Below are positions 1 through 64,000 of a stretch of 64,000 nt of DNA, one piece after another (within the stretch, counting starts at the first letter, position 1; each line of letters starts with the position of its first letter). The DNA comes from Nitrospirota bacterium (lineage in GTDB: Bacteria > JACPQY01). The notes beneath the pieces are model-generated. The model made no database searches and was not told the DNA's origin. It saw nothing but the letters and a program-made list of their open reading frames with translations. The position numbers and the translations under genes are program-made. Location of the stretch: positions 1 through 64,000 of the forward strand of contig JACPAV010000007.1 in the NCBI GenBank assembly GCA_016180645.1, written 5' to 3'.

Positions 1-88
1 ACACCTTGCGCCTCTGGTTCCCTCGGGCAATCACGTGATACAGGAGTCCCGGCGCAAGCGGACGGAGTTGGCGAGCCACGGCAGCCAC
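1..88 (-). CDS. REP-associated tyrosine transposase (IS200-like, Y1 family), N-terminal fragment cut by the window edge
   Basis: Reading the minus strand from a GTG at 88 gives 29 codons that run off the window. They contain LRPLAPGLLYHVIARGNQRR, which matches the conserved start of REP-associated tyrosine transposases (usually LEYPGALYHVTSRGNER). In the family this is the first strand and motif before the HUH catalytic histidines, which would lie outside the window. These single-strand transposases recognise REP hairpins, and GTAGGGG-type palindromes occur at several places in this window. The GTG start is a choice, since no clear Shine-Dalgarno precedes it. The family call rests on a short but distinctive motif. 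Confidence 0.6.
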   Translation of the reverse strand, partial: MAAVARQLRPLAPGLLYHVIARGNQRRKV

Positions 89-109
89 CCTGCATGTTCA
101 TCCCCACAT

Positions 110-153
110 TGTCAAGATACAAATGTCTGACCCTATTTCCCATCCCTATTTCC
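110..153. repeat. Short repeats upstream of the transposase start
   Basis: The segment TGTCAAGATACAAATGTCTG is followed by two direct copies of CCCTATTTCC (131-140 and 144-153). Such segments are often the recognition flank of REP-associated transposase genes. That role is inference here. The repeats separate the transposase fragment from the tetR stop codon. Confidence 0.35.
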
Positions 154-165
154 TACCGGCGGGGA

Positions 166-822
166 CTACTTGGTGGAGGTCGAGGGAGAGGGTTTGCTGA
201 GGACGCGGACGAGGACGTCTTTGAAGAAATTCTTCCAAGCTTCCCATGATGCCTCCGCAGGCACCTCCTCAAGCAGGAGCCCAAGCAGCGGCTTGGCGCC
301 GAAGAAAATGACCATGAGACCGAGAGCGGAGGCGATCACTTTCTCCGGATCGGTTTTCTGAAGCATCTCGGCCTTCATCGCGCCGCGGAGGAGCTCGATG
401 GTGCGTCGAACTTGGAAGGTGAAAATCTCCGGATGGCGTCGTTTGATCTCCTCGAAATACTCGCCGCCGTTGGCCGACTCGCGGAGGATGATGCGCATCA
501 CCTTTTCGCTCGACTTGTAGAGCTCGAAATTCCGATCGAAAATTTCGAGGGCGAGCGTCATCGGTTCGGTGATATTTGAAAGGGCCTTTTCCGTTTCGGA
601 GGCAATCCGCAGGATGAGTGACTCCAGCACGGCGATGTAGAGTCCTTCCTTGCTGCCGAAATGATAATAGATCATCGCCTTGTTCACGTCGGCGTTCCTG
701 GCGATGACGTCGATTCGAGAACCTTCGAGACCGACTTCCGAGAACACATCGGCCGCCGCGCTGAGAATGCGTTCCCGCGTGCCGACCGGCTCGGCGGGGT
801 GTGGGGCGGGGGAGATCGTCAC
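166..822 (-). CDS. TetR/AcrR-family transcriptional repressor
   Basis: A 218-residue protein of usual TetR length. Residues about 16-62 form the N-terminal helix-turn-helix: RERILSAAADVFSEVGLEG, then the recognition helix region and the typical MIYYHFGSKEGLY. The rest is an all-helical ligand-binding domain of unknown specificity; the central ILRESANGGEYFEEI segment recurs in TetR proteins near lipid genes. The start is a GTG at 822 with no clear ribosome-binding site. The gene lies 18 nt downstream of the Rieske ferredoxin gene on the same strand and may be co-transcribed with it. I saw no operator palindrome beside it, so its targets are unknown. Confidence 0.85.
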   Translation of the reverse strand: MTISPAPHPAEPVGTRERILSAAADVFSEVGLEGSRIDVIARNADVNKAMIYYHFGSKEGLYIAVLESLILRIASETEKALSNITEPMTLALEIFDRNFELYKSSEKVMRIILRESANGGEYFEEIKRRHPEIFTFQVRRTIELLRGAMKAEMLQKTDPEKVIASALGLMVIFFGAKPLLGLLLEEVPAEASWEAWKNFFKDVLVRVLSKPSPSTSTK

Positions 823-840
823 GCGGAGGAAAAAGCGAGA

Positions 841-1149
841 TCAAATCTCGATGAGAACGGCATCCCCTTCCTGCTTCACGGGGTACATTTTCGCCTCGAT
901 TATCTCGTTCATCGTGCACTTCCCGGCATCGGCCAGATCGAACTCCCATCCATGCCAGGGACAGGTGACGACCGAGCCCTGGATTTCGCCCTCACCGAGG
1001 GGACCGCCCTTGTGCGGGCAGATGTTCCGAAGGGCGTAGATGCACGCCCCCACTTTGTAGAGGGCCACTTCGGTGCCGTTCACGCTGACCAGCTTTCCCT
1101 GGTTTTCTTGGATCTCAGCCAGAATTGCCACTTTGACGAAATCTGCCAT
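841..1149 (-). CDS. Rieske-type [2Fe-2S] ferredoxin
   Basis: A 102-residue soluble protein with both Rieske cluster boxes: CPHKGGPLGEG (Cys-x-His) and CPWHGWEFD (Cys-x-x-His), spaced as in NirD/bphF-type small ferredoxins. It should carry electrons to an oxygenase or reductase; no partner lies beside it. The ATG at 1149 was chosen over an upstream ATG because GGAGG sits six bases before it and MADFVKVA is the normal N-terminus. The upstream neighbour is the selenocysteine peroxiredoxin, separated by REP-like hairpins, and the downstream neighbour is TetR. Confidence 0.85.
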   Translation of the reverse strand: MADFVKVAILAEIQENQGKLVSVNGTEVALYKVGACIYALRNICPHKGGPLGEGEIQGSVVTCPWHGWEFDLADAGKCTMNEIIEAKMYPVKQEGDAVLIEI

Positions 1150-1188
1150 GTTGCACCTCCCAGATTCCGAGTACATCCTACAGATTGC

Positions 1189-1247
1189 GTAGGGGAGGGT
1201 CTTTAGACCCTCCGCGCAAGAGGGAGCATCTGAAGATGCTCCCCTAC
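1189..1247. repeat. Double-palindrome REP-like element (GTAGGGG...CCCCTAC), copy 1
   Basis: Two hairpins stand side by side: GGAGGGTCT/AGACCCTCC (1194-1213) and GGGAGCATC-TGAA-GATGCTCCC (1222-1243). They are enclosed by GTAGGGG and CCCCTAC outer ends. The same two hairpins recur in the opposite order at 12982-13038 and 14015-14073. Between the peroxiredoxin and Rieske genes they could also end transcription, but there is no U-tract. Confidence 0.75.
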
Positions 1248-1269
1248 TCGAACACAGTCGAAAATCGGC

Positions 1270-1293
1270 GGGGACGGGCGTCCGCCTGTCCCC
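1270..1293. repeat. GGGGAC/GTCCCC hairpin
   Basis: An imperfect palindrome with GGGGAC and GTCCCC arms and an inner GGCG/CGCC stem. It lies just downstream of the peroxiredoxin stop codon. The arm sequence resembles the GGGGACACCCTAC arms at 49446-49494, which suggests another REP-like unit or a terminator stem. Confidence 0.5.
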
Positions 1294-1314
1294 CCAACTT
1301 CTGACTATCTCGAC

Positions 1315-1893
1315 TTACGCCTGCTTCTCGAAAAATTCCATCGGCTTTTTCGTGTCGATCGCCTTCGCGCCCTTGTGCCAATTGGCCGGGCAGACCTCGC
1401 CGTGCTCCTTGTTGTATTGGAGAGCATCCAGCACGCGCAGAACCTCGGAGGGGTTCCGCCCGATGGCCAACTGCTGGACCACCTGGTACTGGAGCACGCC
1501 GTCCGGATCGATGAGGAAGAGGCCTCGGAAAGCCGCCCCCAGATCTTCCTTCAGGACGCCGAAGGCCCGGCTCACCTCTTTGGTGAAATCGGCGAGGATC
1601 GGGATCTCCACGCCTTTGATGCCGCCCTTTTTCGTGTCCACTTCCATCCAAGCCTTGTGGCTGAACTTGCTGTCTGTGGAGCAGGCCACGACTTCACAAT
1701 TCCGCTTCTTGAACTCCGCGCTCTCGCCCGAGAACGCCAATAGTTCCGTAGGTCACACGAAGGTGAAATCGAGCGGATAGAACCAAAGGCAAAGCCACTT
1801 GCCCTTGAAATCGCTCGATGAATAGCTCTTGAACTCGCCCTTCACGACTCCATCGAGCTTGAAGTCCGGGGCTTTCTGTCCCACTTGAATCAT
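1315..1893 (-). CDS. Selenocysteine-containing 2-Cys peroxiredoxin (AhpC/Prx1 type), UGA-encoded Sec at residue 47
   Basis: From the ATG at 1893 (AAGGAGG seven bases upstream) the minus strand reads MIQVGQKAPDFKLDGVVKG and so on to FYPLDFTFV, then UGA (1755-1753), then PTELLAFSGE. It continues in frame to TAA at 1315, giving 192 residues. The UGA falls exactly on the peroxidatic position of the AhpC motif FTFVCPTE, at residue 47 as in AhpC. The resolving cysteine is at residue 168 (GEVCPANW), and GGIKGVEIPILAD and GLFLIDPDG are also typical of the family. A strong stem-loop follows the UGA (see 1711-1755). Known selenoprotein peroxiredoxins carry U at this site, so I read the UGA as selenocysteine and not as a nonsense mutation. 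The protein would reduce H2O2 and organic peroxides. Automatic callers would truncate it to 141 residues and lose the active site. The Sec insertion machinery is not in this window. Confidence 0.85.
1711..1755 (-). promoter_or_regulatory. SECIS-like stem-loop immediately after the in-frame UGA
   Basis: Downstream of UGA (1755-1753) a lower stem pairs GAACT (1746-1742) with AGTTC (1715-1711). An internal loop follows. The upper stem pairs GCGTTCTC (1737-1730) with GAGAGCGC (1725-1718): eight base pairs including one G-U, capped by GGGC (1729-1726). The apical loop starts with G about 24 nt after the UGA, which fits the known bacterial SECIS pattern (stem-loop close to UGA, G in the first loop positions). 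The pairing is seen directly; binding by SelB is inference. Confidence 0.75.
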
Positions 1894-2088
1894 GAACGTA
1901 ACCTCCTTAACGATGGACCAACGCGTATTTTTTCAGGATGCTTGATCCCTGCCAACCAATTACCAGAGGGTGCCCCGCAGGTCAAGCTTGTGGACCCCGG
2001 CCGGAACAGTTCGGATCGGTTCGCTCAGCTCGGGGCCCTCGATCCCGACGTTGATTTCCCCAGGCACTTGGATGAAAGTGGGATCGGT

Positions 2089-3636
2089 GTGAGAGCTTAT
2101 CGTCTGAAACGGCTCATGTTCGTGGCTCTTTTCCTTTCGCTCACTGCGGTGGGTCTCGTCTGCACCAAAGAGGAGTCTCCCAAGATCGTGACGGTATTCG
2201 GTGAGGGAGACTACTCGACCGGTAAGAAATCGGCCTCGGCCTTTGAGGATTTCATTCGATCTTTCGTGGCGGCTTTGTCGTCGGTCTGTGGCGGACCGGA
2301 TTCGGTGGGCCTGTGTCTGCTGGCCGAGTTCTGCGAGACGGTGAATCGTGTGCCTCTCGACCATTTGATCACGGGTCCGGAAATCCAGTCGATTTCCGGG
2401 TCGATCCGGATCGGGCGGTCGGCCTTCCATGAGGCGAACGCGAAGCGATACGCGGATGCCTTTGACAACCTCCAAATGGCGCTGTCCTCCGGCCATGTCG
2501 AGGCGTTGGCCGATTCGACGTGGAACGATGTTTTCGCGCTTCCCCTCCTGACCGGGGTCCAGAAAGACGGCGATCCATGTTTCTCTGTCGATGAGTGCGA
2601 GCGGGGTCTGGTCTGCAATCTGGTCGGCTGTCCCGGCCGATGTCAGCGGCTACCCGGCGCCGGGGAACCCTGTCTGCCTGAATTTCTTGCCGAGGAGCAA
2701 GAGTCGATCCTTTCCTTTGCAAGCTCCGGAACCGTCGAAGTGGAGCAGTGCGATGCATCGTCCACATGCGATGAAAAGACGAGCACCTGCGTGGCGCGCA
2801 GGGTTCAAGGAGATCCATGCCTCGATTCGGGCGGGTGCGTGAAGTCACTCTACTGCCGTTCGGGCCGATGCGTTTCGTTCAAGGAAGCCGGCGGGTCCTG
2901 TGTGAATCGGGTGGATCGTTGCGCCCTGGGATTGACGTGTCGAGAAGGGGCCTGCAAGCCGCCGGCGAAAGAGGGCGAGCCGTGTTCCGGGAGTCCTTCC
3001 GCGTGCACGGCGGGTCTCATCTGTCGTGCCGGCGGTTGCCGCTTGCCGGGGGTTGAGGGCGAGCCGTGCGCCCGTCTCAACGAAGATCTCGATTTTGCCC
3101 AATGCCAAACTGGGCTGACCTGTTCTGCGGAAGGAAAGTGTTCCGCAAAACTTGGCGCCGGAACGGAATGCAACCGGATCGATGTGTGCAAGGGATATTG
3201 CGACGGTCTGTTCGCCTCCGGCAAAGGGACCTGCCGCGATGCCTTTCCTTCCGCGGGGGAAGCCTGCGGCGCCGAGGGCGAGTGCGAGTTTTGTGCCCAG
3301 TGCGATGGAAAAACGAAGATCTGCTTGGCCGTGGGGATCGGCGCCGCGTGCATGAAGGATTCCGACTGCGCCGGGGATGAACTCGCCTGCGATGCGGCGT
3401 CCTCCCGATGCGCGATCAAGCCGGTGCTCGGCGAGGCCTGTGATCCAAACGTGGGATGCTCATCCGACTTCTACTGCGGGCCGGACGGGGCCTGTCGGGC
3501 GGGAGACCGGTTCCGGTACGAATCCTGTGCCTATGATAGCCAGTGTGTGAGCGACCATTGCGAAGGGAGATCGTGCGCGGGGGGGGCGTGCCGTCCCCCG
3601 GAAATCCCGGCGGCCGCGAAGATCCCCGCCCGATAG
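2089..3636 (+). CDS. Secreted Cys-rich protein with Dickkopf/EGF-like repeats
   Basis: A 515-residue protein. The N-terminus has basic residues followed by a hydrophobic stretch (MFVALFLSLTAVGLVC), so it is exported. The Cys sits in a poor lipobox, so lipidation is uncertain. From about residue 165 to the end, some 50 cysteines fall in about ten tandem units of the form G-x-PC...C..GL-x-C..G-x-C (for example GEPCSGSPSACTAGLICRAG). This Dickkopf-like architecture is common in Myxococcota and relatives. Residues 30-165 have no recognisable domain. The GTG at 2089 was preferred to the ATG at 2116 because it supplies a basic n-region; the choice is not certain. An in-frame upstream ATG at 1885 overlaps the peroxiredoxin start and is unlikely. 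Function unknown; disulfide-rich surface binding is likely. Confidence 0.75.
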   Translation: MRAYRLKRLMFVALFLSLTAVGLVCTKEESPKIVTVFGEGDYSTGKKSASAFEDFIRSFVAALSSVCGGPDSVGLCLLAEFCETVNRVPLDHLITGPEIQSISGSIRIGRSAFHEANAKRYADAFDNLQMALSSGHVEALADSTWNDVFALPLLTGVQKDGDPCFSVDECERGLVCNLVGCPGRCQRLPGAGEPCLPEFLAEEQESILSFASSGTVEVEQCDASSTCDEKTSTCVARRVQGDPCLDSGGCVKSLYCRSGRCVSFKEAGGSCVNRVDRCALGLTCREGACKPPAKEGEPCSGSPSACTAGLICRAGGCRLPGVEGEPCARLNEDLDFAQCQTGLTCSAEGKCSAKLGAGTECNRIDVCKGYCDGLFASGKGTCRDAFPSAGEACGAEGECEFCAQCDGKTKICLAVGIGAACMKDSDCAGDELACDAASSRCAIKPVLGEACDPNVGCSSDFYCGPDGACRAGDRFRYESCAYDSQCVSDHCEGRSCAGGACRPPEIPAAAKIPAR

Positions 3637-3645
3637 ATCCGTTGC

Positions 3646-3675
3646 TTGACAGCGATGAGGTCTCTTTTATAAGAT
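3646..3675 (+). promoter_or_regulatory. Sigma-70 promoter for the envelope operon starting at 3781
   Basis: TTGACA (3646-3651) is followed by TATAAG (3668-3673, spacing 16) or TAAGAT (3670-3675, spacing 18). This is the best consensus promoter I found in the window. It leaves a leader of about 100 nt before 3781 and probably drives the FG-GAP lipoprotein and the genes behind it. Confidence 0.65.
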
Positions 3676-3780
3676 AGCCGAACCAAGACGGGCAAAGCGA
3701 GGGCCGCGTCGGGGCCAAGGGGGCGACCGGGCGGAAACAAGGGGAGACGGAAAGGAAATGCGGGATCGGGAGCCTGCCCA

Positions 3781-6759
3781 ATGCATCTCATGTGGGGAAA
3801 CCACCGAACATTCATCCTTGCCCTATTTCTTGCCGCGTGTGAGTCGCGGGAGGAGGCCGGCTTGGGGGTCAAGATTTCGGGTCCCTCGCAGGCGCGCAAT
3901 GGAGATCGAGTGACATTGCGGACGGAGGTGGGCCTCTCCGGAGTCGATGTCGCCGCGGATTTTTCTTCTCTCGACACCAAGTTTGATGCCTCCAACGTCT
4001 CGACCCAGGATGTGGGGAACGGGATCTACGAGATCGGCTATGTTATTTCGACGTCCAACGCCCGTCCCGACGGCACCTACCTGATTTCCATCGGGTTGAA
4101 GATCGGGGGGGGGGATGGAATCGTAGTTCGCGGGACTCACGCCATCGCCTTGTCCAATGCCATTCCCCGCGCCGGAACCGTTCAGGCCGATGCGCGGTCC
4201 GCACGCATCGCGGCTTTTGCCTCGAAGGATACTGTTTTCGGTTTCGAGGTGGACGTGACCACCGCGCTGCTCTTCGGGGGAATGGACATCGTGGCCCCGA
4301 AGGCCGATCCGACCTCGATGGCCGCCATTTCCAATGCCTACTTGTATCAAGATGCGGACCTGGACGGAAAGGTGAGCGCGGCCGACAAGCTCCTGGCGCA
4401 AGCGAGCCCCCGAACTTCGGGTGCCGAGGACTTTGTCGTTGAACTTCGCGCCGATCCCAAGCTTTCTCTTACCACGGGACGATCGGCATTCGTGGTCGCG
4501 GTCGATGCCGCATGCTCATCCACCGCTCTTTTGGGAAAGACCCTCAAACTTACGGTACCCAAGGATCGCCTCTACCTCACGGGTCCCAACAATGAGGCGG
4601 CCGACATTGGCGGCGTTTTGCCGATCGAAGTGGACGTCACCGGCTCATCGCCCTTCGAAAAACTCTGGTCCACGACGCTCGGCATCCTTCCGGCGACGAT
4701 CGACTTTGGCGCGAGCACCGACATCAACGGCGATTCCACCCAGGAGTTGATGCTGCTGTCCGCAAAATCCCGCTATCTATGGATTCTTCGCAGTCCGTCC
4801 TTGACGTCCTTCGAAAGCGTTGAACGCTACGATCTGGGAGTGACCGGGCTGGTAGATGTATCGTTTGTGGATATCGACCAGGATGAGATCCTGGACGTGG
4901 CGGCGAGTTCGAACGTGACCCGGGGCCTCACGATTCTCCTCTCGAAGGAAAACTTCAAGCCGCGTTCCTTCAACCTGCGGCCGAAGAACACGGCTCTCCT
5001 GATCGCCAAAGGGTTCACGGACGCGAACGGTGATGGCGTATGGGATGCCGTGACGCTCGATCAAAAGCGCTCGACGCTCGTCATCGCCACCGGCAAGTTC
5101 GATTCTACGACCGGCTTCTCCCTATCCCCGCTCGCCGAAACGGCGACAGGCCTGACCGGAGTCACGGCGTTCGGTTCGGCGGACGTGACAGGCGACGGCG
5201 CCTCCGACGTCGTCCTCGCGACGACGGGGCTTCTGGAAGGGGCCCTCCATATCTACACGGCCCCCAAGAAGGACGGGCAGTACGAGCTTCTGAACAAGAT
5301 CGGCGGCCTTCCCCGGATCGATCTCCTACGTTTAGCGGACCTCCAGGGGGACGGATTTGTGGAGGCCGTGGTGGTGAATCGCCAGGGCGCGCTCCGGATC
5401 GTGGAGATCACCCCCGAGGGACTCTCGAACACGGTCCTCTCCCGAAACGACCTCGTCGATCCCACGCGGTTGGAACTCGTCCAGCTCGATCAGGAGATCA
5501 TGGACCTCGTCACCCTGGAGAAATCCGGCAGTCTTGTGCGCACGATGTTCTTGAACGCTTCCGGCAGGGTGGCGAAGGAGACGTCGGTCGACCTGTCGAG
5601 TGCATCGAGTGCGCAGATTTCATCCGCCGGGGGATTCATGTTCGCGGACTTGGATGGGAACCAGGCGCCCGATCTGGTGCTGAGTGAATCGAACCGCCTG
5701 TCGGTCTTCAAAGGCATCGGAACGGCGTGGTCTTTCCGGTTCAGGACATCCGCGGATCCCTCGCCCTCGGGCGTGGGACTCCTCTCCACCGCGGGAAAAG
5801 TGGAAAGGGTTGTGGTTCCAGACAAGACGAACAGCAAAGTTTACGTGTACGAAGTCGGAAGCTCCGGAGGCTTGGGAGCCATTCTCAAGACGCTGGACAC
5901 GGCGGCAGGCGGGCTGAGTCTGAAGACGGGCGTTTTTGCGGGTGGAGTTTCGGAAGACCTCGCTTTGCTTCAGTCGGGTGGATCCATTGCCATTTTGAAA
6001 GGAGCTGATTTTTCGACGTCCGGAACGCTGACTGCCGGTTCCTCCTCAAAAGGATTGCGACTCGGCGACGTGAACAAAGACGGCCGCATGGATCTGATTT
6101 CGGCGGATCCAGATGGGTCGTCGGCTTCCTATTTTATCAGCGGCGGAGCGGGAAGTTTCGCTAAGTTCACGGTCAGTCTCCTCTCGGGACCTGAGGACGT
6201 GCTGATGAGCGTGGACATCGATGGAAACGGGATGTTGGACCTTGTGAGCGCCCATCCGACGGCGCGGTTGATTGGATTTGTGACGGGGGACCCGTCAACC
6301 GGCAGCTATGGGGCGCCTCGCTCGATTCCGGTGAAGGGAGTGCCGGTCCGGCTGGGCGCCGGGGACGTGGACGGCGATGGGAAAACGGACGTGATCGTCG
6401 GCCGGAAGGACGGCGTTTTGGACGTCTATTCTGTCGGGGGAGCCGAAGGGCTTTCCCTGGCGCGTTCGATCGATCTTGGCGGAGAGGCGACCCAACTCTA
6501 CGTGGACGATTTCGATTTGGACGGGCGGGCGGACATCCTCGCGCTGCTCCAGGCGGGGTCCCGTGAGCCGCTGTCCTCGATCCTGCTCCTGAAGAGCCGT
6601 GGAGCGGGGGAGTTTTGCGCGCCCGCGGTTTTTCCAGCCCCTTCGGATCCGAGTGACTTCGCGCTGGGCGACTTGGACTTGGACGGAGCGACGGACCTCG
6701 TCATTCTCGGGAATGCGGACAAAGACGTGGAAGGCTACCGGAATACCTTCCTGGACTAG
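3781..6759 (+). CDS. FG-GAP/VCBS-repeat lipoprotein
   Basis: A 992-residue protein. Residues 1-20 form a lipoprotein signal (FILALFLAAC, lipidated Cys20). Residues about 25-290 are beta-rich, with a possible dockerin-like segment (DADLDGKVSAADKLLAQ near 187-203). From about 300 to the end there are many FG-GAP repeats of the integrin-like propeller, each with an Asp-rich calcium loop, such as DVNKDGRMDLISAD, DVDGDGKTDVIVG and DLDLDGATDLVILG. This architecture is used by surface adhesins and structural proteins. The gene is first in a run that leads into T4SS-like genes. The ATG at 3781 has GGGAG upstream; an in-frame ATG at 3790 would also preserve the signal. Confidence 0.85.
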   Translation: MHLMWGNHRTFILALFLAACESREEAGLGVKISGPSQARNGDRVTLRTEVGLSGVDVAADFSSLDTKFDASNVSTQDVGNGIYEIGYVISTSNARPDGTYLISIGLKIGGGDGIVVRGTHAIALSNAIPRAGTVQADARSARIAAFASKDTVFGFEVDVTTALLFGGMDIVAPKADPTSMAAISNAYLYQDADLDGKVSAADKLLAQASPRTSGAEDFVVELRADPKLSLTTGRSAFVVAVDAACSSTALLGKTLKLTVPKDRLYLTGPNNEAADIGGVLPIEVDVTGSSPFEKLWSTTLGILPATIDFGASTDINGDSTQELMLLSAKSRYLWILRSPSLTSFESVERYDLGVTGLVDVSFVDIDQDEILDVAASSNVTRGLTILLSKENFKPRSFNLRPKNTALLIAKGFTDANGDGVWDAVTLDQKRSTLVIATGKFDSTTGFSLSPLAETATGLTGVTAFGSADVTGDGASDVVLATTGLLEGALHIYTAPKKDGQYELLNKIGGLPRIDLLRLADLQGDGFVEAVVVNRQGALRIVEITPEGLSNTVLSRNDLVDPTRLELVQLDQEIMDLVTLEKSGSLVRTMFLNASGRVAKETSVDLSSASSAQISSAGGFMFADLDGNQAPDLVLSESNRLSVFKGIGTAWSFRFRTSADPSPSGVGLLSTAGKVERVVVPDKTNSKVYVYEVGSSGGLGAILKTLDTAAGGLSLKTGVFAGGVSEDLALLQSGGSIAILKGADFSTSGTLTAGSSSKGLRLGDVNKDGRMDLISADPDGSSASYFISGGAGSFAKFTVSLLSGPEDVLMSVDIDGNGMLDLVSAHPTARLIGFVTGDPSTGSYGAPRSIPVKGVPVRLGAGDVDGDGKTDVIVGRKDGVLDVYSVGGAEGLSLARSIDLGGEATQLYVDDFDLDGRADILALLQAGSREPLSSILLLKSRGAGEFCAPAVFPAPSDPSDFALGDLDLDGATDLVILGNADKDVEGYRNTFLD

Positions 6760-6806
6760 GCGGAGATGGTGCGTGAGGGCTTGATAATGGATATTACGAC
6801 TGAGAC

Positions 6807-7595
6807 ATGAAACTTGAAGGGCTTTTGATCTTCTCTTCCCTCCTACTTGCGCTTTGCGCCTTGCGTCCTGCGTCCGGCCACGCGTTCACGCCGTTCAGCC
6901 CGTCCAATCTGCTGAGGGACGGTGAGGGACTGGTCGGCCTCGATGGAGGACTGGTCAACGAAACGCTCAACGTGACGGGAAGTTTCGGCACGGGGGCGGC
7001 CAGGACCCGTTACGAACTCAGGGGCGTGGCGTTGGGTGGCGTGGGGGGTTACGGTTTTACGGACCGGATGGACGGATACCTCCGGTTCGGAGCGATGGTG
7101 TCGCCTTCATGGGGCGACAAGGAAAAATCGAACGCTCTCGTGGGCGGGGTCGGATGCCGGTACATGATCGCCGGGAGCCGGGCGGCGGAACTCGGCCTGT
7201 TCGGGGATGTGGAGTTCATCTCGGCTGCTGAAAACGACACGAACCTGACGATCGGAAACGTGAACGCGCCGGGCCGTGTGGAGCTGAGGAATCTCATCAA
7301 CGTGACTCTCGGGATCGGCCCTCAGTGGTGGTGGAGGGTCGGGGCGCAGAAGTACATCATGCCCTCCCTCTACGCCTTCTTCAGTCCCCGATTCGTCGGG
7401 AGCGGCCTCTATCGTCAGGCCGGGGCGTCCGCGGACACGCCGGCGAAAGAGCTGGACGACATCGAGGCGAGCGCCAAACAACTGGCGGGCTTCGGCGGCT
7501 CGGTCGGTTTGGATCTCCGAACGGTGATCTTTCGATCGAACGTCCGCTGGCTCGGCGCGCTCGGCGGCGCCCTCAGCGTGGAAGTGCCGTTCTGA
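6807..7595 (+). CDS. Outer-membrane beta-barrel protein
   Basis: A 262-residue protein with a Sec signal peptide (LLIFSSLLLALCALRPASGHA, cleavage near residue 25). Alternating amphipathic strands follow, and the last residue is phenylalanine (ALSVEVPF), the usual BAM signal of beta-barrels. Glycine/aromatic strands such as GGVGGYGFTDRMDGYLRFGA are visible. It belongs to no family I can name with confidence. It lies 47 nt after the FG-GAP lipoprotein and about 50 nt before the TraV-like gene, so it is probably in the same operon and could be an outer-membrane partner of those proteins. Confidence 0.7.
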   Translation: MKLEGLLIFSSLLLALCALRPASGHAFTPFSPSNLLRDGEGLVGLDGGLVNETLNVTGSFGTGAARTRYELRGVALGGVGGYGFTDRMDGYLRFGAMVSPSWGDKEKSNALVGGVGCRYMIAGSRAAELGLFGDVEFISAAENDTNLTIGNVNAPGRVELRNLINVTLGIGPQWWWRVGAQKYIMPSLYAFFSPRFVGSGLYRQAGASADTPAKELDDIEASAKQLAGFGGSVGLDLRTVIFRSNVRWLGALGGALSVEVPF

Positions 7596-7599
7596 AATC

Positions 7600-7631
7600 G
7601 TGAAGAGTGATGGGTGAACAGTGAAGTGAAG
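7600..7631. repeat. GTGAAGAGTGATG-type heptad array, upstream copy
   Basis: A run of GTGAA/GTGAT words (GTGAAGAGTGATGGGTGAAC, then AGTGAAGTGAAG) lies between the beta-barrel gene and the TraV-like start. The array appears inverted at 7726-7757 inside the next gene and again on both sides of the giant-gene start (30131-30160 and 30197-30227). Confidence 0.65.
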
Positions 7632-7646
7632 GAAGAAGGAGGAACA

Positions 7647-8150
7647 ATGAACAGGAAAGAAATCGTTGATCGGTCGATCGCCGGGGCTTGCCGCGCCGCG
7701 CACGCGGCCGGACTACTCGTTGCTTTTCTCATCACCCTTCACTCATCACTCGTCACGCGCCTCGCCTTCGCGGGCGAGGCGGCGGCGGGCCGCAAAGCCC
7801 CCCAGATGGAGCTGAAATGCGACCAAGTGGGAGAGACCTTGCGATGTGAATCGGAAGGAATGAAATTCGAAATGGTGCCGCCCCGGGATGCCGATCTCCC
7901 CAAAGCTTCCGGCCGCGACTTGAAAGAGGCCTACGTGAAAGGATACAAGCGCGGCCTGCAAGAAGCGGCCACACTCCGCGAAGAACTGACCCAGGCGGAG
8001 CACTACGTTTGGAAACGACCGATCGTCCAAAAAGTGTGGATGCCCCCGATGATCGTGTCCGGCGTCTTCCTGCCGGGGCACCACGAATTCGTCCTGCTCA
8101 AACCTGGCGAATGGAACCTGGCTCAAGACACAGCGAAGGAGGAAAAATGA
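7647..8150 (+). CDS. Exported protein of a T4SS-like cluster, TraV-like C-terminus (tentative)
   Basis: A 167-residue protein. The ATG at 7647 has GGAGG five bases upstream and is preferred to an earlier in-frame start at 7614 made of repeat sequence. A long signal peptide with the core LLVAFLITLHSSLVT ends near AFAGEA. The C-terminal part, PIVQKVWMPPMIVSGVF then VLLKPGEW, resembles the TraV pattern (RVWI-P-x..., V-x-PG-x-W). The mature protein has two cysteines (MELKCDQVGETLRCES). It overlaps the pilin gene by four bases (ATGA), which argues for translational coupling. The TraV name rests on weak similarity plus the neighbouring TraA/L/E-like genes. Confidence 0.5.
   Translation: MNRKEIVDRSIAGACRAAHAAGLLVAFLITLHSSLVTRLAFAGEAAAGRKAPQMELKCDQVGETLRCESEGMKFEMVPPRDADLPKASGRDLKEAYVKGYKRGLQEAATLREELTQAEHYVWKRPIVQKVWMPPMIVSGVFLPGHHEFVLLKPGEWNLAQDTAKEEK
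7726..7757. repeat. GTGAAGAGTGATG-type heptad array, coding copy in the TraV-like gene
   Basis: The array in inverted orientation (TCATCACCCTTCACTCATCA, then CTCGTCACG) encodes LITLHSSLVT, the hydrophobic core of the signal peptide. A near-identical stretch encodes LITLHSSLIT in the giant lipoprotein. Confidence 0.7.
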
Positions 8151-8533
8151 TCAAGAAATTTACAGCGCTTAGCTTTTGGCAATCAGGCGCAAGGGTTTAC
8201 CATCAAGCGCCTGACGTGTGGCCCGCAGCCTTCAGCCTGTTGCTGGCCGCATCCGGCCTTCTGCTCGCATGCGCCGCCTGGGCGGCGGGGCCAGAAGACG
8301 CCGGCTTGGCCGCGACCCAGCAGGTGACCGGTGTCGCCTGCGGAGTCATCGGCCTTGTACAGGGCGTCGTCGGTAAGATGCTTGCATTCATTTTCCTGGC
8401 AGCAGGAGCGGTTGCGGCTTTCGCGGGCAAGTGGGCCTACGTGGCGGGCGGAATCGGCGGCGGACTTCTCTTGATCGTTGGGCCAAAGATCCTCGCGACC
8501 GCCTTTGAGACTGCCCAAAACTGCCCCCCCTGA
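8147..8533 (+). CDS. VirB2/TraA-like type IV secretion pilin
   Basis: A 128-residue protein with a 47-residue leader (hydrophobic core AFSLLLAASGLLLACAAWAA, cleavage after AWAA) and a mature part of about 81 residues. The mature part has two membrane helices, roughly 62-85 (VACGVIGLVQGVVGKMLAFI) and 92-115 (GKWAYVAGGIGGGLLLIV), joined by a short loop containing a Lys. Long leader, short two-helix mature protein and Gly/Ala-rich helices are the VirB2/TrbC/TraA pattern. AAGGAGG stands just upstream of the ATG, and the ATG overlaps the stop of the TraV-like gene. It is the only pilin-like gene seen. The call rests on topology and context and not on a signature motif. Confidence 0.65.
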   Translation: MIKKFTALSFWQSGARVYHQAPDVWPAAFSLLLAASGLLLACAAWAAGPEDAGLAATQQVTGVACGVIGLVQGVVGKMLAFIFLAAGAVAAFAGKWAYVAGGIGGGLLLIVGPKILATAFETAQNCPP

Positions 8534-8558
8534 CACGAGGTGGGGGGCAGTCCTCGTG
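8520..8558 (+). promoter_or_regulatory. Two mutually exclusive hairpins across the pilin stop codon
   Basis: ACTGCCCCCC (8520-8529) pairs with GGGGGGCAGT (8542-8551). Alternatively CACGAGG (8534-8540) pairs with CCTCGTG (8552-8558). Both cannot form at once. The first stem contains the last pilin codons and its loop contains the stop codon, so passing ribosomes could decide which forms. No U-tract follows. It may act as a processing or attenuation site between pilin and the downstream gene. Confidence 0.45.
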
Positions 8559-8617
8559 GCCCGTTGAACCACCCGCGAACTATGAAAATGCTGCGCAAAT
8601 TATCCAGCGATTGAAGC

Positions 8618-11386
8618 ATGAGCAAGCATTCTCGAAGCAGCATGAATGGACTTGGGTCCTCCCAGCACTCTGGGTTCCTAGAGCGAAGCGTCAGGCCATA
8701 CCTTGCTCTGTCCGTATTGGTATTGGCGTGCGACAGCAAAGAAACACCTACAAGTGCTGAATCACTCGCGCTGGAGCCTACTGAAGTTGCCCCCGACCAG
8801 TCCACCGTCCAAACAGGTAAGGAGACAATTGCTGAAGTAACGTTGACCGATTTCCCACAAGACCCGAGTGCTGACACTTCAGCCTCTTTCGCGTTCCAAA
8901 GTTCAGGTGGCGGAAAGTTCGAGTGCCGGTTGGACGGTGCGCAGTGGGAACCGTGCGCTTCTCCAAACAAATACGAAGAACTGGCAGAGGGGGAACACGT
9001 GTTCGAGGTAAGGGCGGCGTCAAGCGATGGAGTGACTGGTTCATCACCGGCCAAGTACGTGTGGCTGGTCGATTCTGCTTTGCCTCGGGTATTGGTCGAA
9101 ACCAAACCCAACAAGATTTCTGACGCCAATTCCGCCTCATTTGTCTTTTCCTGCACCAAGGCAGAGTGTTCGTTCAAATGCTCTATTGACGGGGGTGAAT
9201 TGCTGCCTTGCGCATCCCCTTGGAACGTTGCAGAGCTTTCCGAAGGTAAGCATCAGGCAACAATCGAAGTTTACGTCCAGGAAGGGCAGAGGAAAGGTGA
9301 ATCTTTTTCCTACGAATGGCTCGTCGATCTGTCCGCTCCCAATTTCTTGACATTCAGCGTTGTGAGCGAAGGAGAAAGCGGCTACGGCGCTTCTCCCACA
9401 CGTGGTGAGTTTGCCTCAATAGCCGTGGGATCGGACGGCGTTGCTCATCTGGCCTACTACGACTCCGATGCAGATGATCTGAGATACGCTACGAACCCTG
9501 GAGGAGTATGGAGAACTGAAATTCTCTCCGCCAAAGGTAATGTGGGCACGGCAACTTCGCTGGTCCTTGATGCCGACTCCAAAGTCCATATCTTCTTCCG
9601 AGATGAGACCAATAAGGACCTGAAGCACATTTCGAACAAGGCGGGCGCTTGGGCCGAGGAGGTGATTGACGCTATGGATGACACCGGCTATTGCCCATCT
9701 GCCAGGCTTGCCCCGGATGGGAAACCGGCCGTGGCTTTTGTGAGGCATGTTACTTCCGAGTATGAGCCTTCCTACCAGTTGAGATTCGCCAGCGGCGTTT
9801 TGGGGCCGTGGGTTTCCGAGTTGGTGGATATGACCTCCGGTGGGCTGCTGTGCGGGGCCAGCTTGGCTTTCGATACCGGGGGTCTTCCTCATGTCGTCTA
9901 CGGTGGCGGTGTATCCTTTCAGTTGAAGCACGCGATGAAAAGCCTGGGCAATTGGGCGGCTACTCCCATTCCGAACTCACTGGGGGCCAGTGGAAATGCA
10001 TCTGCGGCGTTCGACAAACAGGGGAACCTTCACGTGTCCCACTACGGTGCTGGAGTCTCCTACTCGATCCGGAGCGCCTTCGACGGCTCCTGGACCACCG
10101 GCCAAGTTATAGGTGGCTATTGGGGCCGGGACGGAAGCGGATTGGCTACCGCGCCCGACGGTTCGGTAGACATGGCCTACTCTGGGAATCTTCAAGAGTT
10201 CAAGGTCTACTATCGAACGAACGCGAGCGGTGCATGGCTGACCGATACGCTCGATGACAAGGATGGTGGAAGACTTTCATTGGCGGTTGACAAGAATGTG
10301 AAGGCCCACATAGCCTACTATCGGCAGAAGCAGCACCATCTGGCATACGTAACGAACCTCACGGGTCCTTGGCTCACAACGGTTGTGGACGGGGCCGGCA
10401 TGGTGGGGGAGTTCGTGCGGGTAGCCCGGGACAAGGATGGGTACCTGCATTTCATTTACTACGGTCGCAGCGCAGGGCAAATCAGAGATATTTACTCTTC
10501 GGGCAGCCAAACTTACTTGTTTTGGCCCGCAGGCTCGAACGGGGTGGTGGATGTCGTTGGCTCCACGGGCGAAGGACTGTCCGTGGTAGGTGAAAAGACC
10601 GGCGTTCTCCATGCTGCCTACTTCGACTCGAAGTCCGGAGATCTCAGGTATGCGAGCAACGCCTCCGGGAAGTGGCAGCCGGTGACGGTAGACTCCGATG
10701 GCGACGTGGGTAGGAACCCCGCACTGGATGTGGAAGTGGATGGTTCCGTTTTCATCAGCTACTACGATGCCTCGAAGGGCGACCTCAAGATTGCGGAACG
10801 CCAGACAGGCTCTGAGGCGTGGAGTGTAGGCGTAATCGACGCAGACGGGGACGTTGGAAAGTACAGCTCCCTTCGAGTCGGCCAGGATGGGCGGGTTCAC
10901 ATTGCATATTATGATTCCTCAAAGAAGAGGCTTCGGTACGCCGTTCGAGAAAACGGCTCTTGGACTACCAGCGCGTTCGAATCCGAGGCGGGTTCGGACA
11001 TTGGTATGTGGCCGTCTCTAGACTTGGGACCTGACGGCGTTGTTCATATTACGTATTGCAACGCGACAAAGAAGGACATGCTGTATGCGTATGGCCCAGG
11101 CAAAGACTGGAAAATAGAGAGCGTGGATTTTGCCGGTGATGTGGGTTCCCACGGTTTCATGCGCACGGATAACCTTGGGTTTGTTCATGTCACCTACCGC
11201 GACGAAACAAATGGGGCGCTGAAGTACGCAACGAATCGTCGGGGGAAATGGGAAATCGTTCAAGTACAATCCAAGGAAAATGCCGGGCTTCAAAGCTCCT
11301 TCGTAATCGGTGACGACGGTGTTCTCGACGCTGCATACTACGCGGCTAGTACATCTGCCGTTGTACATACGAGAATCCAGCCATGA
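8618..11386 (+). CDS. Lipoprotein with two Ig-like modules and a long beta-propeller repeat region
   Basis: A 922-residue protein. The lipobox LVLAC places the lipidated Cys at residue 38. Residues about 85-155 and 160-235 are two Ig-like repeats of the FECRLDGAQWEPCASP / FKCSIDGGELLPCASP type, common in metagenomic surface proteins. From about 245 to the end, repeats carry HIAYYDSS..RLRYA and similar blades, as in BNR/Asp-box-like propellers. The DNA is about 55% G+C in the lines I counted, against 65-73% in neighbouring genes, and codons ending in A/T are frequent. That suggests later acquisition. It sits between the pilin and TraL-like genes, where T4SS operons normally have no such gene. 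Role unknown; surface display is likely. Confidence 0.75.
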   Translation: MSKHSRSSMNGLGSSQHSGFLERSVRPYLALSVLVLACDSKETPTSAESLALEPTEVAPDQSTVQTGKETIAEVTLTDFPQDPSADTSASFAFQSSGGGKFECRLDGAQWEPCASPNKYEELAEGEHVFEVRAASSDGVTGSSPAKYVWLVDSALPRVLVETKPNKISDANSASFVFSCTKAECSFKCSIDGGELLPCASPWNVAELSEGKHQATIEVYVQEGQRKGESFSYEWLVDLSAPNFLTFSVVSEGESGYGASPTRGEFASIAVGSDGVAHLAYYDSDADDLRYATNPGGVWRTEILSAKGNVGTATSLVLDADSKVHIFFRDETNKDLKHISNKAGAWAEEVIDAMDDTGYCPSARLAPDGKPAVAFVRHVTSEYEPSYQLRFASGVLGPWVSELVDMTSGGLLCGASLAFDTGGLPHVVYGGGVSFQLKHAMKSLGNWAATPIPNSLGASGNASAAFDKQGNLHVSHYGAGVSYSIRSAFDGSWTTGQVIGGYWGRDGSGLATAPDGSVDMAYSGNLQEFKVYYRTNASGAWLTDTLDDKDGGRLSLAVDKNVKAHIAYYRQKQHHLAYVTNLTGPWLTTVVDGAGMVGEFVRVARDKDGYLHFIYYGRSAGQIRDIYSSGSQTYLFWPAGSNGVVDVVGSTGEGLSVVGEKTGVLHAAYFDSKSGDLRYASNASGKWQPVTVDSDGDVGRNPALDVEVDGSVFISYYDASKGDLKIAERQTGSEAWSVGVIDADGDVGKYSSLRVGQDGRVHIAYYDSSKKRLRYAVRENGSWTTSAFESEAGSDIGMWPSLDLGPDGVVHITYCNATKKDMLYAYGPGKDWKIESVDFAGDVGSHGFMRTDNLGFVHVTYRDETNGALKYATNRRGKWEIVQVQSKENAGLQSSFVIGDDGVLDAAYYAASTSAVVHTRIQP

Positions 11387-11462
11387 GCCGGCCCCCTGAA
11401 AACTCCCAATTTGCATCCTACTCTTTGCGCCTCACGCCACACTCCTCACCTCTCACGATTCC

Positions 11463-11741
11463 ATGGCCCTGAAAGTCCATCCCAATATCGACAAACCCAT
11501 CACGGTGCTGGGTTTGGAGCCTGAAGAATGGGCGGTGCTGCCCGCCACCATGGGGCTGGTGAACCTGCTGACCGGGTCCGCCGTGCTGGCCATCGTCTTG
11601 AGCCTGGCCTCGGTGGTGGCCATCAAGAGAATCAAAAAGGGAAAACCGCCCGGCTACCTGGTCCACTTTCTTTATCGCCTCGGCCTGCCGGTGAAGGGTT
11701 GGCCCCGCGCCCGGCGCGGTGATTGGAGATACAACTCATGA
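11463..11741 (+). CDS. TraL-family (VirB3-like) T4SS membrane protein
   Basis: A 92-residue protein with one or two membrane segments (about residues 20-55, including LTGSAVLAIVLSLASVV). They are followed by the basic motif KKGKPPGYLVHFLYRLGLP, which matches the TraL signature (K-x-G-x-G-Y-L-x-H-x-L-Y-x-x-G-L). Length equals that of F-plasmid TraL. TraL/VirB3 is a small inner-membrane subunit that works with the TraC/VirB4 ATPase; no such ATPase is in the window. The stop overlaps the TraE-like start (ATGA), so the two genes are translationally coupled. No Shine-Dalgarno is evident before the ATG at 11463. Confidence 0.7.
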   Translation: MALKVHPNIDKPITVLGLEPEEWAVLPATMGLVNLLTGSAVLAIVLSLASVVAIKRIKKGKPPGYLVHFLYRLGLPVKGWPRARRGDWRYNS

Positions 11742-12370
11742 CGCAACCGCGGTTGCCGAAGTTTTGGGAGGTGTGGGGGGAGGCGGAGGCGAGATACAAC
11801 GTGGTGCGGCTGTATGCGGCGTCCGTCACCGTGCTGGCCGCCTTGCTGGTGGGGGTCGTCGCCTACATGGCGGGGAAGCCGACGCCCGTTCTGATCGTAC
11901 CGGGTGCGGAAGAGGCGTCCATTCTCAAACCGGGCCGGATGACGGAGACCTACGTCGAGGATACGGCCAAGTCGTTTGTTCTTTCGTTCGCGAATTGGAA
12001 CTACTCCACGGTGGACCAGTCCTTCCAGTCGGTCCGGGCAATGATGGATCGCGCGATTTTGGCTGAGTTCGATCTCCGCGCCGCGGATCGCATCGAGGAG
12101 ATCCGCCGGAACCAGATCTCCGAGTCGTTCCACCCGTCGGCTGTCAAGCTCTCCTCCCAAGAAGGAGATCGCTATGTTGTACATCTTGAGGGCATCAAGG
12201 AAACCTACGTGGGGACGAAGCCGGTTTGGTCGGGCGGGTACTACTACGACCTGGTGATGAAGAAGAAGGCGCCCACTCTATCCGATCCGCGTGCCCTCGC
12301 CGTGGTGAAGTTGAGCCAGGGGGAAATGAAGCCGATGGCTCAGGCGGGAACCGGGTCTTCCACTCCGTAA
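11738..12370 (+). CDS. TraE-family (VirB8-like) T4SS protein
   Basis: A 210-residue protein with a short cytoplasmic N-terminus (LPKFWEVWGEAEARYN), one membrane helix (about 24-46) and a periplasmic domain of about 160 residues. The domain includes MTETYVEDTAKSFVLSFANW, consistent with the TraE/VirB8 NTF2-like fold. In F-type systems traL is directly followed by traE, as here with a four-base overlap. GGAGAT precedes the ATG at 11738. TraE is an inner-membrane scaffold subunit. TraK and TraB, which normally follow, are missing; the next gene encodes an unrelated membrane protein. Confidence 0.7.
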   Translation: MTQPRLPKFWEVWGEAEARYNVVRLYAASVTVLAALLVGVVAYMAGKPTPVLIVPGAEEASILKPGRMTETYVEDTAKSFVLSFANWNYSTVDQSFQSVRAMMDRAILAEFDLRAADRIEEIRRNQISESFHPSAVKLSSQEGDRYVVHLEGIKETYVGTKPVWSGGYYYDLVMKKKAPTLSDPRALAVVKLSQGEMKPMAQAGTGSSTP

Positions 12371-12426
12371 GGTCATTGCCCCGAAGGATATTGCAGCAGC
12401 TGCGGGGCTGAGATACAGTCCGGGAC

Positions 12427-12972
12427 ATGCTGAAGACCACGGTCCTCGTCGTGGGGAGCTTCTCCGTTCAGTTCTTGGTTCATCTCCTCGTCTTTCATTT
12501 CCGAACGATTCGGAACCGGTTCAAGACCATTTTGGGCATCGCGTGGGGGGGCTTGGCCCTTTATGGCATCCTGTATTTCACGACGCCCAACGAGGGACTC
12601 TGGTTTGTAGCGGAGGCGACCGCCGCGCCCGTGTCGAATCCATGGATCCTGGCCGGTCACTTTCTGCTGGGGGTGCTCCTCTACGCCTTCTTCTTCATGG
12701 GCTATCTCGAATTCTATTTCACGGCGGACCGGTCCATCAGTTTCCGGATCATGATGATGGCGGAAGATGCTCCGGGGAAAACGATTCGATACGAAGAGCT
12801 GGTGAAGACTATAGATCCGAATTCAATCATAGACTGGCGTTTGGACGATCTGGTGTATGGCGGGTATCTCACGCGGCAGGATAAGAGTTATTCGATCACG
12901 CGCAAAGGGTATGTTACGCAGAAGTTCTATCGGTTTGCGGTGAAGTTCCTGAATCTGGGTGGGTATCACTAG
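12427..12972 (+). CDS. Membrane protein with C-terminal winged-helix-like domain
   Basis: A 181-residue protein. Three or four hydrophobic helices cover residues 1-105 (LVHLLVFHFRT, WGGLALYGILYF, LLGVLLYAFFFMGYLEFYF). A soluble C-terminus follows (about 115-181), with TIRYEELVKTI...WRLDDLVYGGYLTRQDKSYSITRKG. The short-helix, wing-like end resembles the winged-helix modules of small transcription regulators. I do not recognise the family. It follows the TraE-like gene by 56 nt with a GCCCCG/CGGGGC stem between them, so it may be the last gene of that operon. Confidence 0.55.
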   Translation: MLKTTVLVVGSFSVQFLVHLLVFHFRTIRNRFKTILGIAWGGLALYGILYFTTPNEGLWFVAEATAAPVSNPWILAGHFLLGVLLYAFFFMGYLEFYFTADRSISFRIMMMAEDAPGKTIRYEELVKTIDPNSIIDWRLDDLVYGGYLTRQDKSYSITRKGYVTQKFYRFAVKFLNLGGYH

Positions 12973-12981
12973 ATCAAGTTT

Positions 12982-13038
12982 GTAGGGGAGCATCTTCAGA
13001 TGCTCCCGGTTTGGGAGGGTCTAAAGACCCTCCCCTAC
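12982..13038. repeat. Double-palindrome REP-like element, copy 2
   Basis: GTAGGGGAGCATC/GATGCTCCC hairpin, spacer GGTTT, then GGGAGGGTC/GACCCTCCCCTAC hairpin. The same two units as at 1189-1247 occur in reverse order. It lies between convergent genes (plus-strand membrane protein, minus-strand hydrolase), where it could also serve as a bidirectional terminator. Confidence 0.75.
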
Positions 13039-13067
13039 GAGGGAGCTCTCTACCTATGCAGGTCGGG

Positions 13068-13868
13068 TCACTCCGGAGTAGGCTCCAGAAGGGAGCGGCG
13101 GATTTCTTCGAAGACTTCCGACGCGTAAAGCAGGCCGAGGTGGCCGAGGTTCTTGAGCTCTACGTTTCGTCCAAGTCCGGGGAGCCGGGCGTTGCGGGGT
13201 GGATGGATCGCCCAATCATGGATGGAATAGATCGAAACCATCCGCGTGCCGTTGGTGGATTCCTTGTTGAGGTCTTCCAGAAGAGGATTTCCCGGTGTGA
13301 GTTCCTTGGGAATCTGGCCCACGCCGAATGTCGATATTTTCGTGCCTTGATTGGGCGAACCGAGCGTGACGAGTGCATGCACGTGTTTCTTGCCGCCCAG
13401 TTTCGTAACGTAGTAGCGCGACACGATCCCCCCCAGGCTGTGCCCGATGAGATCGAAGCTGGTGGTTCGGGTTCGGCGCATCACCTTCTCCGCAAAGTGC
13501 TTGAGGCGGACGGCCCGCCCGTGAACCCCGCCAAACACGGGAAGCAGATTGAGAGTGAAGATGTTCTTCCAGCCGGAAGCCCGGAGCCGTCCAATCAACG
13601 GATAGAAGGCTGATCGGTTGTGGCCGAAACCGTGAACGAGAATTACGGGACGACGAACCGCCGCATCTGCCGAGACGTTCTTTCGTCCATACACCCAACC
13701 GAAGGGATACAGCCACAGGAATGAGCCGAGCATCAGCGCCTCTTTGAAATTGGTCCAGACGAACTCCCGGGCCTTCTCGGGCCTTCCCGACGCCACGTAG
13801 TCAAGGAGATTCACGAGATCCTTTTGTACGCGCGTCTTGACCTCGTCGATTCCGTCTTCGATACCCAT
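13068..13868 (-). CDS. Alpha/beta hydrolase, lipase/PGAP1-like esterase
   Basis: A 266-residue protein. RRPVILVHGFGHNRSAF supplies the HG oxyanion motif, and FDLIGHSLGGIVSRYY is the G-x-S-x-G nucleophile elbow, as in bacterial triacylglycerol lipases and PGAP1-like hydrolases. VTLGSPNQGTK follows, the usual strand after the nucleophile. A short hydrophobic stretch near residue 50 (LMLGSFLWLYPFGWVYG) may anchor the protein to the membrane; there is no cleavable signal. The catalytic Asp/His are likely in the last third (IHDWAIHPP). Substrate unknown. It is transcribed convergently to the T4SS-like operon. Confidence 0.75.
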   Translation of the reverse strand: MGIEDGIDEVKTRVQKDLVNLLDYVASGRPEKAREFVWTNFKEALMLGSFLWLYPFGWVYGRKNVSADAAVRRPVILVHGFGHNRSAFYPLIGRLRASGWKNIFTLNLLPVFGGVHGRAVRLKHFAEKVMRRTRTTSFDLIGHSLGGIVSRYYVTKLGGKKHVHALVTLGSPNQGTKISTFGVGQIPKELTPGNPLLEDLNKESTNGTRMVSIYSIHDWAIHPPRNARLPGLGRNVELKNLGHLGLLYASEVFEEIRRSLLEPTPE

Positions 13869-13895
13869 TTTGGACTCTACTATTCTATAACTTAT

Positions 13896-14085
13896 GACGC
13901 AGTGCGTCTAGCACCGAGACTACTACCTGTAGGCTTCCGCCTTGGAAGAGTCAACTTATAGTAGGACTGGAGCCATCCTATAGAGGCTAAGAGCCTCTAA
14001 CAGAATGCCGATTCGTAGGGGAGCATCTTCAGATGCTCCCTCTTGTCGGGAGGGTCTGAAGACCCTCCCCTACGCATTCTGTTAG
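13896..14085. repeat. Nested palindromes and REP-like double element, copy 3
   Basis: The space between the hydrolase and OmpA-like genes contains several palindromes. GACGCA-G-TGCGTC lies at 13896-13908 and TAGAGGCT-AAG-AGCCTCTA at 13981-13999. The GTAGGGG...CCCCTAC double hairpin at 14015-14073 has the same units and order as copy 2. It is enclosed by a 12-bp inverted repeat CTAACAGAATGC (13997-14008) / GCATTCTGTTAG (14074-14085), whose right arm includes the stop codon of the OmpA-like gene. No gene is visible here. Confidence 0.7.
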
Positions 14086-14585
14086 CAGAACTGGAGGAGG
14101 ATGCGCACCCGGTCGGACGCGGCGCGTTCAGCTGTGCCTGTGACGGCACGAACCGGGGGTTCCTCGGCCCTTGCCTTGATCCGCTTGTCCAGGTTCTCGC
14201 AGCCAACGGTCCGACCGGTGGAGTCGCAGGTGCTTCTCATTTGCATGATGAGGTAGTTCCGGGCGGTGCCGGCCCGGTTGCGGGCGAGCTTCTCATCCCG
14301 CCCGGCTTCCGCCGACGAAAGTGAGGCGCCACCGACCAGCAAGACGGAGACGTGGGGCTGCTTGGTGAGAACGCGGCCAAGGCGCCGAAGCGTCGAGACG
14401 GATTCGCCCTTCAAGTCCGCCGAGCCTGCCGGGAAGATCAGGCCGGCTTTGATCTCCAGCGCGAGCGTGTTATCCACCGAAACCCAAGCCACTTCACCGA
14501 AGGATTGTTGGAGCTCGCGGAGCAGCGGGCTTTCATCGATGGCGAGCGAGACCAGCGCGGTGACCCAGAGGATTGGATTCAACAT
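14082..14585 (-). CDS. OmpA-like domain protein (small, divergent)
   Basis: A 167-residue protein with an N-terminal hydrophobic segment (ILWVTALVSLAI). Residues about 48-165 follow the OmpA C-terminal pattern: FPAGSADLKGESVSTLRRLG, then VSVLLVGGAS, then RNRAGTARNYLI and SDRVRILLQF. In OmpA-like proteins this fold binds peptidoglycan. The usual G-x-TD-x-x-G motif is only partly kept (VGGASLSSAEAG), so peptidoglycan binding is uncertain. It starts four bases after the lytic transglycosylase stop, in the same minus-strand operon. Confidence 0.55.
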   Translation of the reverse strand: MLNPILWVTALVSLAIDESPLLRELQQSFGEVAWVSVDNTLALEIKAGLIFPAGSADLKGESVSTLRRLGRVLTKQPHVSVLLVGGASLSSAEAGRDEKLARNRAGTARNYLIMQMRSTCDSTGRTVGCENLDKRIKARAEEPPVRAVTGTAERAASDRVRILLQFC

Positions 14586-14588
14586 GCC

Positions 14589-15170
14589 CTAGGCCTCTTC
14601 CCAGCAGATTTGGAGATCGAAACCGGCCTTCACCCACTCCCGCAGAACGCCCATGCTGTAATCCCGGCCGATTTCCGCATTGCCGGTATGATATTTCCCC
14701 ACGGCTTTCAGGAAGTCGAGAGGGTGAAAGTCGAGCAGGCGTCGAAGAATGCGGGCGCCGGTTTCCACATTGCGGTACGGGTTGAGGAGATCGGCGATGG
14801 AGAGCCCGTAGCGCGATTTCCAGATTGTGTAACTTACCTGCATGAGGCCGACATCCACGTTGGACTTGGCCCGGATGGCGGACGTGAGGGCATGGTCGCG
14901 GCTGGGGGGGAACACAGCCTGACCGTCCACGTTGAGCGCAAAGGGGCGCAGCCCACTTTCACGACGGGCAATGGCGTAGAGGAGTTTGGGGCTGATGCCG
15001 TTGTTCAGGCCTGCTCGGGTGAAGGGGTCGCCGCAGATCTCACCGGCGCGAATCTGCATGGGTGTTCCGTTCGCCGCCCCCGAAGCGGAGCGGATGGGGG
15101 CGGCCAGTGGGACCCCGGGGAGACCGGAGACGACGGCAAATAGGAAGAAAGTGAAACAGAAAATGCGCAC
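14589..15170 (-). CDS. Lytic transglycosylase (SLT domain, VirB1-like)
   Basis: A 193-residue protein. A GTG at 15170 preceded by GGGAG gives a clean signal peptide (VRIFCFTFFLFAVVSGLPG); longer starts would overlap the next gene. The SLT domain covers about residues 50-175: LLYAIARRESGLRPFA (catalytic Glu71), NVDVGLMQVSYTIW (G-x-MQ motif), NVETGARILRRLL and AVGKYHTGN. Such enzymes cut glycan strands to let envelope machines through. Proteins of this size are the VirB1/IagB class in T4SS and T3SS. The OmpA-like gene follows at once. Confidence 0.8.
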   Translation of the reverse strand: MRIFCFTFFLFAVVSGLPGVPLAAPIRSASGAANGTPMQIRAGEICGDPFTRAGLNNGISPKLLYAIARRESGLRPFALNVDGQAVFPPSRDHALTSAIRAKSNVDVGLMQVSYTIWKSRYGLSIADLLNPYRNVETGARILRRLLDFHPLDFLKAVGKYHTGNAEIGRDYSMGVLREWVKAGFDLQICWEEA

Positions 15171-15219
15171 GAAAGCTCCCAAGTATTGTGGTGAATTATA
15201 GACGTTGTGTTGTCTGTGG

Positions 15220-15657
15220 TCAAACGGACTTGGCGCTTCGGTTTTTGCGACGCCTCCGCATGACGATGAAAACTCCAACAAGGACAACTGCCGGAACGAT
15301 CCAGGCCCATGGCGGCACGCCGCCGACTCGAAGGGGATACGAAAAGTATTCCGTCGCCCCCAGCGTGGAGAGATTGACACGGAGGATGTAATCACCGGAT
15401 TTCATGTCTCCCGGGAGCCGGCCCAGAACGGCGTCGAAGGATTTGGTCTCTTCGCCTTTCAGGTCCACCAGCCCGATGCCACGATGCTGAAGCCAGTGGC
15501 CTCCCCGGTCCTCCATGGCGGACACCCTGAACCAGCGCGGGAATACGGTGGGATTGCGAACTTCGGCCTGTACGACTAGCGGCTCACCCGGACTGAGACG
15601 CTCGGGTCCGCCCAGGTGGTATTCAAGTTGGCCGAGAGTACCGGTTTTCTCGAACAC
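15220..15657 (-). CDS. Membrane-anchored protein with an Ig-like (NEW3-type) domain
   Basis: A 145-residue protein without an N-terminal signal. Residues 15-110 look like a beta-sandwich (LSPGEPLVVQAEVRNPT, then SGDYILRVNLS). A C-terminal membrane helix (WAWIVPAVVLVGVFIVM) is followed by a basic tail (RRRRKNRSAKS). This tail-anchored layout with a GEP-L-x-V-x-V-x-N-P motif resembles NEW3/alpha-galactosidase-associated modules. The start is a GTG at 15657, nine bases after the coiled-coil stop, with GCAAGG upstream. With no N-terminal signal the domain side of the membrane is uncertain. No function known. Confidence 0.5.
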   Translation of the reverse strand: MFEKTGTLGQLEYHLGGPERLSPGEPLVVQAEVRNPTVFPRWFRVSAMEDRGGHWLQHRGIGLVDLKGEETKSFDAVLGRLPGDMKSGDYILRVNLSTLGATEYFSYPLRVGGVPPWAWIVPAVVLVGVFIVMRRRRKNRSAKSV

Positions 15658-15666
15658 CCTTGCGGG

Positions 15667-16068
15667 TCAGGCGGCCTTGCGCTCGAGGTTTTCCACGCGC
15701 CGCGTCAGATTCTGGATGGCCGCGTCTTGCTCCAGCCGGTCCTTCCCGACAAACTCGGCAATTTGACGCATCGAGGTCTCAATATTGCCCAAGCGCACGG
15801 AATGCTCCCGAAGACTCTCACCATGTTCCCGAAGGATCTGACCGTGTTCCCGAAGGATCTGGCGGTGTTCGGAGAGTTCGGACTTGATCGCGCCGAGTTC
15901 CGACTTGATGCCATCCAGCTCGCCGAGCTTGCCCTTGATGAGGCCGAGTTCCGACTTGATGCCATCCAACTCGCCGAGCTTGCCCTTGATGTGGCCGAGT
16001 TCACCCAGCATGGCTTGGAGGAGTTCGTTCGTTTGGGCGAGGCCGTTTCCCTTGCTCCCCTTGGTCAT
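15667..16068 (-). CDS. Coiled-coil protein with in-frame tandem repeats
   Basis: A 133-residue, highly charged protein with no signal or membrane segment. Residues 25-59 contain two 17-residue units GKLGELDGIKSELG-x-IK. Residues 60-85 contain 7-residue units REHGQIL/REHGESL. The C-terminus is a leucine-heptad coiled coil (AAIQNLTRRVENLERKAA). A long parallel coiled coil is likely. It lies between the giant lipoprotein gene and the Ig-like membrane protein gene in the minus-strand operon. Function unknown; a spacer or oligomerisation role is possible. Confidence 0.6.
   Translation of the reverse strand: MTKGSKGNGLAQTNELLQAMLGELGHIKGKLGELDGIKSELGLIKGKLGELDGIKSELGAIKSELSEHRQILREHGQILREHGESLREHSVRLGNIETSMRQIAEFVGKDRLEQDAAIQNLTRRVENLERKAA
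15820..15993. repeat. 21-bp and 51-bp in-frame tandem repeats in the coiled-coil gene
   Basis: Two 21-bp units start at 15820 and 15841 and differ at a few bases. Two near-identical 51-bp units start at 15892 and 15943. Both unit lengths are multiples of three, so copy number can change without breaking the frame. Confidence 0.8.
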
Positions 16069-16110
16069 GTGGAAATCCTAGCGCAACAGGGGACCGAATT
16101 CAATACGGGG

Positions 16111-19100
16111 TCAGTTCCCGGTGCGGGCGGCGTTCTTTTGGAAGGTGGGCCAGGAATGGGAAGCGGTGCCGCTGCCGGCCACGGTGATTTCGAAGACGTA
16201 GATCTTGTCGTCCGCGGAACCGACCACGAGCTCGAGGTTGGAATCCGCGTCCAGGTTGGCCAGCGTCGGTGAGGAAAGGGCCGCTGTTCCCGCGACGATC
16301 GGCCAGCCGTCCGCTTCGGTATTACCATTGGCGACTTCCCTCGCCGTGATCTGTCCGTTCGGCCGGGCGATGACGACTTCCTGAGTTCCGTCGTTGTCGA
16401 CATCGGCGAGCATGGGTGAGGCGGTCAAGACCCCGAGACCGGTGACGGGCCAGTTCGAGGCGCCTGAGGCGTTGGAGCCGGTGGAGCCGTCTAGAATATA
16501 GACCTCGCCCGCCTGTGTGGCCACGATGATTTCCAGCGGAGGGGAGGCGCCGAGGACGTTGGCTACGGCGACGGAAGCCGTAATGGACGGCGCGCCCGCT
16601 ATCGTGCGGGTTGTGACCGCGCAGGAGGCGGTATCCAAGATATGAATCTTGCCGTCATTCGAGGCCACGATGATCTCCAGCGCGCCGTCGGCATCCACGT
16701 TGGCCACGACCGGTGAATTATTGAGGGCGGCGGACGAGCCGCCGTCCACATCCGCATTGCCTCCACAGACGGACGAATCCAGGCCCGTCGCTCCGGTCAG
16801 AATGCGGATTTGGCCGTTGCCCGTTCCCACGATCACTTCGTTTCCGGCCGAACCGCCGACATCCGCGATGGCCGGCGCCGCATTGGTTCCGGAAATTCCC
16901 GCAAAGGTCCTGGACCACTGCGTCGCGCCCGTCCCGAATTCCACCGCATAGACGACCATGTCTCCGGCGCTGGTGCCGTGGACGACGACTTCGACGGCGC
17001 CGTCGCCGTCGATATTGCCCACCGCGGGAGTGGAGTTCGCTCCCACGCCCGCGAGTGCGATGGTCGGCGTGGCCGACGCGGTGTTGTGCTCGAAGAAGTG
17101 GAGGTTTCCGTCGGACGCGGCGATGGCGAACTCTCCCTGAGCGTCGCCGGTGGCCAGATTCCCTCCGGCGGCGGATCCGGCCGTTACGCTGCCGCCGAGC
17201 GCGGTGGGCCCGAACACGTCGGTATCCGTATTCGTGAGTGTGTAGAGATTTGTGCCGGCCCCTTCGGCGGAGGCAGCGATGATTTCGCAGATGACGCTCG
17301 TGCTGTTGCAGGAATCGGCGCCGGTGTCCAGATTCATGACGAGCGGCGCGTTGGATACGTCCGCCGCCGGAGCGGTCGATCTCGGCCACTGGTTGCCCCC
17401 GGGGCACGGGCCCTCCCGGCCGAAGACGATCTCCACGGAAGGCGGGGAGGAGTAGGATGCGCTGTTGCCGGCGGGGTCGCTGGCGGTGATGACGATGGGA
17501 CGGTTCGGCTGAGTCGTTTCGGTTCCCGCTATGGTGTAGGAGTAGGAAAGATCCATTTCGTTGTTGCCGGCGTCGTCCGAGCAGGCGGCGAGGCAGGAGG
17601 CGGCATTTCCGTCCACCGTCACGGACGGACTGGGCGCCCCGCAGGCAAAGGCCGTCTGGGCGCACCGGATCCCTTCGCCTTGGATGGTGAAATCGATCTG
17701 GATCACGTCGCACTTGGCGAGGGGGGTCGCGGCAACGGGCGTGTAGACGAGGTTGGCGAAGACGGGCGCCGTCGTATCCACCCGCATGGTGTTGCCCGAG
17801 GAGTAGGTGACTTCGTTGTAGACGACATCGCGCACGATGATCTTGTATTGATAGCAACTCCCTCCGGCCACCGCATCCACGAAGGAGCTGCCGCACGTTC
17901 CCTGCGTGGAGAGGGGATTGAACGCCCCGGGGGCCGCGCATGTACCGTCCGCCTGGATGGCGGCCACGCTGCGCTGAAGTTCGCAGCTTCCGATCCCGGA
18001 GACCGGGGGACCGCCGGCGTCGACTCCGGTGCCCCAGGTGATGGTCGGTCCGGTGGAGCTTGAGTCTCCGTTGGTGTAGCTGATCGATCCGCCGGCGGGT
18101 GCCGCGAGGTCCCGAATGACGCTGAAGCTGTTGGTCGACGAGTTTCCGGCTTTGTCATTGCAGGTGACTGTGGAGGCGGCGCTGAACGTGCTGGCCGGGC
18201 CGAGTACCGCATCTTCCCAATTGTAGGTTTGCTGGTAGGGCGTGGCTGAATCTACGGCGCCCGCTGAAACCGTGGCCAGAAAGGTTACATTGTCCATTCC
18301 GCCCGAATCCGTTGCGCCGACGGTGACGATGAAGCTTCCATCCGTCGAGTTGTTGTTGTACCAGACCGTCGTGGTGGAGACGGCCTGTTGGTTGATATCC
18401 GGATTCTCGGCGATGGTGGGTGCCGGGCAGGTGGGGTTGGTGGTGTCGATGACGAGATCGGGCGCCATGGCGGCGGAGTCGGCCGATTCGTTTCCGGCTG
18501 TGTCGGCTGAGCGGGCGACGACATTGGCGTAGGACGCCGGGCCGAGGGCCGAGCTGGTGCAGGACCACGCGCCACCTCCGCCGGAGGTGACGGAACAACG
18601 CTGAGTTCCGCCGATGTAGAGGCGAATGGTGGTCGTGGCCGGCCCGGTCCCGTTGAAGAGGGGGGTTGTGGCGTTGGTGATATTGTCCGTTGTGGAGGAA
18701 CCGGAATCGCTTCCGGGGTCCAGGTCCGGTGCGGCGGGAGCGACCGGCGCGGTGGTGTCGATAGTGACGTTTAAGGACGGCGAGTCCGGCCCTTCGTTTC
18801 CGGCTGCATCCACGGAGCGGGCGATCACCGTGTGGGTGGCCTCACCGAGGGCGGTGCTCGTGCAATTGGTGTAGTCGCCCAGCCCGGTTGTGTCCACGGT
18901 GCAACGGAGGGTATCGGGGCCGGTGGTATAGATTCTGACCTGCCCCGGGGGGGGGGCAGCGCTGGCCGTCAGGTTCTCGAAGGACGGCGTCGTGTCATTT
19001 GTGATGTTGTCCGTGGAGGAGCTGCCAGAATCGCTGGCGGCCATGAGGTCCGGCGCCGAAGCCGGGGCGGCCGGCGCCGTGGTGTCGATCACCAGATCGG

Positions 19101-22100
19101 GCGACAGGGCGGCCGAGGCTGCCGATTCGTTTCCGGCGGCATCCCTGGTGCGGGCGACGACGTCGTTGTACGTGGCCTCGGCAATGGCGACTCCCGGCGT
19201 ACAGGCCGAATAGGCGCCGAAGCCGTCCGTCGTGTCCGTGCAGCGAACGGATCCGCCGACGTAGACCCGGACGATTGTGTTGATCGGCCCGGTGCCGCCG
19301 AAAGTGGGTGTGGTATCCGTGGTGATGTTGTCCGCGCTCGATTTTCCGGAGTCGCTTGCGGCTTGGAGGTCGGGCGTGCCCGGCGCAGCCGGGCCGGTGG
19401 TATCGATTTGGATCGGATTGAGGGTGGGCGAATCCGCCGATTCGTTTCCGGCGAGATCGACGGAGCGAGCGGCGGCCGAGTAGCTGTTTTCGGTGAGGGC
19501 GCTGCTGGTGCAGGACCAAGCGCCAGCGCCGCCGGCGGTGGTTTCGCACACCTGGGCCGCATTGAGGTAGAGGCGGACTTTCTCGTTAAAGGGGGCGCCC
19601 GTGCCGGAGAAACCCGGGGTCGTGATGTTGGTGATGTTGTCTATGCTGGACGTGCCGCTATCGCTTGCCGCGTCGAGATCGGGGGCTCCCGTGGGGACGG
19701 CCAGCGCCGTCGTGTCGATCGTCACGCTGAGGGTGGCGGAGTCGGTGCCTTCGTTCCCGGCGAGATCGACCGAGCGTGCCGTGAAGCTATAGGTCGCTTC
19801 GCCCAGAACGGAGCTGGTGCATGCGCTGTAGTCTCCGGCGCCGTTCGTATCGACGGTGCAGCGGAGCGTGAGCGGTCCCGCTGTGTAGAGTCGCACCTGT
19901 CCGTTCGGCACCGCGCTGCCGGTGAGGTTTTGGAACGTGGGTGTGGTCAAATTGGTGTAGTCGTCCGACGAGGAGGTACCGGAATCGCTTGCCGCGGTCA
20001 TGTCCGGCGCGGACGCCGGAGCCGCCGGCGCCAAAGTGTCGATCGTAAGGCTCAGACTAAGAACGGAATCCGGAGAGATGTTGCCGGCGAGATCCACGTT
20101 GCGCGCGGTGACCGTGTACGCTGCGTCTCCCAGCGCGGGCGCGGCCGTGCATGCCGAGTACAAACCGGTGCCGTCCGTCGTCACGGTGCAGATCGGGCTG
20201 CCGGTGGCGTACAGGGTGACGTAGGCGTTGGTGTCCGCCCCGGAGCCCGAGAGTGTGGGCGTGTTGTCGCTGGTGGTGTTATCCGTGGCGGATTTCCCGC
20301 TGTCGCTGGCGGCGTCGAGGTCCGGAGCGGCGGTGGGACCGGCGGCGGGCGCGGTGGTATCGATCACGAGATTCGGCGACATGGCGGGCGAGTCGGTCGA
20401 GGAGTTTCCCGCGAGGTCGACTGATCGCGCCGTGATGGTATAGGTGCCGTCGGCGAGCGCGGGGGCGAGTGCGCATCCGGAGTAAGTTCCCCCTCCGAGG
20501 GCGGTCACGCTGCATTTCTTGACGCCATCGACGAAGACTCCCACGACTTCCAAGGGGGGCGCGCCGGAACCGGAGAACGTGGGCGTGGTGGTCTTGGTTA
20601 TGTTGTCCGTGCTGGAAGCGCCGGTATCACTGGCGGCGTCGAGGTCCGGCGCGGCGGTGGGGGCCGGCGCGGGGGCGACCGTGTCCAGTGTGATGCTGAG
20701 TGCCGGGGAATCGGGAGATTCGTTTCCGGCGGTGTCCACGGAACGGGCGGTGATGGTGTACACCACGGCGGCTCCGCCGGCGAGGGCCGGGCTGATCGTG
20801 CAACCGGAGTAGTTTCCGCCTATGTCCGACGTGACTGCACAGTTTCCGTAGGTACCGTTCCAATAGATTCGTACGCTCGTATTGGCGGGGGCTCCGCTTC
20901 CGAGGAACGTGGGGGTTGTGATGTTGGTGATATCGTCCGTGTTGAAGGTGCCCGAGTCGCTGGCGGGATCGAGGTCTGGGGCGGAAATGGGCGTTCCCGG
21001 CGGAGAGGTATCGTAGACCCAGAGGGTATTGTCGAGGAGGCCGGCGTTTCCGGCGAGATCGGTCATGGCGAGCCGCACGGTGTAGGTTGTTCCGTCGATC
21101 AGCGTATCGTTGGGATCGGACGAGACGCCGGTGACGCCGCAAGCAGAGGAGCTGAGGTCCCCGCCGACGAGGTTCGGCGCGCACGATTTGGCGCCCGCGC
21201 TTTCGAAGGTTGCGTTGAACGTGATGATGTGAGGGCTGAATATGTCCGCCGGTCCCGCCGTGCGCGTGAAAGTAATTTTGACCGTGCCCGAGATCGCGTT
21301 TTCGGGAATGTTGAATGCCGTGGTAATCGTCGCGTTATCCGCTCCGCTCGCGGCCGGCGCGGTGAGAGAGGGGGCGGGAACTTCTGTGTCGAACGTAATT
21401 GCGCCGGCGGTTACGGCGGAGGCGTTGACATTACCTGCGCCGTCGCGGGTCCAGACGTACATGGTTACGGAAGCGGGTGGACTCCCCGTTCCGCTCATCG
21501 AGACGCTGGTGGGTTCCGGAGTGGTCCATGTGGTGCCGCCGGTGCAGGAGGATGAGGTCGGCTGGGTCGTTTGGGTATCGCTCAGGCACCAACCCGAAAT
21601 GCCGCTGGTCGCGTCCGACTCTCCGGCGATCGTGGCGTTGATCGGATTGCTGTTGGAATACGTGGCTGCGTTCTGCCCGGCGGCGGGAGAGGGATCGGCG
21701 ACCGTCAGGGTCATGCCGCTCGTGGGCGCCGTGAGATCCAGCGTGATCGCGTCGGATACTGTTCCCACGTTGACATTCCCCGCGCCGTCGCGAACCCAGA
21801 CGTAGATCGTCTTGGCGGCGTCGCCACCGCTCAGCGTGAACGTGGTGGGTTCGATGCCGACGAAGCAGGCGTTGGTGGCGGCGGGTTGGGTGGACTGGGT
21901 TTCGCTGAGGCACCAGCCGGAGATTCCCGATTCGGCGTCGGTATCTCCCGTGACGGAGGCGGTGACGGGATTCGTGTTGGTGTAGGTATCGACTTGGGCT
22001 GCGAATTTGGAGGGGTCGGACGCGTCGAGCGCTGGATTGCCGGGCACCGCTTGATCCAGAGTGATGGCAAAGGACACCGCGGGGAGGGCGTTCACGTTCC

Positions 22101-25100
22101 CGGCCGCATCTCTCACCCAGAGATAGACCGTCTTGAGGCCGTTGCCCGCGGTGAGGGAGAACGTGGCGGGGGCGGGGGTGGTCCACCCTGTGCCGCCGTT
22201 GCAGGTGGCGGCCGTGGGCTGGGCGGCTTGAGTTTCGCTCACGCACCAGCGGTCGACTGCGAGATTGTCCGTTGCCGTAATCGACGTGTTCACAGGGTTT
22301 GCGTTTGTGGTTGCACCTTGTCCAGTGAAAGTGGTCGGGTCCGCCAGGCTCAGGATGGGAGTTCCGGGTGCCGTGGCGTCGAGGGTGATCGAAGCGCTTC
22401 CGGCGGCGGCGCTGACGTTGCCGGCGGAGTCTTTGAACCAGGCGTAGACCGTCTTGCAGTTTGGTACGGCGCAGTCACCGACCGAGAGCGAGAAGGTCGT
22501 CGGTTCCGGAGTCGCCCACGTGCCGCTCGGGCAGGTCGTCTCCGACGCGGCCGCCGCATTTTCCGTCAGGCACCATCGAACGACATCTCCGCTCTCGCCC
22601 GTGATCGTGGCGGACACAGGATTGTCGTTGGTGTAGGTGGCGGTGGTGGGAGTCGGATCGGCGAGGGCGAGCGAAGCATTGGGGGGGGCCGTCCGATCGA
22701 GCGTGATGGATCCCGAGCTTTGAGTGGTGTTGATTTGGCCGGCGGCATCCTGCACCCAGACGTAGACGGTTCGGGCGCCTTCGGTGCTCGTGGGCAGTGT
22801 GTATGTGGTGGGTTTCAGGGCGACCCACGCGCCGGACGGGCAGGTGGCGGCTGTTGCAATCGCAGGATCATCCGTGACGCACCATTTGACGACGTCGGGT
22901 GTATCGGTGAATGCCAGGGTGAGCGAAGTGTTGGGGCAGGGGCCCACGGCGCAATTGTTGGTGACGGTGGTGCTGCCACTTTCCGGATCGGTGAAGGTGA
23001 TGGCAATGGGGTCGTTCGGCGGGCCGGTGTCGAGTGTTATCGTGTCCGTGGCGGCGGCCGTGCTGACGTTTCCCGCGCCGTCGCGCAGCCAGAGGCGGGC
23101 CGTCTTGAGGACGTCGCCCGCGGTGAGGACGTTGACCCCGTCGGACTGGGGCGTCGGGGCCGCGAGATTCCAGCCGGTGCCGTCGACCGGGCCGCTGGCG
23201 GCGAGACAGGAACCGGCTGTGGGTATTCCGGCATTCTCGGTAAGGCAATAGCCTGAGACTCCACTGGCGGCATCTGCCGCGCCTGCGATGCTGACCGAGA
23301 CGGACCGTTCGTCACTGAGCACTTGGCTGGACGTTGTCCGATCGGTGATATCCACCGTCAGGCCCGTCCCCCCCCCCGCTGGAGCGGTGGAGTCGAGGGT
23401 GATTTGCGCGCAGGTGGCGCCCGGGCAGGCCGTACCCGCGCTGACGTTTCCGGCATTGTCCTTGAGCCAGACGTAAACGGACTTGAGGCCGTCCGCGCCG
23501 GTGAGGGTGCAGCCGGAGGCGCCCGGCGGCAGTGCGGAGGTCGTCCAGTTTGAAAACGTCGGGATGCATTGACCCGTGCAGGTTGATTCGGGGGGCGCTC
23601 CCGCGGTTTCTCTCAAGCACCATCCTGCGATGCCATTCGCGTCGCTGCCGCCGGTGATGGAGACGTCCACGGTGGCGGTATTCGTGTAGGTGGTGGTGAC
23701 CTGGCCGGTGAAAGAGGACGCCGGCGGATCGGCCAGGGAAGCGGCGGTGGGATCGGCCGGCGGCGTGTTGTCGATACGGATGCGCTCCGGATCCGTGTCC
23801 GCCATCGTGGCGGTGTTTGAGTTTCCTTTGACGCCGGCCTGATTGGTGCAGTCGTTAGCCGCGGCGCCCCGGCCGACGGCGGGGGTGGCTTGGTCGCAGG
23901 CGGTGACGGTGAGGAGCTTGTTGCCGTCCGCCGTCATGGCGCCCGCAGCGGGCAGGGTGGTCGAACCTTCGTAGATTGCGGTGTCCAGATCCACGTAGCA
24001 GACCCGGTTGAGGACCACGGTGCCGCCGGCGGTGACGATCGGGGAGAGATCGACCGTCACGTAGCCGTCCACCCCCAGCAGCGTCATGTCGTCGGTCACC
24101 ATCACGGTCAGGGTAAGTTGGTCGCCTGCCTTGTAGTAAAGGCTGGTCTGCGGGAGAACGAGTGCACAGGGAGTCGAAGTGAAGTTGTCGTTGCTCTTGG
24201 AATGGACGATGCCGGGCGGTTCGATGACCGGTTTTTTTCCGTCGAAGAAGTATCCCGGCGGAGCGGTGGGCGGTCCACCGCTCGATGGGGGGTAGTATTT
24301 GGAGCTGGGACCCGTGGCTCCGACTGATCGCATCGCGACGTAGTAGAGGGAATTGGGGGGCAGAATGGGGGGACCGTCTACGACGGCGCTGATCGCGGTT
24401 CCTGAGATTCCGGTCTTCGGACTGGGCGCGACGTTGTAGGGGGGTTCGCCGCCGACAAAGGCCGTCGGCTTGTAGTGGATTTCGTATGTGGCGGGGTTGG
24501 TTGCTGTGCCGCCGACGTCCGGGGGAGACCACCGGACGACGATCTGGGTTTCCGTTCCGCCGTTGGCATTGCCGAGGATGGTGGACGTATTCAACACGGT
24601 CGGGGCGGGGAAGGGGGTGGTGGCGGATGTGATTACGCTGTAGTCGCCTACGTTGCCGGCGACTCCCGATTGAACGGCTTGGACGGCGAAATAGAACACC
24701 TTGTCGATATTCACGCCGCGGATGATGATCGGGAGAGCGCTGGACGGAACGTTCTGGATGGGGGCGTCGCATGTTCCGCTCAGGGCGTCGCAGCCGTCGC
24801 CCGTGATGCCGCCGACGGAGTTGGGCGGGACATCCGTGCCATCCATGGGCACCGAGCCGTCGAAGTCATAGTAGAGGGTGTACTGACTTGCGCCGGTCAC
24901 GGTGCTCCAGTTGACCAGGAAGCAGGCGATGCGTTGCGGAGCGTTGGTGGGGTTGGAGCAGGTTTTTCCGCTCACGACGTCGCCCACCAGCATCGGAGTG
25001 ATGGTGAGCGTCGGCCGGGCCAGCGGGATGAGGCTTTGGTTGGAGGCGTAGGGGCTCTCGGTGCTTGTGGCGAACGCTTTGACGGAGAAGTGGTACTGCA

Positions 25101-28100
25101 CGCCGGATGTGAGGCCGGTCAGCGTGAGGTCGGTCTTGGTGGACGGGATCGGTCCGAGGCCGCCGGCCGTGCTCGCGCCGGCTGCGCAAGGGTCACCTGC
25201 CGCCGCGGCGAGGCTCTCGCAGGTGGCGGAAACAGCTTCGCAGGTGGCGGCCACGCCGCCTTCTCCGGTCGTTTGAACGTACGGTGCGCCGGCGGTGTCC
25301 GTGTCATAGAAGACTCTGTAGCAGGTTGCTCCGGTGACTGCATTCCAGTCCACCTTGGTATTCACGACGCCGTCGATGACGCTGGCTCCCGTTTCGCCGG
25401 TTACAGCGAAACCGGTTGGCGTATCGAGGCCGGAGGTGGTGGTCTTCTCGGGTGAGAGGGCGCTCTCCCCCTCGCCATTCTCAAGCGCGCAGCCTGAGCC
25501 GCCCGTCAAGCAATCGCCGTCGTCCTTCATTGCCGAAATGGCGAGGTAGAACGTGGTCGGGGTGGAGCCGCTGGGGAGGTTGAACGTTTGAGTGGTGGTG
25601 GAGCCGGAGGTGATTACGTGGGGCGAGGCGCCTTCCTGGAACTGCGTGCCGGTGTACGGGGTGCCGGAGTTGGTGTCGTAGTAGATGCGGTAGCCCGTGG
25701 CGTCTTTGACGCTGCACCATGTCAATTGGACTTGAGTTCCGTTGGCTGTGGCCGAGAAACAGAGGGGGGTGGAAAGGGGGATAGCGTTTACGGTGGGCGG
25801 GCTGGAGCCATTGAGGTCGGCAAAATCGCTATGGTTGCCGCCCGCCTCGGCCACCGCGCTGAAGCAGTAGCTTTCACCGACCGCCAATTGATCGCCGTTC
25901 TTGAGACAGGTCAGGGTGATGTTGGACGACGCGGTAGTGACGCCGCCGGAGATGCCGTTGCAGGCATCGGCATCCGCATTGTAGTTCGTGGTCCAGGCGC
26001 CGGCATTGTCTCGGGTGACGGCGGTACACGCGGCGGCTGTCTCGCGGCGGTAGTAGACGCGGTAGCTCAGCCCTGACAGACCCGTCAGGGCGTTCCACGT
26101 GAGGGTGGCCTGGCTGGTGGCGGTGGTGACCTTGAGGTTCGTGGGCGTGGCAATCAGCGTTCGGGCGGAGCCGGAGTTGGTGGCCAGGTCGCTTTCCCCG
26201 CTTTCGGCGTCATCGCTCCCGGGCGGTCCTGGAACGATCGCGTAGGAGTCATTGATCGTGTTGGCCGCGGACACGGCATAGTAGTAGGTCTTGTCGGCTT
26301 GGAGACCGGAAAGTGTGAACGTGCAAAGCGTGGGTGCGCCGGAGACGCAGCCGGCCGCCACGGGTTCGCGCACAATCGGGGAGGTTCCTTCGGCGGCCCC
26401 GATGCCGGTGTAGGGCGCTCCCGCGGAATCCGTATCGTAGTAGATCTTGATTTTGTCGACGCCATTGGAATTCGTGGTGGTCCAGTCCGTGTTGAATTGG
26501 AAGGTGAGAGTAGAGGCGGTCAGCTTGGCCGTGCTGCCCGCGCCTGCGCCCACGAAGGTCGGATCGACGACCCCTGTCGGCACGGCGATCGGGATGCCTT
26601 CCCGATTGGGAAGAAAGGGGTCGCCGCAGTTGTTGACGGTGGAGTTGGCGCCGGGGTCGGGGGTCAGTTCGCAGGGGTCGTCGGCCCCTGCCGGCGCGGG
26701 AGGGGAGGCCGGCAGCGGGGGGGCGCCCTTTACCGCTACGATGCCGAAACAGTATCGAGTGCCGTTCACCAGGTCGATTCCACTGCCATCCTTGGTGGCG
26801 GTGTAGGACGTGGAGGTCGAGGTGATCACCTTTTTCGGAACGTCGGGTGGGCAACCGTCTGCATCCTCGGCATCGACAAAAACCTGGTAGCTGTCCGCCC
26901 CGGTCACGGGGTCCCACGTCATGACGGCCTTTCCCGTTCCCAGGGTTACGGCGAAGTTGGCGACCCTCGGGAGGAGCGTGGTGAGTCCGATTTCATCCAT
27001 CGGATCGCTTTCGTCGCCCGCGGTGGTGACCGCAGCGGCGGCCAGATAGTAGGAACTGTTCGAGGGGAGGCCGCTCAGGGCGCATCGCTCGTTGATGCCG
27101 TTGTTGATGCAGGACGTGTTGACGAGTGTCGACGCTCCTTCGGTGGCGCCGGTCCCTTTGTAGTCGGAAATCTTGAGCGTTCCGGCGCGAGAGGCGGTGT
27201 CGTAACCCACTTTGTACGTGGGACAGGCTTCACCCGACGCACACGATCCGTAGGATGGGCAGATGGCCAGCGGGCACACCCCGCGCTGCCACTCGAAGAC
27301 GAGCCGGGCGGCCTCGATGTCCTTTTCATGTTTGTCGACATAGGAGGCCATCACCGGTTTGGCCAGCGGCGTGGCGGCATCGTTTGTTTGATTGCTTCTT
27401 CCGCTGCCGTTCACGGCGACGGTCGAGAAGTAGGCGGTTTGACCGTTTGAGGGGAACGACGCTCCCACGGGGATGGCCCGCGTTTCGGGACAGACGCCGG
27501 CAGCCGTGGTGCCGCAACCTGGGGTGCCTGCGACAGCGCAGAGCGTCATGGAGGCGCAGGAGGTGGTGACGACGTTGGAGACCGGTTTCGCGAGGTGGTC
27601 TTCGGCGAGGGACACATTGTTCCAACGGATTTCATAACCGCCGGTGGCGCCCGTGACGGCGTTCCAACTCAACTCGACTCGACCGGTTCGGCCTTTCGCG
27701 ATGAAATTGGCCGGCTTGTCGATGGGCAGCACGGTGATCTGTGAAGAGAGGCTGCTGTCGGTCCGCGCGTCCGTTCCGCTCCGGAGAGCGGAGACAACCG
27801 CATAGTAAGCCGAACTGTTGGCGAGGCTGGGGAGCGTGGCGCATCGGGAGGTTCCCGCAATGGCTGCCGGACAAGTGGCGGTGACCGGTGTGCCACACCC
27901 TGCATCGGCCGGGCAGCTTGACGTGGAAGTTTCCATGGCCAGCAGACACGAAGTGTAGACACCGCTCGACGTGCCGTACTGAATCTTGTAGCAATCCGCC
28001 TTGTCCACCGCGTCCCACTTCACCGGGCCTTGGCCGGTCAGGTGAGCGGGGCCGAGCGCGTTTGAGAGGGAGAGGAGTCCGAAGCCCGTGGGCGCGGCCA

Positions 28101-30210
28101 GCGGGGTCACGATAACCTGATCGCTCAGCCGTCCTTCCGTTCCGTCGGAATTCGAAGCGGAAACCCTCAAGTAGTAGGTGGTCGCATTGATCAGTTTCGT
28201 GAGTGTGGCCGAGGTGGACGCCGCCGCGATGGGGGACGGGCCTTCACCGGCGCCCGTGCCGGCATATTTGGCCGGATCATTCGTGCCACTGGCCGTGCTG
28301 TAGTACACCTTGTACTGGACCGCTCCCGGGATGCTGAGCCATTTGAGGGAGGCTGCGGCCGTGGAGCCGGCGACGGTGAGCGCGGGGCGATCGGGCGGGG
28401 AGAGCCGGGTTTTCACCGAGGTGAGATCGCTCTCCGAGCCGGTGTCGATCACGGCTGTCATGGCGATCTTGAGGGTAACGTTGGGTGCGAGCCCGGTGAC
28501 CGTGACTTTGCACGGCGTGGTCGCGCAGGCGGCGGCGTTGTTTTCGGTTTTCAGCGGAATTCCGAGGACGGACTCCGCCGCGGTTGGGAACGCCGCGAGA
28601 GGACCGGTCGGCCCCACGCCCGCGGGAGGCGTTGAAGTCGCAAAGAAACGATAGCCGGTCGCCTTGTCCACTTTATCGAACGTAAAGGTGACGGCGAGGG
28701 AATCGCTGGGCAGGTCTACGCCCAGGGTGTCCACGACGTTCGGCGGCACGGCGAGCGGCGTGGAGGAGACTTCCTTGGAATAGGCGCTCTGAGCGAGATT
28801 GTTCTGCGCGCGGACACTGAAGAAATATTCTTTGCCGTTGTCGAGTCCCGTCACCACCGCCGTGGTGTCCTTCGTGATGAGCGGACCGGGATCGTCCTTT
28901 TCTCCGCAGGAGAGATCGTAGCAACTGTCGTCGGTCTTTCGCGCGGCCGTTCCGTAGAAAACGGCATAGCGAGTTTCATAGGCGGCGGCGAGCGCGCTGC
29001 CCGGCTCGACGCCTTCCGGCAGTTCCGGCGTGATCAGCACGGGGTCCCAACTGATTTCGACGCGCCCGGTGCGGCCTTTGGCCTTCACATTTTGGGGGGT
29101 GGGATAGGGCACAGCCACCGGCCGTTCATCGCCGTAGTTGCTTTCCGAGTTGGTCGATCGGTTGGACGCTCGAACGGTGACGTAGTATTTCGTGCCCTTC
29201 CGAACACCGGCCAGCCGGAGTTCGATTTTGCCCCCGACCGTGGCGGTTGAGGGCGTGAGAGGGGAAATTTTGTCTCCGATCCGTCCGTTGTAAGGCGGTC
29301 CCGGCCCGTCCACGTCGAAGTACACTTTGTAATCCGTAGCCCGCTCGACGGGATCGAACGTGAGGATCATGGTGGCGTCTTCGATCTTGGCCTCAGGAAG
29401 GGTGGGTTGCCGGATCGTCGTGGCCGAAGAAACATCCGAGTACAGGCTCGCTTCGTTGTCGCTCAGCGCGATGAATTTGAACTGGTACTCGGTGTCGTCC
29501 GTCCATTCGAAAGTCGTCGTTCCGGCTTCGCAGTCGTCCCCCCCGGGCGGCAGGGAAACGGCGGTCTTGCGTGTCAAGCAGACGGCCTCAAACGACTCGG
29601 AGGACGATTCCTTGGCGCAGACCCAATAACGAGCGGCGGTGGGGATGGTATTCCAGGCCAGCTCCGCGGATTTCGTGCGGCCGGTGACGCAGGCCTTGCT
29701 GTCATTTTGTTCGCAGCGGGACCACGTGGGTGTGACGCCCGTCATCGTGGGTTGGAGCTGGACCACGCCGACGTCCGTCACGCCGCCGGCGTTGATGGTG
29801 GTTCGTTTTCCTCCAAGGTAGAGGGGCTCATTTCCCGCTCGCGCTCGGATCACGACATCCACTTCGCCGCCCGGCGCCGTGATGACGGCCGAGGCCTTGC
29901 GGTCGTCGAAGCGGAACGATTGGCGGAAGATGGCTTTGGCAGCCAGCGGATCATCGGGGGGGGCGTTGCAGTCCACCTTCTGATTTTCCGGTGCTCGCTG
30001 CGGACTCGGTTCGAAGATCAGGACATCGAGCGTGTCCGGCTTGGCGGCGGCGGCCTGTTCGCGAATCTCGATCCGGAAGGACAGCTCGGTGTTGCCCCCG
30101 TCGGACTTCCCGCCGAAGCAGCTCGCAAACGTGATGAGTGAGGAGTGAAGAGTGATGAGAAGGAGGCGGCGAAGAGGTTCGGCGATCGGCCCTTCTTTCA
30201 CTTCACTCAT
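16111..30210 (-). CDS. Giant (4,699-residue) repeat lipoprotein: Fn3 array, two Ig-like arrays, FG-GAP propeller
   Basis: One uninterrupted frame of 14.1 kb. Residues 1-31 form a lipoprotein signal (core LLLITLHSSLITFASC, lipidated Cys31). Residues about 270-1985 are roughly 15-18 fibronectin type III-like modules (units such as ATGYRIYYDTNSG, then YYLAVSA). About 2150-2940 are seven repeats of about 115 residues with GWCLSETQ and KTVYVWVRDAAGNV. About 3070-3920 are eight repeats of about 106 residues starting APDLDAASDSG and ending ITARSVDLAGN. About 4266-4699 form an FG-GAP/VCBS propeller (NLDADSNLELVVG) ending in WPTFQKNAARTGN. The modules occur in surface adhesins and fibres. The start is 23 nt after the FecR-domain gene, so the two are one operon. 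No clear Shine-Dalgarno precedes the ATG. Several modules are nearly identical in amino-acid motif, so assembly should be checked. Confidence 0.9.
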   Translation of the reverse strand: MSEVKEGPIAEPLRRLLLITLHSSLITFASCFGGKSDGGNTELSFRIEIREQAAAAKPDTLDVLIFEPSPQRAPENQKVDCNAPPDDPLAAKAIFRQSFRFDDRKASAVITAPGGEVDVVIRARAGNEPLYLGGKRTTINAGGVTDVGVVQLQPTMTGVTPTWSRCEQNDSKACVTGRTKSAELAWNTIPTAARYWVCAKESSSESFEAVCLTRKTAVSLPPGGDDCEAGTTTFEWTDDTEYQFKFIALSDNEASLYSDVSSATTIRQPTLPEAKIEDATMILTFDPVERATDYKVYFDVDGPGPPYNGRIGDKISPLTPSTATVGGKIELRLAGVRKGTKYYVTVRASNRSTNSESNYGDERPVAVPYPTPQNVKAKGRTGRVEISWDPVLITPELPEGVEPGSALAAAYETRYAVFYGTAARKTDDSCYDLSCGEKDDPGPLITKDTTAVVTGLDNGKEYFFSVRAQNNLAQSAYSKEVSSTPLAVPPNVVDTLGVDLPSDSLAVTFTFDKVDKATGYRFFATSTPPAGVGPTGPLAAFPTAAESVLGIPLKTENNAAACATTPCKVTVTGLAPNVTLKIAMTAVIDTGSESDLTSVKTRLSPPDRPALTVAGSTAAASLKWLSIPGAVQYKVYYSTASGTNDPAKYAGTGAGEGPSPIAAASTSATLTKLINATTYYLRVSASNSDGTEGRLSDQVIVTPLAAPTGFGLLSLSNALGPAHLTGQGPVKWDAVDKADCYKIQYGTSSGVYTSCLLAMETSTSSCPADAGCGTPVTATCPAAIAGTSRCATLPSLANSSAYYAVVSALRSGTDARTDSSLSSQITVLPIDKPANFIAKGRTGRVELSWNAVTGATGGYEIRWNNVSLAEDHLAKPVSNVVTTSCASMTLCAVAGTPGCGTTAAGVCPETRAIPVGASFPSNGQTAYFSTVAVNGSGRSNQTNDAATPLAKPVMASYVDKHEKDIEAARLVFEWQRGVCPLAICPSYGSCASGEACPTYKVGYDTASRAGTLKISDYKGTGATEGASTLVNTSCINNGINERCALSGLPSNSSYYLAAAAVTTAGDESDPMDEIGLTTLLPRVANFAVTLGTGKAVMTWDPVTGADSYQVFVDAEDADGCPPDVPKKVITSTSTSYTATKDGSGIDLVNGTRYCFGIVAVKGAPPLPASPPAPAGADDPCELTPDPGANSTVNNCGDPFLPNREGIPIAVPTGVVDPTFVGAGAGSTAKLTASTLTFQFNTDWTTTNSNGVDKIKIYYDTDSAGAPYTGIGAAEGTSPIVREPVAAGCVSGAPTLCTFTLSGLQADKTYYYAVSAANTINDSYAIVPGPPGSDDAESGESDLATNSGSARTLIATPTNLKVTTATSQATLTWNALTGLSGLSYRVYYRRETAAACTAVTRDNAGAWTTNYNADADACNGISGGVTTASSNITLTCLKNGDQLAVGESYCFSAVAEAGGNHSDFADLNGSSPPTVNAIPLSTPLCFSATANGTQVQLTWCSVKDATGYRIYYDTNSGTPYTGTQFQEGASPHVITSGSTTTQTFNLPSGSTPTTFYLAISAMKDDGDCLTGGSGCALENGEGESALSPEKTTTSGLDTPTGFAVTGETGASVIDGVVNTKVDWNAVTGATCYRVFYDTDTAGAPYVQTTGEGGVAATCEAVSATCESLAAAAGDPCAAGASTAGGLGPIPSTKTDLTLTGLTSGVQYHFSVKAFATSTESPYASNQSLIPLARPTLTITPMLVGDVVSGKTCSNPTNAPQRIACFLVNWSTVTGASQYTLYYDFDGSVPMDGTDVPPNSVGGITGDGCDALSGTCDAPIQNVPSSALPIIIRGVNIDKVFYFAVQAVQSGVAGNVGDYSVITSATTPFPAPTVLNTSTILGNANGGTETQIVVRWSPPDVGGTATNPATYEIHYKPTAFVGGEPPYNVAPSPKTGISGTAISAVVDGPPILPPNSLYYVAMRSVGATGPSSKYYPPSSGGPPTAPPGYFFDGKKPVIEPPGIVHSKSNDNFTSTPCALVLPQTSLYYKAGDQLTLTVMVTDDMTLLGVDGYVTVDLSPIVTAGGTVVLNRVCYVDLDTAIYEGSTTLPAAGAMTADGNKLLTVTACDQATPAVGRGAAANDCTNQAGVKGNSNTATMADTDPERIRIDNTPPADPTAASLADPPASSFTGQVTTTYTNTATVDVSITGGSDANGIAGWCLRETAGAPPESTCTGQCIPTFSNWTTSALPPGASGCTLTGADGLKSVYVWLKDNAGNVSAGTACPGATCAQITLDSTAPAGGGTGLTVDITDRTTSSQVLSDERSVSVSIAGAADAASGVSGYCLTENAGIPTAGSCLAASGPVDGTGWNLAAPTPQSDGVNVLTAGDVLKTARLWLRDGAGNVSTAAATDTITLDTGPPNDPIAITFTDPESGSTTVTNNCAVGPCPNTSLTLAFTDTPDVVKWCVTDDPAIATAATCPSGAWVALKPTTYTLPTSTEGARTVYVWVQDAAGQINTTQSSGSITLDRTAPPNASLALADPTPTTATYTNDNPVSATITGESGDVVRWCLTENAAAASETTCPSGTWATPEPTTFSLSVGDCAVPNCKTVYAWFKDSAGNVSAAAGSASITLDATAPGTPILSLADPTTFTGQGATTNANPVNTSITATDNLAVDRWCVSETQAAQPTAATCNGGTGWTTPAPATFSLTAGNGLKTVYLWVRDAAGNVNALPAVSFAITLDQAVPGNPALDASDPSKFAAQVDTYTNTNPVTASVTGDTDAESGISGWCLSETQSTQPAATNACFVGIEPTTFTLSGGDAAKTIYVWVRDGAGNVNVGTVSDAITLDLTAPTSGMTLTVADPSPAAGQNAATYSNSNPINATIAGESDATSGISGWCLSDTQTTQPTSSSCTGGTTWTTPEPTSVSMSGTGSPPASVTMYVWTRDGAGNVNASAVTAGAITFDTEVPAPSLTAPAASGADNATITTAFNIPENAISGTVKITFTRTAGPADIFSPHIITFNATFESAGAKSCAPNLVGGDLSSSACGVTGVSSDPNDTLIDGTTYTVRLAMTDLAGNAGLLDNTLWVYDTSPPGTPISAPDLDPASDSGTFNTDDITNITTPTFLGSGAPANTSVRIYWNGTYGNCAVTSDIGGNYSGCTISPALAGGAAVVYTITARSVDTAGNESPDSPALSITLDTVAPAPAPTAAPDLDAASDTGASSTDNITKTTTPTFSGSGAPPLEVVGVFVDGVKKCSVTALGGGTYSGCALAPALADGTYTITARSVDLAGNSSTDSPAMSPNLVIDTTAPAAGPTAAPDLDAASDSGKSATDNTTSDNTPTLSGSGADTNAYVTLYATGSPICTVTTDGTGLYSACTAAPALGDAAYTVTARNVDLAGNISPDSVLSLSLTIDTLAPAAPASAPDMTAASDSGTSSSDDYTNLTTPTFQNLTGSAVPNGQVRLYTAGPLTLRCTVDTNGAGDYSACTSSVLGEATYSFTARSVDLAGNEGTDSATLSVTIDTTALAVPTGAPDLDAASDSGTSSIDNITNITTPGFSGTGAPFNEKVRLYLNAAQVCETTAGGAGAWSCTSSALTENSYSAAARSVDLAGNESADSPTLNPIQIDTTGPAAPGTPDLQAASDSGKSSADNITTDTTPTFGGTGPINTIVRVYVGGSVRCTDTTDGFGAYSACTPGVAIAEATYNDVVARTRDAAGNESAASAALSPDLVIDTTAPAAPASAPDLMAASDSGSSSTDNITNDTTPSFENLTASAAPPPGQVRIYTTGPDTLRCTVDTTGLGDYTNCTSTALGEATHTVIARSVDAAGNEGPDSPSLNVTIDTTAPVAPAAPDLDPGSDSGSSTTDNITNATTPLFNGTGPATTTIRLYIGGTQRCSVTSGGGGAWSCTSSALGPASYANVVARSADTAGNESADSAAMAPDLVIDTTNPTCPAPTIAENPDINQQAVSTTTVWYNNNSTDGSFIVTVGATDSGGMDNVTFLATVSAGAVDSATPYQQTYNWEDAVLGPASTFSAASTVTCNDKAGNSSTNSFSVIRDLAAPAGGSISYTNGDSSSTGPTITWGTGVDAGGPPVSGIGSCELQRSVAAIQADGTCAAPGAFNPLSTQGTCGSSFVDAVAGGSCYQYKIIVRDVVYNEVTYSSGNTMRVDTTAPVFANLVYTPVAATPLAKCDVIQIDFTIQGEGIRCAQTAFACGAPSPSVTVDGNAASCLAACSDDAGNNEMDLSYSYTIAGTETTQPNRPIVITASDPAGNSASYSSPPSVEIVFGREGPCPGGNQWPRSTAPAADVSNAPLVMNLDTGADSCNSTSVICEIIAASAEGAGTNLYTLTNTDTDVFGPTALGGSVTAGSAAGGNLATGDAQGEFAIAASDGNLHFFEHNTASATPTIALAGVGANSTPAVGNIDGDGAVEVVVHGTSAGDMVVYAVEFGTGATQWSRTFAGISGTNAAPAIADVGGSAGNEVIVGTGNGQIRILTGATGLDSSVCGGNADVDGGSSAALNNSPVVANVDADGALEIIVASNDGKIHILDTASCAVTTRTIAGAPSITASVAVANVLGASPPLEIIVATQAGEVYILDGSTGSNASGASNWPVTGLGVLTASPMLADVDNDGTQEVVIARPNGQITAREVANGNTEADGWPIVAGTAALSSPTLANLDADSNLELVVGSADDKIYVFEITVAGSGTASHSWPTFQKNAARTGN
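30131..30160. repeat. GTGAAGAGTGATG-type heptad array, coding copy in the giant gene
   Basis: On the minus strand this encodes the hydrophobic core LITLHSSLIT of the signal peptide. The plus-strand words are GTGATGAGTGAGGAGTGAAG and AGTGATGAG. It is nearly identical to the array at 7726-7757. Confidence 0.7.
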
Positions 30211-30227
30211 TACACTTCACGCATCAC
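30197..30227. repeat. GTGAAGAGTGATG-type heptad array around the giant-gene start codon
   Basis: The inverted partner of 30131-30160, TTCACTTCACTCATTACACT followed by TCACGCATCAC. It contains the giant-gene ATG (30208-30210) and the codons for SEVKE. The TraV-like gene has the same paired-array arrangement around its 5' end. Confidence 0.7.
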
Positions 30228-30233
30228 GCCCGG

Positions 30234-31070
30234 TTACCATCGGATCTCCAGCGTCCCTTTCGTGGGGTCCTGCTTGGCTTGGGGGACGGCCCCCGGAGCC
30301 TGCGGTGGGTCCACGAGACTGTCGAGCAGGGCCTGGCGCGCAATCGAGGAACCTGTGGCCAGGGGGCTCGGCAAGCTCAGAGGGCTCATCGCCGGAGTGA
30401 TGTCCGGACTGAACTTCACTTCGGTCTGTTCCCGCATGGTTCCGAGAGTTTGATCGGACGGCACGTGGCCCGGAGCCGGGGGTTGCCCCTCCCGAACCTC
30501 CGACTGTTCCATCGTGCCGAGCGTCACCGTTCCCGGAGCGGACGGATCGTTGTTGGTCACCGTCACGCGACCTTCGATGACGAGAACCTGCGTTTCGCCC
30601 GTATCCGGATCGACGCTGACGATGAGGTGAGTGCCGCGGACGCCGATGGTGGCCGTGGCGGTTTTCACCTCGAATCGATTTCCATAAGCTTTGAGTTTTG
30701 TGATGATCGCCCGGAGCGTGCCGCCGATGAGATTGAGCACCGCCGAACGCGAGCCGCGCGCGGCGTCGTAGTCAAACGCTCCGAAGTCGAGCGTGGCGTT
30801 GGAGCCGAGGAGAAGGATCGATTCATCCTTCATCACGATTCTGATTTTTCCGGCGGGACCGGTGCGCACGCGATCGCCTGCGCGAATGATATCGCCCTGC
30901 CGGATGGTGCGCGCCTCCCCGCCGCCACCCAGTTCGACTGTGGCTTCGCCCTCGATGGCCACCACGGTTCCGATGGCGCTCGATTGGGCCTGGGCGGCGA
31001 GCGGAAATCCCATCGCAATAAGACAGAAAGCGAAGAGACCGGTAACTTTGAGCAGAACTTGACCTTTCAT
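30234..31070 (-). CDS. FecR-domain exported protein
   Basis: A 278-residue protein. The ATG at 31070 has GGAGG at ideal spacing. The signal peptide is LLKVTGLFAFCLIAMGFPLAAQAQ. Residues 30-165 form a FecR domain: GTVVAIEGEATVELGGGGEA, DIIRAGDRVRTGPAGKIRIV, GGTLRAIITK and TPTATIGVRG-type (here TATATIGVRGTHLIV). The C-terminal 100 residues are Pro-rich and low in structure. Stand-alone periplasmic FecR proteins usually bind peptidoglycan or sense envelope signals; the iron-sensing role of E. coli FecR is not implied. It precedes the giant lipoprotein by 23 nt and may anchor or control it. The 224-bp upstream region (31071-31294) is A+T-rich near 31130-31150 and probably holds the operon promoter. 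Confidence 0.85.
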   Translation of the reverse strand: MKGQVLLKVTGLFAFCLIAMGFPLAAQAQSSAIGTVVAIEGEATVELGGGGEARTIRQGDIIRAGDRVRTGPAGKIRIVMKDESILLLGSNATLDFGAFDYDAARGSRSAVLNLIGGTLRAIITKLKAYGNRFEVKTATATIGVRGTHLIVSVDPDTGETQVLVIEGRVTVTNNDPSAPGTVTLGTMEQSEVREGQPPAPGHVPSDQTLGTMREQTEVKFSPDITPAMSPLSLPSPLATGSSIARQALLDSLVDPPQAPGAVPQAKQDPTKGTLEIRW

Positions 31071-31294
31071 ATCTCCTCCCTTACCTTGGCAATTAACGTG
31101 CCACGCGATTGCGGATCGCACGTAAACATAAATATATTAAACATATTACAGCAATCGCCATGTGATGCGCGACACGCCGCCGATCCGATTGGGGCCTGCG
31201 AAGCTCCGTCACTACATTTTGGGTAACTTTTTTTACACCGGGGCTGAGAAGGCAATTTGGAAGTTGAATCAAGTTGTTAAGATCGTGATGGGAA

Positions 31295-31798
31295 TCACAT
31301 CCCGCCTGCGGCTTGGACGGGAGGCACCAGGAATAGTTCGGCTCCCGGTTTCAGCCAGTCTTTCTGGTCGAAAGTGACGGAACGATCGACCATCACTTCG
31401 CCGTTTGGACCGAGAGTGGTTCGGAAGCGTATGACGGAAGGTCTTCCGGATGCGATGGCCCGACCCTCCGCGTCATAGGTTGCGGAAGGATCGCAGGGAC
31501 ACGCAAGGACTTGATCGGTGGGTTTCCACTCCAACCGGCATGCCGGGGATGTGGCGGGTGCGAATCCGGGGGGGGGGCATGCAGGATCCAAGGAGAAGAC
31601 CCGCCCCGTTTTTTTCACGACGAGGACCGGATGGTCTTTCGGTCCGCGCAGCACCGGTGTGTTCTCCGCGAAGGAATCCGGGAAGCCTACGACAAATCGG
31701 GGAGAGGGCGGGATGAATCGGAGGGACAGGAAGCCGATGGTGAGGATAACGGCGACAGCGACGGCAGACACTACGCTGGCGCGCCCGTTTGTGTTCAC
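31295..31798 (-). CDS. Membrane-anchored Rieske-fold protein lacking the histidine ligands
   Basis: A 167-residue protein with an N-terminal membrane helix (VVSAVAVAVILTIGFLSL). The second half resembles the cytochrome bc1-type Rieske domain. ACPPPGFAP...CRLEWKP stands where CTHLGC is expected, and VLACPCDPSATYDAEGRAIA aligns with the CPCHGS-x-YD-x-x-GR-x-x box. The His of box II is Asp103, and box I has no His. Four cysteines remain (C74, C87, C100, C102), so a classic Rieske [2Fe-2S] cluster is unlikely. The GTG at 31798 gives a normal anchor; the start is uncertain. It diverges from radA, 36 bp away, and lies upstream of fecR on the same strand. Confidence 0.6.
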   Translation of the reverse strand: MNTNGRASVVSAVAVAVILTIGFLSLRFIPPSPRFVVGFPDSFAENTPVLRGPKDHPVLVVKKTGRVFSLDPACPPPGFAPATSPACRLEWKPTDQVLACPCDPSATYDAEGRAIASGRPSVIRFRTTLGPNGEVMVDRSVTFDQKDWLKPGAELFLVPPVQAAGGM

Positions 31799-31834
31799 GA
31801 GATTGATTTTATACAGTCCGAGCGGGTTCGCAAC

Positions 31835-33190
31835 GTGAAGACGAAGACCGTGTTCATCTGCCAGTCGTGCGGGGGCCAGGCTCCGAGGTGGACGGGACAA
31901 TGTCGCTCTTGCGGCCAGTGGAACACGCTTGTTGAGGAGATAGGCGAGAGGCGGGAGGCGAGAGGCGGAAGGGAGAAGGCGGGTTCGATCCGGCCCGTGC
32001 GGCTGGATGAAGTCAAACTCAGCGAGACGCCGCGAATGGCCACGGAGCTGGCCGAATTCGACCGAGTGCTTGGGGGGGGGATGGTGCCGGCTTCGGCGGT
32101 TCTCATCGGGGGCGAGCCGGGGATCGGGAAATCCACGCTGCTCCTGCAACTCGTGCACTGCGCCGGAAAAAACGGCAGACCCGCTTTGTACATCACCGGG
32201 GAAGAATCTTTGGAACAGATCAAGCTGCGAGGGGATCGCGTCGGAGTGACGGGGTCCACTGCCCTGTTTCTTTCAACCACGGCCGTGGAGGATGTGATCG
32301 AGGCCATTGCGCAGACGAAACCGGGCGTGGTGGTGGTGGATTCCATCCAGGTCCTCCGTCACCCCGAGTTGGAATCCGCGGCGGGGACGGTCGGCCAGAT
32401 TCGGGAAGTTTCCAATCTCCTGATCGAGCAGGCCAAGACGCGGGGGTTTGTTCTTTTTCTGGTGGGCCACGTGACGAAGGAGGGGGCCATCGCTGGGCCG
32501 AAGATCCTCGAACACATGGTGGACACCGTGTTATATTTTGAAGGGGAGCGGAACGGTCCGTACAGGCTGCTCCGTTCGGTCAAGAACCGGTTCGGCCCGA
32601 CGCATGAGATCGCGTTGTTTGAAATGCAGGCGGAAGGTCTGAAGGAGGTGAAGGAGCCATCCGCGTTTTTCCTCTCCCAGCGGTCGGTCGGTTCGCCGGG
32701 CAGCGTGGTCACGGTGACGATGAAAGGAACGCGGCCGCTCCTCGTGGAAGTCCAGGCGCTGACGAGTCCGGCGGGATACGGTTTTTCCCAGCGGACGTCG
32801 ATTGGAGTAGATCGCAATCGGACGTCGCTCCTGATTGCCGTCCTGGAGAAATTGGCTGGAATGTCCCTGGGGTCCAATGACATCTTTGTGAACGTGGCCG
32901 GGGGCGTGGAGATCGAGGAGCCGGCCGCCGACCTCGCGGTAGCCGTGGCCATCGGATCGAGTTTCAGGAACAAGGCGCTCGCGGCGGAGACGGCGGTGTG
33001 CGGGGAGCTGGGGTTGGCCGGAGAGGTGCGAACCGTGAGCCACTTGGAATCGAGAATCAGGGAGGCGGCCAGGCTCGGTTTCAAGAAGATGTTGGTTCCT
33101 CGATCGAAGGCCCTCCCTTCCGTGGCCGGTCTTGAAGTTCTGCCGGTGGCTCACGTGGATGAGGCCCTCGCCGAGGTCCTGGGGTCGTAG
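31835..33190 (+). CDS. radA: DNA repair protein RadA (Sms)
   Basis: A 451-residue protein. The GTG at 31835 gives VKTKTVFICQSCG and the normal length. The N-terminal zinc finger is CQSCGG...CRSCGQW. The RecA-like ATPase has Walker A GGEPGIGKSTLLLQ and Walker B VVVVDSIQ. The RadA-specific VKNRFGPTHEIALFEM (KNRFG) is present, followed by the Lon-protease-like C-terminal domain (LLIAVLEKLAGM, then EEPAADLAVAVAIGS). RadA is a branch-migration helicase acting in recombination repair. It is followed nine bases later by a small membrane-protein gene and diverges from the Rieske-like gene. Confidence 0.95.
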   Translation: MKTKTVFICQSCGGQAPRWTGQCRSCGQWNTLVEEIGERREARGGREKAGSIRPVRLDEVKLSETPRMATELAEFDRVLGGGMVPASAVLIGGEPGIGKSTLLLQLVHCAGKNGRPALYITGEESLEQIKLRGDRVGVTGSTALFLSTTAVEDVIEAIAQTKPGVVVVDSIQVLRHPELESAAGTVGQIREVSNLLIEQAKTRGFVLFLVGHVTKEGAIAGPKILEHMVDTVLYFEGERNGPYRLLRSVKNRFGPTHEIALFEMQAEGLKEVKEPSAFFLSQRSVGSPGSVVTVTMKGTRPLLVEVQALTSPAGYGFSQRTSIGVDRNRTSLLIAVLEKLAGMSLGSNDIFVNVAGGVEIEEPAADLAVAVAIGSSFRNKALAAETAVCGELGLAGEVRTVSHLESRIREAARLGFKKMLVPRSKALPSVAGLEVLPVAHVDEALAEVLGS

Positions 33191-33198
33191 TTTCCCGC

Positions 33199-33771
33199 TT
33201 GCGGCGGATCACCTTTTACGGCCTTCTCTTTCTCGTCTCCTACGGGCTGCTTCGAGTCGGTTGCATCGAGGGGGCGGTCAGTCCGGATCGGCTGGCGGTC
33301 CTCTATGCCGGAGTGTTGGTCCCTCTGGCTCTGGCGCTGACACTGGTCGTGGCCGTCTTGATTTTCGGGGGACTGGCGCTTGCGCGTCGCGTTTCCTGGC
33401 CCCACGTCCGGTGGTATTTCGTGGATGGCTGGCTGGCCTCCGCTCTCGTCCTGGCGCTTGTCCTCGCGCTCCTGACGATTCCCCTCCGGAACACGATGCA
33501 GCTCGGGTCTGTAGGGGTGGTGCGGCTCCTCGTGGATCGGGCGATTCCGAAGGGCGTTGCCGCCCCACAGCGAGAAGCGGCTTGGCGGGTTTTCGAGCGG
33601 TTCTGGACGGGGAGGTTTCTGCCGGCGGTTGCTTCGAAGAACACGCCGGATTGGGAGCGGGCGATGGAATTGCTGGATGATTTCCTGGTGGCGTTTGGCG
33701 ACGGCATTCAGCCGGGCGAATTGGAGCGATTGGAGCGGGAGGTGGAAGCGGTCCTCCCTCCGGCCCGTTAA
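33199..33771 (+). CDS. Small membrane protein of unknown function
   Basis: A 190-residue protein with three hydrophobic segments: about 5-22, 33-60 (VLVPLALALTLVVAVLIFGG) and 78-98 (SALVLALVLALLTIPL). A soluble acidic C-terminus follows (LDDFLVAFGDGIQPGELERL). The TTG start is eight bases after the radA stop with no clear ribosome-binding site, suggesting translational coupling to radA. It converges with the MBL hydrolase, overlapping it by four bases. I do not recognise the family. Confidence 0.5.
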   Translation: MRRITFYGLLFLVSYGLLRVGCIEGAVSPDRLAVLYAGVLVPLALALTLVVAVLIFGGLALARRVSWPHVRWYFVDGWLASALVLALVLALLTIPLRNTMQLGSVGVVRLLVDRAIPKGVAAPQREAAWRVFERFWTGRFLPAVASKNTPDWERAMELLDDFLVAFGDGIQPGELERLEREVEAVLPPAR

Positions 33772-34409
33772 GTCAGCTTCAGGAAATCGGACATTGTGGC
33801 GGAGGTGAGGTAAGGGTTTTCGCGTTTCTCATCCGCCAGGGTGGAGGTGGGCTTGTCCGCGTAGTGGTGGCCGGGCAGGAGGACGATTTGATCGGGAAGG
33901 TCCCGGAGCTTCTTCATGGTGTGATACATTTCTTCGTCGCTCCCTCCCGGAAGATCGGTCCGACCGCAATTCCGGATGAAGAGCGTATCCCCCGACACCA
34001 GCGAATTCCGCACCAGGAAGCACTGTGATCCCTTCGTATGGCCCGGGGTGTGCATGAAGGTGATTTCCAGCCGGCCCAAGGTGAGCGTTTCACCGCCTTC
34101 GGTTCGGCGCAGGTCGCCCGTCATGCCCTTTAGGAATCCCGCCTCGCTTTTGTGGACGTGAACGCGAGCGGCGCGGAGTTCGAGGAGCGGTTCCACGCCG
34201 TTCACGTGATCGAAATGGGCGTGGGTGACGAGGATGTGCTCGATTCGATACTCGGCCACTTCGGCGGCGCGGATGATTGCCTCGATGTCCCACGCGGGAT
34301 CGACGATGGCGGCGAGGTGGGTTTCCGGACAACCGATCAGGTAGACGAAATTCTGCATCGGCCCGAGCTCCAATTGCCGGATGAATACTTCGTCAGGCTT
34401 CGGCTTCAT
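33768..34409 (-). CDS. MBL-fold metallohydrolase, glyoxalase II / persulfide dioxygenase-like
   Basis: A 213-residue protein. The ATG at 34409 has GGAGA upstream and avoids a long overlap with recJ. The metal-binding signature THAHFDH is at about residue 58, followed by HTPGHTKGSQCF, SGDTLF and LLPGHHYAD, as in small YcbL/glyoxalase II-type hydrolases. The usual substrates are glutathione thioesters or related thiols; none can be assigned here. Its start lies within the last codons of recJ (17-base overlap), so it is in the secD-secF-recJ operon. Confidence 0.8.
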   Translation of the reverse strand: MKPKPDEVFIRQLELGPMQNFVYLIGCPETHLAAIVDPAWDIEAIIRAAEVAEYRIEHILVTHAHFDHVNGVEPLLELRAARVHVHKSEAGFLKGMTGDLRRTEGGETLTLGRLEITFMHTPGHTKGSQCFLVRNSLVSGDTLFIRNCGRTDLPGGSDEEMYHTMKKLRDLPDQIVLLPGHHYADKPTSTLADEKRENPYLTSATMSDFLKLT

Positions 34410-36171
34410 ACGCTCTCCACTGACGTACTCTGAGCCCCAGGGTTGATTCTCCGCGCCACACGCGCTTTTCAAGCGTAAACGCCACGTCTGCGCGACGCGG
34501 GAATTCCGGCGGGGCTTCCTCGATGGCCCTCATCGTGCCTTCCATCGTACGCGCGCCGCGCCGCAGGCTCAAGAGGAGCATCCGACTCCGGAGCGTTCGA
34601 GAAAGCCTGATCTCAACGTCCGGCGCGAAGAAAACGGGTCGTGGGTTTCCCTCGCCGAACGGTTCGAGCCGTTCGATTTCGTCGACTTTTTCACCGGAGA
34701 TCTCCTCGAGGGGAAGCCGTTCATCCAGCCAGAAGGGGCCTGGCTCCACATGTTCCAGGGCGGCCCGGACTTCGGCATCGAAAGCGGAACGAAACGCCGG
34801 GATCTGGGTGGATGCGACGGTCAGACCGGCGGCCTGTTTGTGGCCGCCGAACTTGACGAGATGCGATCCGCACGCGGCGAGGACACGAACGATATCGAGG
34901 CCGGGAACCGAGCGAACGGAAGCTTTTCCCACGCCGTCCCGCACGGCGATGAGCACGGCGGGTCGATGAAAGCGTTCGACCACGCGGGCGGCAACGATCC
35001 CGATGACGCCGGGATGCCAGTCCTCTGAGGCCAGAACCAGGCCGGCGGAGTCTTCGGCCACCTGGGCCATCGCGCCGGCGATGTGATCCTCTTCGATCGC
35101 CTGGCGCCGCTGATTTTCGCGGTCCAGTTCGCCGGCCAGCGAGTCCGCCTCTTCGGGGTCGAGGGCGGTGAGCAGCCGAAGCGCGCGACCGGCGTCCCCG
35201 AGGCGTCCCGCCGCGTTGATGCGGGGAGCGAGGTAGAAGGCCAGGGCATGAGCGCGGAGGTTTGCGGGATCCACACGGGCTTTGCCCATGAGAGCGCGGA
35301 GGCCGGGCTTGGAGGTTCCAGCCATCACAGAGAGTCCATGGTGGACGAGGATCCGATTCGCTCCTCGAAGCGGAACGACGTCTGCTACCGTGGCCAGCGC
35401 CACCAAGTCGAGATGCTGTCGGAGATTGGGCGGCGCCGAGCTCCCGAATCGGCCGTCTTCCTTGAGACATTGTCGGAGGGCGGAGAGGAAGAGAAATGTC
35501 AGCGCGGTGGAGCAAAGACCTTGATCGGGATATCCGGAATCGGGCTTCTTGGGATTAAGGAGCGCGAACGCAGGCGGCGCTTCGGCGCCGACTTCATGGT
35601 GGTCGAGGACCACCACGTCCATCCCGAGCGATCGCGCGTGGCGGATTTCCTCGATGTTGGTGGTGCCGCAATCGGCGGTGAGGAGAAGACCCACGCCCCG
35701 GGCATGGAGGGCATCGACCGCCGTGCGATTCATTCCATAGCCGTCACGCTCTCGATCGGGAATGTAAGTTTCGATCGGCTCGTTGATGGCTCGAAAAAAC
35801 CAGACACACAGCGCGGCCGACGAAATTCCGTCCACATCGTAATCTCCGAGAATGCCGATGCGTTCGCCTTTGTGGATGGCCCGCGCCGCCCGTTCGGCGG
35901 CTTCCCGCATCCCGTTCAGCAGAGTCGGGTGAGGCAGATCCTCCAGGCGGGGATTGAGGAAGGTGTGGGCTGTTTCTGATTTCGTCATCCCGCGCGCACA
36001 AAGAAGGCGCGCCTGGAAGAGTGAGCGATCGAGCTCGGTGGAGAGATGCGCGGCCGCCTGGGGATCGATTTCACGAAAACGCCACGGTCGGGACCGGCGA
36101 TCCGGCCCCGGTTCAGAGCGGACCGGGGACGGTGAGGCTATCGTCCCGAGATCGCGATCCGTTTCTTCCAC
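34393..36171 (-). CDS. recJ: Single-stranded-DNA-specific exonuclease RecJ
   Basis: A 592-residue protein of normal length. DHH-family motifs are present: GILGDYDVDGISSAAL (motif I), LTADCGT (motif II), VVLDHHEVG (DHH, motif III) and LAPRINAAGRLGDA of the RecJ core. The DHHA1 domain has VKFGGHKQAAGLTV, followed by an OB-like C-terminal region (FGEGNPRPVFFA). RecJ is the 5'-3' exonuclease of recombination and mismatch repair. Its start overlaps the secF 3' end by 34 bases, a typical secDF-recJ arrangement. Confidence 0.95.
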   Translation of the reverse strand: MEETDRDLGTIASPSPVRSEPGPDRRSRPWRFREIDPQAAAHLSTELDRSLFQARLLCARGMTKSETAHTFLNPRLEDLPHPTLLNGMREAAERAARAIHKGERIGILGDYDVDGISSAALCVWFFRAINEPIETYIPDRERDGYGMNRTAVDALHARGVGLLLTADCGTTNIEEIRHARSLGMDVVVLDHHEVGAEAPPAFALLNPKKPDSGYPDQGLCSTALTFLFLSALRQCLKEDGRFGSSAPPNLRQHLDLVALATVADVVPLRGANRILVHHGLSVMAGTSKPGLRALMGKARVDPANLRAHALAFYLAPRINAAGRLGDAGRALRLLTALDPEEADSLAGELDRENQRRQAIEEDHIAGAMAQVAEDSAGLVLASEDWHPGVIGIVAARVVERFHRPAVLIAVRDGVGKASVRSVPGLDIVRVLAACGSHLVKFGGHKQAAGLTVASTQIPAFRSAFDAEVRAALEHVEPGPFWLDERLPLEEISGEKVDEIERLEPFGEGNPRPVFFAPDVEIRLSRTLRSRMLLLSLRRGARTMEGTMRAIEEAPPEFPRRADVAFTLEKRVWRGESTLGLRVRQWRAYEAEA

Positions 36172-37046
36172 ACGAGGAGAATCGGACTGGCGATGAAGAC
36201 CGAGGAGTAGGTGCCCGTGATGACGCCCACGAGCATGGCGAACGAAAAGTCCTTCACGGCCTGGCCGCCGAAAAAGTAGAGCGTGGCCGAGACGAAGAAG
36301 ACCGTCAGACTGGTAAGGACGGTGCGGGAGAGCGTTTCGTTCACGCTCTTGTTGATGATGGTTTCCATGGGGTCCTTCCGGAGCTTTCGCATATTTTCGC
36401 GGATGCGGTCGTACACCACGATGGTGTCGTTCACCGAGAAGCCGATCACCGTCAGGATGGCGGCGATGGTGGTGATATTGGTTTCGAAGCCGCCCAGGAG
36501 GAGCGCACCGCCGGTGATCAGGGCGTCATGAATCAGAGCCACCACCGCGCCGAGACCGAAGACCCAGTGGAACCGGAATGCAAGGTAGATCAGGATTCCG
36601 ACGTTGGCGAAGATGAAGGCGAGGGCGCCCTTCCGGCTCAAATCTCTTCCGACTTTGGGGCCCACGGTTTCCGTCCGACGGACCTCGTAGGGGGCCTCGG
36701 GAAAACCGGCCTGGAGCGCGGATTCCACTTTGTCGAGCGACGTCTCGACATCGCCGGCCGCCCCCTTCATCTTGAGCAGGAATTCGGAACCGTGCTCGGA
36801 GGCGATGGTCTGAACGCTGAGCTCGGGCAGCCCGGCGACACCCAGTTTCGAGCGAACGTCGCCGATCCCGATCGATTTCTCGAATCGAATCTGGAGCTCG
36901 ATGCCTCCGGTGAAATCGATTCCGGGATTCAGACCATTTCGCAGGCCGACGCCGCCGAAAGCCGCGGCAATGGCAAGTCCCGAAAAGACAAGACAGATTC
37001 GGGTTCTCTTGACGAAATCGATGCTGGTTTTCGGAAAGGAAACCAT
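36138..37046 (-). CDS. secF: Protein translocase subunit SecF
   Basis: A 302-residue protein with the SecF N-terminal motif NPGIDFTGGIELQIRF, a periplasmic P1-like domain and the five remaining membrane helices, including FSVNDTIVVYDRIREN, the signature of helices 4-5. It works with SecD as a proton-driven chaperone that pulls exported proteins through SecYEG. Its ATG overlaps the secD stop by one base (TGATG). Confidence 0.95.
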   Translation of the reverse strand: MVSFPKTSIDFVKRTRICLVFSGLAIAAAFGGVGLRNGLNPGIDFTGGIELQIRFEKSIGIGDVRSKLGVAGLPELSVQTIASEHGSEFLLKMKGAAGDVETSLDKVESALQAGFPEAPYEVRRTETVGPKVGRDLSRKGALAFIFANVGILIYLAFRFHWVFGLGAVVALIHDALITGGALLLGGFETNITTIAAILTVIGFSVNDTIVVYDRIRENMRKLRKDPMETIINKSVNETLSRTVLTSLTVFFVSATLYFFGGQAVKDFSFAMLVGVITGTYSSVFIASPILLVWKKRIAISGR

Positions 37047-38710
37047 CAGACGCTTACCTTGCGGATCCCGAATTTATCCATGATGAAATTTTGCAGGGTT
37101 CGGCACACGAATACGGCGGTGAACATGTTGGCGAGAAGGCCCACGCTGAGCGTCACGGCGAATCCGCGGATCGGTCCCGTTCCAAACTGGAACAGGATCA
37201 CCGACGTGATAAGCGTGGTGATGTTGGCGTCCAGAATGGTGAGGAAGGCGCGTTTGTAACCCGCATCCGTCGCGGCCCGCCCCCCCTTGCCCAGGCCGAG
37301 CTCCTCCTTGATGCGCTCGAAGATGAGAATGTTGGCATCGACGGACATGCCGATGGTCAGCGCGATCCCGGCGAGGCCCGGCAGGGTCAGCGTGGCCTTG
37401 AAGAGCGTGAGGCAGGCCGCGATCAGGGCCAGGGAGAAGCCCACGGCGACGACCGCGATGATTCCCGATAGCCGGTAGTAGAAAAGCATGAAGACGGCCA
37501 CGAGCGCCGCTCCCACCGCCATGGCGTAGAGGCCGTTGCGGATGGAGTCCTGACCGAGAGAAGGACCGACGATCCGCCGTTCCGCGATCTTGACGGGCGC
37601 GGGGAGCGCCCCGGAGCGGAGGACGATCGCGAGGTCGTGCGCCTCATCGGTGCTGAAGCTGCCGGTGATCTGGGCGTGTCCCCCTTCGATCTTTTCGTTG
37701 ATGCGGGGGGCGGAGTAGACCGTTTCGTCCAGGACGATGGCGAGTTGATCGCCCACGTGCTCGCCCGTGAAGTCCGCGAACAGCTTTCCACCCTTCTTAT
37801 TAAACGTGAGCGACACGTACGGCACGCTGAACTGATCGAAGTTCACCCGCGCGTCGTCGAGATCCTCCCCGGTCAAGGCCGCCACTTTCCGGACGAGCAC
37901 GGGAAATCGTGTCACGCGCCCCGTACTCTGATCTTCATCACGCTGGTACAACACTTGGGCATCGTCCGGGATAATTCCCTTGAGCGCCTCATTGAGGAGG
38001 TGGATGTCGTCGGTGACTTTCGGATCGGCCTGCGAGGTCTTGGCGATTTCGCTCTGGAGATCCACTTTTCCCATTGCCTCTTGGTCGAGGAGTTTGAAAT
38101 CGAGTTTCGCCGTTCGGCCGATGATATCTTCCGCGCGGCGGGGATCCTTCAGGCCGGGGAGTTGGATGGCTACCTTGTCGTCGCCCTGCCTCTGGATGGT
38201 GGGCTCGGACACGCCGAACGCATCGATTCGGTTCCGCATCATTTCGAGCGATTGATCCATGCTCGACTGCCGGATCCGGAGAGCCTCCGCGCCGGTGAGT
38301 TCCAGCTCGAACTCGACTTTGCCTTCCGATGCCGTCAGAGGATTCCGCTTGAAGATCGGATATTCATTTTCGATCAGCGTGCCGAGCATTTTTTCCGAAG
38401 CATCGTTGGTGACGATGACGGCGCGCGTGGAGGTCGGTCGCTCCTTGATCTTGAACTCGTAGCTTTTTTCCTGGGCGGCGTTTCCGAGGATTTGCAGGTT
38501 ACGATCAACGCTGGATGTGAGGGCTTCTTCGAGCTGGACTTCGAGGAGAAGGTACGTGCCGCCCTGGAGATCGAGACCGAGTTTGACTCGGTCCTTGTAA
38601 AACTTCCGCTGCCACCAGTCCGGGAGGGGCTGGACCGCGGTCGGGACCAGGAGATACGCGCAGACGAGGACACTGAGAAGAATGAGACCGAAACGGACCG
38701 GATAGTTCAC
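37046..38710 (-). CDS. secD: Protein translocase subunit SecD
   Basis: A 554-residue protein of usual length. The N-terminal helix is followed by KLGLDLQGGTYLLLEV. The periplasmic P1 region includes IQLPGLKDPRRAEDIIGRTA. Six C-terminal helices follow, with LPGLAGIALTIGMSVDANIL and ILIFERIKEEL. It forms the SecDF complex with the next gene. The start is 12 bases after the yajC stop, as in most bacteria. Confidence 0.95.
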   Translation of the reverse strand: MNYPVRFGLILLSVLVCAYLLVPTAVQPLPDWWQRKFYKDRVKLGLDLQGGTYLLLEVQLEEALTSSVDRNLQILGNAAQEKSYEFKIKERPTSTRAVIVTNDASEKMLGTLIENEYPIFKRNPLTASEGKVEFELELTGAEALRIRQSSMDQSLEMMRNRIDAFGVSEPTIQRQGDDKVAIQLPGLKDPRRAEDIIGRTAKLDFKLLDQEAMGKVDLQSEIAKTSQADPKVTDDIHLLNEALKGIIPDDAQVLYQRDEDQSTGRVTRFPVLVRKVAALTGEDLDDARVNFDQFSVPYVSLTFNKKGGKLFADFTGEHVGDQLAIVLDETVYSAPRINEKIEGGHAQITGSFSTDEAHDLAIVLRSGALPAPVKIAERRIVGPSLGQDSIRNGLYAMAVGAALVAVFMLFYYRLSGIIAVVAVGFSLALIAACLTLFKATLTLPGLAGIALTIGMSVDANILIFERIKEELGLGKGGRAATDAGYKRAFLTILDANITTLITSVILFQFGTGPIRGFAVTLSVGLLANMFTAVFVCRTLQNFIMDKFGIRKVSV

Positions 38711-38722
38711 GCGGTGAGGAAC

Positions 38723-39115
38723 CTACTTCTTGTCCGCCGGCGCGGCCGTCTTGCCGGAATCCGGCTGTCTCTTCTCTTTGACGACGGAGACTTGGTCGCG
38801 ATTGACGCGGATGACGACGCGATCGGCGATCTCCAAGTGCAAGATGTCGTCCGTGACCTGCGCGATCCTGGCGTGGATACCCGAGGACGTCACAACATTG
38901 TCTCCTTTAGACAGCGATTTGAGCATCTCCTGCTGCTGCTTGGCCTTCTTCTGCTGGGGGCGGATCATGAGGAAGTAGAAGATAACGATGATGAACAGAA
39001 TGGGCGCCATCGAGATGAGAAGCGCTTCAGGTCCACTCTTCCCCTCGGGAGGAGGGGCCATGCCGGTCAGGAGAGGCAGCGCGGCCAGGGTGACAAGCAA
39101 GCGTAATGGGTTCAT
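38723..39115 (-). CDS. yajC: Preprotein translocase accessory subunit YajC
   Basis: A 130-residue protein with one central membrane helix (ISMAPILFIIVIFYFLMI), the YajC signature RPQQKKAKQQQEML and the conserved GDNVVTSSGIHARI. The N-terminus has a second short hydrophobic segment that may be a signal sequence (LLVTLAALPLLTGMA), unusual for YajC. It is first in the yajC-secD-secF-recJ-MBL operon. Confidence 0.9.
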   Translation of the reverse strand: MNPLRLLVTLAALPLLTGMAPPPEGKSGPEALLISMAPILFIIVIFYFLMIRPQQKKAKQQQEMLKSLSKGDNVVTSSGIHARIAQVTDDILHLEIADRVVIRVNRDQVSVVKEKRQPDSGKTAAPADKK

Positions 39116-39216
39116 GTGGGGATCATCCGTAGCACAAACAGGGAGTCAAAACAATCGGAACGTCGGTCGTCTCCGCAGTGGCCCCGAAAGGTCGGCGGGC
39201 GTAGAATGCCCGTCCC

Positions 39217-40038
39217 ATGCGCCGCCTTGTCCTTGCGTTGACGGCACTTATCGTGACCTCCCCCTCGGAGGCGCGGGCGGAGGACCTCTTGAAGTACGAT
39301 GTCCGGATCGACGTGCCCGTGACGCTCCTCGCGACGGGCGGCATCGTCGGCTCGGAGCTATGGAGGAAGTCGCAGGGAGTCAACGAGTGCCGCTGGTGCG
39401 GATCGAACGCGCTTGACGAGGCCGTTCGGGAGCGATGGCGATGGTCGGACGACCACGCGGCGAATTGGGCGAGCGATATTGCGGGATTCGGCGCCCTGCC
39501 GCTCGCGGCGGCGGGAACGATGGCTTTCGCTGCCCGTCGAGAAGAACGTTTGGGCGAAATGCTTTCAAATGTTCTCATCGTAACGGAATCGACGATGCTG
39601 GCGGGCAATCTCAGCCAGACCGTCAAGATCACCGTCCGGCGCGAGCGCCCGTTCGTTCACGCGCTTTCCCAGGAGGACAAGGCGAGAACCGCCAAGCCGC
39701 ACGACAACAATGCCTCGTTCTATTCGGGGCACGTGAGTTTTGCTTTTGCCCTTGCCGTATCGAGTGGGACTGTGGCCACCTTGCGCGGATACGAAGCGGC
39801 GCCCTGGGTGTGGGGAGGAGGCTTGGCCGTGGCGGCCTCCGTACCGTATTTCCGGATGGCGGCGGATCGGCACTATTTCACGGATGGGATGGCGGGGGCC
39901 GTCGTGGGCTCCGGCGTCGGATTCGCGGTACCCTATTTCTTCCATCGCCGAAGGGCGGACGAAACCGGACCGAGAATGAGGATTGCGTTCCTGCCGGCGC
40001 CGGGCGGCGGGAGAATATCCGCTGGGATGACATGGTAA
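39217..40038 (+). CDS. PAP2-family phosphatase (lipid phosphatase-like)
   Basis: A 273-residue protein with a signal peptide (MRRLVLALTALIVTSPSEARA). The acid-phosphatase signature is in three parts: KITVRRERPF (K-x6-RP type), SFYSGHVSF (SGH) and RMAADRHYFTDGMAG (R-x5-H-x3-D). Several hydrophobic segments fit a membrane-embedded PAP2 enzyme that removes phosphate from lipid pyrophosphates or phosphatidic acid. The stop overlaps the next start, so the pair is translationally coupled. Confidence 0.85.
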   Translation: MRRLVLALTALIVTSPSEARAEDLLKYDVRIDVPVTLLATGGIVGSELWRKSQGVNECRWCGSNALDEAVRERWRWSDDHAANWASDIAGFGALPLAAAGTMAFAARREERLGEMLSNVLIVTESTMLAGNLSQTVKITVRRERPFVHALSQEDKARTAKPHDNNASFYSGHVSFAFALAVSSGTVATLRGYEAAPWVWGGGLAVAASVPYFRMAADRHYFTDGMAGAVVGSGVGFAVPYFFHRRRADETGPRMRIAFLPAPGGGRISAGMTW

Positions 40039-40859
40039 ACATCTTGGAGGACGGCCAAATAAAATCCCCTCCCCCTCGAAGGGGGAGGGTGAGGGTGGGG
40101 GTGAAGGTCGGCTTGGTGGGATTCGCCGTCTTGGTGCCACTCACTTGGTCGCCGCCCGCGCGCGCGGAACTTTTCATCGAAGGCTACGGCGGCAAGGCAT
40201 GGCACTTCCCGGGGCGATTCACCTACGAGACCACCTTTCGAGAAACGAGGGATACCGACGGCGCTCGCGGACAGGTCGATTCCGGTGAAACGGCGAGAGC
40301 GAGTGTGGGCGGCGCCGAGTGGGATGACTTCTCGCTCGAACCGCCGATCTACTACGGATACCGCGGGGGATACTTCCTCGCCTCGGCTCCCCGATTCGGT
40401 TTGGCTTTCGACCTCATCCACAGCAAAGCGAGGCTGAACCGATTCCCAGCCGCGGATGCTTCATCGTCGGCGGTTCGCCCACCGGCGTTGACGAAATTCG
40501 AAATCTCGCACGGACTCAATCTTCTCATGGCCGTGGCGTTCGTCCGCACGGATCCGATGCGGATTCCCAGGAGTCGGTCGATGACTTGGCGAATCTATTC
40601 GGGGGTGGGGATTGGCCCGGCGGTCCCGCACCCGGAAGTCGAACTGGCCGGAGTGCTACATCAGGGGTACGAGTTCGATGGGAACGACTGGAGCGGCGAA
40701 CTGATCGGCGGGCTTCGGCTTCAAATCTGGAAAGGGCTTTCGCTGTATACGGAGTACAAGTTCAGCGGCATTCATCTGGATCTTCGCATCCCCGGCGGCT
40801 CGGCCGTCACGAACATCTACTCCCACCACCTCGCCCTCGGCACCGGCTGGTCGTTCTAG
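40032..40859 (+). CDS. Outer-membrane beta-barrel protein with a repeat-derived N-terminus
   Basis: A 275-residue protein. From the ATG at 40032 the n-region is MVNILEDGQIKSPPPRRGRV, then a hydrophobic core VGLVGFAVLVPLTW and the cleavage site PPARA-E. The rest has amphipathic strands (YYGYRGGYFLAS, LSLYTEYKFSGIHLDL) and ends HHLALGTGWSF with a terminal Phe, as in OmpA/OmpW-like barrels. The segment encoding SPPPRRGRVRV is a G-rich hairpin repeat (40067-40089). A GTG within or after it (40095 or 40101) could be the true start, but none has a convincing ribosome-binding site. Confidence 0.65.
   Translation: MVNILEDGQIKSPPPRRGRVRVGVKVGLVGFAVLVPLTWSPPARAELFIEGYGGKAWHFPGRFTYETTFRETRDTDGARGQVDSGETARASVGGAEWDDFSLEPPIYYGYRGGYFLASAPRFGLAFDLIHSKARLNRFPAADASSSAVRPPALTKFEISHGLNLLMAVAFVRTDPMRIPRSRSMTWRIYSGVGIGPAVPHPEVELAGVLHQGYEFDGNDWSGELIGGLRLQIWKGLSLYTEYKFSGIHLDLRIPGGSAVTNIYSHHLALGTGWSF
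40067..40089. repeat. CCCTCCCCC-TCGAA-GGGGGAGGG hairpin
   Basis: A 9-bp perfect stem with a TCGAA loop, followed by GTGAGGGTGGGGGTG. This looks like a dispersed intergenic hairpin that has been read into the N-terminus of the beta-barrel gene. Confidence 0.55.
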
Positions 40860-40962
40860 TTCCCGCAGGAGGGACGGGTTCACCGCGGGTATCACCATGG
40901 GCTACAGATTCTTCCACTTGAGCGCAGATCTTGACAGCGAGTGAGGTCCAGACCGGACCCTA

Positions 40963-41031
40963 TCAGCGCTTGACCTGCACCAATTCCACGGTGACCCCCG
41001 CGGCGCGGGCGGCGTCGGCTTGCCATTGGCA
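40963..41031 (-). pseudogene. Remnant C-terminus of a PIN-domain (VapC-like) toxin
   Basis: Twenty-two open codons read WQADAARAAGVTVELVQVKR before TGA at 40963. They closely match the C-terminus of the intact VapC at 41848-42243 (RQADAARAAGVSVELS). The underlying DNA (CCCGCGGCGCGGGCGGCGTC) is identical over 20 bases. An in-frame stop lies directly upstream and no PIN domain is present. I read it as the tail of a deleted toxin gene, perhaps from recombination with the neighbouring locus. Confidence 0.5.
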
Positions 41032-41035
41032 TCAC

Positions 41036-41049
41036 GTTATCTAGATAAC
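41036..41049. promoter_or_regulatory. Palindromic operator of the first toxin-antitoxin locus
   Basis: GTTATCTAGATAAC is a perfect 14-bp palindrome 13 bases upstream of the -35 box and 51 bp before the antitoxin ATG. Ribbon-helix-helix antitoxins often bind such sites to repress their own operon. Its core ATCTAGAT resembles the operator at 42598-42612. Confidence 0.55.
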
Positions 41050-41061
41050 TGGATATACGTC

Positions 41062-41090
41062 TTGACGGTAGTCTTCCGTTGCGGTAGGCT
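41062..41090 (+). promoter_or_regulatory. Promoter of the first toxin-antitoxin locus
   Basis: TTGACG (41062-41067), 17-bp spacing, TAGGCT (41085-41090). Transcription would begin at about 41096-41098, only a few bases before the ATG at 41100, so the antitoxin message may be leaderless. No Shine-Dalgarno is present upstream of the ATG. Confidence 0.5.
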
Positions 41091-41099
41091 GCCCGTAGG

Positions 41100-41339
41100 A
41101 TGCAGAACAAGGTCGGAACGGTGCTGGAAGCGGGGCTGGTCGCCAAGGCGAAGGAATTGGCCGGACGCAGAGGGTTCACTTTCAGCAAGGTTTTGGAATC
41201 GGCGCTTTCCGATTATCTCAGACGGGAGAGAGCGGCGTCGAAAGGTGTGTCTTCCGTTGAGGCCACGTTCGGCGCGATACGCCTGCCTCCCCGCGCGGCC
41301 GTCCGGTTGGAAGCGGAGGACCCCTACGGATCTGAGTAG
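41100..41339 (+). CDS. Ribbon-helix-helix-like antitoxin paired with PIN toxin
   Basis: A 79-residue protein. VGTVLEAGLVAKAKELAGRR then FTFSKVLESALSDYLRRERA has the strand-helix-helix layout of RHH/CopG antitoxin DNA-binding domains. The C-terminal 30 residues (AIRLPPRAAVRLEAEDPYGS) would be the flexible toxin-binding tail. The promoter and palindromic operator lie just upstream. The stop is inside the start region of the PIN toxin. Assignment rests on size, fold pattern and the downstream PIN gene. Confidence 0.65.
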   Translation: MQNKVGTVLEAGLVAKAKELAGRRGFTFSKVLESALSDYLRRERAASKGVSSVEATFGAIRLPPRAAVRLEAEDPYGSE

Positions 41340-41826
41340 CATTCCTTCCGGGGAAGCCGTCTTCATAGACGCAAACATCTTTCTCTATCACTTTACAGGC
41401 GTTTCAAGGGACTGCATGGAGTTTCTGAAGCGATGCGAACAAAAGGAGCTTTCAGGCTGGACGGCGGTCCCGATATTGGCCGAGGTTTGCCACAAATTGA
41501 TGGCGGCCGAAGCCTTGGCCAAGAAATTCGTGAAGCCGGGCCGGGCCGTCGAGCAACTTCAGCGGAAACCAGGTCTGGTGCGGAAACTATCAGACTACGC
41601 CGCGCAAATGGTGGCCCTGCACGGATGGGGCCTCTCGCTGGCGTCTGTGCCGGAGGACCTAATCCTTCGAAGCCAAGTTTTCCGTACTCGGTTCGGCCTT
41701 CTGACCAACGACTCCTTTGTTCCCGTCCTGATGCGTGAAGCAGGCGCGAGTTTTCTCGCCACCCGCGACGAGGCTTTCGACAGCTTGCCATCCATCCGAT
41801 CGGCGCGGCCCACGGACATCGGCTAG
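41332..41826 (+). CDS. PIN-domain toxin (VapC-like) without a canonical start codon
   Basis: PIN-domain features are clear: EAVFIDANIFLYHF (first catalytic Asp), a central acidic residue in AVPILAEVCHKLM, and LLTNDSFVPVLMREAG with FLATRDEAFD at the C-terminus. PIN toxins are Mg-dependent RNases that cut tRNA or rRNA. The frame has no ATG, GTG or TTG between the upstream non-homologous region and VFIDAN. The best start is CTG at 41332, overlapping the antitoxin stop, with GGAGGA eleven bases upstream. A 164-residue product results. Confidence 0.65.
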   Translation: MSSIPSGEAVFIDANIFLYHFTGVSRDCMEFLKRCEQKELSGWTAVPILAEVCHKLMAAEALAKKFVKPGRAVEQLQRKPGLVRKLSDYAAQMVALHGWGLSLASVPEDLILRSQVFRTRFGLLTNDSFVPVLMREAGASFLATRDEAFDSLPSIRSARPTDIG

Positions 41827-41847
41827 CGCCACCCCGGCCGGAGGACT

Positions 41848-42243
41848 CTAACTCAGCTCGACGCTGACGCCCGCGGCGCGGGCGGCGTCGGCCTGGCGCT
41901 GATCGAGAGTCCAGAGGGGAAGATTTCGCACGGAAGCGACGGCGATGAAGCAGGAATCGGTAAAGGAAGTCCCGTGTCGAACCGAGAGATCGAGGGCCGT
42001 AGGGAGCCAGGAATCCGTTGGCAACTCCAGGGCGGGAGCAGACCAAACCTCGCGCATCAGCTCAATTTGGACCTCAGCCGGCGTGCTGCGCCGCTTCCGG
42101 ATGGCATTGCAAACTTCAAAGCGCAACAGCGGGCCTGGAACGACCCATCTGGCCGCGCCGATCTTGGCTGCGATGTTTTCCCACTGCTCCTCGCGGAGCA
42201 TAAAGGCTGAGACCACGCTACTGTCAGGAACCAACTCAGCCAT
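41848..42243 (-). CDS. vapC: VapC-family PIN-domain toxin
   Basis: A 131-residue protein of usual VapC length with the acidic triad pattern: LVPDSSVVSAFM (Asp7), LLRFEVCNAIRKR (Glu) and GTSFTDSCFIAVA (Asp). The end, LPLWTLDQRQADAARAAGV, is typical. The start overlaps the antitoxin gene end by eight bases, so toxin translation depends on the antitoxin. It converges on the other PIN gene (41826). Confidence 0.85.
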   Translation of the reverse strand: MAELVPDSSVVSAFMLREEQWENIAAKIGAARWVVPGPLLRFEVCNAIRKRRSTPAEVQIELMREVWSAPALELPTDSWLPTALDLSVRHGTSFTDSCFIAVASVRNLPLWTLDQRQADAARAAGVSVELS

Positions 42244-42586
42244 CGCGGTACTCCCTGATCCATTTTACAACTGTCCCCTTGGGCAGTTCGGGGAGCCCCA
42301 GCTCGTCGTTCAAACGATTCACCTCGTCCAACCATCGGCGTTGGTCGGCCAGTTGTTTATCGCGGCGGATTGCGATCTCCGGCAGAAAGCGTGCGGCTTC
42401 CTCGAAAGCCTGAGAGAGCGTCTTGTTGTATTGGGCGGCGTATTCCTTCGCGAGTCGAACGGCGTCTTCCGCGACACCGCGTAGGAAGAGATTCCGGGAT
42501 AGGCGTGGTCCGGGCCACGCCGGTGCGCGTTCGGCCAATTCAGTCCTGGCAGTTTTGGCCTTTCGGTACATGCGCCGTTTTCTCAT
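42236..42586 (-). CDS. Antitoxin partner of VapC
   Basis: A 116-residue basic protein. Residues 1-30 are highly basic (MRKRRMYRKAKTARTELAER). Residues 31-75 contain LFLRGVAEDAVRLAKEYAAQ and TLSQAFEEAARFL, compatible with a small helical DNA-binding domain. The C-terminal LPELPKGTVVKWIREYRDG may wrap the toxin. The ATG at 42586 was chosen because it lies 11 bases downstream of a predicted transcription start; longer frames run into the divergent tetR promoter. No family signature is certain. The call comes from position and overlap with vapC. Confidence 0.6.
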   Translation of the reverse strand: MRKRRMYRKAKTARTELAERAPAWPGPRLSRNLFLRGVAEDAVRLAKEYAAQYNKTLSQAFEEAARFLPEIAIRRDKQLADQRRWLDEVNRLNDELGLPELPKGTVVKWIREYRDG

Positions 42587-42597
42587 GGTCAATTCTT

Positions 42598-42634
42598 GAT
42601 ATCTAGGATATCTCACCTCCAGCAGCGCAGTCAA
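42598..42634 (-). promoter_or_regulatory. Promoter and palindromic operator of the VapC locus
   Basis: On the minus strand TTGACT (42634-42629), 18-bp spacing and TATCCT (42610-42605). The near-palindrome GATATCTAGGATATC (42598-42612) covers the -10 box, a classic position for repression by the antitoxin. The divergent tetR promoter starts about 20 bp away. Confidence 0.55.
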
Positions 42635-42653
42635 TGGCGACTCAACGAGCAGC

Positions 42654-42682
42654 TTGACAAACTTGAGCAGGCGGGAAATACT
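42654..42682 (+). promoter_or_regulatory. Promoter of the second tetR gene
   Basis: TTGACA (42654-42659), 17-bp spacing, AATACT (42677-42682). The expected transcription start is near 42689, at the edge of the palindrome 42690-42707. Confidence 0.6.
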
Positions 42683-42689
42683 TCCGGGA

Positions 42690-42707
42690 AGAACGACGCG
42701 TCGTTCT
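42690..42707. promoter_or_regulatory. TetR operator 1 (AGAACGACGCGTCGTTCT)
   Basis: A perfect 18-bp palindrome overlapping the predicted transcription start and ending seven bases before the tetR ATG. The 16-bp core recurs exactly at 43339-43354, so both are probably bound by the TetR protein encoded between them. Confidence 0.8.
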
Positions 42708-42714
42708 AAACAAG

Positions 42715-43323
42715 ATGGCACACAGGGCGATTCAGAAGCACCCCGGGAGACCGGAGACGAGGAAGGAAATCCTCGATGCGGCCCGGTCGGTCTTTTCGGA
42801 AAAGGGCTATCACGAGACCCAGATTCGCGACATCATCAAGAAATGCGGATGCGGGATCGGGACGTTCTACCAATACTTCAAAAACAAGGACGAGATCTTT
42901 CTCGAGATCGTGGGAAAGGGATCGAAACTGCTACGGGAGGTATTGCACCGCGAAGTGGAAGGGCTGCACGGCGTGGAACCGACGCTCCAACGAGGGCTCA
43001 AGGCGTTTCTCGACTTTGTAGAGCGGGAGAGAGCCTATTTTGTGGTGTTGTTCCGGGAGGGATACGTGACGAGTCCCGCTGTTCGCGCGGTAATCAATGA
43101 AGCGACGGGCGCCCTTTCGCTTCTCATGCGGGACATGATCCGGCGGGGGATCCAGTCGGGTGAAGTCCGAAAAATGTCGGAGGAGGAAATCGACGTGGTC
43201 AGTCAATGCATGATTGGAACGTGCATGTACGCGGCCACGCTCACCGTATCGGGTTACGGTGTGGCAAAGGAAAACATGATCAAGCACATGACGAATACCC
43301 TCGTACGGGGGATTCGATCGTGA
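42715..43323 (+). CDS. TetR-family repressor of the adjacent fatty-acid gene set
   Basis: A 202-residue protein. The N-terminal HTH is RKEILDAARSVFSEKGYHET then IKKCGCGIGTFYQYFKNKDE, the FadR/AcrR-like TetR pattern. The C-terminal domain has helical content and one Cys (MIGTCMYAATLTVSGYG). Identical palindromes flank the gene (42690-42707 and 43339-43354), the second ahead of an acyl-CoA dehydrogenase. It therefore probably represses itself and the downstream beta-oxidation genes and is released by an acyl-CoA. The ligand is inference. Confidence 0.85.
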   Translation: MAHRAIQKHPGRPETRKEILDAARSVFSEKGYHETQIRDIIKKCGCGIGTFYQYFKNKDEIFLEIVGKGSKLLREVLHREVEGLHGVEPTLQRGLKAFLDFVERERAYFVVLFREGYVTSPAVRAVINEATGALSLLMRDMIRRGIQSGEVRKMSEEEIDVVSQCMIGTCMYAATLTVSGYGVAKENMIKHMTNTLVRGIRS

Positions 43324-43338
43324 GGTCCGTGAATCCAG

Positions 43339-43354
43339 GAACGACGCGTCGTTC
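43339..43354. promoter_or_regulatory. TetR operator 2 (GAACGACGCGTCGTTC)
   Basis: An exact copy of the 16-bp palindrome core of operator 1. It lies between the tetR stop (43323) and the acyl-CoA dehydrogenase ATG (43390). I could not pick a convincing -35/-10 pair beside it. Confidence 0.8.
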
Positions 43355-43389
43355 GTACGGCGACGCGCCCGTTCCTGAAGGAGGAATCC

Positions 43390-44601
43390 ATGGCGAGTTT
43401 TGAGCTGAATGAAATGCAGAAGATGGTGAAGGACGTGATGCACCAGTTCGCGGAACAAGACATCCGTCCCGTTTCCCACGAATACGACGAGAAGGAAGAG
43501 ATGCCCTGGCCGGTGATGGAGAAAGCCGCGGCCATCGGGCTGGGAACGGCGGAAACCTTCGGCCTCACCAAGAAAAGCAGCAACGGCGGCGGCGATAGCA
43601 TGGCCGGGGAGGCTCTCAAGGCGGGCGGGCGGTCGTTCCTGGGCGCGATCGTGAGCGAGGAGCTGGCGTGGGGTTGCGCGGGGATCACCAACGCAATCAA
43701 CGGAAGCGGGCTGGCGGCCGTGCCGGTGGCCGGAATGGGGAACGACGAGCAGAAAGACCTCTTCATTCAATGCATGAGTGGGAAGGATGAGAACGGCCAC
43801 ATGAAAATCGCCGCGATGGCGATGACGGAGCCGAAAGCGGGTTCGGACATCTCATCCATCCAGTGCTCCGCCGTGAAGGACAACGGGAATTACATTCTCA
43901 ATGGAAGCAAGCAGTTCATCACAAACGGCCACTCGGCGAGTATTTTCGTCGTATGGGCAACCGTCGATCCCAAGGCCGGGCGCGCCGGGCATCGGGCTTT
44001 CGTTATTCCGCGAGGTACGAAAGGGCTTGTGCCGGGGCCGAAGGACAAGAAACTCGGAATCCGCGCAAGTGAAACTTCTCCGGTATTTCTGGAGGACTGC
44101 AAAGTTCCTGCGGGATGGATGCTGGGCGGAGATCGGGCCGGCTTCGGCGGGGCGAAGAAGATGTTCGATGCGACGCGTCCCATGGTGGCCGCGATGGCGA
44201 TCGGCATTGCGCGTGCGGCGGTCGAGTACGCCGTGCAGTACGCCACGGAGCGCGAGCAGTTCGGCGCGCCCCTCGCCTCGAAGCAGGCGATCGCGTTCAT
44301 GCTGGCGGATATGGCGATGTCCGTCGAATCGGCGCGGTTGCTCGTGTGGAAATCCGCGTGGATGGCGGACAAGCAAATCCCGAACGTGAAAGAGGCGTCG
44401 ATGGGGAAGGCGCTTGCCGCGCAGGTGGCCATGGACGTTACGCTCAAAGCCGTGCAGATCCTCGGGGGCTACGGATTCATTCGCGACTACCCCGTGGAAA
44501 AGTGGATGCGCGACGCGAAGATCTTCAACATCTTCGAAGGCACCGGCGAGATCCAGCGCTCGATCGTGGCGAGGGAACTCACCGGAGTGCGCTGCCTGTA
44601 G
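43390..44601 (+). CDS. Acyl-CoA dehydrogenase
   Basis: A 403-residue FAD enzyme of usual ACAD length. AMTEPKAGSDISSIQ is the first ACAD signature. QILGGYGFIRDYPVEKWMRD and IFEGTGEIQRSIVARE form the second; the Glu of FEGT is at the usual catalytic-base position. It oxidises acyl-CoA to trans-2-enoyl-CoA and passes electrons to ETF. AAGGAGG lies six bases before the ATG. It is the first gene after the TetR operator, followed by SCP2, thiolase and hydrolase genes at short spacing. Confidence 0.95.
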   Translation: MASFELNEMQKMVKDVMHQFAEQDIRPVSHEYDEKEEMPWPVMEKAAAIGLGTAETFGLTKKSSNGGGDSMAGEALKAGGRSFLGAIVSEELAWGCAGITNAINGSGLAAVPVAGMGNDEQKDLFIQCMSGKDENGHMKIAAMAMTEPKAGSDISSIQCSAVKDNGNYILNGSKQFITNGHSASIFVVWATVDPKAGRAGHRAFVIPRGTKGLVPGPKDKKLGIRASETSPVFLEDCKVPAGWMLGGDRAGFGGAKKMFDATRPMVAAMAIGIARAAVEYAVQYATEREQFGAPLASKQAIAFMLADMAMSVESARLLVWKSAWMADKQIPNVKEASMGKALAAQVAMDVTLKAVQILGGYGFIRDYPVEKWMRDAKIFNIFEGTGEIQRSIVARELTGVRCL

Positions 44602-44622
44602 AGCAGACTGGAGCGAGGGATC

Positions 44623-45066
44623 ATGGCTGAAAACGTCATCCGACCCGACTTGACGCCCGAGAAGGTCAAGGAGTGTCTCAAGGCGATTGACTTCCACGAC
44701 CGGAAAGCCGTGCGCGAAGCGATCTGGGATGCGACTCCAAAACAGGTGTTCGAAATCGTGATCCCCACGGGACACGAGCAACTCAACCGCGGGGGCGCGG
44801 AGCCTCTCGAAGAAAACACCGTCGTCCGGTTCGTGGTCGATGGCGACGGCGGCGGCTCGTGGGACATGGAAGTTCGAAAGGGGAAGCTGGTCGTGTCGCC
44901 TTCCGGGAACGCTTCCCCGAGGACCACGATCACGATGTCCGCCGAGACCTTCGCCAAGCTCATGCGCGGGCAGACGAGCGGCATGACCGCCTTCATGATG
45001 CGGAAACTCAAGGTGGACGGCGATCTCATGCTGGCCACGAAAATCCAGCCGTTGTTGCTGGGCTGA
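44623..45066 (+). CDS. SCP2 sterol-transfer family protein
   Basis: A 147-residue protein. Residues about 35-147 match the SCP2 domain: [37 protein letters not shown] and [19 protein letters not shown], the latter being the characteristic K-x-x-GD motif. SCP2 proteins bind acyl-CoAs, sterols or related lipids. Its position between the dehydrogenase and the thiolase suggests carriage of acyl-CoA substrate within one pathway. It starts 21 bases after the dehydrogenase stop. Confidence 0.85.
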
Positions 45067-45100
45067 GCCGGCGTCGGCCCAGACGAAAGGAGAAATCAAC

Positions 45101-47097
<1,997 letters not shown>

Positions 47098-47109
<12 letters not shown>

Positions 47110-47334
47110 GCCTGCTCCTTCCTTGAGCCTCTCAGCCAGCCAGAGCTTGATGATCGATTGACGGGTTACCCCGAGCCGGCGGGCTTCCTTGTCGAGGGAT
47201 TCGACCATCCAAATGGGAAAGTCGACATTCACCCGCTTCTGTTCCCTACCCGGCCTGTGGGCTTTGGACCGGTCAAGAAATCTGGTGACGTCTTCTCCGC
47301 GATCGAATCGCTTGTCAAATATCTTCGCTTTCAT
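47098..47334 (-). CDS. brnA: BrnA-like antitoxin (CopG/RHH)
   Basis: A 78-residue protein. KRVNVDFPIWMVESLDKEAR then LGVTRQSIIKLWLAERL is the C-terminal ribbon-helix-helix of BrnA antitoxins. Gene order (toxin first) and the 20-base overlap with the toxin gene are typical of BrnT/BrnA. It converges with the hydrolase gene, overlapping by 12 bases. Confidence 0.85.
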
Positions 47335-47584
47335 ACAACTCCATTTCCTCCTTTCGGGAGCGCCGCACGCAAATCAACCGGACCTTTTCCCCCCGGTAAG
47401 CGATCACGGCCGACCAGACTCTTTCCCCGATTCGGCCGATCACCATCCATCGGGATTCGTCCGACGTCTTCGCCGGGATCTCGATTCGGTCCGGGTCGAG
47501 CCACAGCTCTTGGGATTCCACGAAATCGATCCCATGTTTCCTTTCGTTCGATTCGCTCTTCTTCGGATCGAACTCGAACTCCAC
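47315..47584 (-). CDS. brnT: BrnT-family RNase toxin
   Basis: An 89-residue protein with the BrnT pattern FEFDPKKSESNERKHGIDF, the catalytic region RWMVIGRIGERVWSAVIAY and RLICVRRSRKEEMELYES. BrnT is a ribosome-independent mRNase neutralised by BrnA. The start is a GTG at 47584 that directly abuts a palindrome (47585-47601), so no ribosome-binding site is present. Confidence 0.85.
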   Translation of the reverse strand: MEFEFDPKKSESNERKHGIDFVESQELWLDPDRIEIPAKTSDESRWMVIGRIGERVWSAVIAYRGEKVRLICVRRSRKEEMELYESEDI

Positions 47585-47601
47585 GGTATAAAATATATAC
47601 C
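47585..47601. promoter_or_regulatory. BrnA operator next to the BrnT start
   Basis: GGTATA-AAATA-TATACC is an inverted repeat touching the GTG start codon, rich in A/T in an otherwise G+C-rich region. It may combine a -10 element with the autoregulatory binding site of BrnA. Confidence 0.5.
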
Positions 47602-47674
47602 TTTTCTATTTACCCGTCCATCCCGGTTTTGCGAAGTCGGAATCGGGGGACAGCATTCTCCCTGCTGGGCGCGC

Positions 47675-49321
47675 TCAAAGGCGGGGTACGCCGAAACTGG
47701 TTTCTCGCGTGATTCGCTTCCCGGCCTCCAGGCACGTGTCCAGCACGAACGAGACGACCTTGCGGGTATCCCTGGGATCGATGATGCCGTCGTCCATCAG
47801 GCGGGCGCTGCAATACATGGACTCGGAGACGATCTCCAGCCCCTGTTCGATCATGGTTTGACGGGCCTTCAGTTGCTCCCGCGCGGAATCGTCCGGCGTG
47901 AAGCCCGTGCGTTTCCATTTCTCCTCCGTGATGATGCCGATCACTTTTGCCGCCTGAGCGCCCCCCATCAGGGCCTGCCGGGCCGTCGGCCACGAAAAAA
48001 CGAAGTTCGGCTTGAGCGCGCGGCTGGCCATGGCGTAATTGCCGGCCCCGTAGGAATTCCCGAGGAGGACGGTGATCTTCGGCCCCCGAATATTGGCCAC
48101 CGCCTGAATGAGTTTGGCGCTGTGTTTGACCTGGCCGGACCGCTCCACGTTTTTCCCCACCCAGAAGCCGGTGGTATTTTGCAGAAAGAGCAGGGGCGAC
48201 CGCGCCTGCTCACAGAGCTGGATGAATTGCGCGGCCTTCAGCGCGCCCTTGGGAGTGATGGGCCCGTTGTTTCCAATGATGCCGCATCGTTTTCCCTCGA
48301 TTCTGGCGTGTCCGCAGACGGTGTGTTGATCGATGGCCGGATTGAATTCAAACCACTCCGAGCCGTCGACAATCCGGGCGATCACTTCCTGTACTTTGTA
48401 CATGGTCCGACGGTTGACGGGCGCGAGGCCGATCAGCTCTGAAGGATCGTACTTCGGAGGCTCGATCGCCTCGTCCATGTGGTCAAGCTTGGGGTCCTTT
48501 GGGAGTTGAGCGACTATTTCACGCGCGATGCGGATTCCGTCGGCGTCGTCCCCGGCCAGGTATTCACCGGTTCCCGATACGGTGGCGTGCATCTCGGCTC
48601 CCCCCAGTTCCTCATGTGTCGTTTCCTCTCCCGTGCCGGCCTTCAGAAGGGGCGGTCCTGCCAGGAAGAGCTGGGTTTTCCCCTTCACAAGAACGATATA
48701 GTCCGAAAGCGCGACTTGGTACGCGCCTCCGGCCGTTGCGTTCCCATGGGCGACCGTGATCTGTGGTATGCCCGCTGCGCTCAATTCCGCCTGCTGGCCG
48801 TACACCCGCCCCGCGTCCGTGAAATTGGCCGCGGCCCAGGGGTCGCCGGCCGCCGATTCCTGGCCCAAATCCCCGCCGCCGCTCTCATGCAGGGAGACCA
48901 AGGGGAGCTTGGCTTGGAAAACGATTTCCTGGATCCGCAGCATCTTCTTGACGTTGACGGAGTTGATCGTTCCTCCCTTGATCGCGAAGTTCCAGACGAT
49001 GACCATGCATCGCCGGCCCGAGATGCTTCCGATGCCCGTAATGATGTTGCCGCCCGACTTGCTCCCATCGCTGTCGTCGAGCATTCCGTATCCGGCGATC
49101 GAGCACAGCTCCAGAAACGGCGCGCCGGGATCCAATAGAAGGGACAGCCTCTCGCGAGGAAGCAACTTCCCCTTTGCGCGCGCCTTCTCCCGGTATCCCG
49201 TTTCCGTTTCGAGCTGTTTCTTCTCGACGTCGCGGACTTTTCGGACATAGTCCTCCATGTGCTTCGCATTGGCCGCGAAGGATTCTCCCTTCACATTGAT
49301 CTTCGATTCGATGACAGGCAT
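47675..49321 (-). CDS. Acyl-CoA carboxylase carboxyltransferase (beta) subunit
   Basis: A 548-residue protein with both halves of the carboxyltransferase domain. N-terminal: RERLSLLLDPGAPFLELCSI, LVSLHESGGGDLGQ and TAGGAYQVALSDY. C-terminal: CGHARIEGKRCGIIGNNGPI, PLLFLQNTTGFWVG and YGAGNYAMASRALKPNF. This is the propionyl/methylcrotonyl/geranyl-CoA carboxylase family (MccB type), which needs a biotin-carrying alpha subunit not found here. GGAAGGAG lies upstream of the ATG. Specificity cannot be told from sequence alone. Confidence 0.9.
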   Translation of the reverse strand: MPVIESKINVKGESFAANAKHMEDYVRKVRDVEKKQLETETGYREKARAKGKLLPRERLSLLLDPGAPFLELCSIAGYGMLDDSDGSKSGGNIITGIGSISGRRCMVIVWNFAIKGGTINSVNVKKMLRIQEIVFQAKLPLVSLHESGGGDLGQESAAGDPWAAANFTDAGRVYGQQAELSAAGIPQITVAHGNATAGGAYQVALSDYIVLVKGKTQLFLAGPPLLKAGTGEETTHEELGGAEMHATVSGTGEYLAGDDADGIRIAREIVAQLPKDPKLDHMDEAIEPPKYDPSELIGLAPVNRRTMYKVQEVIARIVDGSEWFEFNPAIDQHTVCGHARIEGKRCGIIGNNGPITPKGALKAAQFIQLCEQARSPLLFLQNTTGFWVGKNVERSGQVKHSAKLIQAVANIRGPKITVLLGNSYGAGNYAMASRALKPNFVFSWPTARQALMGGAQAAKVIGIITEEKWKRTGFTPDDSAREQLKARQTMIEQGLEIVSESMYCSARLMDDGIIDPRDTRKVVSFVLDTCLEAGKRITRETSFGVPRL

Positions 49322-49413
49322 GAGTCTTTCTCCTTCCTACCGATTCACCACATTCCGGGCATACGTGCAAATCTTGGACCGACCGCATCTCACGACCTAA
49401 TCCTAGACGCTCC

Positions 49414-49494
49414 CGAAATCGGAAATCGGCGAAATCAGGAAATCGGGGGACACCCTACCGATTCTTCCAATCGTGAAATCTGTAGGGTGTCCCC
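49414..49494. repeat. GAAATCGG array and 13-bp GGGGACACCCTAC inverted repeat
   Basis: Four GAAATCGG/GAAATCAGG words (49414-49449) run into GGGGACACCCTAC (49446-49458), whose inverse GTAGGGTGTCCCC stands at 49482-49494 with a 23-base loop. The rest of the 259-bp space between the carboxylase and radical SAM genes (49322-49580) shows no gene. Such GTAGGGTGTCCCC ends resemble REP or transposase-end hairpins. Confidence 0.6.
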
Positions 49495-49580
49495 GGATTC
49501 ACGTAGAGATGGCTGCGACTCTGAAGCCGATCCATCTCCCATGGGGGCTTGAACCCCGCCGTGAGTTAGCATACATTAGT

Positions 49581-50699
49581 ATGGTCATGGGAATGGAGAG
49601 ATCTACTGTGGCTCCGGGCATTCGGCGGGGTCGGGGGGCGGCGACGAATGAGACGGGCCGGTACGAGGCGGTTCGAGCCGAGGCTTTTGACGATGGGTGG
49701 GGTCCGGACGAGCCGGGGCCGCCGCCGCTGAAAACCAGCGTTACTGAAGATCGATCCCGCTCCGTGATCACACGCAATGATTCGCCCGATGTGCCGTTCA
49801 AACAGTCCATCAACCCTTACCGGGGATGCGAGCACGGCTGCGCCTACTGCTTCGCCCGGCCCACGCATGCCTACCTCGGATTCTCACCCGGACTCGATTT
49901 CGAAAGCCGCTTGTTCGCCAAGGCCGATGCGCCTGAAGTTCTCCGCCGGGAACTCCGGAAACCCGGCTATCGCTGTTCCACCATCGCCATGGGAACGAAT
50001 ACCGATCCGTACCAACCCATCGAGCGGGAGTGGATGATTACCCGAGGCATCTTGGAGGTGCTTTCGGAATGCGGACACCCTGTCAGTATTGTCACGAAGT
50101 CGGCATTGGTAGAGCGCGACATGGACATCCTTTCGTCCATGGCCAAGCGGCGATTGGCCGAGGTGACTCTTTCGGTGACGACGCTGAACAAAGATCTCGC
50201 TCGCCGACTCGAACCGAGGGCGGCCGCGCCGTGGAGGCGAATTCAGACGCTGCGAGCACTGAAGGAGAACGGCGTTCCATGCGGAGTACTCGTCGCACCC
50301 GTCATCCCCGGCCTCACGGATTCAGAAATGGAATCGATTCTCGAGGAGTGTACGAACGCGGGCGCCCGGTGGGCGGGATTCCAGCTCCTTCGTTTGCCCA
50401 TGGAAGTGAAAGGTATTTTCTCCGAGTGGCTTCAGGCCAACGAGCCGGGGAAGCGGGAACACGTGCTCAACCTCATTCGGGAGACACGCGGCGGCCGACT
50501 CACCGATTCAGATTTCGGCGTGCGTCAAACCGGGACCGGGCCCTACGCGGAAATGCTCCGGAAAAGATTCCATCTCGCCTGCACCCGTTTGCACCTGAAC
50601 GAGGCGGGCGACGAGATCGACATCACCGAATTCCGACCACCCGGCAGGGCGGGTGATCAGATGGGGCTATTCCAGGTCAGTCCTTCTTCGAATACTTGA
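49581..50699 (+). CDS. Radical SAM protein (PA0069/Rv2578c family)
   Basis: A 372-residue protein. The radical SAM cluster motif YRGCEHGCAYCFARPTHAYL (C-x3-C-x2-C) is followed by FAKADAPEVLRREL, IAMGTNTDPYQPIEREW and VSIVTKSALVERDMDIL, a pattern specific to this family. Function is unproven; DNA-lyase-like (SplB-type) activity has been proposed for relatives. The ATG at 49581 has no Shine-Dalgarno; ATGs at 49587 and 49593 are alternatives. The 3' end overlaps the convergent dodecin gene by 23 bases. Confidence 0.85.
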   Translation: MVMGMERSTVAPGIRRGRGAATNETGRYEAVRAEAFDDGWGPDEPGPPPLKTSVTEDRSRSVITRNDSPDVPFKQSINPYRGCEHGCAYCFARPTHAYLGFSPGLDFESRLFAKADAPEVLRRELRKPGYRCSTIAMGTNTDPYQPIEREWMITRGILEVLSECGHPVSIVTKSALVERDMDILSSMAKRRLAEVTLSVTTLNKDLARRLEPRAAAPWRRIQTLRALKENGVPCGVLVAPVIPGLTDSEMESILEECTNAGARWAGFQLLRLPMEVKGIFSEWLQANEPGKREHVLNLIRETRGGRLTDSDFGVRQTGTGPYAEMLRKRFHLACTRLHLNEAGDEIDITEFRPPGRAGDQMGLFQVSPSSNT

Positions 50700-50892
50700 A
50701 CGAGACGTTGACGCGCGCGCGGTAGGCGTTGACCTTCCCGTTCGCCATCGTTACGTCCAGCTTGGTGACCTCGCCCACGCGAAGGTCTTTGAGCGACTTA
50801 CCGGCCATTTCCAGGGCGGTCTTCACCGCATCTTCCCAGGATTTGCTGCTGGTGCCCACGAGTTCGATGATCTTGTACACGCTTGAAGACAT
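50677..50892 (-). CDS. Dodecin (flavin-binding storage protein)
   Basis: A 71-residue protein matching bacterial dodecin: VYKIIELVGTSSKSWEDAVK (flavin-stacking Trp), LEMAGKSLKDLRVGEVTKLD and YRARVNVSFKY. Dodecins form hollow dodecamers that hold FMN/riboflavin or CoA. AAAGGAGG lies four bases before the ATG at 50892. Confidence 0.9.
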   Translation of the reverse strand: MSSSVYKIIELVGTSSKSWEDAVKTALEMAGKSLKDLRVGEVTKLDVTMANGKVNAYRARVNVSFKYSKKD

Positions 50893-50990
50893 GGTTCCTC
50901 CTTTTGTTTGCCTACCCATTGTCCATCATTCAGATCAAGACTCAACTGAAAACGCGTGCGGTGGATCGGGCCGTTCCTGTGAAGGGCCGC

Positions 50991-52106
50991 CTACAGGACC
51001 GCTCCGCGATCCGCCGGTAGGACCACGCGGAACGTGGAGCCGACGCCCAGTTGGCTCTCTGCCTCCAGCGTTCCTCCCATGCGTTCCACGATGCGGTAGG
51101 AGAGATAGAGGCCCAGCCCCATTCCCTTCCCCGCGGGCTTTGTGGTGAAGAAGGGTTCGAACAAATGCGGCATGTGTTCGGCGGCGATGCCGGCTCCGGT
51201 GTCTTCGATCTCGACTCTCACCGTGCCGTTTGATTCCCGGGTTCGGAGCCGAATGGTTCCCTGCGTCGAGATCGCCTGGGCGGCGTTCAACAGAAGATTG
51301 AGAAACACTTGAGTGAGACGGCGGGGCGCGCAGGGGATTTTGGAAACGCTACCGTACTCCTTCGCGATTTCGGCTTTGTGTCGAAGTTCATTGGCCATGA
51401 TTCCCAGGGCGGAGTCGAGTATGGCGTTGATGTCCGTCGGCTCGATTTCGCTTTCATCCACGTGGGCGAACTCGCGGAGGTCCGACACGATCTTCGAGAT
51501 TCGGTCGGCCCCTTCGTGCGATTCCCGAACGAGGTCCCCCAGATCCCCGGTGATCCGATCCATCTTCTCCGACTCGCGAATTCGGCGGATGTCGGCGAGC
51601 GATTCCTGGAGATCGCCCTGGGGTAACCGGCCCGCCCTGTCCTCCAGGGTTCGATACGCCCGCAACACGGTGATCAGGCTGCGAACGTATCGGGCCAGCA
51701 CGGCGAGGTTGTTCTGGAGAAAGGCCATGGGATTGTTGATCTCGTGCGCGATGCCCGCCGTGAGCGTTCCGAGGGAGACCAATTTCTCCGCTTGAATGAG
51801 CTGCGATTCGTGGGAGCTCAGAAGCTCCAGCGCCGCCTGGCGTTCCTCGAGAATCCGGTTCACGGCCCGCGCGAGATCCTGAAGATGAAGCGGCGCGTCC
51901 GGGTCCAATGTCAGCCTCGCGGCGGGGCCTTTTCGGGCCAAGGTGTTCAGGGCGTCGATGAGCGACTGGATTTCCTTCGGATGCCGAGGGCCGCGGCGAC
52001 GATCGGCGGGAGGGATTTCGGATGACGCGGGCGGCTTCCGACCCCGCGCCGATGCGCTCGATTTCCGCATCCCCATGCCCGCAACTATGCCATAACCGCC
52101 TGTCAT
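50991..52106 (-). CDS. Sensor histidine kinase (NtrB/ZraS type, soluble)
   Basis: A 371-residue protein. The ATG at 52106 has GGAGG four bases upstream. Residues 1-60 are basic and unstructured. A coiled-coil linker (ALELLSSHESQLIQAEKL) leads to the phosphoacceptor H-box GTLTAGIAHEINNP (His121). The HATPase_c domain follows with N-box VFLNLLLNAAQAI, G1 EDTGAGIAAEH, F/G2 FEPFFTTKPAGKGMGLGL. There is no transmembrane helix or PAS domain, so the input is cytoplasmic or through a partner. It is divergent from an NtrC-type regulator 92 bp away, presumably its partner. Confidence 0.9.
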   Translation of the reverse strand: MTGGYGIVAGMGMRKSSASARGRKPPASSEIPPADRRRGPRHPKEIQSLIDALNTLARKGPAARLTLDPDAPLHLQDLARAVNRILEERQAALELLSSHESQLIQAEKLVSLGTLTAGIAHEINNPMAFLQNNLAVLARYVRSLITVLRAYRTLEDRAGRLPQGDLQESLADIRRIRESEKMDRITGDLGDLVRESHEGADRISKIVSDLREFAHVDESEIEPTDINAILDSALGIMANELRHKAEIAKEYGSVSKIPCAPRRLTQVFLNLLLNAAQAISTQGTIRLRTRESNGTVRVEIEDTGAGIAAEHMPHLFEPFFTTKPAGKGMGLGLYLSYRIVERMGGTLEAESQLGVGSTFRVVLPADRGAVL

Positions 52107-52169
52107 TTTCCTCCCGCCTCGAGTGAAGGCGGCGCGTTTCCATCGGTGTTGCTCCGCCCGCTCGCGGTG

Positions 52170-52175
52170 TATACT
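52170..52175 (+). promoter_or_regulatory. -10 element of the NtrC-type regulator gene
   Basis: TATACT lies 24 bases before the ATG at 52199. The matching -35 (TGTTGC at 52147-52152, spacing 17) is weak. Confidence 0.4.
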
Positions 52176-52198
52176 CTGCGCATCGTATGGGAGGAGCG

Positions 52199-53572
52199 AT
52201 GGAGACACTCTTGGTGATCGATGATGAGCGAAACATCTGCACCTCCCTCGCCCGTCTCTTCGAGCCGGAAGGTTACCATGTCGCCTGGGTCACCGAGGCC
52301 CGGGAAGCCCTCCCGAAGTTCCACGAAGTCCATCCTCACGGTGTGTTATTGGACCTCAAAATGCCGGAACTGGACGGCCTGCAGGTGCTCGAAGCGCTGA
52401 AGGCCTCGGACGCCGGCGTTCCCGTGGTGATCATGACCGCCTACGGTACGGTGAAATCGGCGGTGGACGCCATGAAGAAGGGGGCCTACGACTACATTCT
52501 CAAACCGTTTTCCGAGGATGAGATCCGGCTGGTGGTGGCCCGGGCGCTCGAGACGCATCGGCTCCGAAGAGAAGTGGGCGAACTGAAGGCGAAGTGGTCG
52601 AAGCAGTTCGAGCTTGAGGCGCGGATGGGATCGAGTTCCGCCGTGCAGGCCGTGATCCGTCAGGTGAATGCCGTGGCCGCCACGGACACCACCGTGCTGC
52701 TGATGGGGGAGAGCGGCACGGGAAAGGAACTGGTGGCGCAGGCGATCCACGAGCGCTCGGCAAGACGGGAAAAGCCGTTCGTTCCGGTGGACTGCGCGGC
52801 GCTCCCGGAAAATCTCGTGGAGGCGGAACTCTTCGGGCACGAAAAGGGCGCGTATACCGGCGCCGTCACCTCCGAAATAGGGAAGGTGGAGATGGCCGAT
52901 GGCGGGACGTTGTTCTTCGACGAGATCGGGGATCTCACCGCCAAGTTGCAGCCGAAACTGCTGCGATTCCTCGAGACGCGGAGGTTCATGCGACTGGGCG
53001 GGCGGAAGCAGGAAACGGCAAACGTTCGTATCGTCGCCGCCACCAACGCGCCGCTGGACAAGCTCGTTCGGGAGAAGACGTTTCGGGCCGATCTTTTCCA
53101 TCGATTGAATGAGTTCCCCATTCTCCTTCCGCCCCTGCGCCATCGGAAGGAAGATTTGGCCGCCATCGCGCGCGGCTTTCTGCCGGACGTGGCTTCCCAA
53201 TGCGGGAAGAAACGGCTGGAGATTTCGGCGGACGCGTTGAAGAAGCTGAAGTCGCATGCGTGGCCTGGGAATGCGAGAGAGCTGCGAAACGTCCTCAAAC
53301 GGGCGGGTGTGACCTCGGCGGAGCGGATCGAGGCGGCGGACATTGTCCTCGACGGAACCGGCGAAATGGCGGAGGAAAGTTCTCGGTCCGTACGAATTCA
53401 GATTGAGGCCGGCCGGCCTCTGAAGGAAATCACGGACACGGCACTCCGGGACGTGGAGCGCGAGGCGATCCGGGAGGCAATGGAGCAGTCCGGGGGGCAT
53501 CGCGGGAAAGCGGCGTTCCTCCTCGGGATCGACGCAAAAACGCTCTACAACAAACTCCGCGGCATCGGCTGA
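52199..53572 (+). CDS. NtrC-family sigma-54-dependent response regulator
   Basis: A 457-residue protein. The ATG at 52199 follows GGAGGA. Receiver domain 1-120: DDE near residue 8, phosphoacceptor Asp52 (GVLLDLKMPE), T/A and K (DYILKPFSE). AAA+ domain 140-375: Walker A GESGTGKELVAQAIHE, the sigma-54 contact loop GAYTGA (Phe to Tyr variant of GAFTGA), Walker B GGTLFFDEIGDL, and R-finger region. The C-terminal Fis-type HTH is REAMEQSGGHRGKAAFLLGI then KTLYNKLRGIG. It activates sigma-54 promoters in response to the divergent kinase; targets are not visible here. Confidence 0.95.
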   Translation: METLLVIDDERNICTSLARLFEPEGYHVAWVTEAREALPKFHEVHPHGVLLDLKMPELDGLQVLEALKASDAGVPVVIMTAYGTVKSAVDAMKKGAYDYILKPFSEDEIRLVVARALETHRLRREVGELKAKWSKQFELEARMGSSSAVQAVIRQVNAVAATDTTVLLMGESGTGKELVAQAIHERSARREKPFVPVDCAALPENLVEAELFGHEKGAYTGAVTSEIGKVEMADGGTLFFDEIGDLTAKLQPKLLRFLETRRFMRLGGRKQETANVRIVAATNAPLDKLVREKTFRADLFHRLNEFPILLPPLRHRKEDLAAIARGFLPDVASQCGKKRLEISADALKKLKSHAWPGNARELRNVLKRAGVTSAERIEAADIVLDGTGEMAEESSRSVRIQIEAGRPLKEITDTALRDVEREAIREAMEQSGGHRGKAAFLLGIDAKTLYNKLRGIG

Positions 53573-53628
53573 ACCGGTCCGGTCGGGCGGCACCTCCCGA
53601 ATTCAGGTCCGGATTCCCGTGCTTTCGG

Positions 53629-53877
53629 TCACTCCATCGTCCGTTCGGAGCCGGAGGATTGTTCGGCGGCCCGGCCGAACGGACGGGACGTCCATCCGAC
53701 AACGGTGAGCACCCGGATTTCTCCGTCTTCTCGGGTGGATTCCAGCGCTCGGAAAAACACACCCCTTGCGCCCATCACTGGCACGGTTTCTGCGTATCCA
53801 CTCAACATGAGATTCACCATCATGATTCGAAACCTGCTCGGTGCGTCGGAACCTCTCGGGAGCGCAGGGTTTCCCAT
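53629..53877 (-). CDS. Small ORF, possibly a degenerate PilZ-like protein
   Basis: An 82-residue frame with third-position G+C like its neighbours. The stretch LMLSGYAETVPVMGARGVFF followed by GEIRVLTVVGW faintly resembles a PilZ beta-barrel (SG-x-x-x-TxxIS-x-GG-x-F), but the PilZ Arg and Gly motifs are not intact. It overlaps the start region of the plus-strand gene at 53822. I give it low weight. Confidence 0.3.
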   Translation of the reverse strand: MGNPALPRGSDAPSRFRIMMVNLMLSGYAETVPVMGARGVFFRALESTREDGEIRVLTVVGWTSRPFGRAAEQSSGSERTME

Positions 53878-54223
53878 CCTTCATCATCCGTTACTCTACC
53901 GGAGCGAACAGGCGCTGGCGGCCAACGAATACTCCGGCCCCAGACGATCGGGCTGGCGTCGACTGGTCCGTGAGATACGCCGATACCCGCGATTCTATTT
54001 CATGTCCGGCGTGCTCACCGGGCTGATCAGCTTCTTCGTGGTGAGCTGGTGGGTGGGCCAGGGACCGGCGGAGATTCGATCGGCGTCCGCTCAGAGTCTG
54101 GTGGCGTCTGCCACTGAAGTGGACGTGGATGCGCTCATCCAAGCCCAGCTCGTGATCAATCAGGCGTTGGCTCAGATGTACACGCGGCAGCAGATGGGAA
54201 CCGGAAGACTCCCCCCGCGTTAG
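53822..54223 (+). CDS. Single-pass membrane protein of unknown function
   Basis: A 133-residue protein from the ATG at 53822. Residues about 35-58 are basic (RRSGWRRLVREIRRYPRF). A membrane helix FYFMSGVLTGLISFFVVSWW follows, then an Ala/Gln-rich soluble tail (SAQSLVASATEVDVDALIQA). The positive-inside rule puts the N-terminus in the cytoplasm. The start is uncertain (53705, 53807 and 53822 are in frame; none has a good Shine-Dalgarno). No family recognised. Confidence 0.45.
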   Translation: MIRNLLGASEPLGSAGFPILHHPLLYRSEQALAANEYSGPRRSGWRRLVREIRRYPRFYFMSGVLTGLISFFVVSWWVGQGPAEIRSASAQSLVASATEVDVDALIQAQLVINQALAQMYTRQQMGTGRLPPR

Positions 54224-54250
54224 GTCCGATCCGGCCGACGCGGCGGGAAC

Positions 54251-54901
54251 CTACCTCGGACCGGGCGCGACGCGAACCCCGCCTCGAACCCCGCCTCGAA
54301 CGCCAAGCGAAACCTGGATCGACGATCCGGCGGGCGGAAATGTGGCCCCCTTGGCACTGAAGCTGTGGGTATCTGACGCGGCATTGGGCAACGAGGCATT
54401 TGTGACCACCCCGAACGGGCAGGAGGTTGCGCACATCCGGTGTCCCGGGGATTGTCCGGCCTGCTGCTTGTTGTTGCCGGTAAATCGGAGGTCGACCGTG
54501 CCGCTGCTCGGAGCCGAGCCGGAGGAGATGGCGAGAAGCTCCGCAACGGAGATGGTTTGAACTTTTCCCTGGGCGTCGGTCCAGCTCACTACGGCGTCCA
54601 TCTCGGTGCCCTGATCCATCAGGGCACTTCTCCAAGCATCGCCATTCAGATCGGACTCATCATATCCGGGCCGGGCGCCGATCGATTGAACTCCATCGTA
54701 CATGGCCTGCCAGTCCATGTCGGTGGCGAACAAGGCACTCTTCGCCGCCTCGCCGGAAGCAACGATGAAATGAGGAGACTCCGAAACTTCACCCATCCTC
54801 GCTTCAAATTGGAGAGTCTGCGGTTTCTCGTCGTCGCTGCATGTTGAAAGGAGCGGCAGCAGCATCACCGCTGCCGTCATTCGCCAATTTCTCATTCCCA
54901 T
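54251..54901 (-). CDS. Lipoprotein with C-terminal GVRGG repeat
   Basis: A 216-residue protein. The signal RMTAAVMLLPLLSTC has the lipidated Cys at residue 21. The body is Ser/Ala-rich with a Cys pair (MCATSCPF). The last residues are LGVRGGVRGGVRVAPGPR. The GVRGGVRGGVR motif also occurs in the divergent neighbour at 55066, though the two proteins are otherwise dissimilar. No family recognised. ATG 54901 has a G-rich stretch (GGGGG) upstream; 54895 is an alternative. Confidence 0.6.
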   Translation of the reverse strand: MGMRNWRMTAAVMLLPLLSTCSDDEKPQTLQFEARMGEVSESPHFIVASGEAAKSALFATDMDWQAMYDGVQSIGARPGYDESDLNGDAWRSALMDQGTEMDAVVSWTDAQGKVQTISVAELLAISSGSAPSSGTVDLRFTGNNKQQAGQSPGHRMCATSCPFGVVTNASLPNAASDTHSFSAKGATFPPAGSSIQVSLGVRGGVRGGVRVAPGPR

Positions 54902-55065
54902 CGTAACCCCCAATCTCAGTTCCACTTGTTCCGCCCGATCCGCCAAGTCACCGTCCTTCCGTCACCCCATGTGGATCTGGGTAGCCCCATCATACCTTGA
55001 CTACGGCGGTCGTCAAATGCCCGTTTGATTTGCAATGGGGAGTCCGAATAGGCAAACTTCAAACC

Positions 55066-55722
55066 ATGGCAGATCGGTGGATGAAATCCGTATCGTTATA
55101 CGTGCTCTTGGCCATCTTCGTCTCGTGCGGGGGCGAGGGAGATGCCCCATCGGGAGCCGCGAAGAACACGAGCGAGATTACCTTTCACGCGCCGCTCGAC
55201 GCCACTCAGGCGTCCGTGGCTTCCCTGGTTGAGAGCAAAGGCCAGAACCTGGCGGCGGATTTTCAAGTCGATGGAAACACCCTCAACAGCGGCGTGCGCG
55301 GGGGTGTGCGTGGCGGAGTTCGCGGCGGCATACGGGCGGCCGCTCCGAGGGGCCAGTCCGCCGCGGCGGACTACGCGTGGGAAGTTTCATTTCCTCTTTC
55401 ACAGCAAGCCACCGTCGAGAAGGGCTCGCATACCGTGGGCATCCTGGTATTTGCGGAAGACAAGCCGCACATCCGGTTGCTCAAGTCGGAGACCACCACG
55501 AGTCTGAGCATCCGAAGCGGATCAGCCGAAGTGGAAGAGACCGAGTCGGCAACGGTGGCACTGATCACGGACTCGGGCCGGAAGGTGCCGAACATCATCA
55601 ACCTGGCCGCCGGAATCGATCCCACGTCTTCCGCGCCGGACGCGACCCAAGCCCAGATCGAAAAAATCCTCGCCGACGGCTCCCTCGTCCTTCCGACCGT
55701 TCCCGCCGGAAAGAAACCATAG
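55066..55722 (+). CDS. Lipoprotein with internal GVRGG repeat
   Basis: A 218-residue protein with a typical lipoprotein signal (SLYVLLAIFVSC, then GGEGDAPSG). A beta-rich N-terminal half contains GVRGGVRGGVRGGIRAAAPR at about residues 77-96. The C-terminal half (VGILVFAEDKPHIRLLKS, then EVEETESATVALITDSGRKV) looks like an Ig-like fold. The shared Gly-Val-Arg repeat links it to the divergent lipoprotein at 54251. ATG 55081 is an alternative start. Function unknown. Confidence 0.6.
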   Translation: MADRWMKSVSLYVLLAIFVSCGGEGDAPSGAAKNTSEITFHAPLDATQASVASLVESKGQNLAADFQVDGNTLNSGVRGGVRGGVRGGIRAAAPRGQSAAADYAWEVSFPLSQQATVEKGSHTVGILVFAEDKPHIRLLKSETTTSLSIRSGSAEVEETESATVALITDSGRKVPNIINLAAGIDPTSSAPDATQAQIEKILADGSLVLPTVPAGKKP

Positions 55723-55824
55723 TCCGATTCCGAACCTGGATCGTGAGGTGGCGGCGGCCGTGCGGTTCGGGTTCAATCACCGCCTCTCTTCCAAATCGGC
55801 CGAGGAGTGCTAAGATTTCCCGCG

Positions 55825-57264
55825 ATGTTCAGGCCCAAGAAAGCTGCGTGTGTGATTGCCCTCGTTTTTGCGGACCTCTTCGTCCTCTGGGCCATCTGGT
55901 ATTTCAACTACTGGGTCCGCAGAGAGATCCTTCCGCAAGCCTTCTTTCGAATCGGCCTGTCGCTGCCGCAAAACACCCCTGAGTGGTCACACTACTGGCG
56001 ATACTACTACTTCATCTTCCTCTGGCCTCTGATCTTCATGTACCTCGGCATCTACACCAAACGGTACCTCTTCTGGGACGAGGTCAAGCAGGTCCTGAAA
56101 GGGACGACCGCGGTTTTCCTCACCCTGATCGCGCTCCTGTTCATGACGAAGCAGTCGAGGGAATACTCCCGATCCATTCTCGTATACTCCTATTTCATGA
56201 GCTTGATCGCGCTGCCCGCCGTTCGATTCGGGCTGAAATCGTATTTTGTGAAGATCCGCTGGTGGACCAAGAACGTGGTGATCCTTGGCGCGGCGAAAAC
56301 CGGCGAACTGGTCGCGCAGGGATTGGCGCGACATGCCTATCTGGGCTACATGCCCGTGGGCTTTTTGGATGACGATCCGGCGAAACAAGGCAAAACGATC
56401 GCCGGTCTCACGGTGATCGGCCCGCTGGAACGACTCCCCGCGGTGCTGGAGGAAAGGCGCATCAAGGACATCGTCATCGCCATTCCGACGCTTAATCGAA
56501 ACCGGCTCACCCAGCTGATCTCGTGGAGCGAGGACCGGCTGGACAGCATCAAGGTTGTCCCGGATTTTTTCGGGCTGGCCACGTCCGGCGCGGAAACGCA
56601 GGCGCTCGACAGCGCGCTCATGATCAACATGAAGAACAACTTGAACAAGCGGCTGAATCAGGGATTGAAGCGCGCGTTCGACCTTCTGCTGGGTTATGTG
56701 ATGCTGCTGGTGTTGATCCCGGTGCTGGCCCTCGTAGCCCTCCTCATCCGCCTCGATTCGCCGGGGCCGATTATTTACGGCCATCGCCGGATGGGTCAAA
56801 ACGGCCGGAAATTCTGGTGCCTCAAGTTCCGCACGATGGTCGAGCGGGCGGATCAGATGCTGCAGGATCATTTGGCCCAAAATCCCCAGGCCCAACGCGA
56901 GTGGGATGCAAACTTCAAACTGCGCGAAGACCCGCGCGTAACGCGTCTCGGCGGTTTTCTCCGGAAGTACAGCATCGATGAGCTGCCGCAACTTCTGAAC
57001 GTGCTCCGTGGCGACATGAGCCTCATCGGCCCCCGCCCCATCGTGGAAGGGGAGATTCCGAAGTATCAAGCGGACATCGACATGTACTACAAGGTTCGTC
57101 CCGGCATCACGGGAATTTGGCAGGTAAGCGGGCGGAACGACGTGGACTACGGGGAGAGGATCAAGCTGGACTCCTGGTATGTGCGAAACTGGAGCCTCTG
57201 GCTGGACACGGTCATCCTGCTCCGCACGATCCGGACGGTGCTCGGCCGTGAGGGGGCGTATTGA
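55825..57264 (+). CDS. Polyprenyl-phosphate sugar-1-phosphate transferase (exopolysaccharide initiation)
   Basis: A 479-residue protein of the WbaP/CpsE/EpsE class. Four N-terminal membrane helices span about 8-130. A Rossmann-like domain ([20 protein letters not shown]) is followed by a fifth helix ([20 protein letters not shown]) and the bacterial sugar transferase domain: [54 protein letters not shown] and [15 protein letters not shown]. It loads the first sugar phosphate on undecaprenyl phosphate. No other polysaccharide gene is adjacent. The ATG at 55825 lacks a good ribosome-binding site; a GTG at 55807 is an alternative. Confidence 0.9.
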
Positions 57265-57273
57265 GAAGAGGCG

Positions 57274-57352
57274 GTCAGCATTCAGCGGTCAGCTCCCAGC
57301 GGGAGTTTCCGAGAATTCTTCTTTTCCGGAAGCTGATGGCTGAACGCTGACT
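57274..57352. repeat. CAGCATT/CAGCGGT heptad array in inverted arrangement
   Basis: GTCAGCATTCAGCGGTCAGC (57274-57293) faces AGCTGATGGCTGAACGCTGA (57331-57350) across a spacer that includes a CTCCC-AGC-GGGAG hairpin. It fills the space between two convergent genes, so it may act as a terminator. Confidence 0.6.
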
Positions 57353-57357
57353 GCTCT

Positions 57358-57873
57358 CTACCCACACCGATACGGTTTGATCTTTCCCTCTCGGTAGAGG
57401 TTTTCGATCCCCTCGATGGTCTGATCGGAGAGGGCCGACTCGGGCCGTTCGGCCACGATCTCACCGCCCTTTCCGGCGTGGGCGTCCTTTTTCTTCATCA
57501 AGAGCCAGTTCTTCTCCTGGTTCTTGAGTCTGAAGAGCCCGAACGCGCCCTTGAGCTTCTTGCCGTCCAACTCAAACTCCAATCGTCCCTTCTTCAAATC
57601 CGATCTCAAATCTGAAATCTGAGATTTGAAATTGACGATGCCCGTGTCCCACACGATCACCGGCCCGGCGCCGTACTGCCCTTCCTCGATCACGCCCTCG
57701 AATGTGGCGTAGTCCAGGTCATGATCGTCCACCTGCACGGCGAGCCGCTTCACGGCAGGATCGATCGAGGGCCCCTTGGGAATCGCCCACGACTTGAGGA
57801 CGCCGTCGATTTCAAGCCGGAAGTCGTAGTGGAGAGTGGTGGCTTTATGCTTCTGAACGGTGAAGAGGGGCAA
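57358..57873 (-). CDS. Stand-alone LigD 3'-phosphoesterase (PE) domain
   Basis: A 171-residue protein. KHKATTLHYDFRLEIDGVLK and WAIPKGPSIDPAVKRLAVQV, then FEGVIEEGQYGAGPVIVWD, are the conserved PE motifs (catalytic His/Asp/His). The domain removes 3'-phosphate ends during end joining; here it lacks the ligase and polymerase domains. The segment FKSQISDLRSDLKKG in the middle is encoded by an AAATCTS heptad array. The TTG at 57873 is the only plausible start, nine bases after the LOG stop codon, with no Shine-Dalgarno, suggesting translational coupling. Confidence 0.8.
   Translation of the reverse strand: MPLFTVQKHKATTLHYDFRLEIDGVLKSWAIPKGPSIDPAVKRLAVQVDDHDLDYATFEGVIEEGQYGAGPVIVWDTGIVNFKSQISDLRSDLKKGRLEFELDGKKLKGAFGLFRLKNQEKNWLLMKKKDAHAGKGGEIVAERPESALSDQTIEGIENLYREGKIKPYRCG
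57595..57634. repeat. AAATCTS heptad array inside the LigD-PE gene
   Basis: Words AAATCC, GATCTCAAATCTGAAATCTG and AGATTTGAAATTG follow one another. The minus strand reads FKSQISDLRSD here. Related arrays occur at 63302-63332, 63613-63645 and 63834-63860. Confidence 0.7.
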
Positions 57874-57882
57874 GGAAAGGGA

Positions 57883-58560
57883 TCAGGCCTCCGCTCTCCG
57901 GGTCCCCCGACCGTTGAGCAGGTGCCGCTTGACCATGGCAACGGCCTCCGCGGGAGACTGCGCCAGATTCACCAGCCGGTAGTCGCCGTCCCGAATGAGG
58001 AGTTCTTCGCCGAAGACGGCAAAAACGCGGTTCCAGAAATCGCCGAGGAGGATGATGGGTTTCTTGACGATCCCTGCCTGGCGGAGCGACCAGATGAGTG
58101 TCAATTCCGTGAGCGTCCCTACGCCGCCACGAAGCACGACAAAGGCGTCCGCCATCGAAATGAATCGCTTGAGCCTCTTGTAGATCTCGGGATGGTGGAA
58201 GACCCTGTCCAGATAGCGGTTGGGCTTGTAGTCCTTGAACTCCTCTGTGGTGAGGCCGGCGGTGGGACCCCCGGCTTCCCTCGCGCCGCGCGAAACGGCT
58301 TCCATGCTGCCCTGGTAGCCTCCCGTGATGACTTGGAATCCGGCTTCAGCGAGCATCCGGCCCAGCGAGCGCGCATCGCGGTAGTTGGGATCGCCGTCGG
58401 ACGTCAGAGAGCCGCAGAAAACAGCCACCGTCTTGATCTGACCTCCACGATGGGGGAAATGTCGCGGGAGGGCAGGAGCCCGGAGCGACCGACCTCCACG
58501 ATGGGGGAAATGTCGCGGGAGGGCAGGAGCCCGGAGCGACCGACCTCCATTTCGTTTCAT
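57883..58560 (-). CDS. LOG-family (TIGR00730-like) nucleotide 5'-monophosphate hydrolase with in-frame repeat insertion
   Basis: A 225-residue protein. After residue 42 it is a normal LOG protein: TVAVFCGSLTSDGDPNYRDA, QVITGGYQGSMEAVSRGA (the PGG-x-GTxxE-type partner), VVLRGGVGTLTELT and LLGDFW. Relatives are cytokinin-activating phosphoribohydrolases or YpsA-like. The ATG at 58560 has AAGGAGGT five bases upstream. Residues about 5-38 are two copies of a 17-residue unit (GGRSLRAPALPRHFPH) encoded by a 51-bp repeat inserted between MKRN and GGQIKTVAV. A GTG at 58428 downstream of the repeat could also start the core. The promoter is predicted at 58664-58692. Confidence 0.85.
   Translation of the reverse strand: MKRNGGRSLRAPALPRHFPHRGGRSLRAPALPRHFPHRGGQIKTVAVFCGSLTSDGDPNYRDARSLGRMLAEAGFQVITGGYQGSMEAVSRGAREAGGPTAGLTTEEFKDYKPNRYLDRVFHHPEIYKRLKRFISMADAFVVLRGGVGTLTELTLIWSLRQAGIVKKPIILLGDFWNRVFAVFGEELLIRDGDYRLVNLAQSPAEAVAMVKRHLLNGRGTRRAEA
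58441..58542. repeat. Two 51-bp tandem REP-like units
   Basis: Identical units at 58441-58491 and 58492-58542, with a third partial copy of eight bases. Each unit contains GTCGC/GCGAC and GGGC/GCCC arms, and so can fold into a REP-like hairpin, and begins and ends at an ACCTCC (minus: GGAGGT) boundary that repeats the target sequence. Confidence 0.75.
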
Positions 58561-58663
58561 GAATGACCTCCTTGGAGATGGGGATGAAGCATGGTCTTTC
58601 GGGAGGGGAAAAAGCGACCTTTCAGCCCAAGTACCATTTTCAGAAATTACCCCTTAGAGGATT

Positions 58664-58692
58664 ATTGTAGCCCGGAATGGCGGCAGGGTAAA
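58664..58692 (-). promoter_or_regulatory. Promoter of the LOG-family gene
   Basis: On the minus strand TTTACC (58692-58687), 17-bp spacing, TACAAT (58669-58664). It leaves a leader of about 97 nt to the ATG at 58560. The remaining bases up to the amidohydrolase stop (58772) show no other feature. Confidence 0.55.
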
Positions 58693-58771
58693 GCGGCGCG
58701 GGTCACCATGAAAGTTCCATTCGCCGTCCTTGGAGCCTTCGCGGAAAGGGCGGCGCGGGCGAGCGATGGAT

Positions 58772-59620
58772 CTATAGCTTGAAAACGTCCCGCGCGGTCT
58801 TCCACAAGAGGGCGTCGCATGCCTCCGGCTTGAGATCGAGCTTCTCGACCTGATCGAGGGTCTCCGTGTGGAGGAGAATGGGGTAGTCCGTTCCCCACAT
58901 TACCTTGCCGATTCCTCGGGAATTCATGAATTGTACAAGCTTGGGGTCCCAATACTTCGGCGCGTGCGCCGCGCAGCCAATGAAGACGTTTTTATGCTTC
59001 CAGGAGACGGCCACCAATTCTTCCACCCACGGCCAGCCCGTGTGCGAGGCGACGAATTTCAGTTCAGGGAAGTAGAGGGCGATGTCGTCGATGTAGATTG
59101 GCCGCCCCATCTCGGAGGGCATCCGCTCCGCCGAGTGGCCCACCTGCGCCACCACCGGAACGCCCAGTTCTTCGCATTTGGCGTAGAACGGCCACACGTC
59201 CCGTCCATTCAGCGGTACGTTGAAACCGAAGGGGTGAAAAAAGACGCCCTTGAAATTGTAATTGCGCACGAGGCTCTCGATTTCCTTCACGCCCCTCATG
59301 CGCTGGTACGGGTTCAGGCGGGCGATGCCGTAGAAACGGTCCGGGTACTTCTCCGTGAGCGGAATCACGTCCTCGGGATCCACGGTATGAACCGAACCGG
59401 GAAAATCGTACGATCCCAGTGCGGAAATCGGGATCAGCACCTTGTCGATTCCGGCGGCGTCCAGGACATCGATGAACGCCTCGGGAGAATGGCCCTTGAT
59501 CCGATCCTCGATGTTCCACCATTTGAGTACGGAGCCGACTTCGGGATTGTCGAGGAAGATCTTCTTCAACCCCTGCGGTGTGAAGACGTTGCAGAAGTAA
59601 TCGATGACTTTCGCGGTCAC
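58772..59620 (-). CDS. Amidohydrolase 2-family metal-dependent hydrolase
   Basis: A 282-residue TIM-barrel protein from GTG 59620. FKGVFFHPFGFNVPLNGRDV, VVAQVGHSAERMPSE, FVASHTGWPWVEELVAVSWK and GIGKVMWGTDYPILLHTETL are the strand-end motifs of amidohydrolase-2 decarboxylases/hydrolases. The usual N-terminal metal motif H-x-H is altered (here DYFCN), so the metal site may be modified. Such genes occur in aromatic or terpenoid breakdown clusters; here it precedes an acyl-CoA dehydrogenase/P450 cluster on the opposite strand. Confidence 0.8.
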   Translation of the reverse strand: MTAKVIDYFCNVFTPQGLKKIFLDNPEVGSVLKWWNIEDRIKGHSPEAFIDVLDAAGIDKVLIPISALGSYDFPGSVHTVDPEDVIPLTEKYPDRFYGIARLNPYQRMRGVKEIESLVRNYNFKGVFFHPFGFNVPLNGRDVWPFYAKCEELGVPVVAQVGHSAERMPSEMGRPIYIDDIALYFPELKFVASHTGWPWVEELVAVSWKHKNVFIGCAAHAPKYWDPKLVQFMNSRGIGKVMWGTDYPILLHTETLDQVEKLDLKPEACDALLWKTARDVFKL

Positions 59621-59723
59621 GATGGGGAAGCTACCACACGGCCGAGCCCGTCGCCAAGGCGCTCGTTCGCCGTCAGGACCTTGCATGGGCGCCGATCCGT
59701 TGACATTGCACGTCGGCCGAGCG

Positions 59724-59751
59724 GTAGGGGCGAGGCATGCCTCGCCCCTAC
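59724..59751. repeat. Perfect 28-bp REP-like palindrome
   Basis: GTAGGGGCGAGGCA and its exact reverse complement abut, forming one uninterrupted palindrome. It has the same GTAGGGG...CCCCTAC ends as the double elements at 1189, 12982 and 14015. It lies in the divergent space before the acyl-CoA dehydrogenase gene. Confidence 0.75.
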
Positions 59752-59789
59752 ACCTTCACGCCGGGTTATGATAGGGGATTTGGAAGGCG

Positions 59790-60860
59790 ATGGAATCAAC
59801 ATCGGAACGGAAACTGCTTCAGGAATCGCTCGCGCGTTTGCTGAAGGAGCGATGCGGCATCGAGAAGGTGCGGGGGTTCATCAAGAGCGGTGAACCGGAC
59901 GGCGGCCTCTGGAAGGAGTTGGGTGAAATGGGCTTCCTGGGCCTGCTGGCGCCCTCGGAGTTGGGCGGCATGGCGGGCTCGCCGGCGGACCTTCTCGCCG
60001 TACAGTCCGAGATGGGGCGGCGACTCGTTCCACTTCCGTACCTTCAGCACGTTGCTGCGATCTACCTTTTGTCTCAAACCGGCGCGAAGGCGTCCTCGGA
60101 CATTCTCAGGAAGGCGATTTCCGGCGAGGTGAGACTTTCCCTACCCCTCGGAGCCGATTCGCTCCGATGGTGCGCGAAGGGCACGGGAAAGTCTCCGGAG
60201 AAACATCTGCTGCCCTTTGGTCCGGCCGTGGACCACGTCGTCGGGGCTGCGGCCGAACGCGGGAAGGTCGAGGTCCGGTTGATTCCATCGGCCGGCAAGG
60301 GGATCGTGCTCAAGAGAGTGGACTCGATCGACCTGACGCATCCCCTTTACACATTCAAGTCGTCGTCGAAAACATCGACGGATCTGCGGTTCCAGGTTCC
60401 AAAGGACAGATGGGCAAAGGTCCTGGCCGAAACGGATCTCCTTACGACGGCCGCCGTATGCGCCGAAATCCTGGGGGGCGCGGAGGAAGCGCTTCGACTC
60501 ACCATCGAGTACACCAAGGCGCGCACGCAGTTCGATCGCCCTATTGGGACATTTCAAGCGGTACAGCACAAAGCCGCCAACGCCGGTGTCCTGCTTGAAG
60601 GGATTCGATCCTACGTGGCGCAGGCCTCGGTCTTGGTTTCCTCGAACAGTCCCGGCCGCAAGAGAGCCGTTCAGATGGCCAAGGCGTACGCGTCGGACGC
60701 CTATCTCAGGATCGCGGAGACCGGTCTCCAACTCCACGGCGGCATCGGCTATACGTGGGAGCACGACATCCACCTGTACCTCCGCCACGCGAAACGGTGC
60801 GGGCAGTCGCACGGCGATCCATCCAGCCTCCGCGAACTCCACGTGCAGGCCATCCGGTAA
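59790..60860 (+). CDS. Acyl-CoA dehydrogenase-family protein (short, probably one half of a heteromeric pair)
   Basis: A 356-residue protein. The N-terminal helical domain has LWKELGEMGFLGLLAPSELG. The middle beta-domain is shortened. The C-terminal domain has KARTQFDRPIGTFQAVQHKA and GLQLHGGIGYTWEHDIHLYL. That TWEHD-x-HLYL motif is typical of FadE-type dehydrogenases from sterol or terpenoid pathways, which often act as alpha2beta2 pairs. The partner is probably at 62105. P450 lies between them. It would oxidise a CoA-linked side chain. Confidence 0.85.
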   Translation: MESTSERKLLQESLARLLKERCGIEKVRGFIKSGEPDGGLWKELGEMGFLGLLAPSELGGMAGSPADLLAVQSEMGRRLVPLPYLQHVAAIYLLSQTGAKASSDILRKAISGEVRLSLPLGADSLRWCAKGTGKSPEKHLLPFGPAVDHVVGAAAERGKVEVRLIPSAGKGIVLKRVDSIDLTHPLYTFKSSSKTSTDLRFQVPKDRWAKVLAETDLLTTAAVCAEILGGAEEALRLTIEYTKARTQFDRPIGTFQAVQHKAANAGVLLEGIRSYVAQASVLVSSNSPGRKRAVQMAKAYASDAYLRIAETGLQLHGGIGYTWEHDIHLYLRHAKRCGQSHGDPSSLRELHVQAIR

Positions 60861-60874
60861 GTCCACCGGGGCGG

Positions 60875-62086
60875 ATGGTCTCCGACGATCTCCTCGCGCG
60901 TGAAGTCGTCAGCGATCCCTACCCCTACTTCGCGTGCCTCCGTTCGGAAGACCCCGTCCATTGGAACGAGCAATGGGGCGGATGGATCCTGACGAAATAC
61001 GACGACATCTTTTCGATGCTTCAAAGCGCGCCGCTGTCATCCGACCGCTACACGCCGTTCAAGAAACTGAAGGGCTCATCGGCAGACTCGGAGGCCGTCT
61101 ACAAGGTGCTGGCGCTCTGGCTCGGTTCACAAGACCCGCCTCTCCATTCACGCCTCCGCAACGCCGTTCAGAAGGCTTTTACGCCGATGACCATCGAAGC
61201 GCTGGTTCCGGAGATTCAAGCGACGGCCGATCAGCTCCTGCTCGGAATGCGCGGGCGGGACCGGATGGAACTCCTCCAGGATTTCACTTATCCGTTGGCC
61301 GCCACGGTGATCGCGCGGATGCTCGGAATGCCGCTCCGCGATCTGAATCTCATCAAATTGTGGGCCGACCGCGTCGCCCCCATCATGTTCATGATGCTGG
61401 GCGAGAAAGGGCGATACGGACGGGCGCGGCAGGCCCTCGATGAAATGACAGAGTACTTCAAAGCTCTCGTACACGAACGACAGGCTCATCCTACGAGCGA
61501 TCTCACCTCCGCGCTCGTGGGCGTGATGGAAAAGGGCGAGCTCGCCGAAGAGGAAGTCATCGCGACGTGCATGGTCGTGGTCTTCGGCGGCCACGAAACG
61601 ACGATGAACCTGATGGCCAACGGCCTCCTGGCCCTGCTTCGGAATCCGGCCGAAAGCGAGCGGCTGCTGCGGAATCCGGAGATCATCGATACGGCGGTGG
61701 AAGAATTCCTCCGGTTCGACGGGCCCGCCAAATCAACCGTCCGCTGGGCCAAAGAAGATTTCAAACTGGACGGAAAAACGATCCAAGAGGGCCAGCGCGT
61801 CCTCGTCGTGTGGGCCGCGGCCAACCGGGACCCGGCCCGTTTTTCCGAGCCGGACCGTCTCGATCTCGGCCGGCATCCCAACCCCCATTTCGCCTTCGGT
61901 CAGGGCATCCACTACTGCCTCGGCGCCCCCCTGGCGAGGCGGGAGGCGAAGGTCGGATTGACCACACTCGTGCGCCGATTGCAGGAAATTCGACTGGCCG
62001 TTCCCGAGACCGATCTCGAGTGGCATCCGACGATCATCATACGGGGATTGAAATCTCTCCCTATCCGATTTACGGCGATTCAGTAG
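60875..62086 (+). CDS. Cytochrome P450
   Basis: A 403-residue soluble bacterial P450. The I-helix is VVFGGHETTMNLMANGL, the E-x-x-R motif is EEFLRF, and the heme motif FAFGQGIHYCLGAPLARREA has the ligand Cys at about residue 348. It hydroxylates a hydrophobic substrate using ferredoxin electrons. No ferredoxin gene is adjacent; the small Rieske protein at 841 is a possible but unproven donor. The ATG at 60875 is 14 bases after the dehydrogenase stop. An in-frame extension upstream of 60875 runs inside the previous gene and is not credible. Confidence 0.95.
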   Translation: MVSDDLLAREVVSDPYPYFACLRSEDPVHWNEQWGGWILTKYDDIFSMLQSAPLSSDRYTPFKKLKGSSADSEAVYKVLALWLGSQDPPLHSRLRNAVQKAFTPMTIEALVPEIQATADQLLLGMRGRDRMELLQDFTYPLAATVIARMLGMPLRDLNLIKLWADRVAPIMFMMLGEKGRYGRARQALDEMTEYFKALVHERQAHPTSDLTSALVGVMEKGELAEEEVIATCMVVVFGGHETTMNLMANGLLALLRNPAESERLLRNPEIIDTAVEEFLRFDGPAKSTVRWAKEDFKLDGKTIQEGQRVLVVWAAANRDPARFSEPDRLDLGRHPNPHFAFGQGIHYCLGAPLARREAKVGLTTLVRRLQEIRLAVPETDLEWHPTIIIRGLKSLPIRFTAIQ

Positions 62087-62104
62087 AACGAAGAGAGGGT
62101 ATCC

Positions 62105-63301
62105 ATGACTACAGGCATCGAAACAGAAAGCGCGGCGAATCTGAGATCCGAGGCGCGGTCTTGGATCCGAAAAAACCTTCCCAAAGAGTGGCGAGCGGCT
62201 TCCGCTGAAACCATCGGAGAGGAAAACTACATGGAGATCCGCCGTGCCTGGGCGAAGAAACTCTACGAGGCCGGCTGGGTCGGCCTCTCCTGGGCGAAGG
62301 AGTACGGCGGAAAAGGATTGTCGCTCGTGGAGGAGGTCGTTTTCGCCGAGGAGGAAGCGCTGGCGCAGGCGCCGGACTTCATCAGCCGGAACAGCGTGTA
62401 CTACATTGGTCCGACGATCATTGCGCATGGGAACGAAGAGCAGAAGCGGCGATACCTCCCGAAGATGTTGTCCGCCGAGGAAGTCTGGTGCCAGGGGTAT
62501 TCGGAGCCGAATGCGGGATCGGACCTGGCCTCCCTGCGGACGGCGGCGATGAAACGGGACGGACGCTGGATCGTGAACGGGCAGAAAACGTGGACCACCA
62601 TCGGGAACCACGCCACGTGGTGCTATTTCCTGGCACGCACGGATCCGTCGGCGCCGAAACACAAAGGCATCACGGCGTTTGTGGTCGATATGAAAACGAA
62701 GGGCATCACCGTTCGTCCGATCACCACGATCACGGGCTCCACCGAATTCTCGGAAATGTTTTTCGACGACGTGGAAGTGCCGGAGGAGAATGTGCTCGGC
62801 GCGCTGAATCAGGGATGGAAAGTGACGATGACGACGCTTGGGTTCGAGCGGAGCATGAACAATTTCGCCCGCGCGGTGCTCCTCCGCTCCGAAGTGGAGG
62901 AAGTGGCCCGACTGGCCCGGCGAACGAGGCGGCACGGCCGGCCGGCGATCGAAGACGGCTGGATCGCGCAGCGCCTCGCCCAGTGCGCGGAAGAGGCCGA
63001 AGCGCTCAGGCTCACGATTCATCGCTACCTGCCCAAATGGGCGGAGACGCATCAGCCGGGGCCGGAATCGTCGGTCATCAAGATCATGTGGTCCGAGGCT
63101 CATCAAAGGCTGATGGAATTGGCGCTCGAGGTCCTGGGACCGGGCGCTCAGCTTCGGACGGGTCCCGATGCCGAAGCCAAGGGCCGTTGGCCGATGATGT
63201 ATTTGTTCACGCGCGCCGAGACCATTTACGCGGGGACGTCCGAGATTCAGCGGAACGTGGTAGCCGAGCGAATGCTGGGGATGCCGAGGGCGAAAGAGTG
63301 A
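62105..63301 (+). CDS. Acyl-CoA dehydrogenase, FadE type, with Ala at the usual catalytic-Glu position
   Basis: A 398-residue protein. CQGYSEPNAGSDLASLRTAA is the first signature. The C-terminal signature reads ETIYAGTSEIQRNVVAERML, where classical enzymes have Y-E-G-T; here Ala replaces that Glu. In mycobacterial FadE proteins of this sort the catalytic acid is supplied elsewhere or by the paired subunit. The gene starts 18 bases after the P450, in the same operon. It is followed by a four-helix-bundle gene and then an SDR. Confidence 0.9.
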   Translation: MTTGIETESAANLRSEARSWIRKNLPKEWRAASAETIGEENYMEIRRAWAKKLYEAGWVGLSWAKEYGGKGLSLVEEVVFAEEEALAQAPDFISRNSVYYIGPTIIAHGNEEQKRRYLPKMLSAEEVWCQGYSEPNAGSDLASLRTAAMKRDGRWIVNGQKTWTTIGNHATWCYFLARTDPSAPKHKGITAFVVDMKTKGITVRPITTITGSTEFSEMFFDDVEVPEENVLGALNQGWKVTMTTLGFERSMNNFARAVLLRSEVEEVARLARRTRRHGRPAIEDGWIAQRLAQCAEEAEALRLTIHRYLPKWAETHQPGPESSVIKIMWSEAHQRLMELALEVLGPGAQLRTGPDAEAKGRWPMMYLFTRAETIYAGTSEIQRNVVAERMLGMPRAKE

Positions 63302-63332
63302 TTTGACATTTGAGATTTCAGATTTGAGATTC
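63302..63332. repeat. AAATCTS heptad array, left of the four-helix-bundle gene
   Basis: TTTGACATTTGAGATTTCAG then ATTTGAGATTC, in the intergenic space. Its inverted counterpart follows the gene at 63834-63860. Confidence 0.65.
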
Positions 63333-63337
63333 GGGAA

Positions 63338-63835
63338 ATGACGTACGAACGTTTTGAAGACTTGCCCGTGTGGAAGGCGGGGATGGAGCTCGCCGAGAAA
63401 GTGTATGCGCTCACGAAATCGCGGGAGTTTCGGCCCCAGCGATCGCTCCGAGACCAGATCGAACGGGCGGCCGTGTCGGTCTCCAACAACATCGCCGAGG
63501 GCTTCGAGCGCGGAACAACCAACGAACTGCTCGCATTCCTCTACATTGCTCGCGGCTCAGCCGGCGAAGTCCGCTCCATGCTTCTTCTCCTGGACCGCCT
63601 TCCCGATTTCTTCAATTTGAAATCTCAAATCTCAAATCTGAAATCCCTGGCCGAATCCATCTCCTGCCAGCTTCGCGCTTGGGCCGACTCCCTCCAGAAT
63701 TCCCCCATCCAAGGCCAGCGCCACCTGACGGACAAAGTTCGGAAGCTTGAAGCTGAAAAGAAAGCCCGTAACGAGTTCATCCTCGAAATCCACCGCATTT
63801 CCGGAAAGAAAATCCTGCGCGTGGACGAATCATGA
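63338..63835 (+). CDS. Four-helix-bundle protein (23S rRNA intervening-sequence type)
   Basis: A 165-residue protein matching the S23/IVP family: FEDLPVWKAGMELAEKVYAL, SLRDQIERAAVSVSNNIAEG and LLAFLYIARGSAGEVRSMLL. It is longer than the usual 115-125 residues. Residues about 93-105 (FNLKSQISNLKSL) come from an AAATCTS heptad array, and the rest of the tail is basic. Function unproven; members sit in 23S rRNA introns or as orphan genes. Here the gene is between ACAD and SDR and is bracketed by inverted arrays. The ATG at 63338 has no clear Shine-Dalgarno. Confidence 0.8.
   Translation: MTYERFEDLPVWKAGMELAEKVYALTKSREFRPQRSLRDQIERAAVSVSNNIAEGFERGTTNELLAFLYIARGSAGEVRSMLLLLDRLPDFFNLKSQISNLKSLAESISCQLRAWADSLQNSPIQGQRHLTDKVRKLEAEKKARNEFILEIHRISGKKILRVDES
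63613..63645. repeat. AAATCTS heptad array, coding copy in the four-helix-bundle gene
   Basis: TTTGAAATCTCAAATCTCAA followed by ATCTGAAATC encodes NLKSQISNLKS. Confidence 0.7.
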
Positions 63836-63860
63836 AATCTCCAATCTCAAATCTGAAATC
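63834..63860. repeat. AAATCTS heptad array, right of the four-helix-bundle gene
   Basis: GAAATCTCCAATCTCAAATC followed by TGAAATC overlaps the stop codon of the gene. It is inverted relative to the left array. Confidence 0.65.
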
Positions 63861-63893
63861 GAAGAAGTTAGAAGCAATGAAGGAGGAATTGCG

Positions 63894-64000
63894 ATGGAAG
63901 TGAATTCAAAAGTGCGTTTGGACGGAAAGGTGTGCATCGTGACCGGATCGGGGAGGGGGATCGGGTTCGGGATCGCGAGGACGATGGCCGCCATCGGAGC
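63894..64000 (+). CDS. Short-chain dehydrogenase/reductase, N-terminal fragment cut by the window edge
   Basis: AAGGAGG lies eight bases before the ATG. The visible 35 codons read MEVNSKVRLDGKVCIVTG and continue SGRGIGFGIARTMAAIG, the SDR nucleotide-binding motif (TG-x3-G-x-G). The rest lies beyond the window. Context (P450, two dehydrogenases) suggests a 3-hydroxyacyl-CoA or steroid-type dehydrogenase. Confidence 0.9.
   Translation, partial: MEVNSKVRLDGKVCIVTGSGRGIGFGIARTMAAIG

Follow-up and report, generated by a model that had tools for sequence, protein, structure and literature searches.

An AhpC-type peroxiredoxin gene from a Nitrospirota genome with a UGA codon, very probably read as selenocysteine, at its peroxidatic position

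The window, which is the whole stretch of 64,000 nucleotides of Nitrospirota DNA analysed here, carries a gene for an AhpC-type peroxiredoxin with a TGA triplet in the middle of its reading frame. The question is what this triplet means. It could be a mistake in the assembly, a genuine stop codon, or a codon that is read as an amino acid, in which case it must also be asked which one. The initial annotation proposed selenocysteine (Sec). Its coordinates and description are correct; the strand, which is the minus strand, was absent from it. Judging from sequence comparisons, we put the probability that this is a functional selenoprotein gene, in which UGA codon 47 is read as selenocysteine, at about 95%.

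The gene occupies positions 1315 to 1893 of the minus strand, from an ATG at 1893-1891 to a stop codon that ends at 1315. This comes to 192 codons plus the stop, a delimitation based on the open frame with TGA as U, on Pfam domains and on phmmer. Translated in this way the product has 192 residues and a single recoded codon, U47, with its TGA at 1755-1753. The upstream sequence, when reverse complemented, reads GTTAAGGAGGTTACGTTC-ATG, which is the strong ribosome-binding site that had been claimed. The site itself, AAGGAGGT, lies at 1901 to 1908 (minus strand), 7 nt upstream of the ATG.

A mechanical ORF call finds only 1315-1740. This is a protein of 141 amino acids starting from a TTG at 1740, and as had been anticipated, it lacks the active site. 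Standard annotation therefore cuts the gene to 141 residues, and because the active site is lost, the genome would seem to be without a working AhpC. The window gene is the sole AhpC-type peroxiredoxin found in its own genome.

The domains are those of a peroxiredoxin. Pfam reports AhpC-TSA (PF00578) at 128.9 bits and 1-cysPrx_C (PF10417) at 36.3 bits, both over their cut-offs, and the Redoxin domain is also over its own. A phmmer search against solved 2-Cys peroxiredoxins (3zvj for example) gives a gap-free alignment over residues 6-180 with an E-value of 3e-63. In this alignment the UGA (positions 1753 to 1755, minus strand) is opposite the peroxidatic Cys, and it is likewise aligned to the Cys or UGA of 76 homologues. 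An in-frame UGA aligned to the redox-active Cys of homologues is one of the marks of a bacterial selenoprotein.

The peroxidatic motif reads P40-LDF-T44-FV-U47-PTE, or P40xxxT44xxU47 in short. The conserved Arg is kept as R123. Resolving Cys168, which had been named earlier, is found in the VCPxxW motif, here VCPANW; its codon lies at 1390 to 1392 (minus strand) and aligns with the VCPxNW of solved 2-Cys peroxiredoxins. Besides position 47, where Sec is proposed, there are cysteines at 35, 66, 71 and 168. The PxxxTxxC/U motif, conserved Arg, C-terminal resolving Cys and C-terminal domain together describe a typical 2-Cys AhpC/Prx1 enzyme.

Since the alignments to solved peroxiredoxins and to a Sec homologue (residues 2-192) are free of gaps on both sides of the TGA, the reading frame is intact, which is what had been asserted. 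Homologues were searched for in 395 genomes of one other phylum, of which 200 have one at E 1e-35. In dozens of these 200 the AhpC homologue contains exactly one in-frame TGA, and in every such homologue that was extracted it sits at the peroxidatic codon. Full contexts were obtained for 29 homologues from other genomes, which with the window gene makes 30. The TGA is at the same codon in all 30, so its position is not chance. The initial annotation described selenoprotein peroxiredoxins as known in a few bacteria. This is too low, given how common Sec is in the AhpC-type peroxiredoxins of the sampled phylum.

Most of the nearest homologues of the window protein have Cys. The best match overall, L035 from genome G205, has UGA at the same codon and is 58% identical over residues 2-192. 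A bSECIS-like hairpin is present in L035 too. In G205, selB was not found at E 1e-60, nor was a tRNA-Sec; this genome may be an incomplete or mis-binned draft. In a wider contig collection the first matches with Cys are Spirochaetia MAGs, and the first with UGA are MAGs of Deltaproteobacteria, Desulfobacterales and Spirochaetota. One other genome of the window's phylum was searched (G001, 84% complete). No orthologue, selB or tRNA-Sec was found in it, which leaves the trait unconfirmed in a close relative.

A bSECIS-like hairpin follows the UGA codon of the window gene, at positions 1711 to 1746 (minus strand). Beginning 6 nt downstream of that codon, it has a lower stem of 5 bp, an upper stem of 8 bp and an apical loop GGGC, which begins 23 nt after the UGA. 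The fold is worth -18.6 kcal/mol, and 3 out of 200 shuffles are as good. A published bSECIS model (PMC13188914) has an apical loop of 3-9 nt with a G in its first two positions, located 16-37 nt after the UGA. It further limits the upper stem to 4-16 bp and the MFE to -7.5 or lower.

The window hairpin agrees with every point of this model, but for one sequence by itself such agreement does not discriminate. With these constraints applied, 36 of 1500 synonymous recodings (2.4%) fold as well, as do 208 of the 1820 TGA triplets in the window (11%); the DNA is GC-rich. Because of these matches the hairpin was rejected as stand-alone proof. It is weak evidence alone, and reliance was therefore placed on a comparison across the family. 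The model fits 30 of 30 UGA sequences (window included) against 13 of 47 Cys homologues (p 2e-8), and ranked against their own dinucleotide shuffles the sequences have a median of 0.07 for UGA versus 0.59 for Cys (p 8e-9, with similar G+C); both p-values are optimistic because related sequences are not independent, yet the contrast between UGA and Cys is still large. Rfam finds no curated SECIS or other family in the region, all matches being far below gathering scores.

The next question is whether the organism could decode such a codon. Its genome is a 4.7 Mb draft in 65 contigs, 97% complete, and the selenoproteome was sampled through family searches of these contigs. The initial annotation had predicted selA, selB, selC and selD, and would have taken a lack of selB/selC as a refutation; all four were detected. 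The selB gene is full length (369.8 bits, over its cut-off), as is selA (556 bits). The tRNA-Sec scores 73.3 bits and has a UCA anticodon. The selD gene, at 356.9 bits, itself contains one in-frame TGA (RCAG-U-AGK), at what we take to be the usual Sec/Cys position of SelD.

A scan for further UGA genes, which had also been suggested, found, in addition to selD, four or more further genes that are likely to encode selenoproteins. A PrxQ/Bcp gene (L106) has one in-frame TGA in the context TPG-U-T, a SelL-related gene (L110, over the NF040769 cut-off) has one in G-U-PYC, and a ResA/TlpA-like gene (L113) has one in R-U-QTC. The remaining one is a UXX-star family 1 glutaredoxin-like gene (L016, approximately 3505-3760), which reads GKAG-UGA-PYT and is over the NF041114 cut-off. 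It lies some 2 kb from selD. Given the full sel machinery, and TGA at the redox sites of further genes, the genome is that of a Sec-using organism, in which likely selenoprotein genes number at least six, counting the window gene and selD.

The presence of selB was rejected as a way to discriminate Sec from Cys. Genomes with a Cys-AhpC in the sample mostly have selB too.

With this in hand the other readings of the TGA can be weighed. The codon could be an assembly or sequencing error for TGC or TGT, making this an ordinary Cys AhpC. The genome is after all a draft in 65 contigs, and Cys is what most of the nearest homologues have. Such a substitution must however strike the one catalytic codon out of 192, and do so in a genome equipped with every part of the Sec machinery, where TGA also occupies redox sites in several other genes. 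It must also land beside a hairpin in agreement with the bSECIS model, at the very codon where UGA is found in a homologue of 58% identity. We regard an error of this kind as very improbable. A nonsense mutation would leave either a decaying pseudogene or a 141-residue gene that now starts at an internal TTG, and the latter is precisely what the mechanical ORF call from TTG 1740 delivers. Yet the gene has no other stop or frameshift, and its catalytic neighbours, resolving Cys and ribosome-binding site are all intact. The shortened form would lack the peroxidatic residue along with its loop, and distant homologues share this UGA, so this explanation is less credible still, to the point of being nearly negligible.

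The UGA could also be read as cysteine, and the genome does contain a tRNA that brings this to mind. It is a second tRNA-Sec-like gene (L008, 1501-1592, which is G000:C22:24197-24287 on the plus strand), with a GCA anticodon, a long variable arm and U73 as its discriminator. Its score against the tRNA-Sec family is 47.2 bits, and the gene is extra to an ordinary tRNA-Cys (L009). It is located on selA's contig, 22 kb apart from that gene. L008 resembles the selC*-type tRNA-Cys that has been described, in some cases with a UCA anticodon (PMC7609411), but has no visible bulged A in the T-stem. A GCA anticodon should read UGU and UGC, not UGA, and for that reason L008 was rejected as the UGA decoder. 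In addition, the window's genome yielded only one selB over the cut-off, and it does have a true tRNA-Sec with UCA. The odds of a cysteine reading are as slim as those of a nonsense mutation.

If UGA codon 47 is read as selenocysteine, SelA would make the Sec-tRNA(Sec), using selenophosphate from SelD, and SelB would bring it to the codon, recruited by the hairpin. The product would be a typical 2-Cys peroxiredoxin. Going by peroxiredoxin chemistry, Sec47 would attack peroxide and become a selenenic acid, which Cys168 from the partner subunit would then resolve into a Se-S bond. A thioredoxin-like protein is the presumed reductant of this bond.

Bacterial Sec insertion is inherently incomplete, at 30-40% in vivo in one study (PMC4513850). 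Some translation would therefore probably terminate at the UGA, and leave a 46-residue stub. Selenium resists overoxidation (PMC8533274), and we may speculate that this would suit an organism that meets pulses of oxygen.

Sec peroxiredoxins are not new, and form a known selenoprotein family (PMC13188914, PMC9312934, PMC1794560). By its sequence, the window protein belongs to the known Sec-AhpC/PrxU-like peroxiredoxins, and comes from a poorly sampled phylum. PrxU of Eubacterium acidaminophilum (Soehling 2001; NF040737) is, like the window protein, a Sec peroxiredoxin; its host is, as cited in later literature, a strict anaerobe. The window protein matches the PrxU model NF040737 over residues 1-180, but at 173.6 bits stays below the curated cut-off of 270. 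The same goes for the NCBIfam AhpC equivalog TIGR03137, where it reaches 174 bits against a curated cut-off of 272. Being below both, it is a divergent member and not an AhpC or PrxU equivalog.

The AhpC selenoprotein of Santesmasses 2017 (PMC5330540) likewise is an AhpC that contains Sec, and a bSECIS follows its Sec codon. The example given there, from Blastococcus saxobsidens, uses UAG with a CUA tRNA-Sec, whereas the window gene uses UGA with UCA. Surveys also list a Prx selenoprotein family (TxxU; PMC9312934, PMC13188914), and the P-x3-T-x2-U site of that family is shared with the window protein. One survey files this family as Bcp/PrxQ (COG1225), whereas the window protein is of the AhpC/Prx1 type with a C-terminal resolving Cys. 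Typical 2-Cys peroxiredoxins with Cys (AhpC/Prx1-4) match over residues 6-180, including R123, C168 and the C-terminal domain. The window protein differs from these by Sec at the peroxidatic site, and by having GGIK instead of GGLG. For the phylum, represented by two genomes in the comparison, a Sec-decoding trait and a redox selenoproteome are added.

Downstream of the peroxiredoxin gene and on the same (minus) strand there is a gene for a Rieske-type ferredoxin, at 841 to 1149 (Rieske PF00355, 66.4 bits), which is possibly co-transcribed with it. A TetR-family regulator follows at 166 to 822, again downstream on the minus strand (TetR_N, 50.9 bits). On the other side, and divergently oriented, lies a Cys-rich ORF of 583 amino acids (1885-3636, plus strand), which has no Pfam match at E 1e-5. 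At this locus ahpF does not adjoin the peroxiredoxin gene, so the pairing of AhpC with AhpF is not seen there.

The history of the Sec/Cys position was studied with a tree from which that column was masked. In it L035 is the partner of the window protein (SH-aLRT 92-93), and Cys proteins are close to this pair; the other Sec proteins form two further groups. A topology that unites all Sec sequences in a single clade is rejected (p-AU 1e-57), and one that joins the window pair to its nearest Sec group is rejected weakly (p-AU 0.038). The well-supported branches force at least five Sec/Cys changes. Given the strong rejection of one Sec clade, Sec has been gained or lost several times.

As early as 2006, peroxiredoxins were inferred to have undergone conversions from Cys to Sec (PMC1794560). 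We give about even odds to the window gene and L035 stemming from a Cys-to-Sec switch of their own, separate from the other sampled Sec groups, with Sec gained repeatedly in AhpC-type enzymes. The alternative is that Sec may have been lost repeatedly from a Sec ancestor. The set of Sec and Cys homologues is material for studying why a peroxidatic site acquires Sec or gives it up. Elsewhere in the tree, two closely related AhpC homologues (L086 and L102), joined by short branches with 99% support, have UGA in one and Cys in the other, and this pair is a recent Sec/Cys switch.
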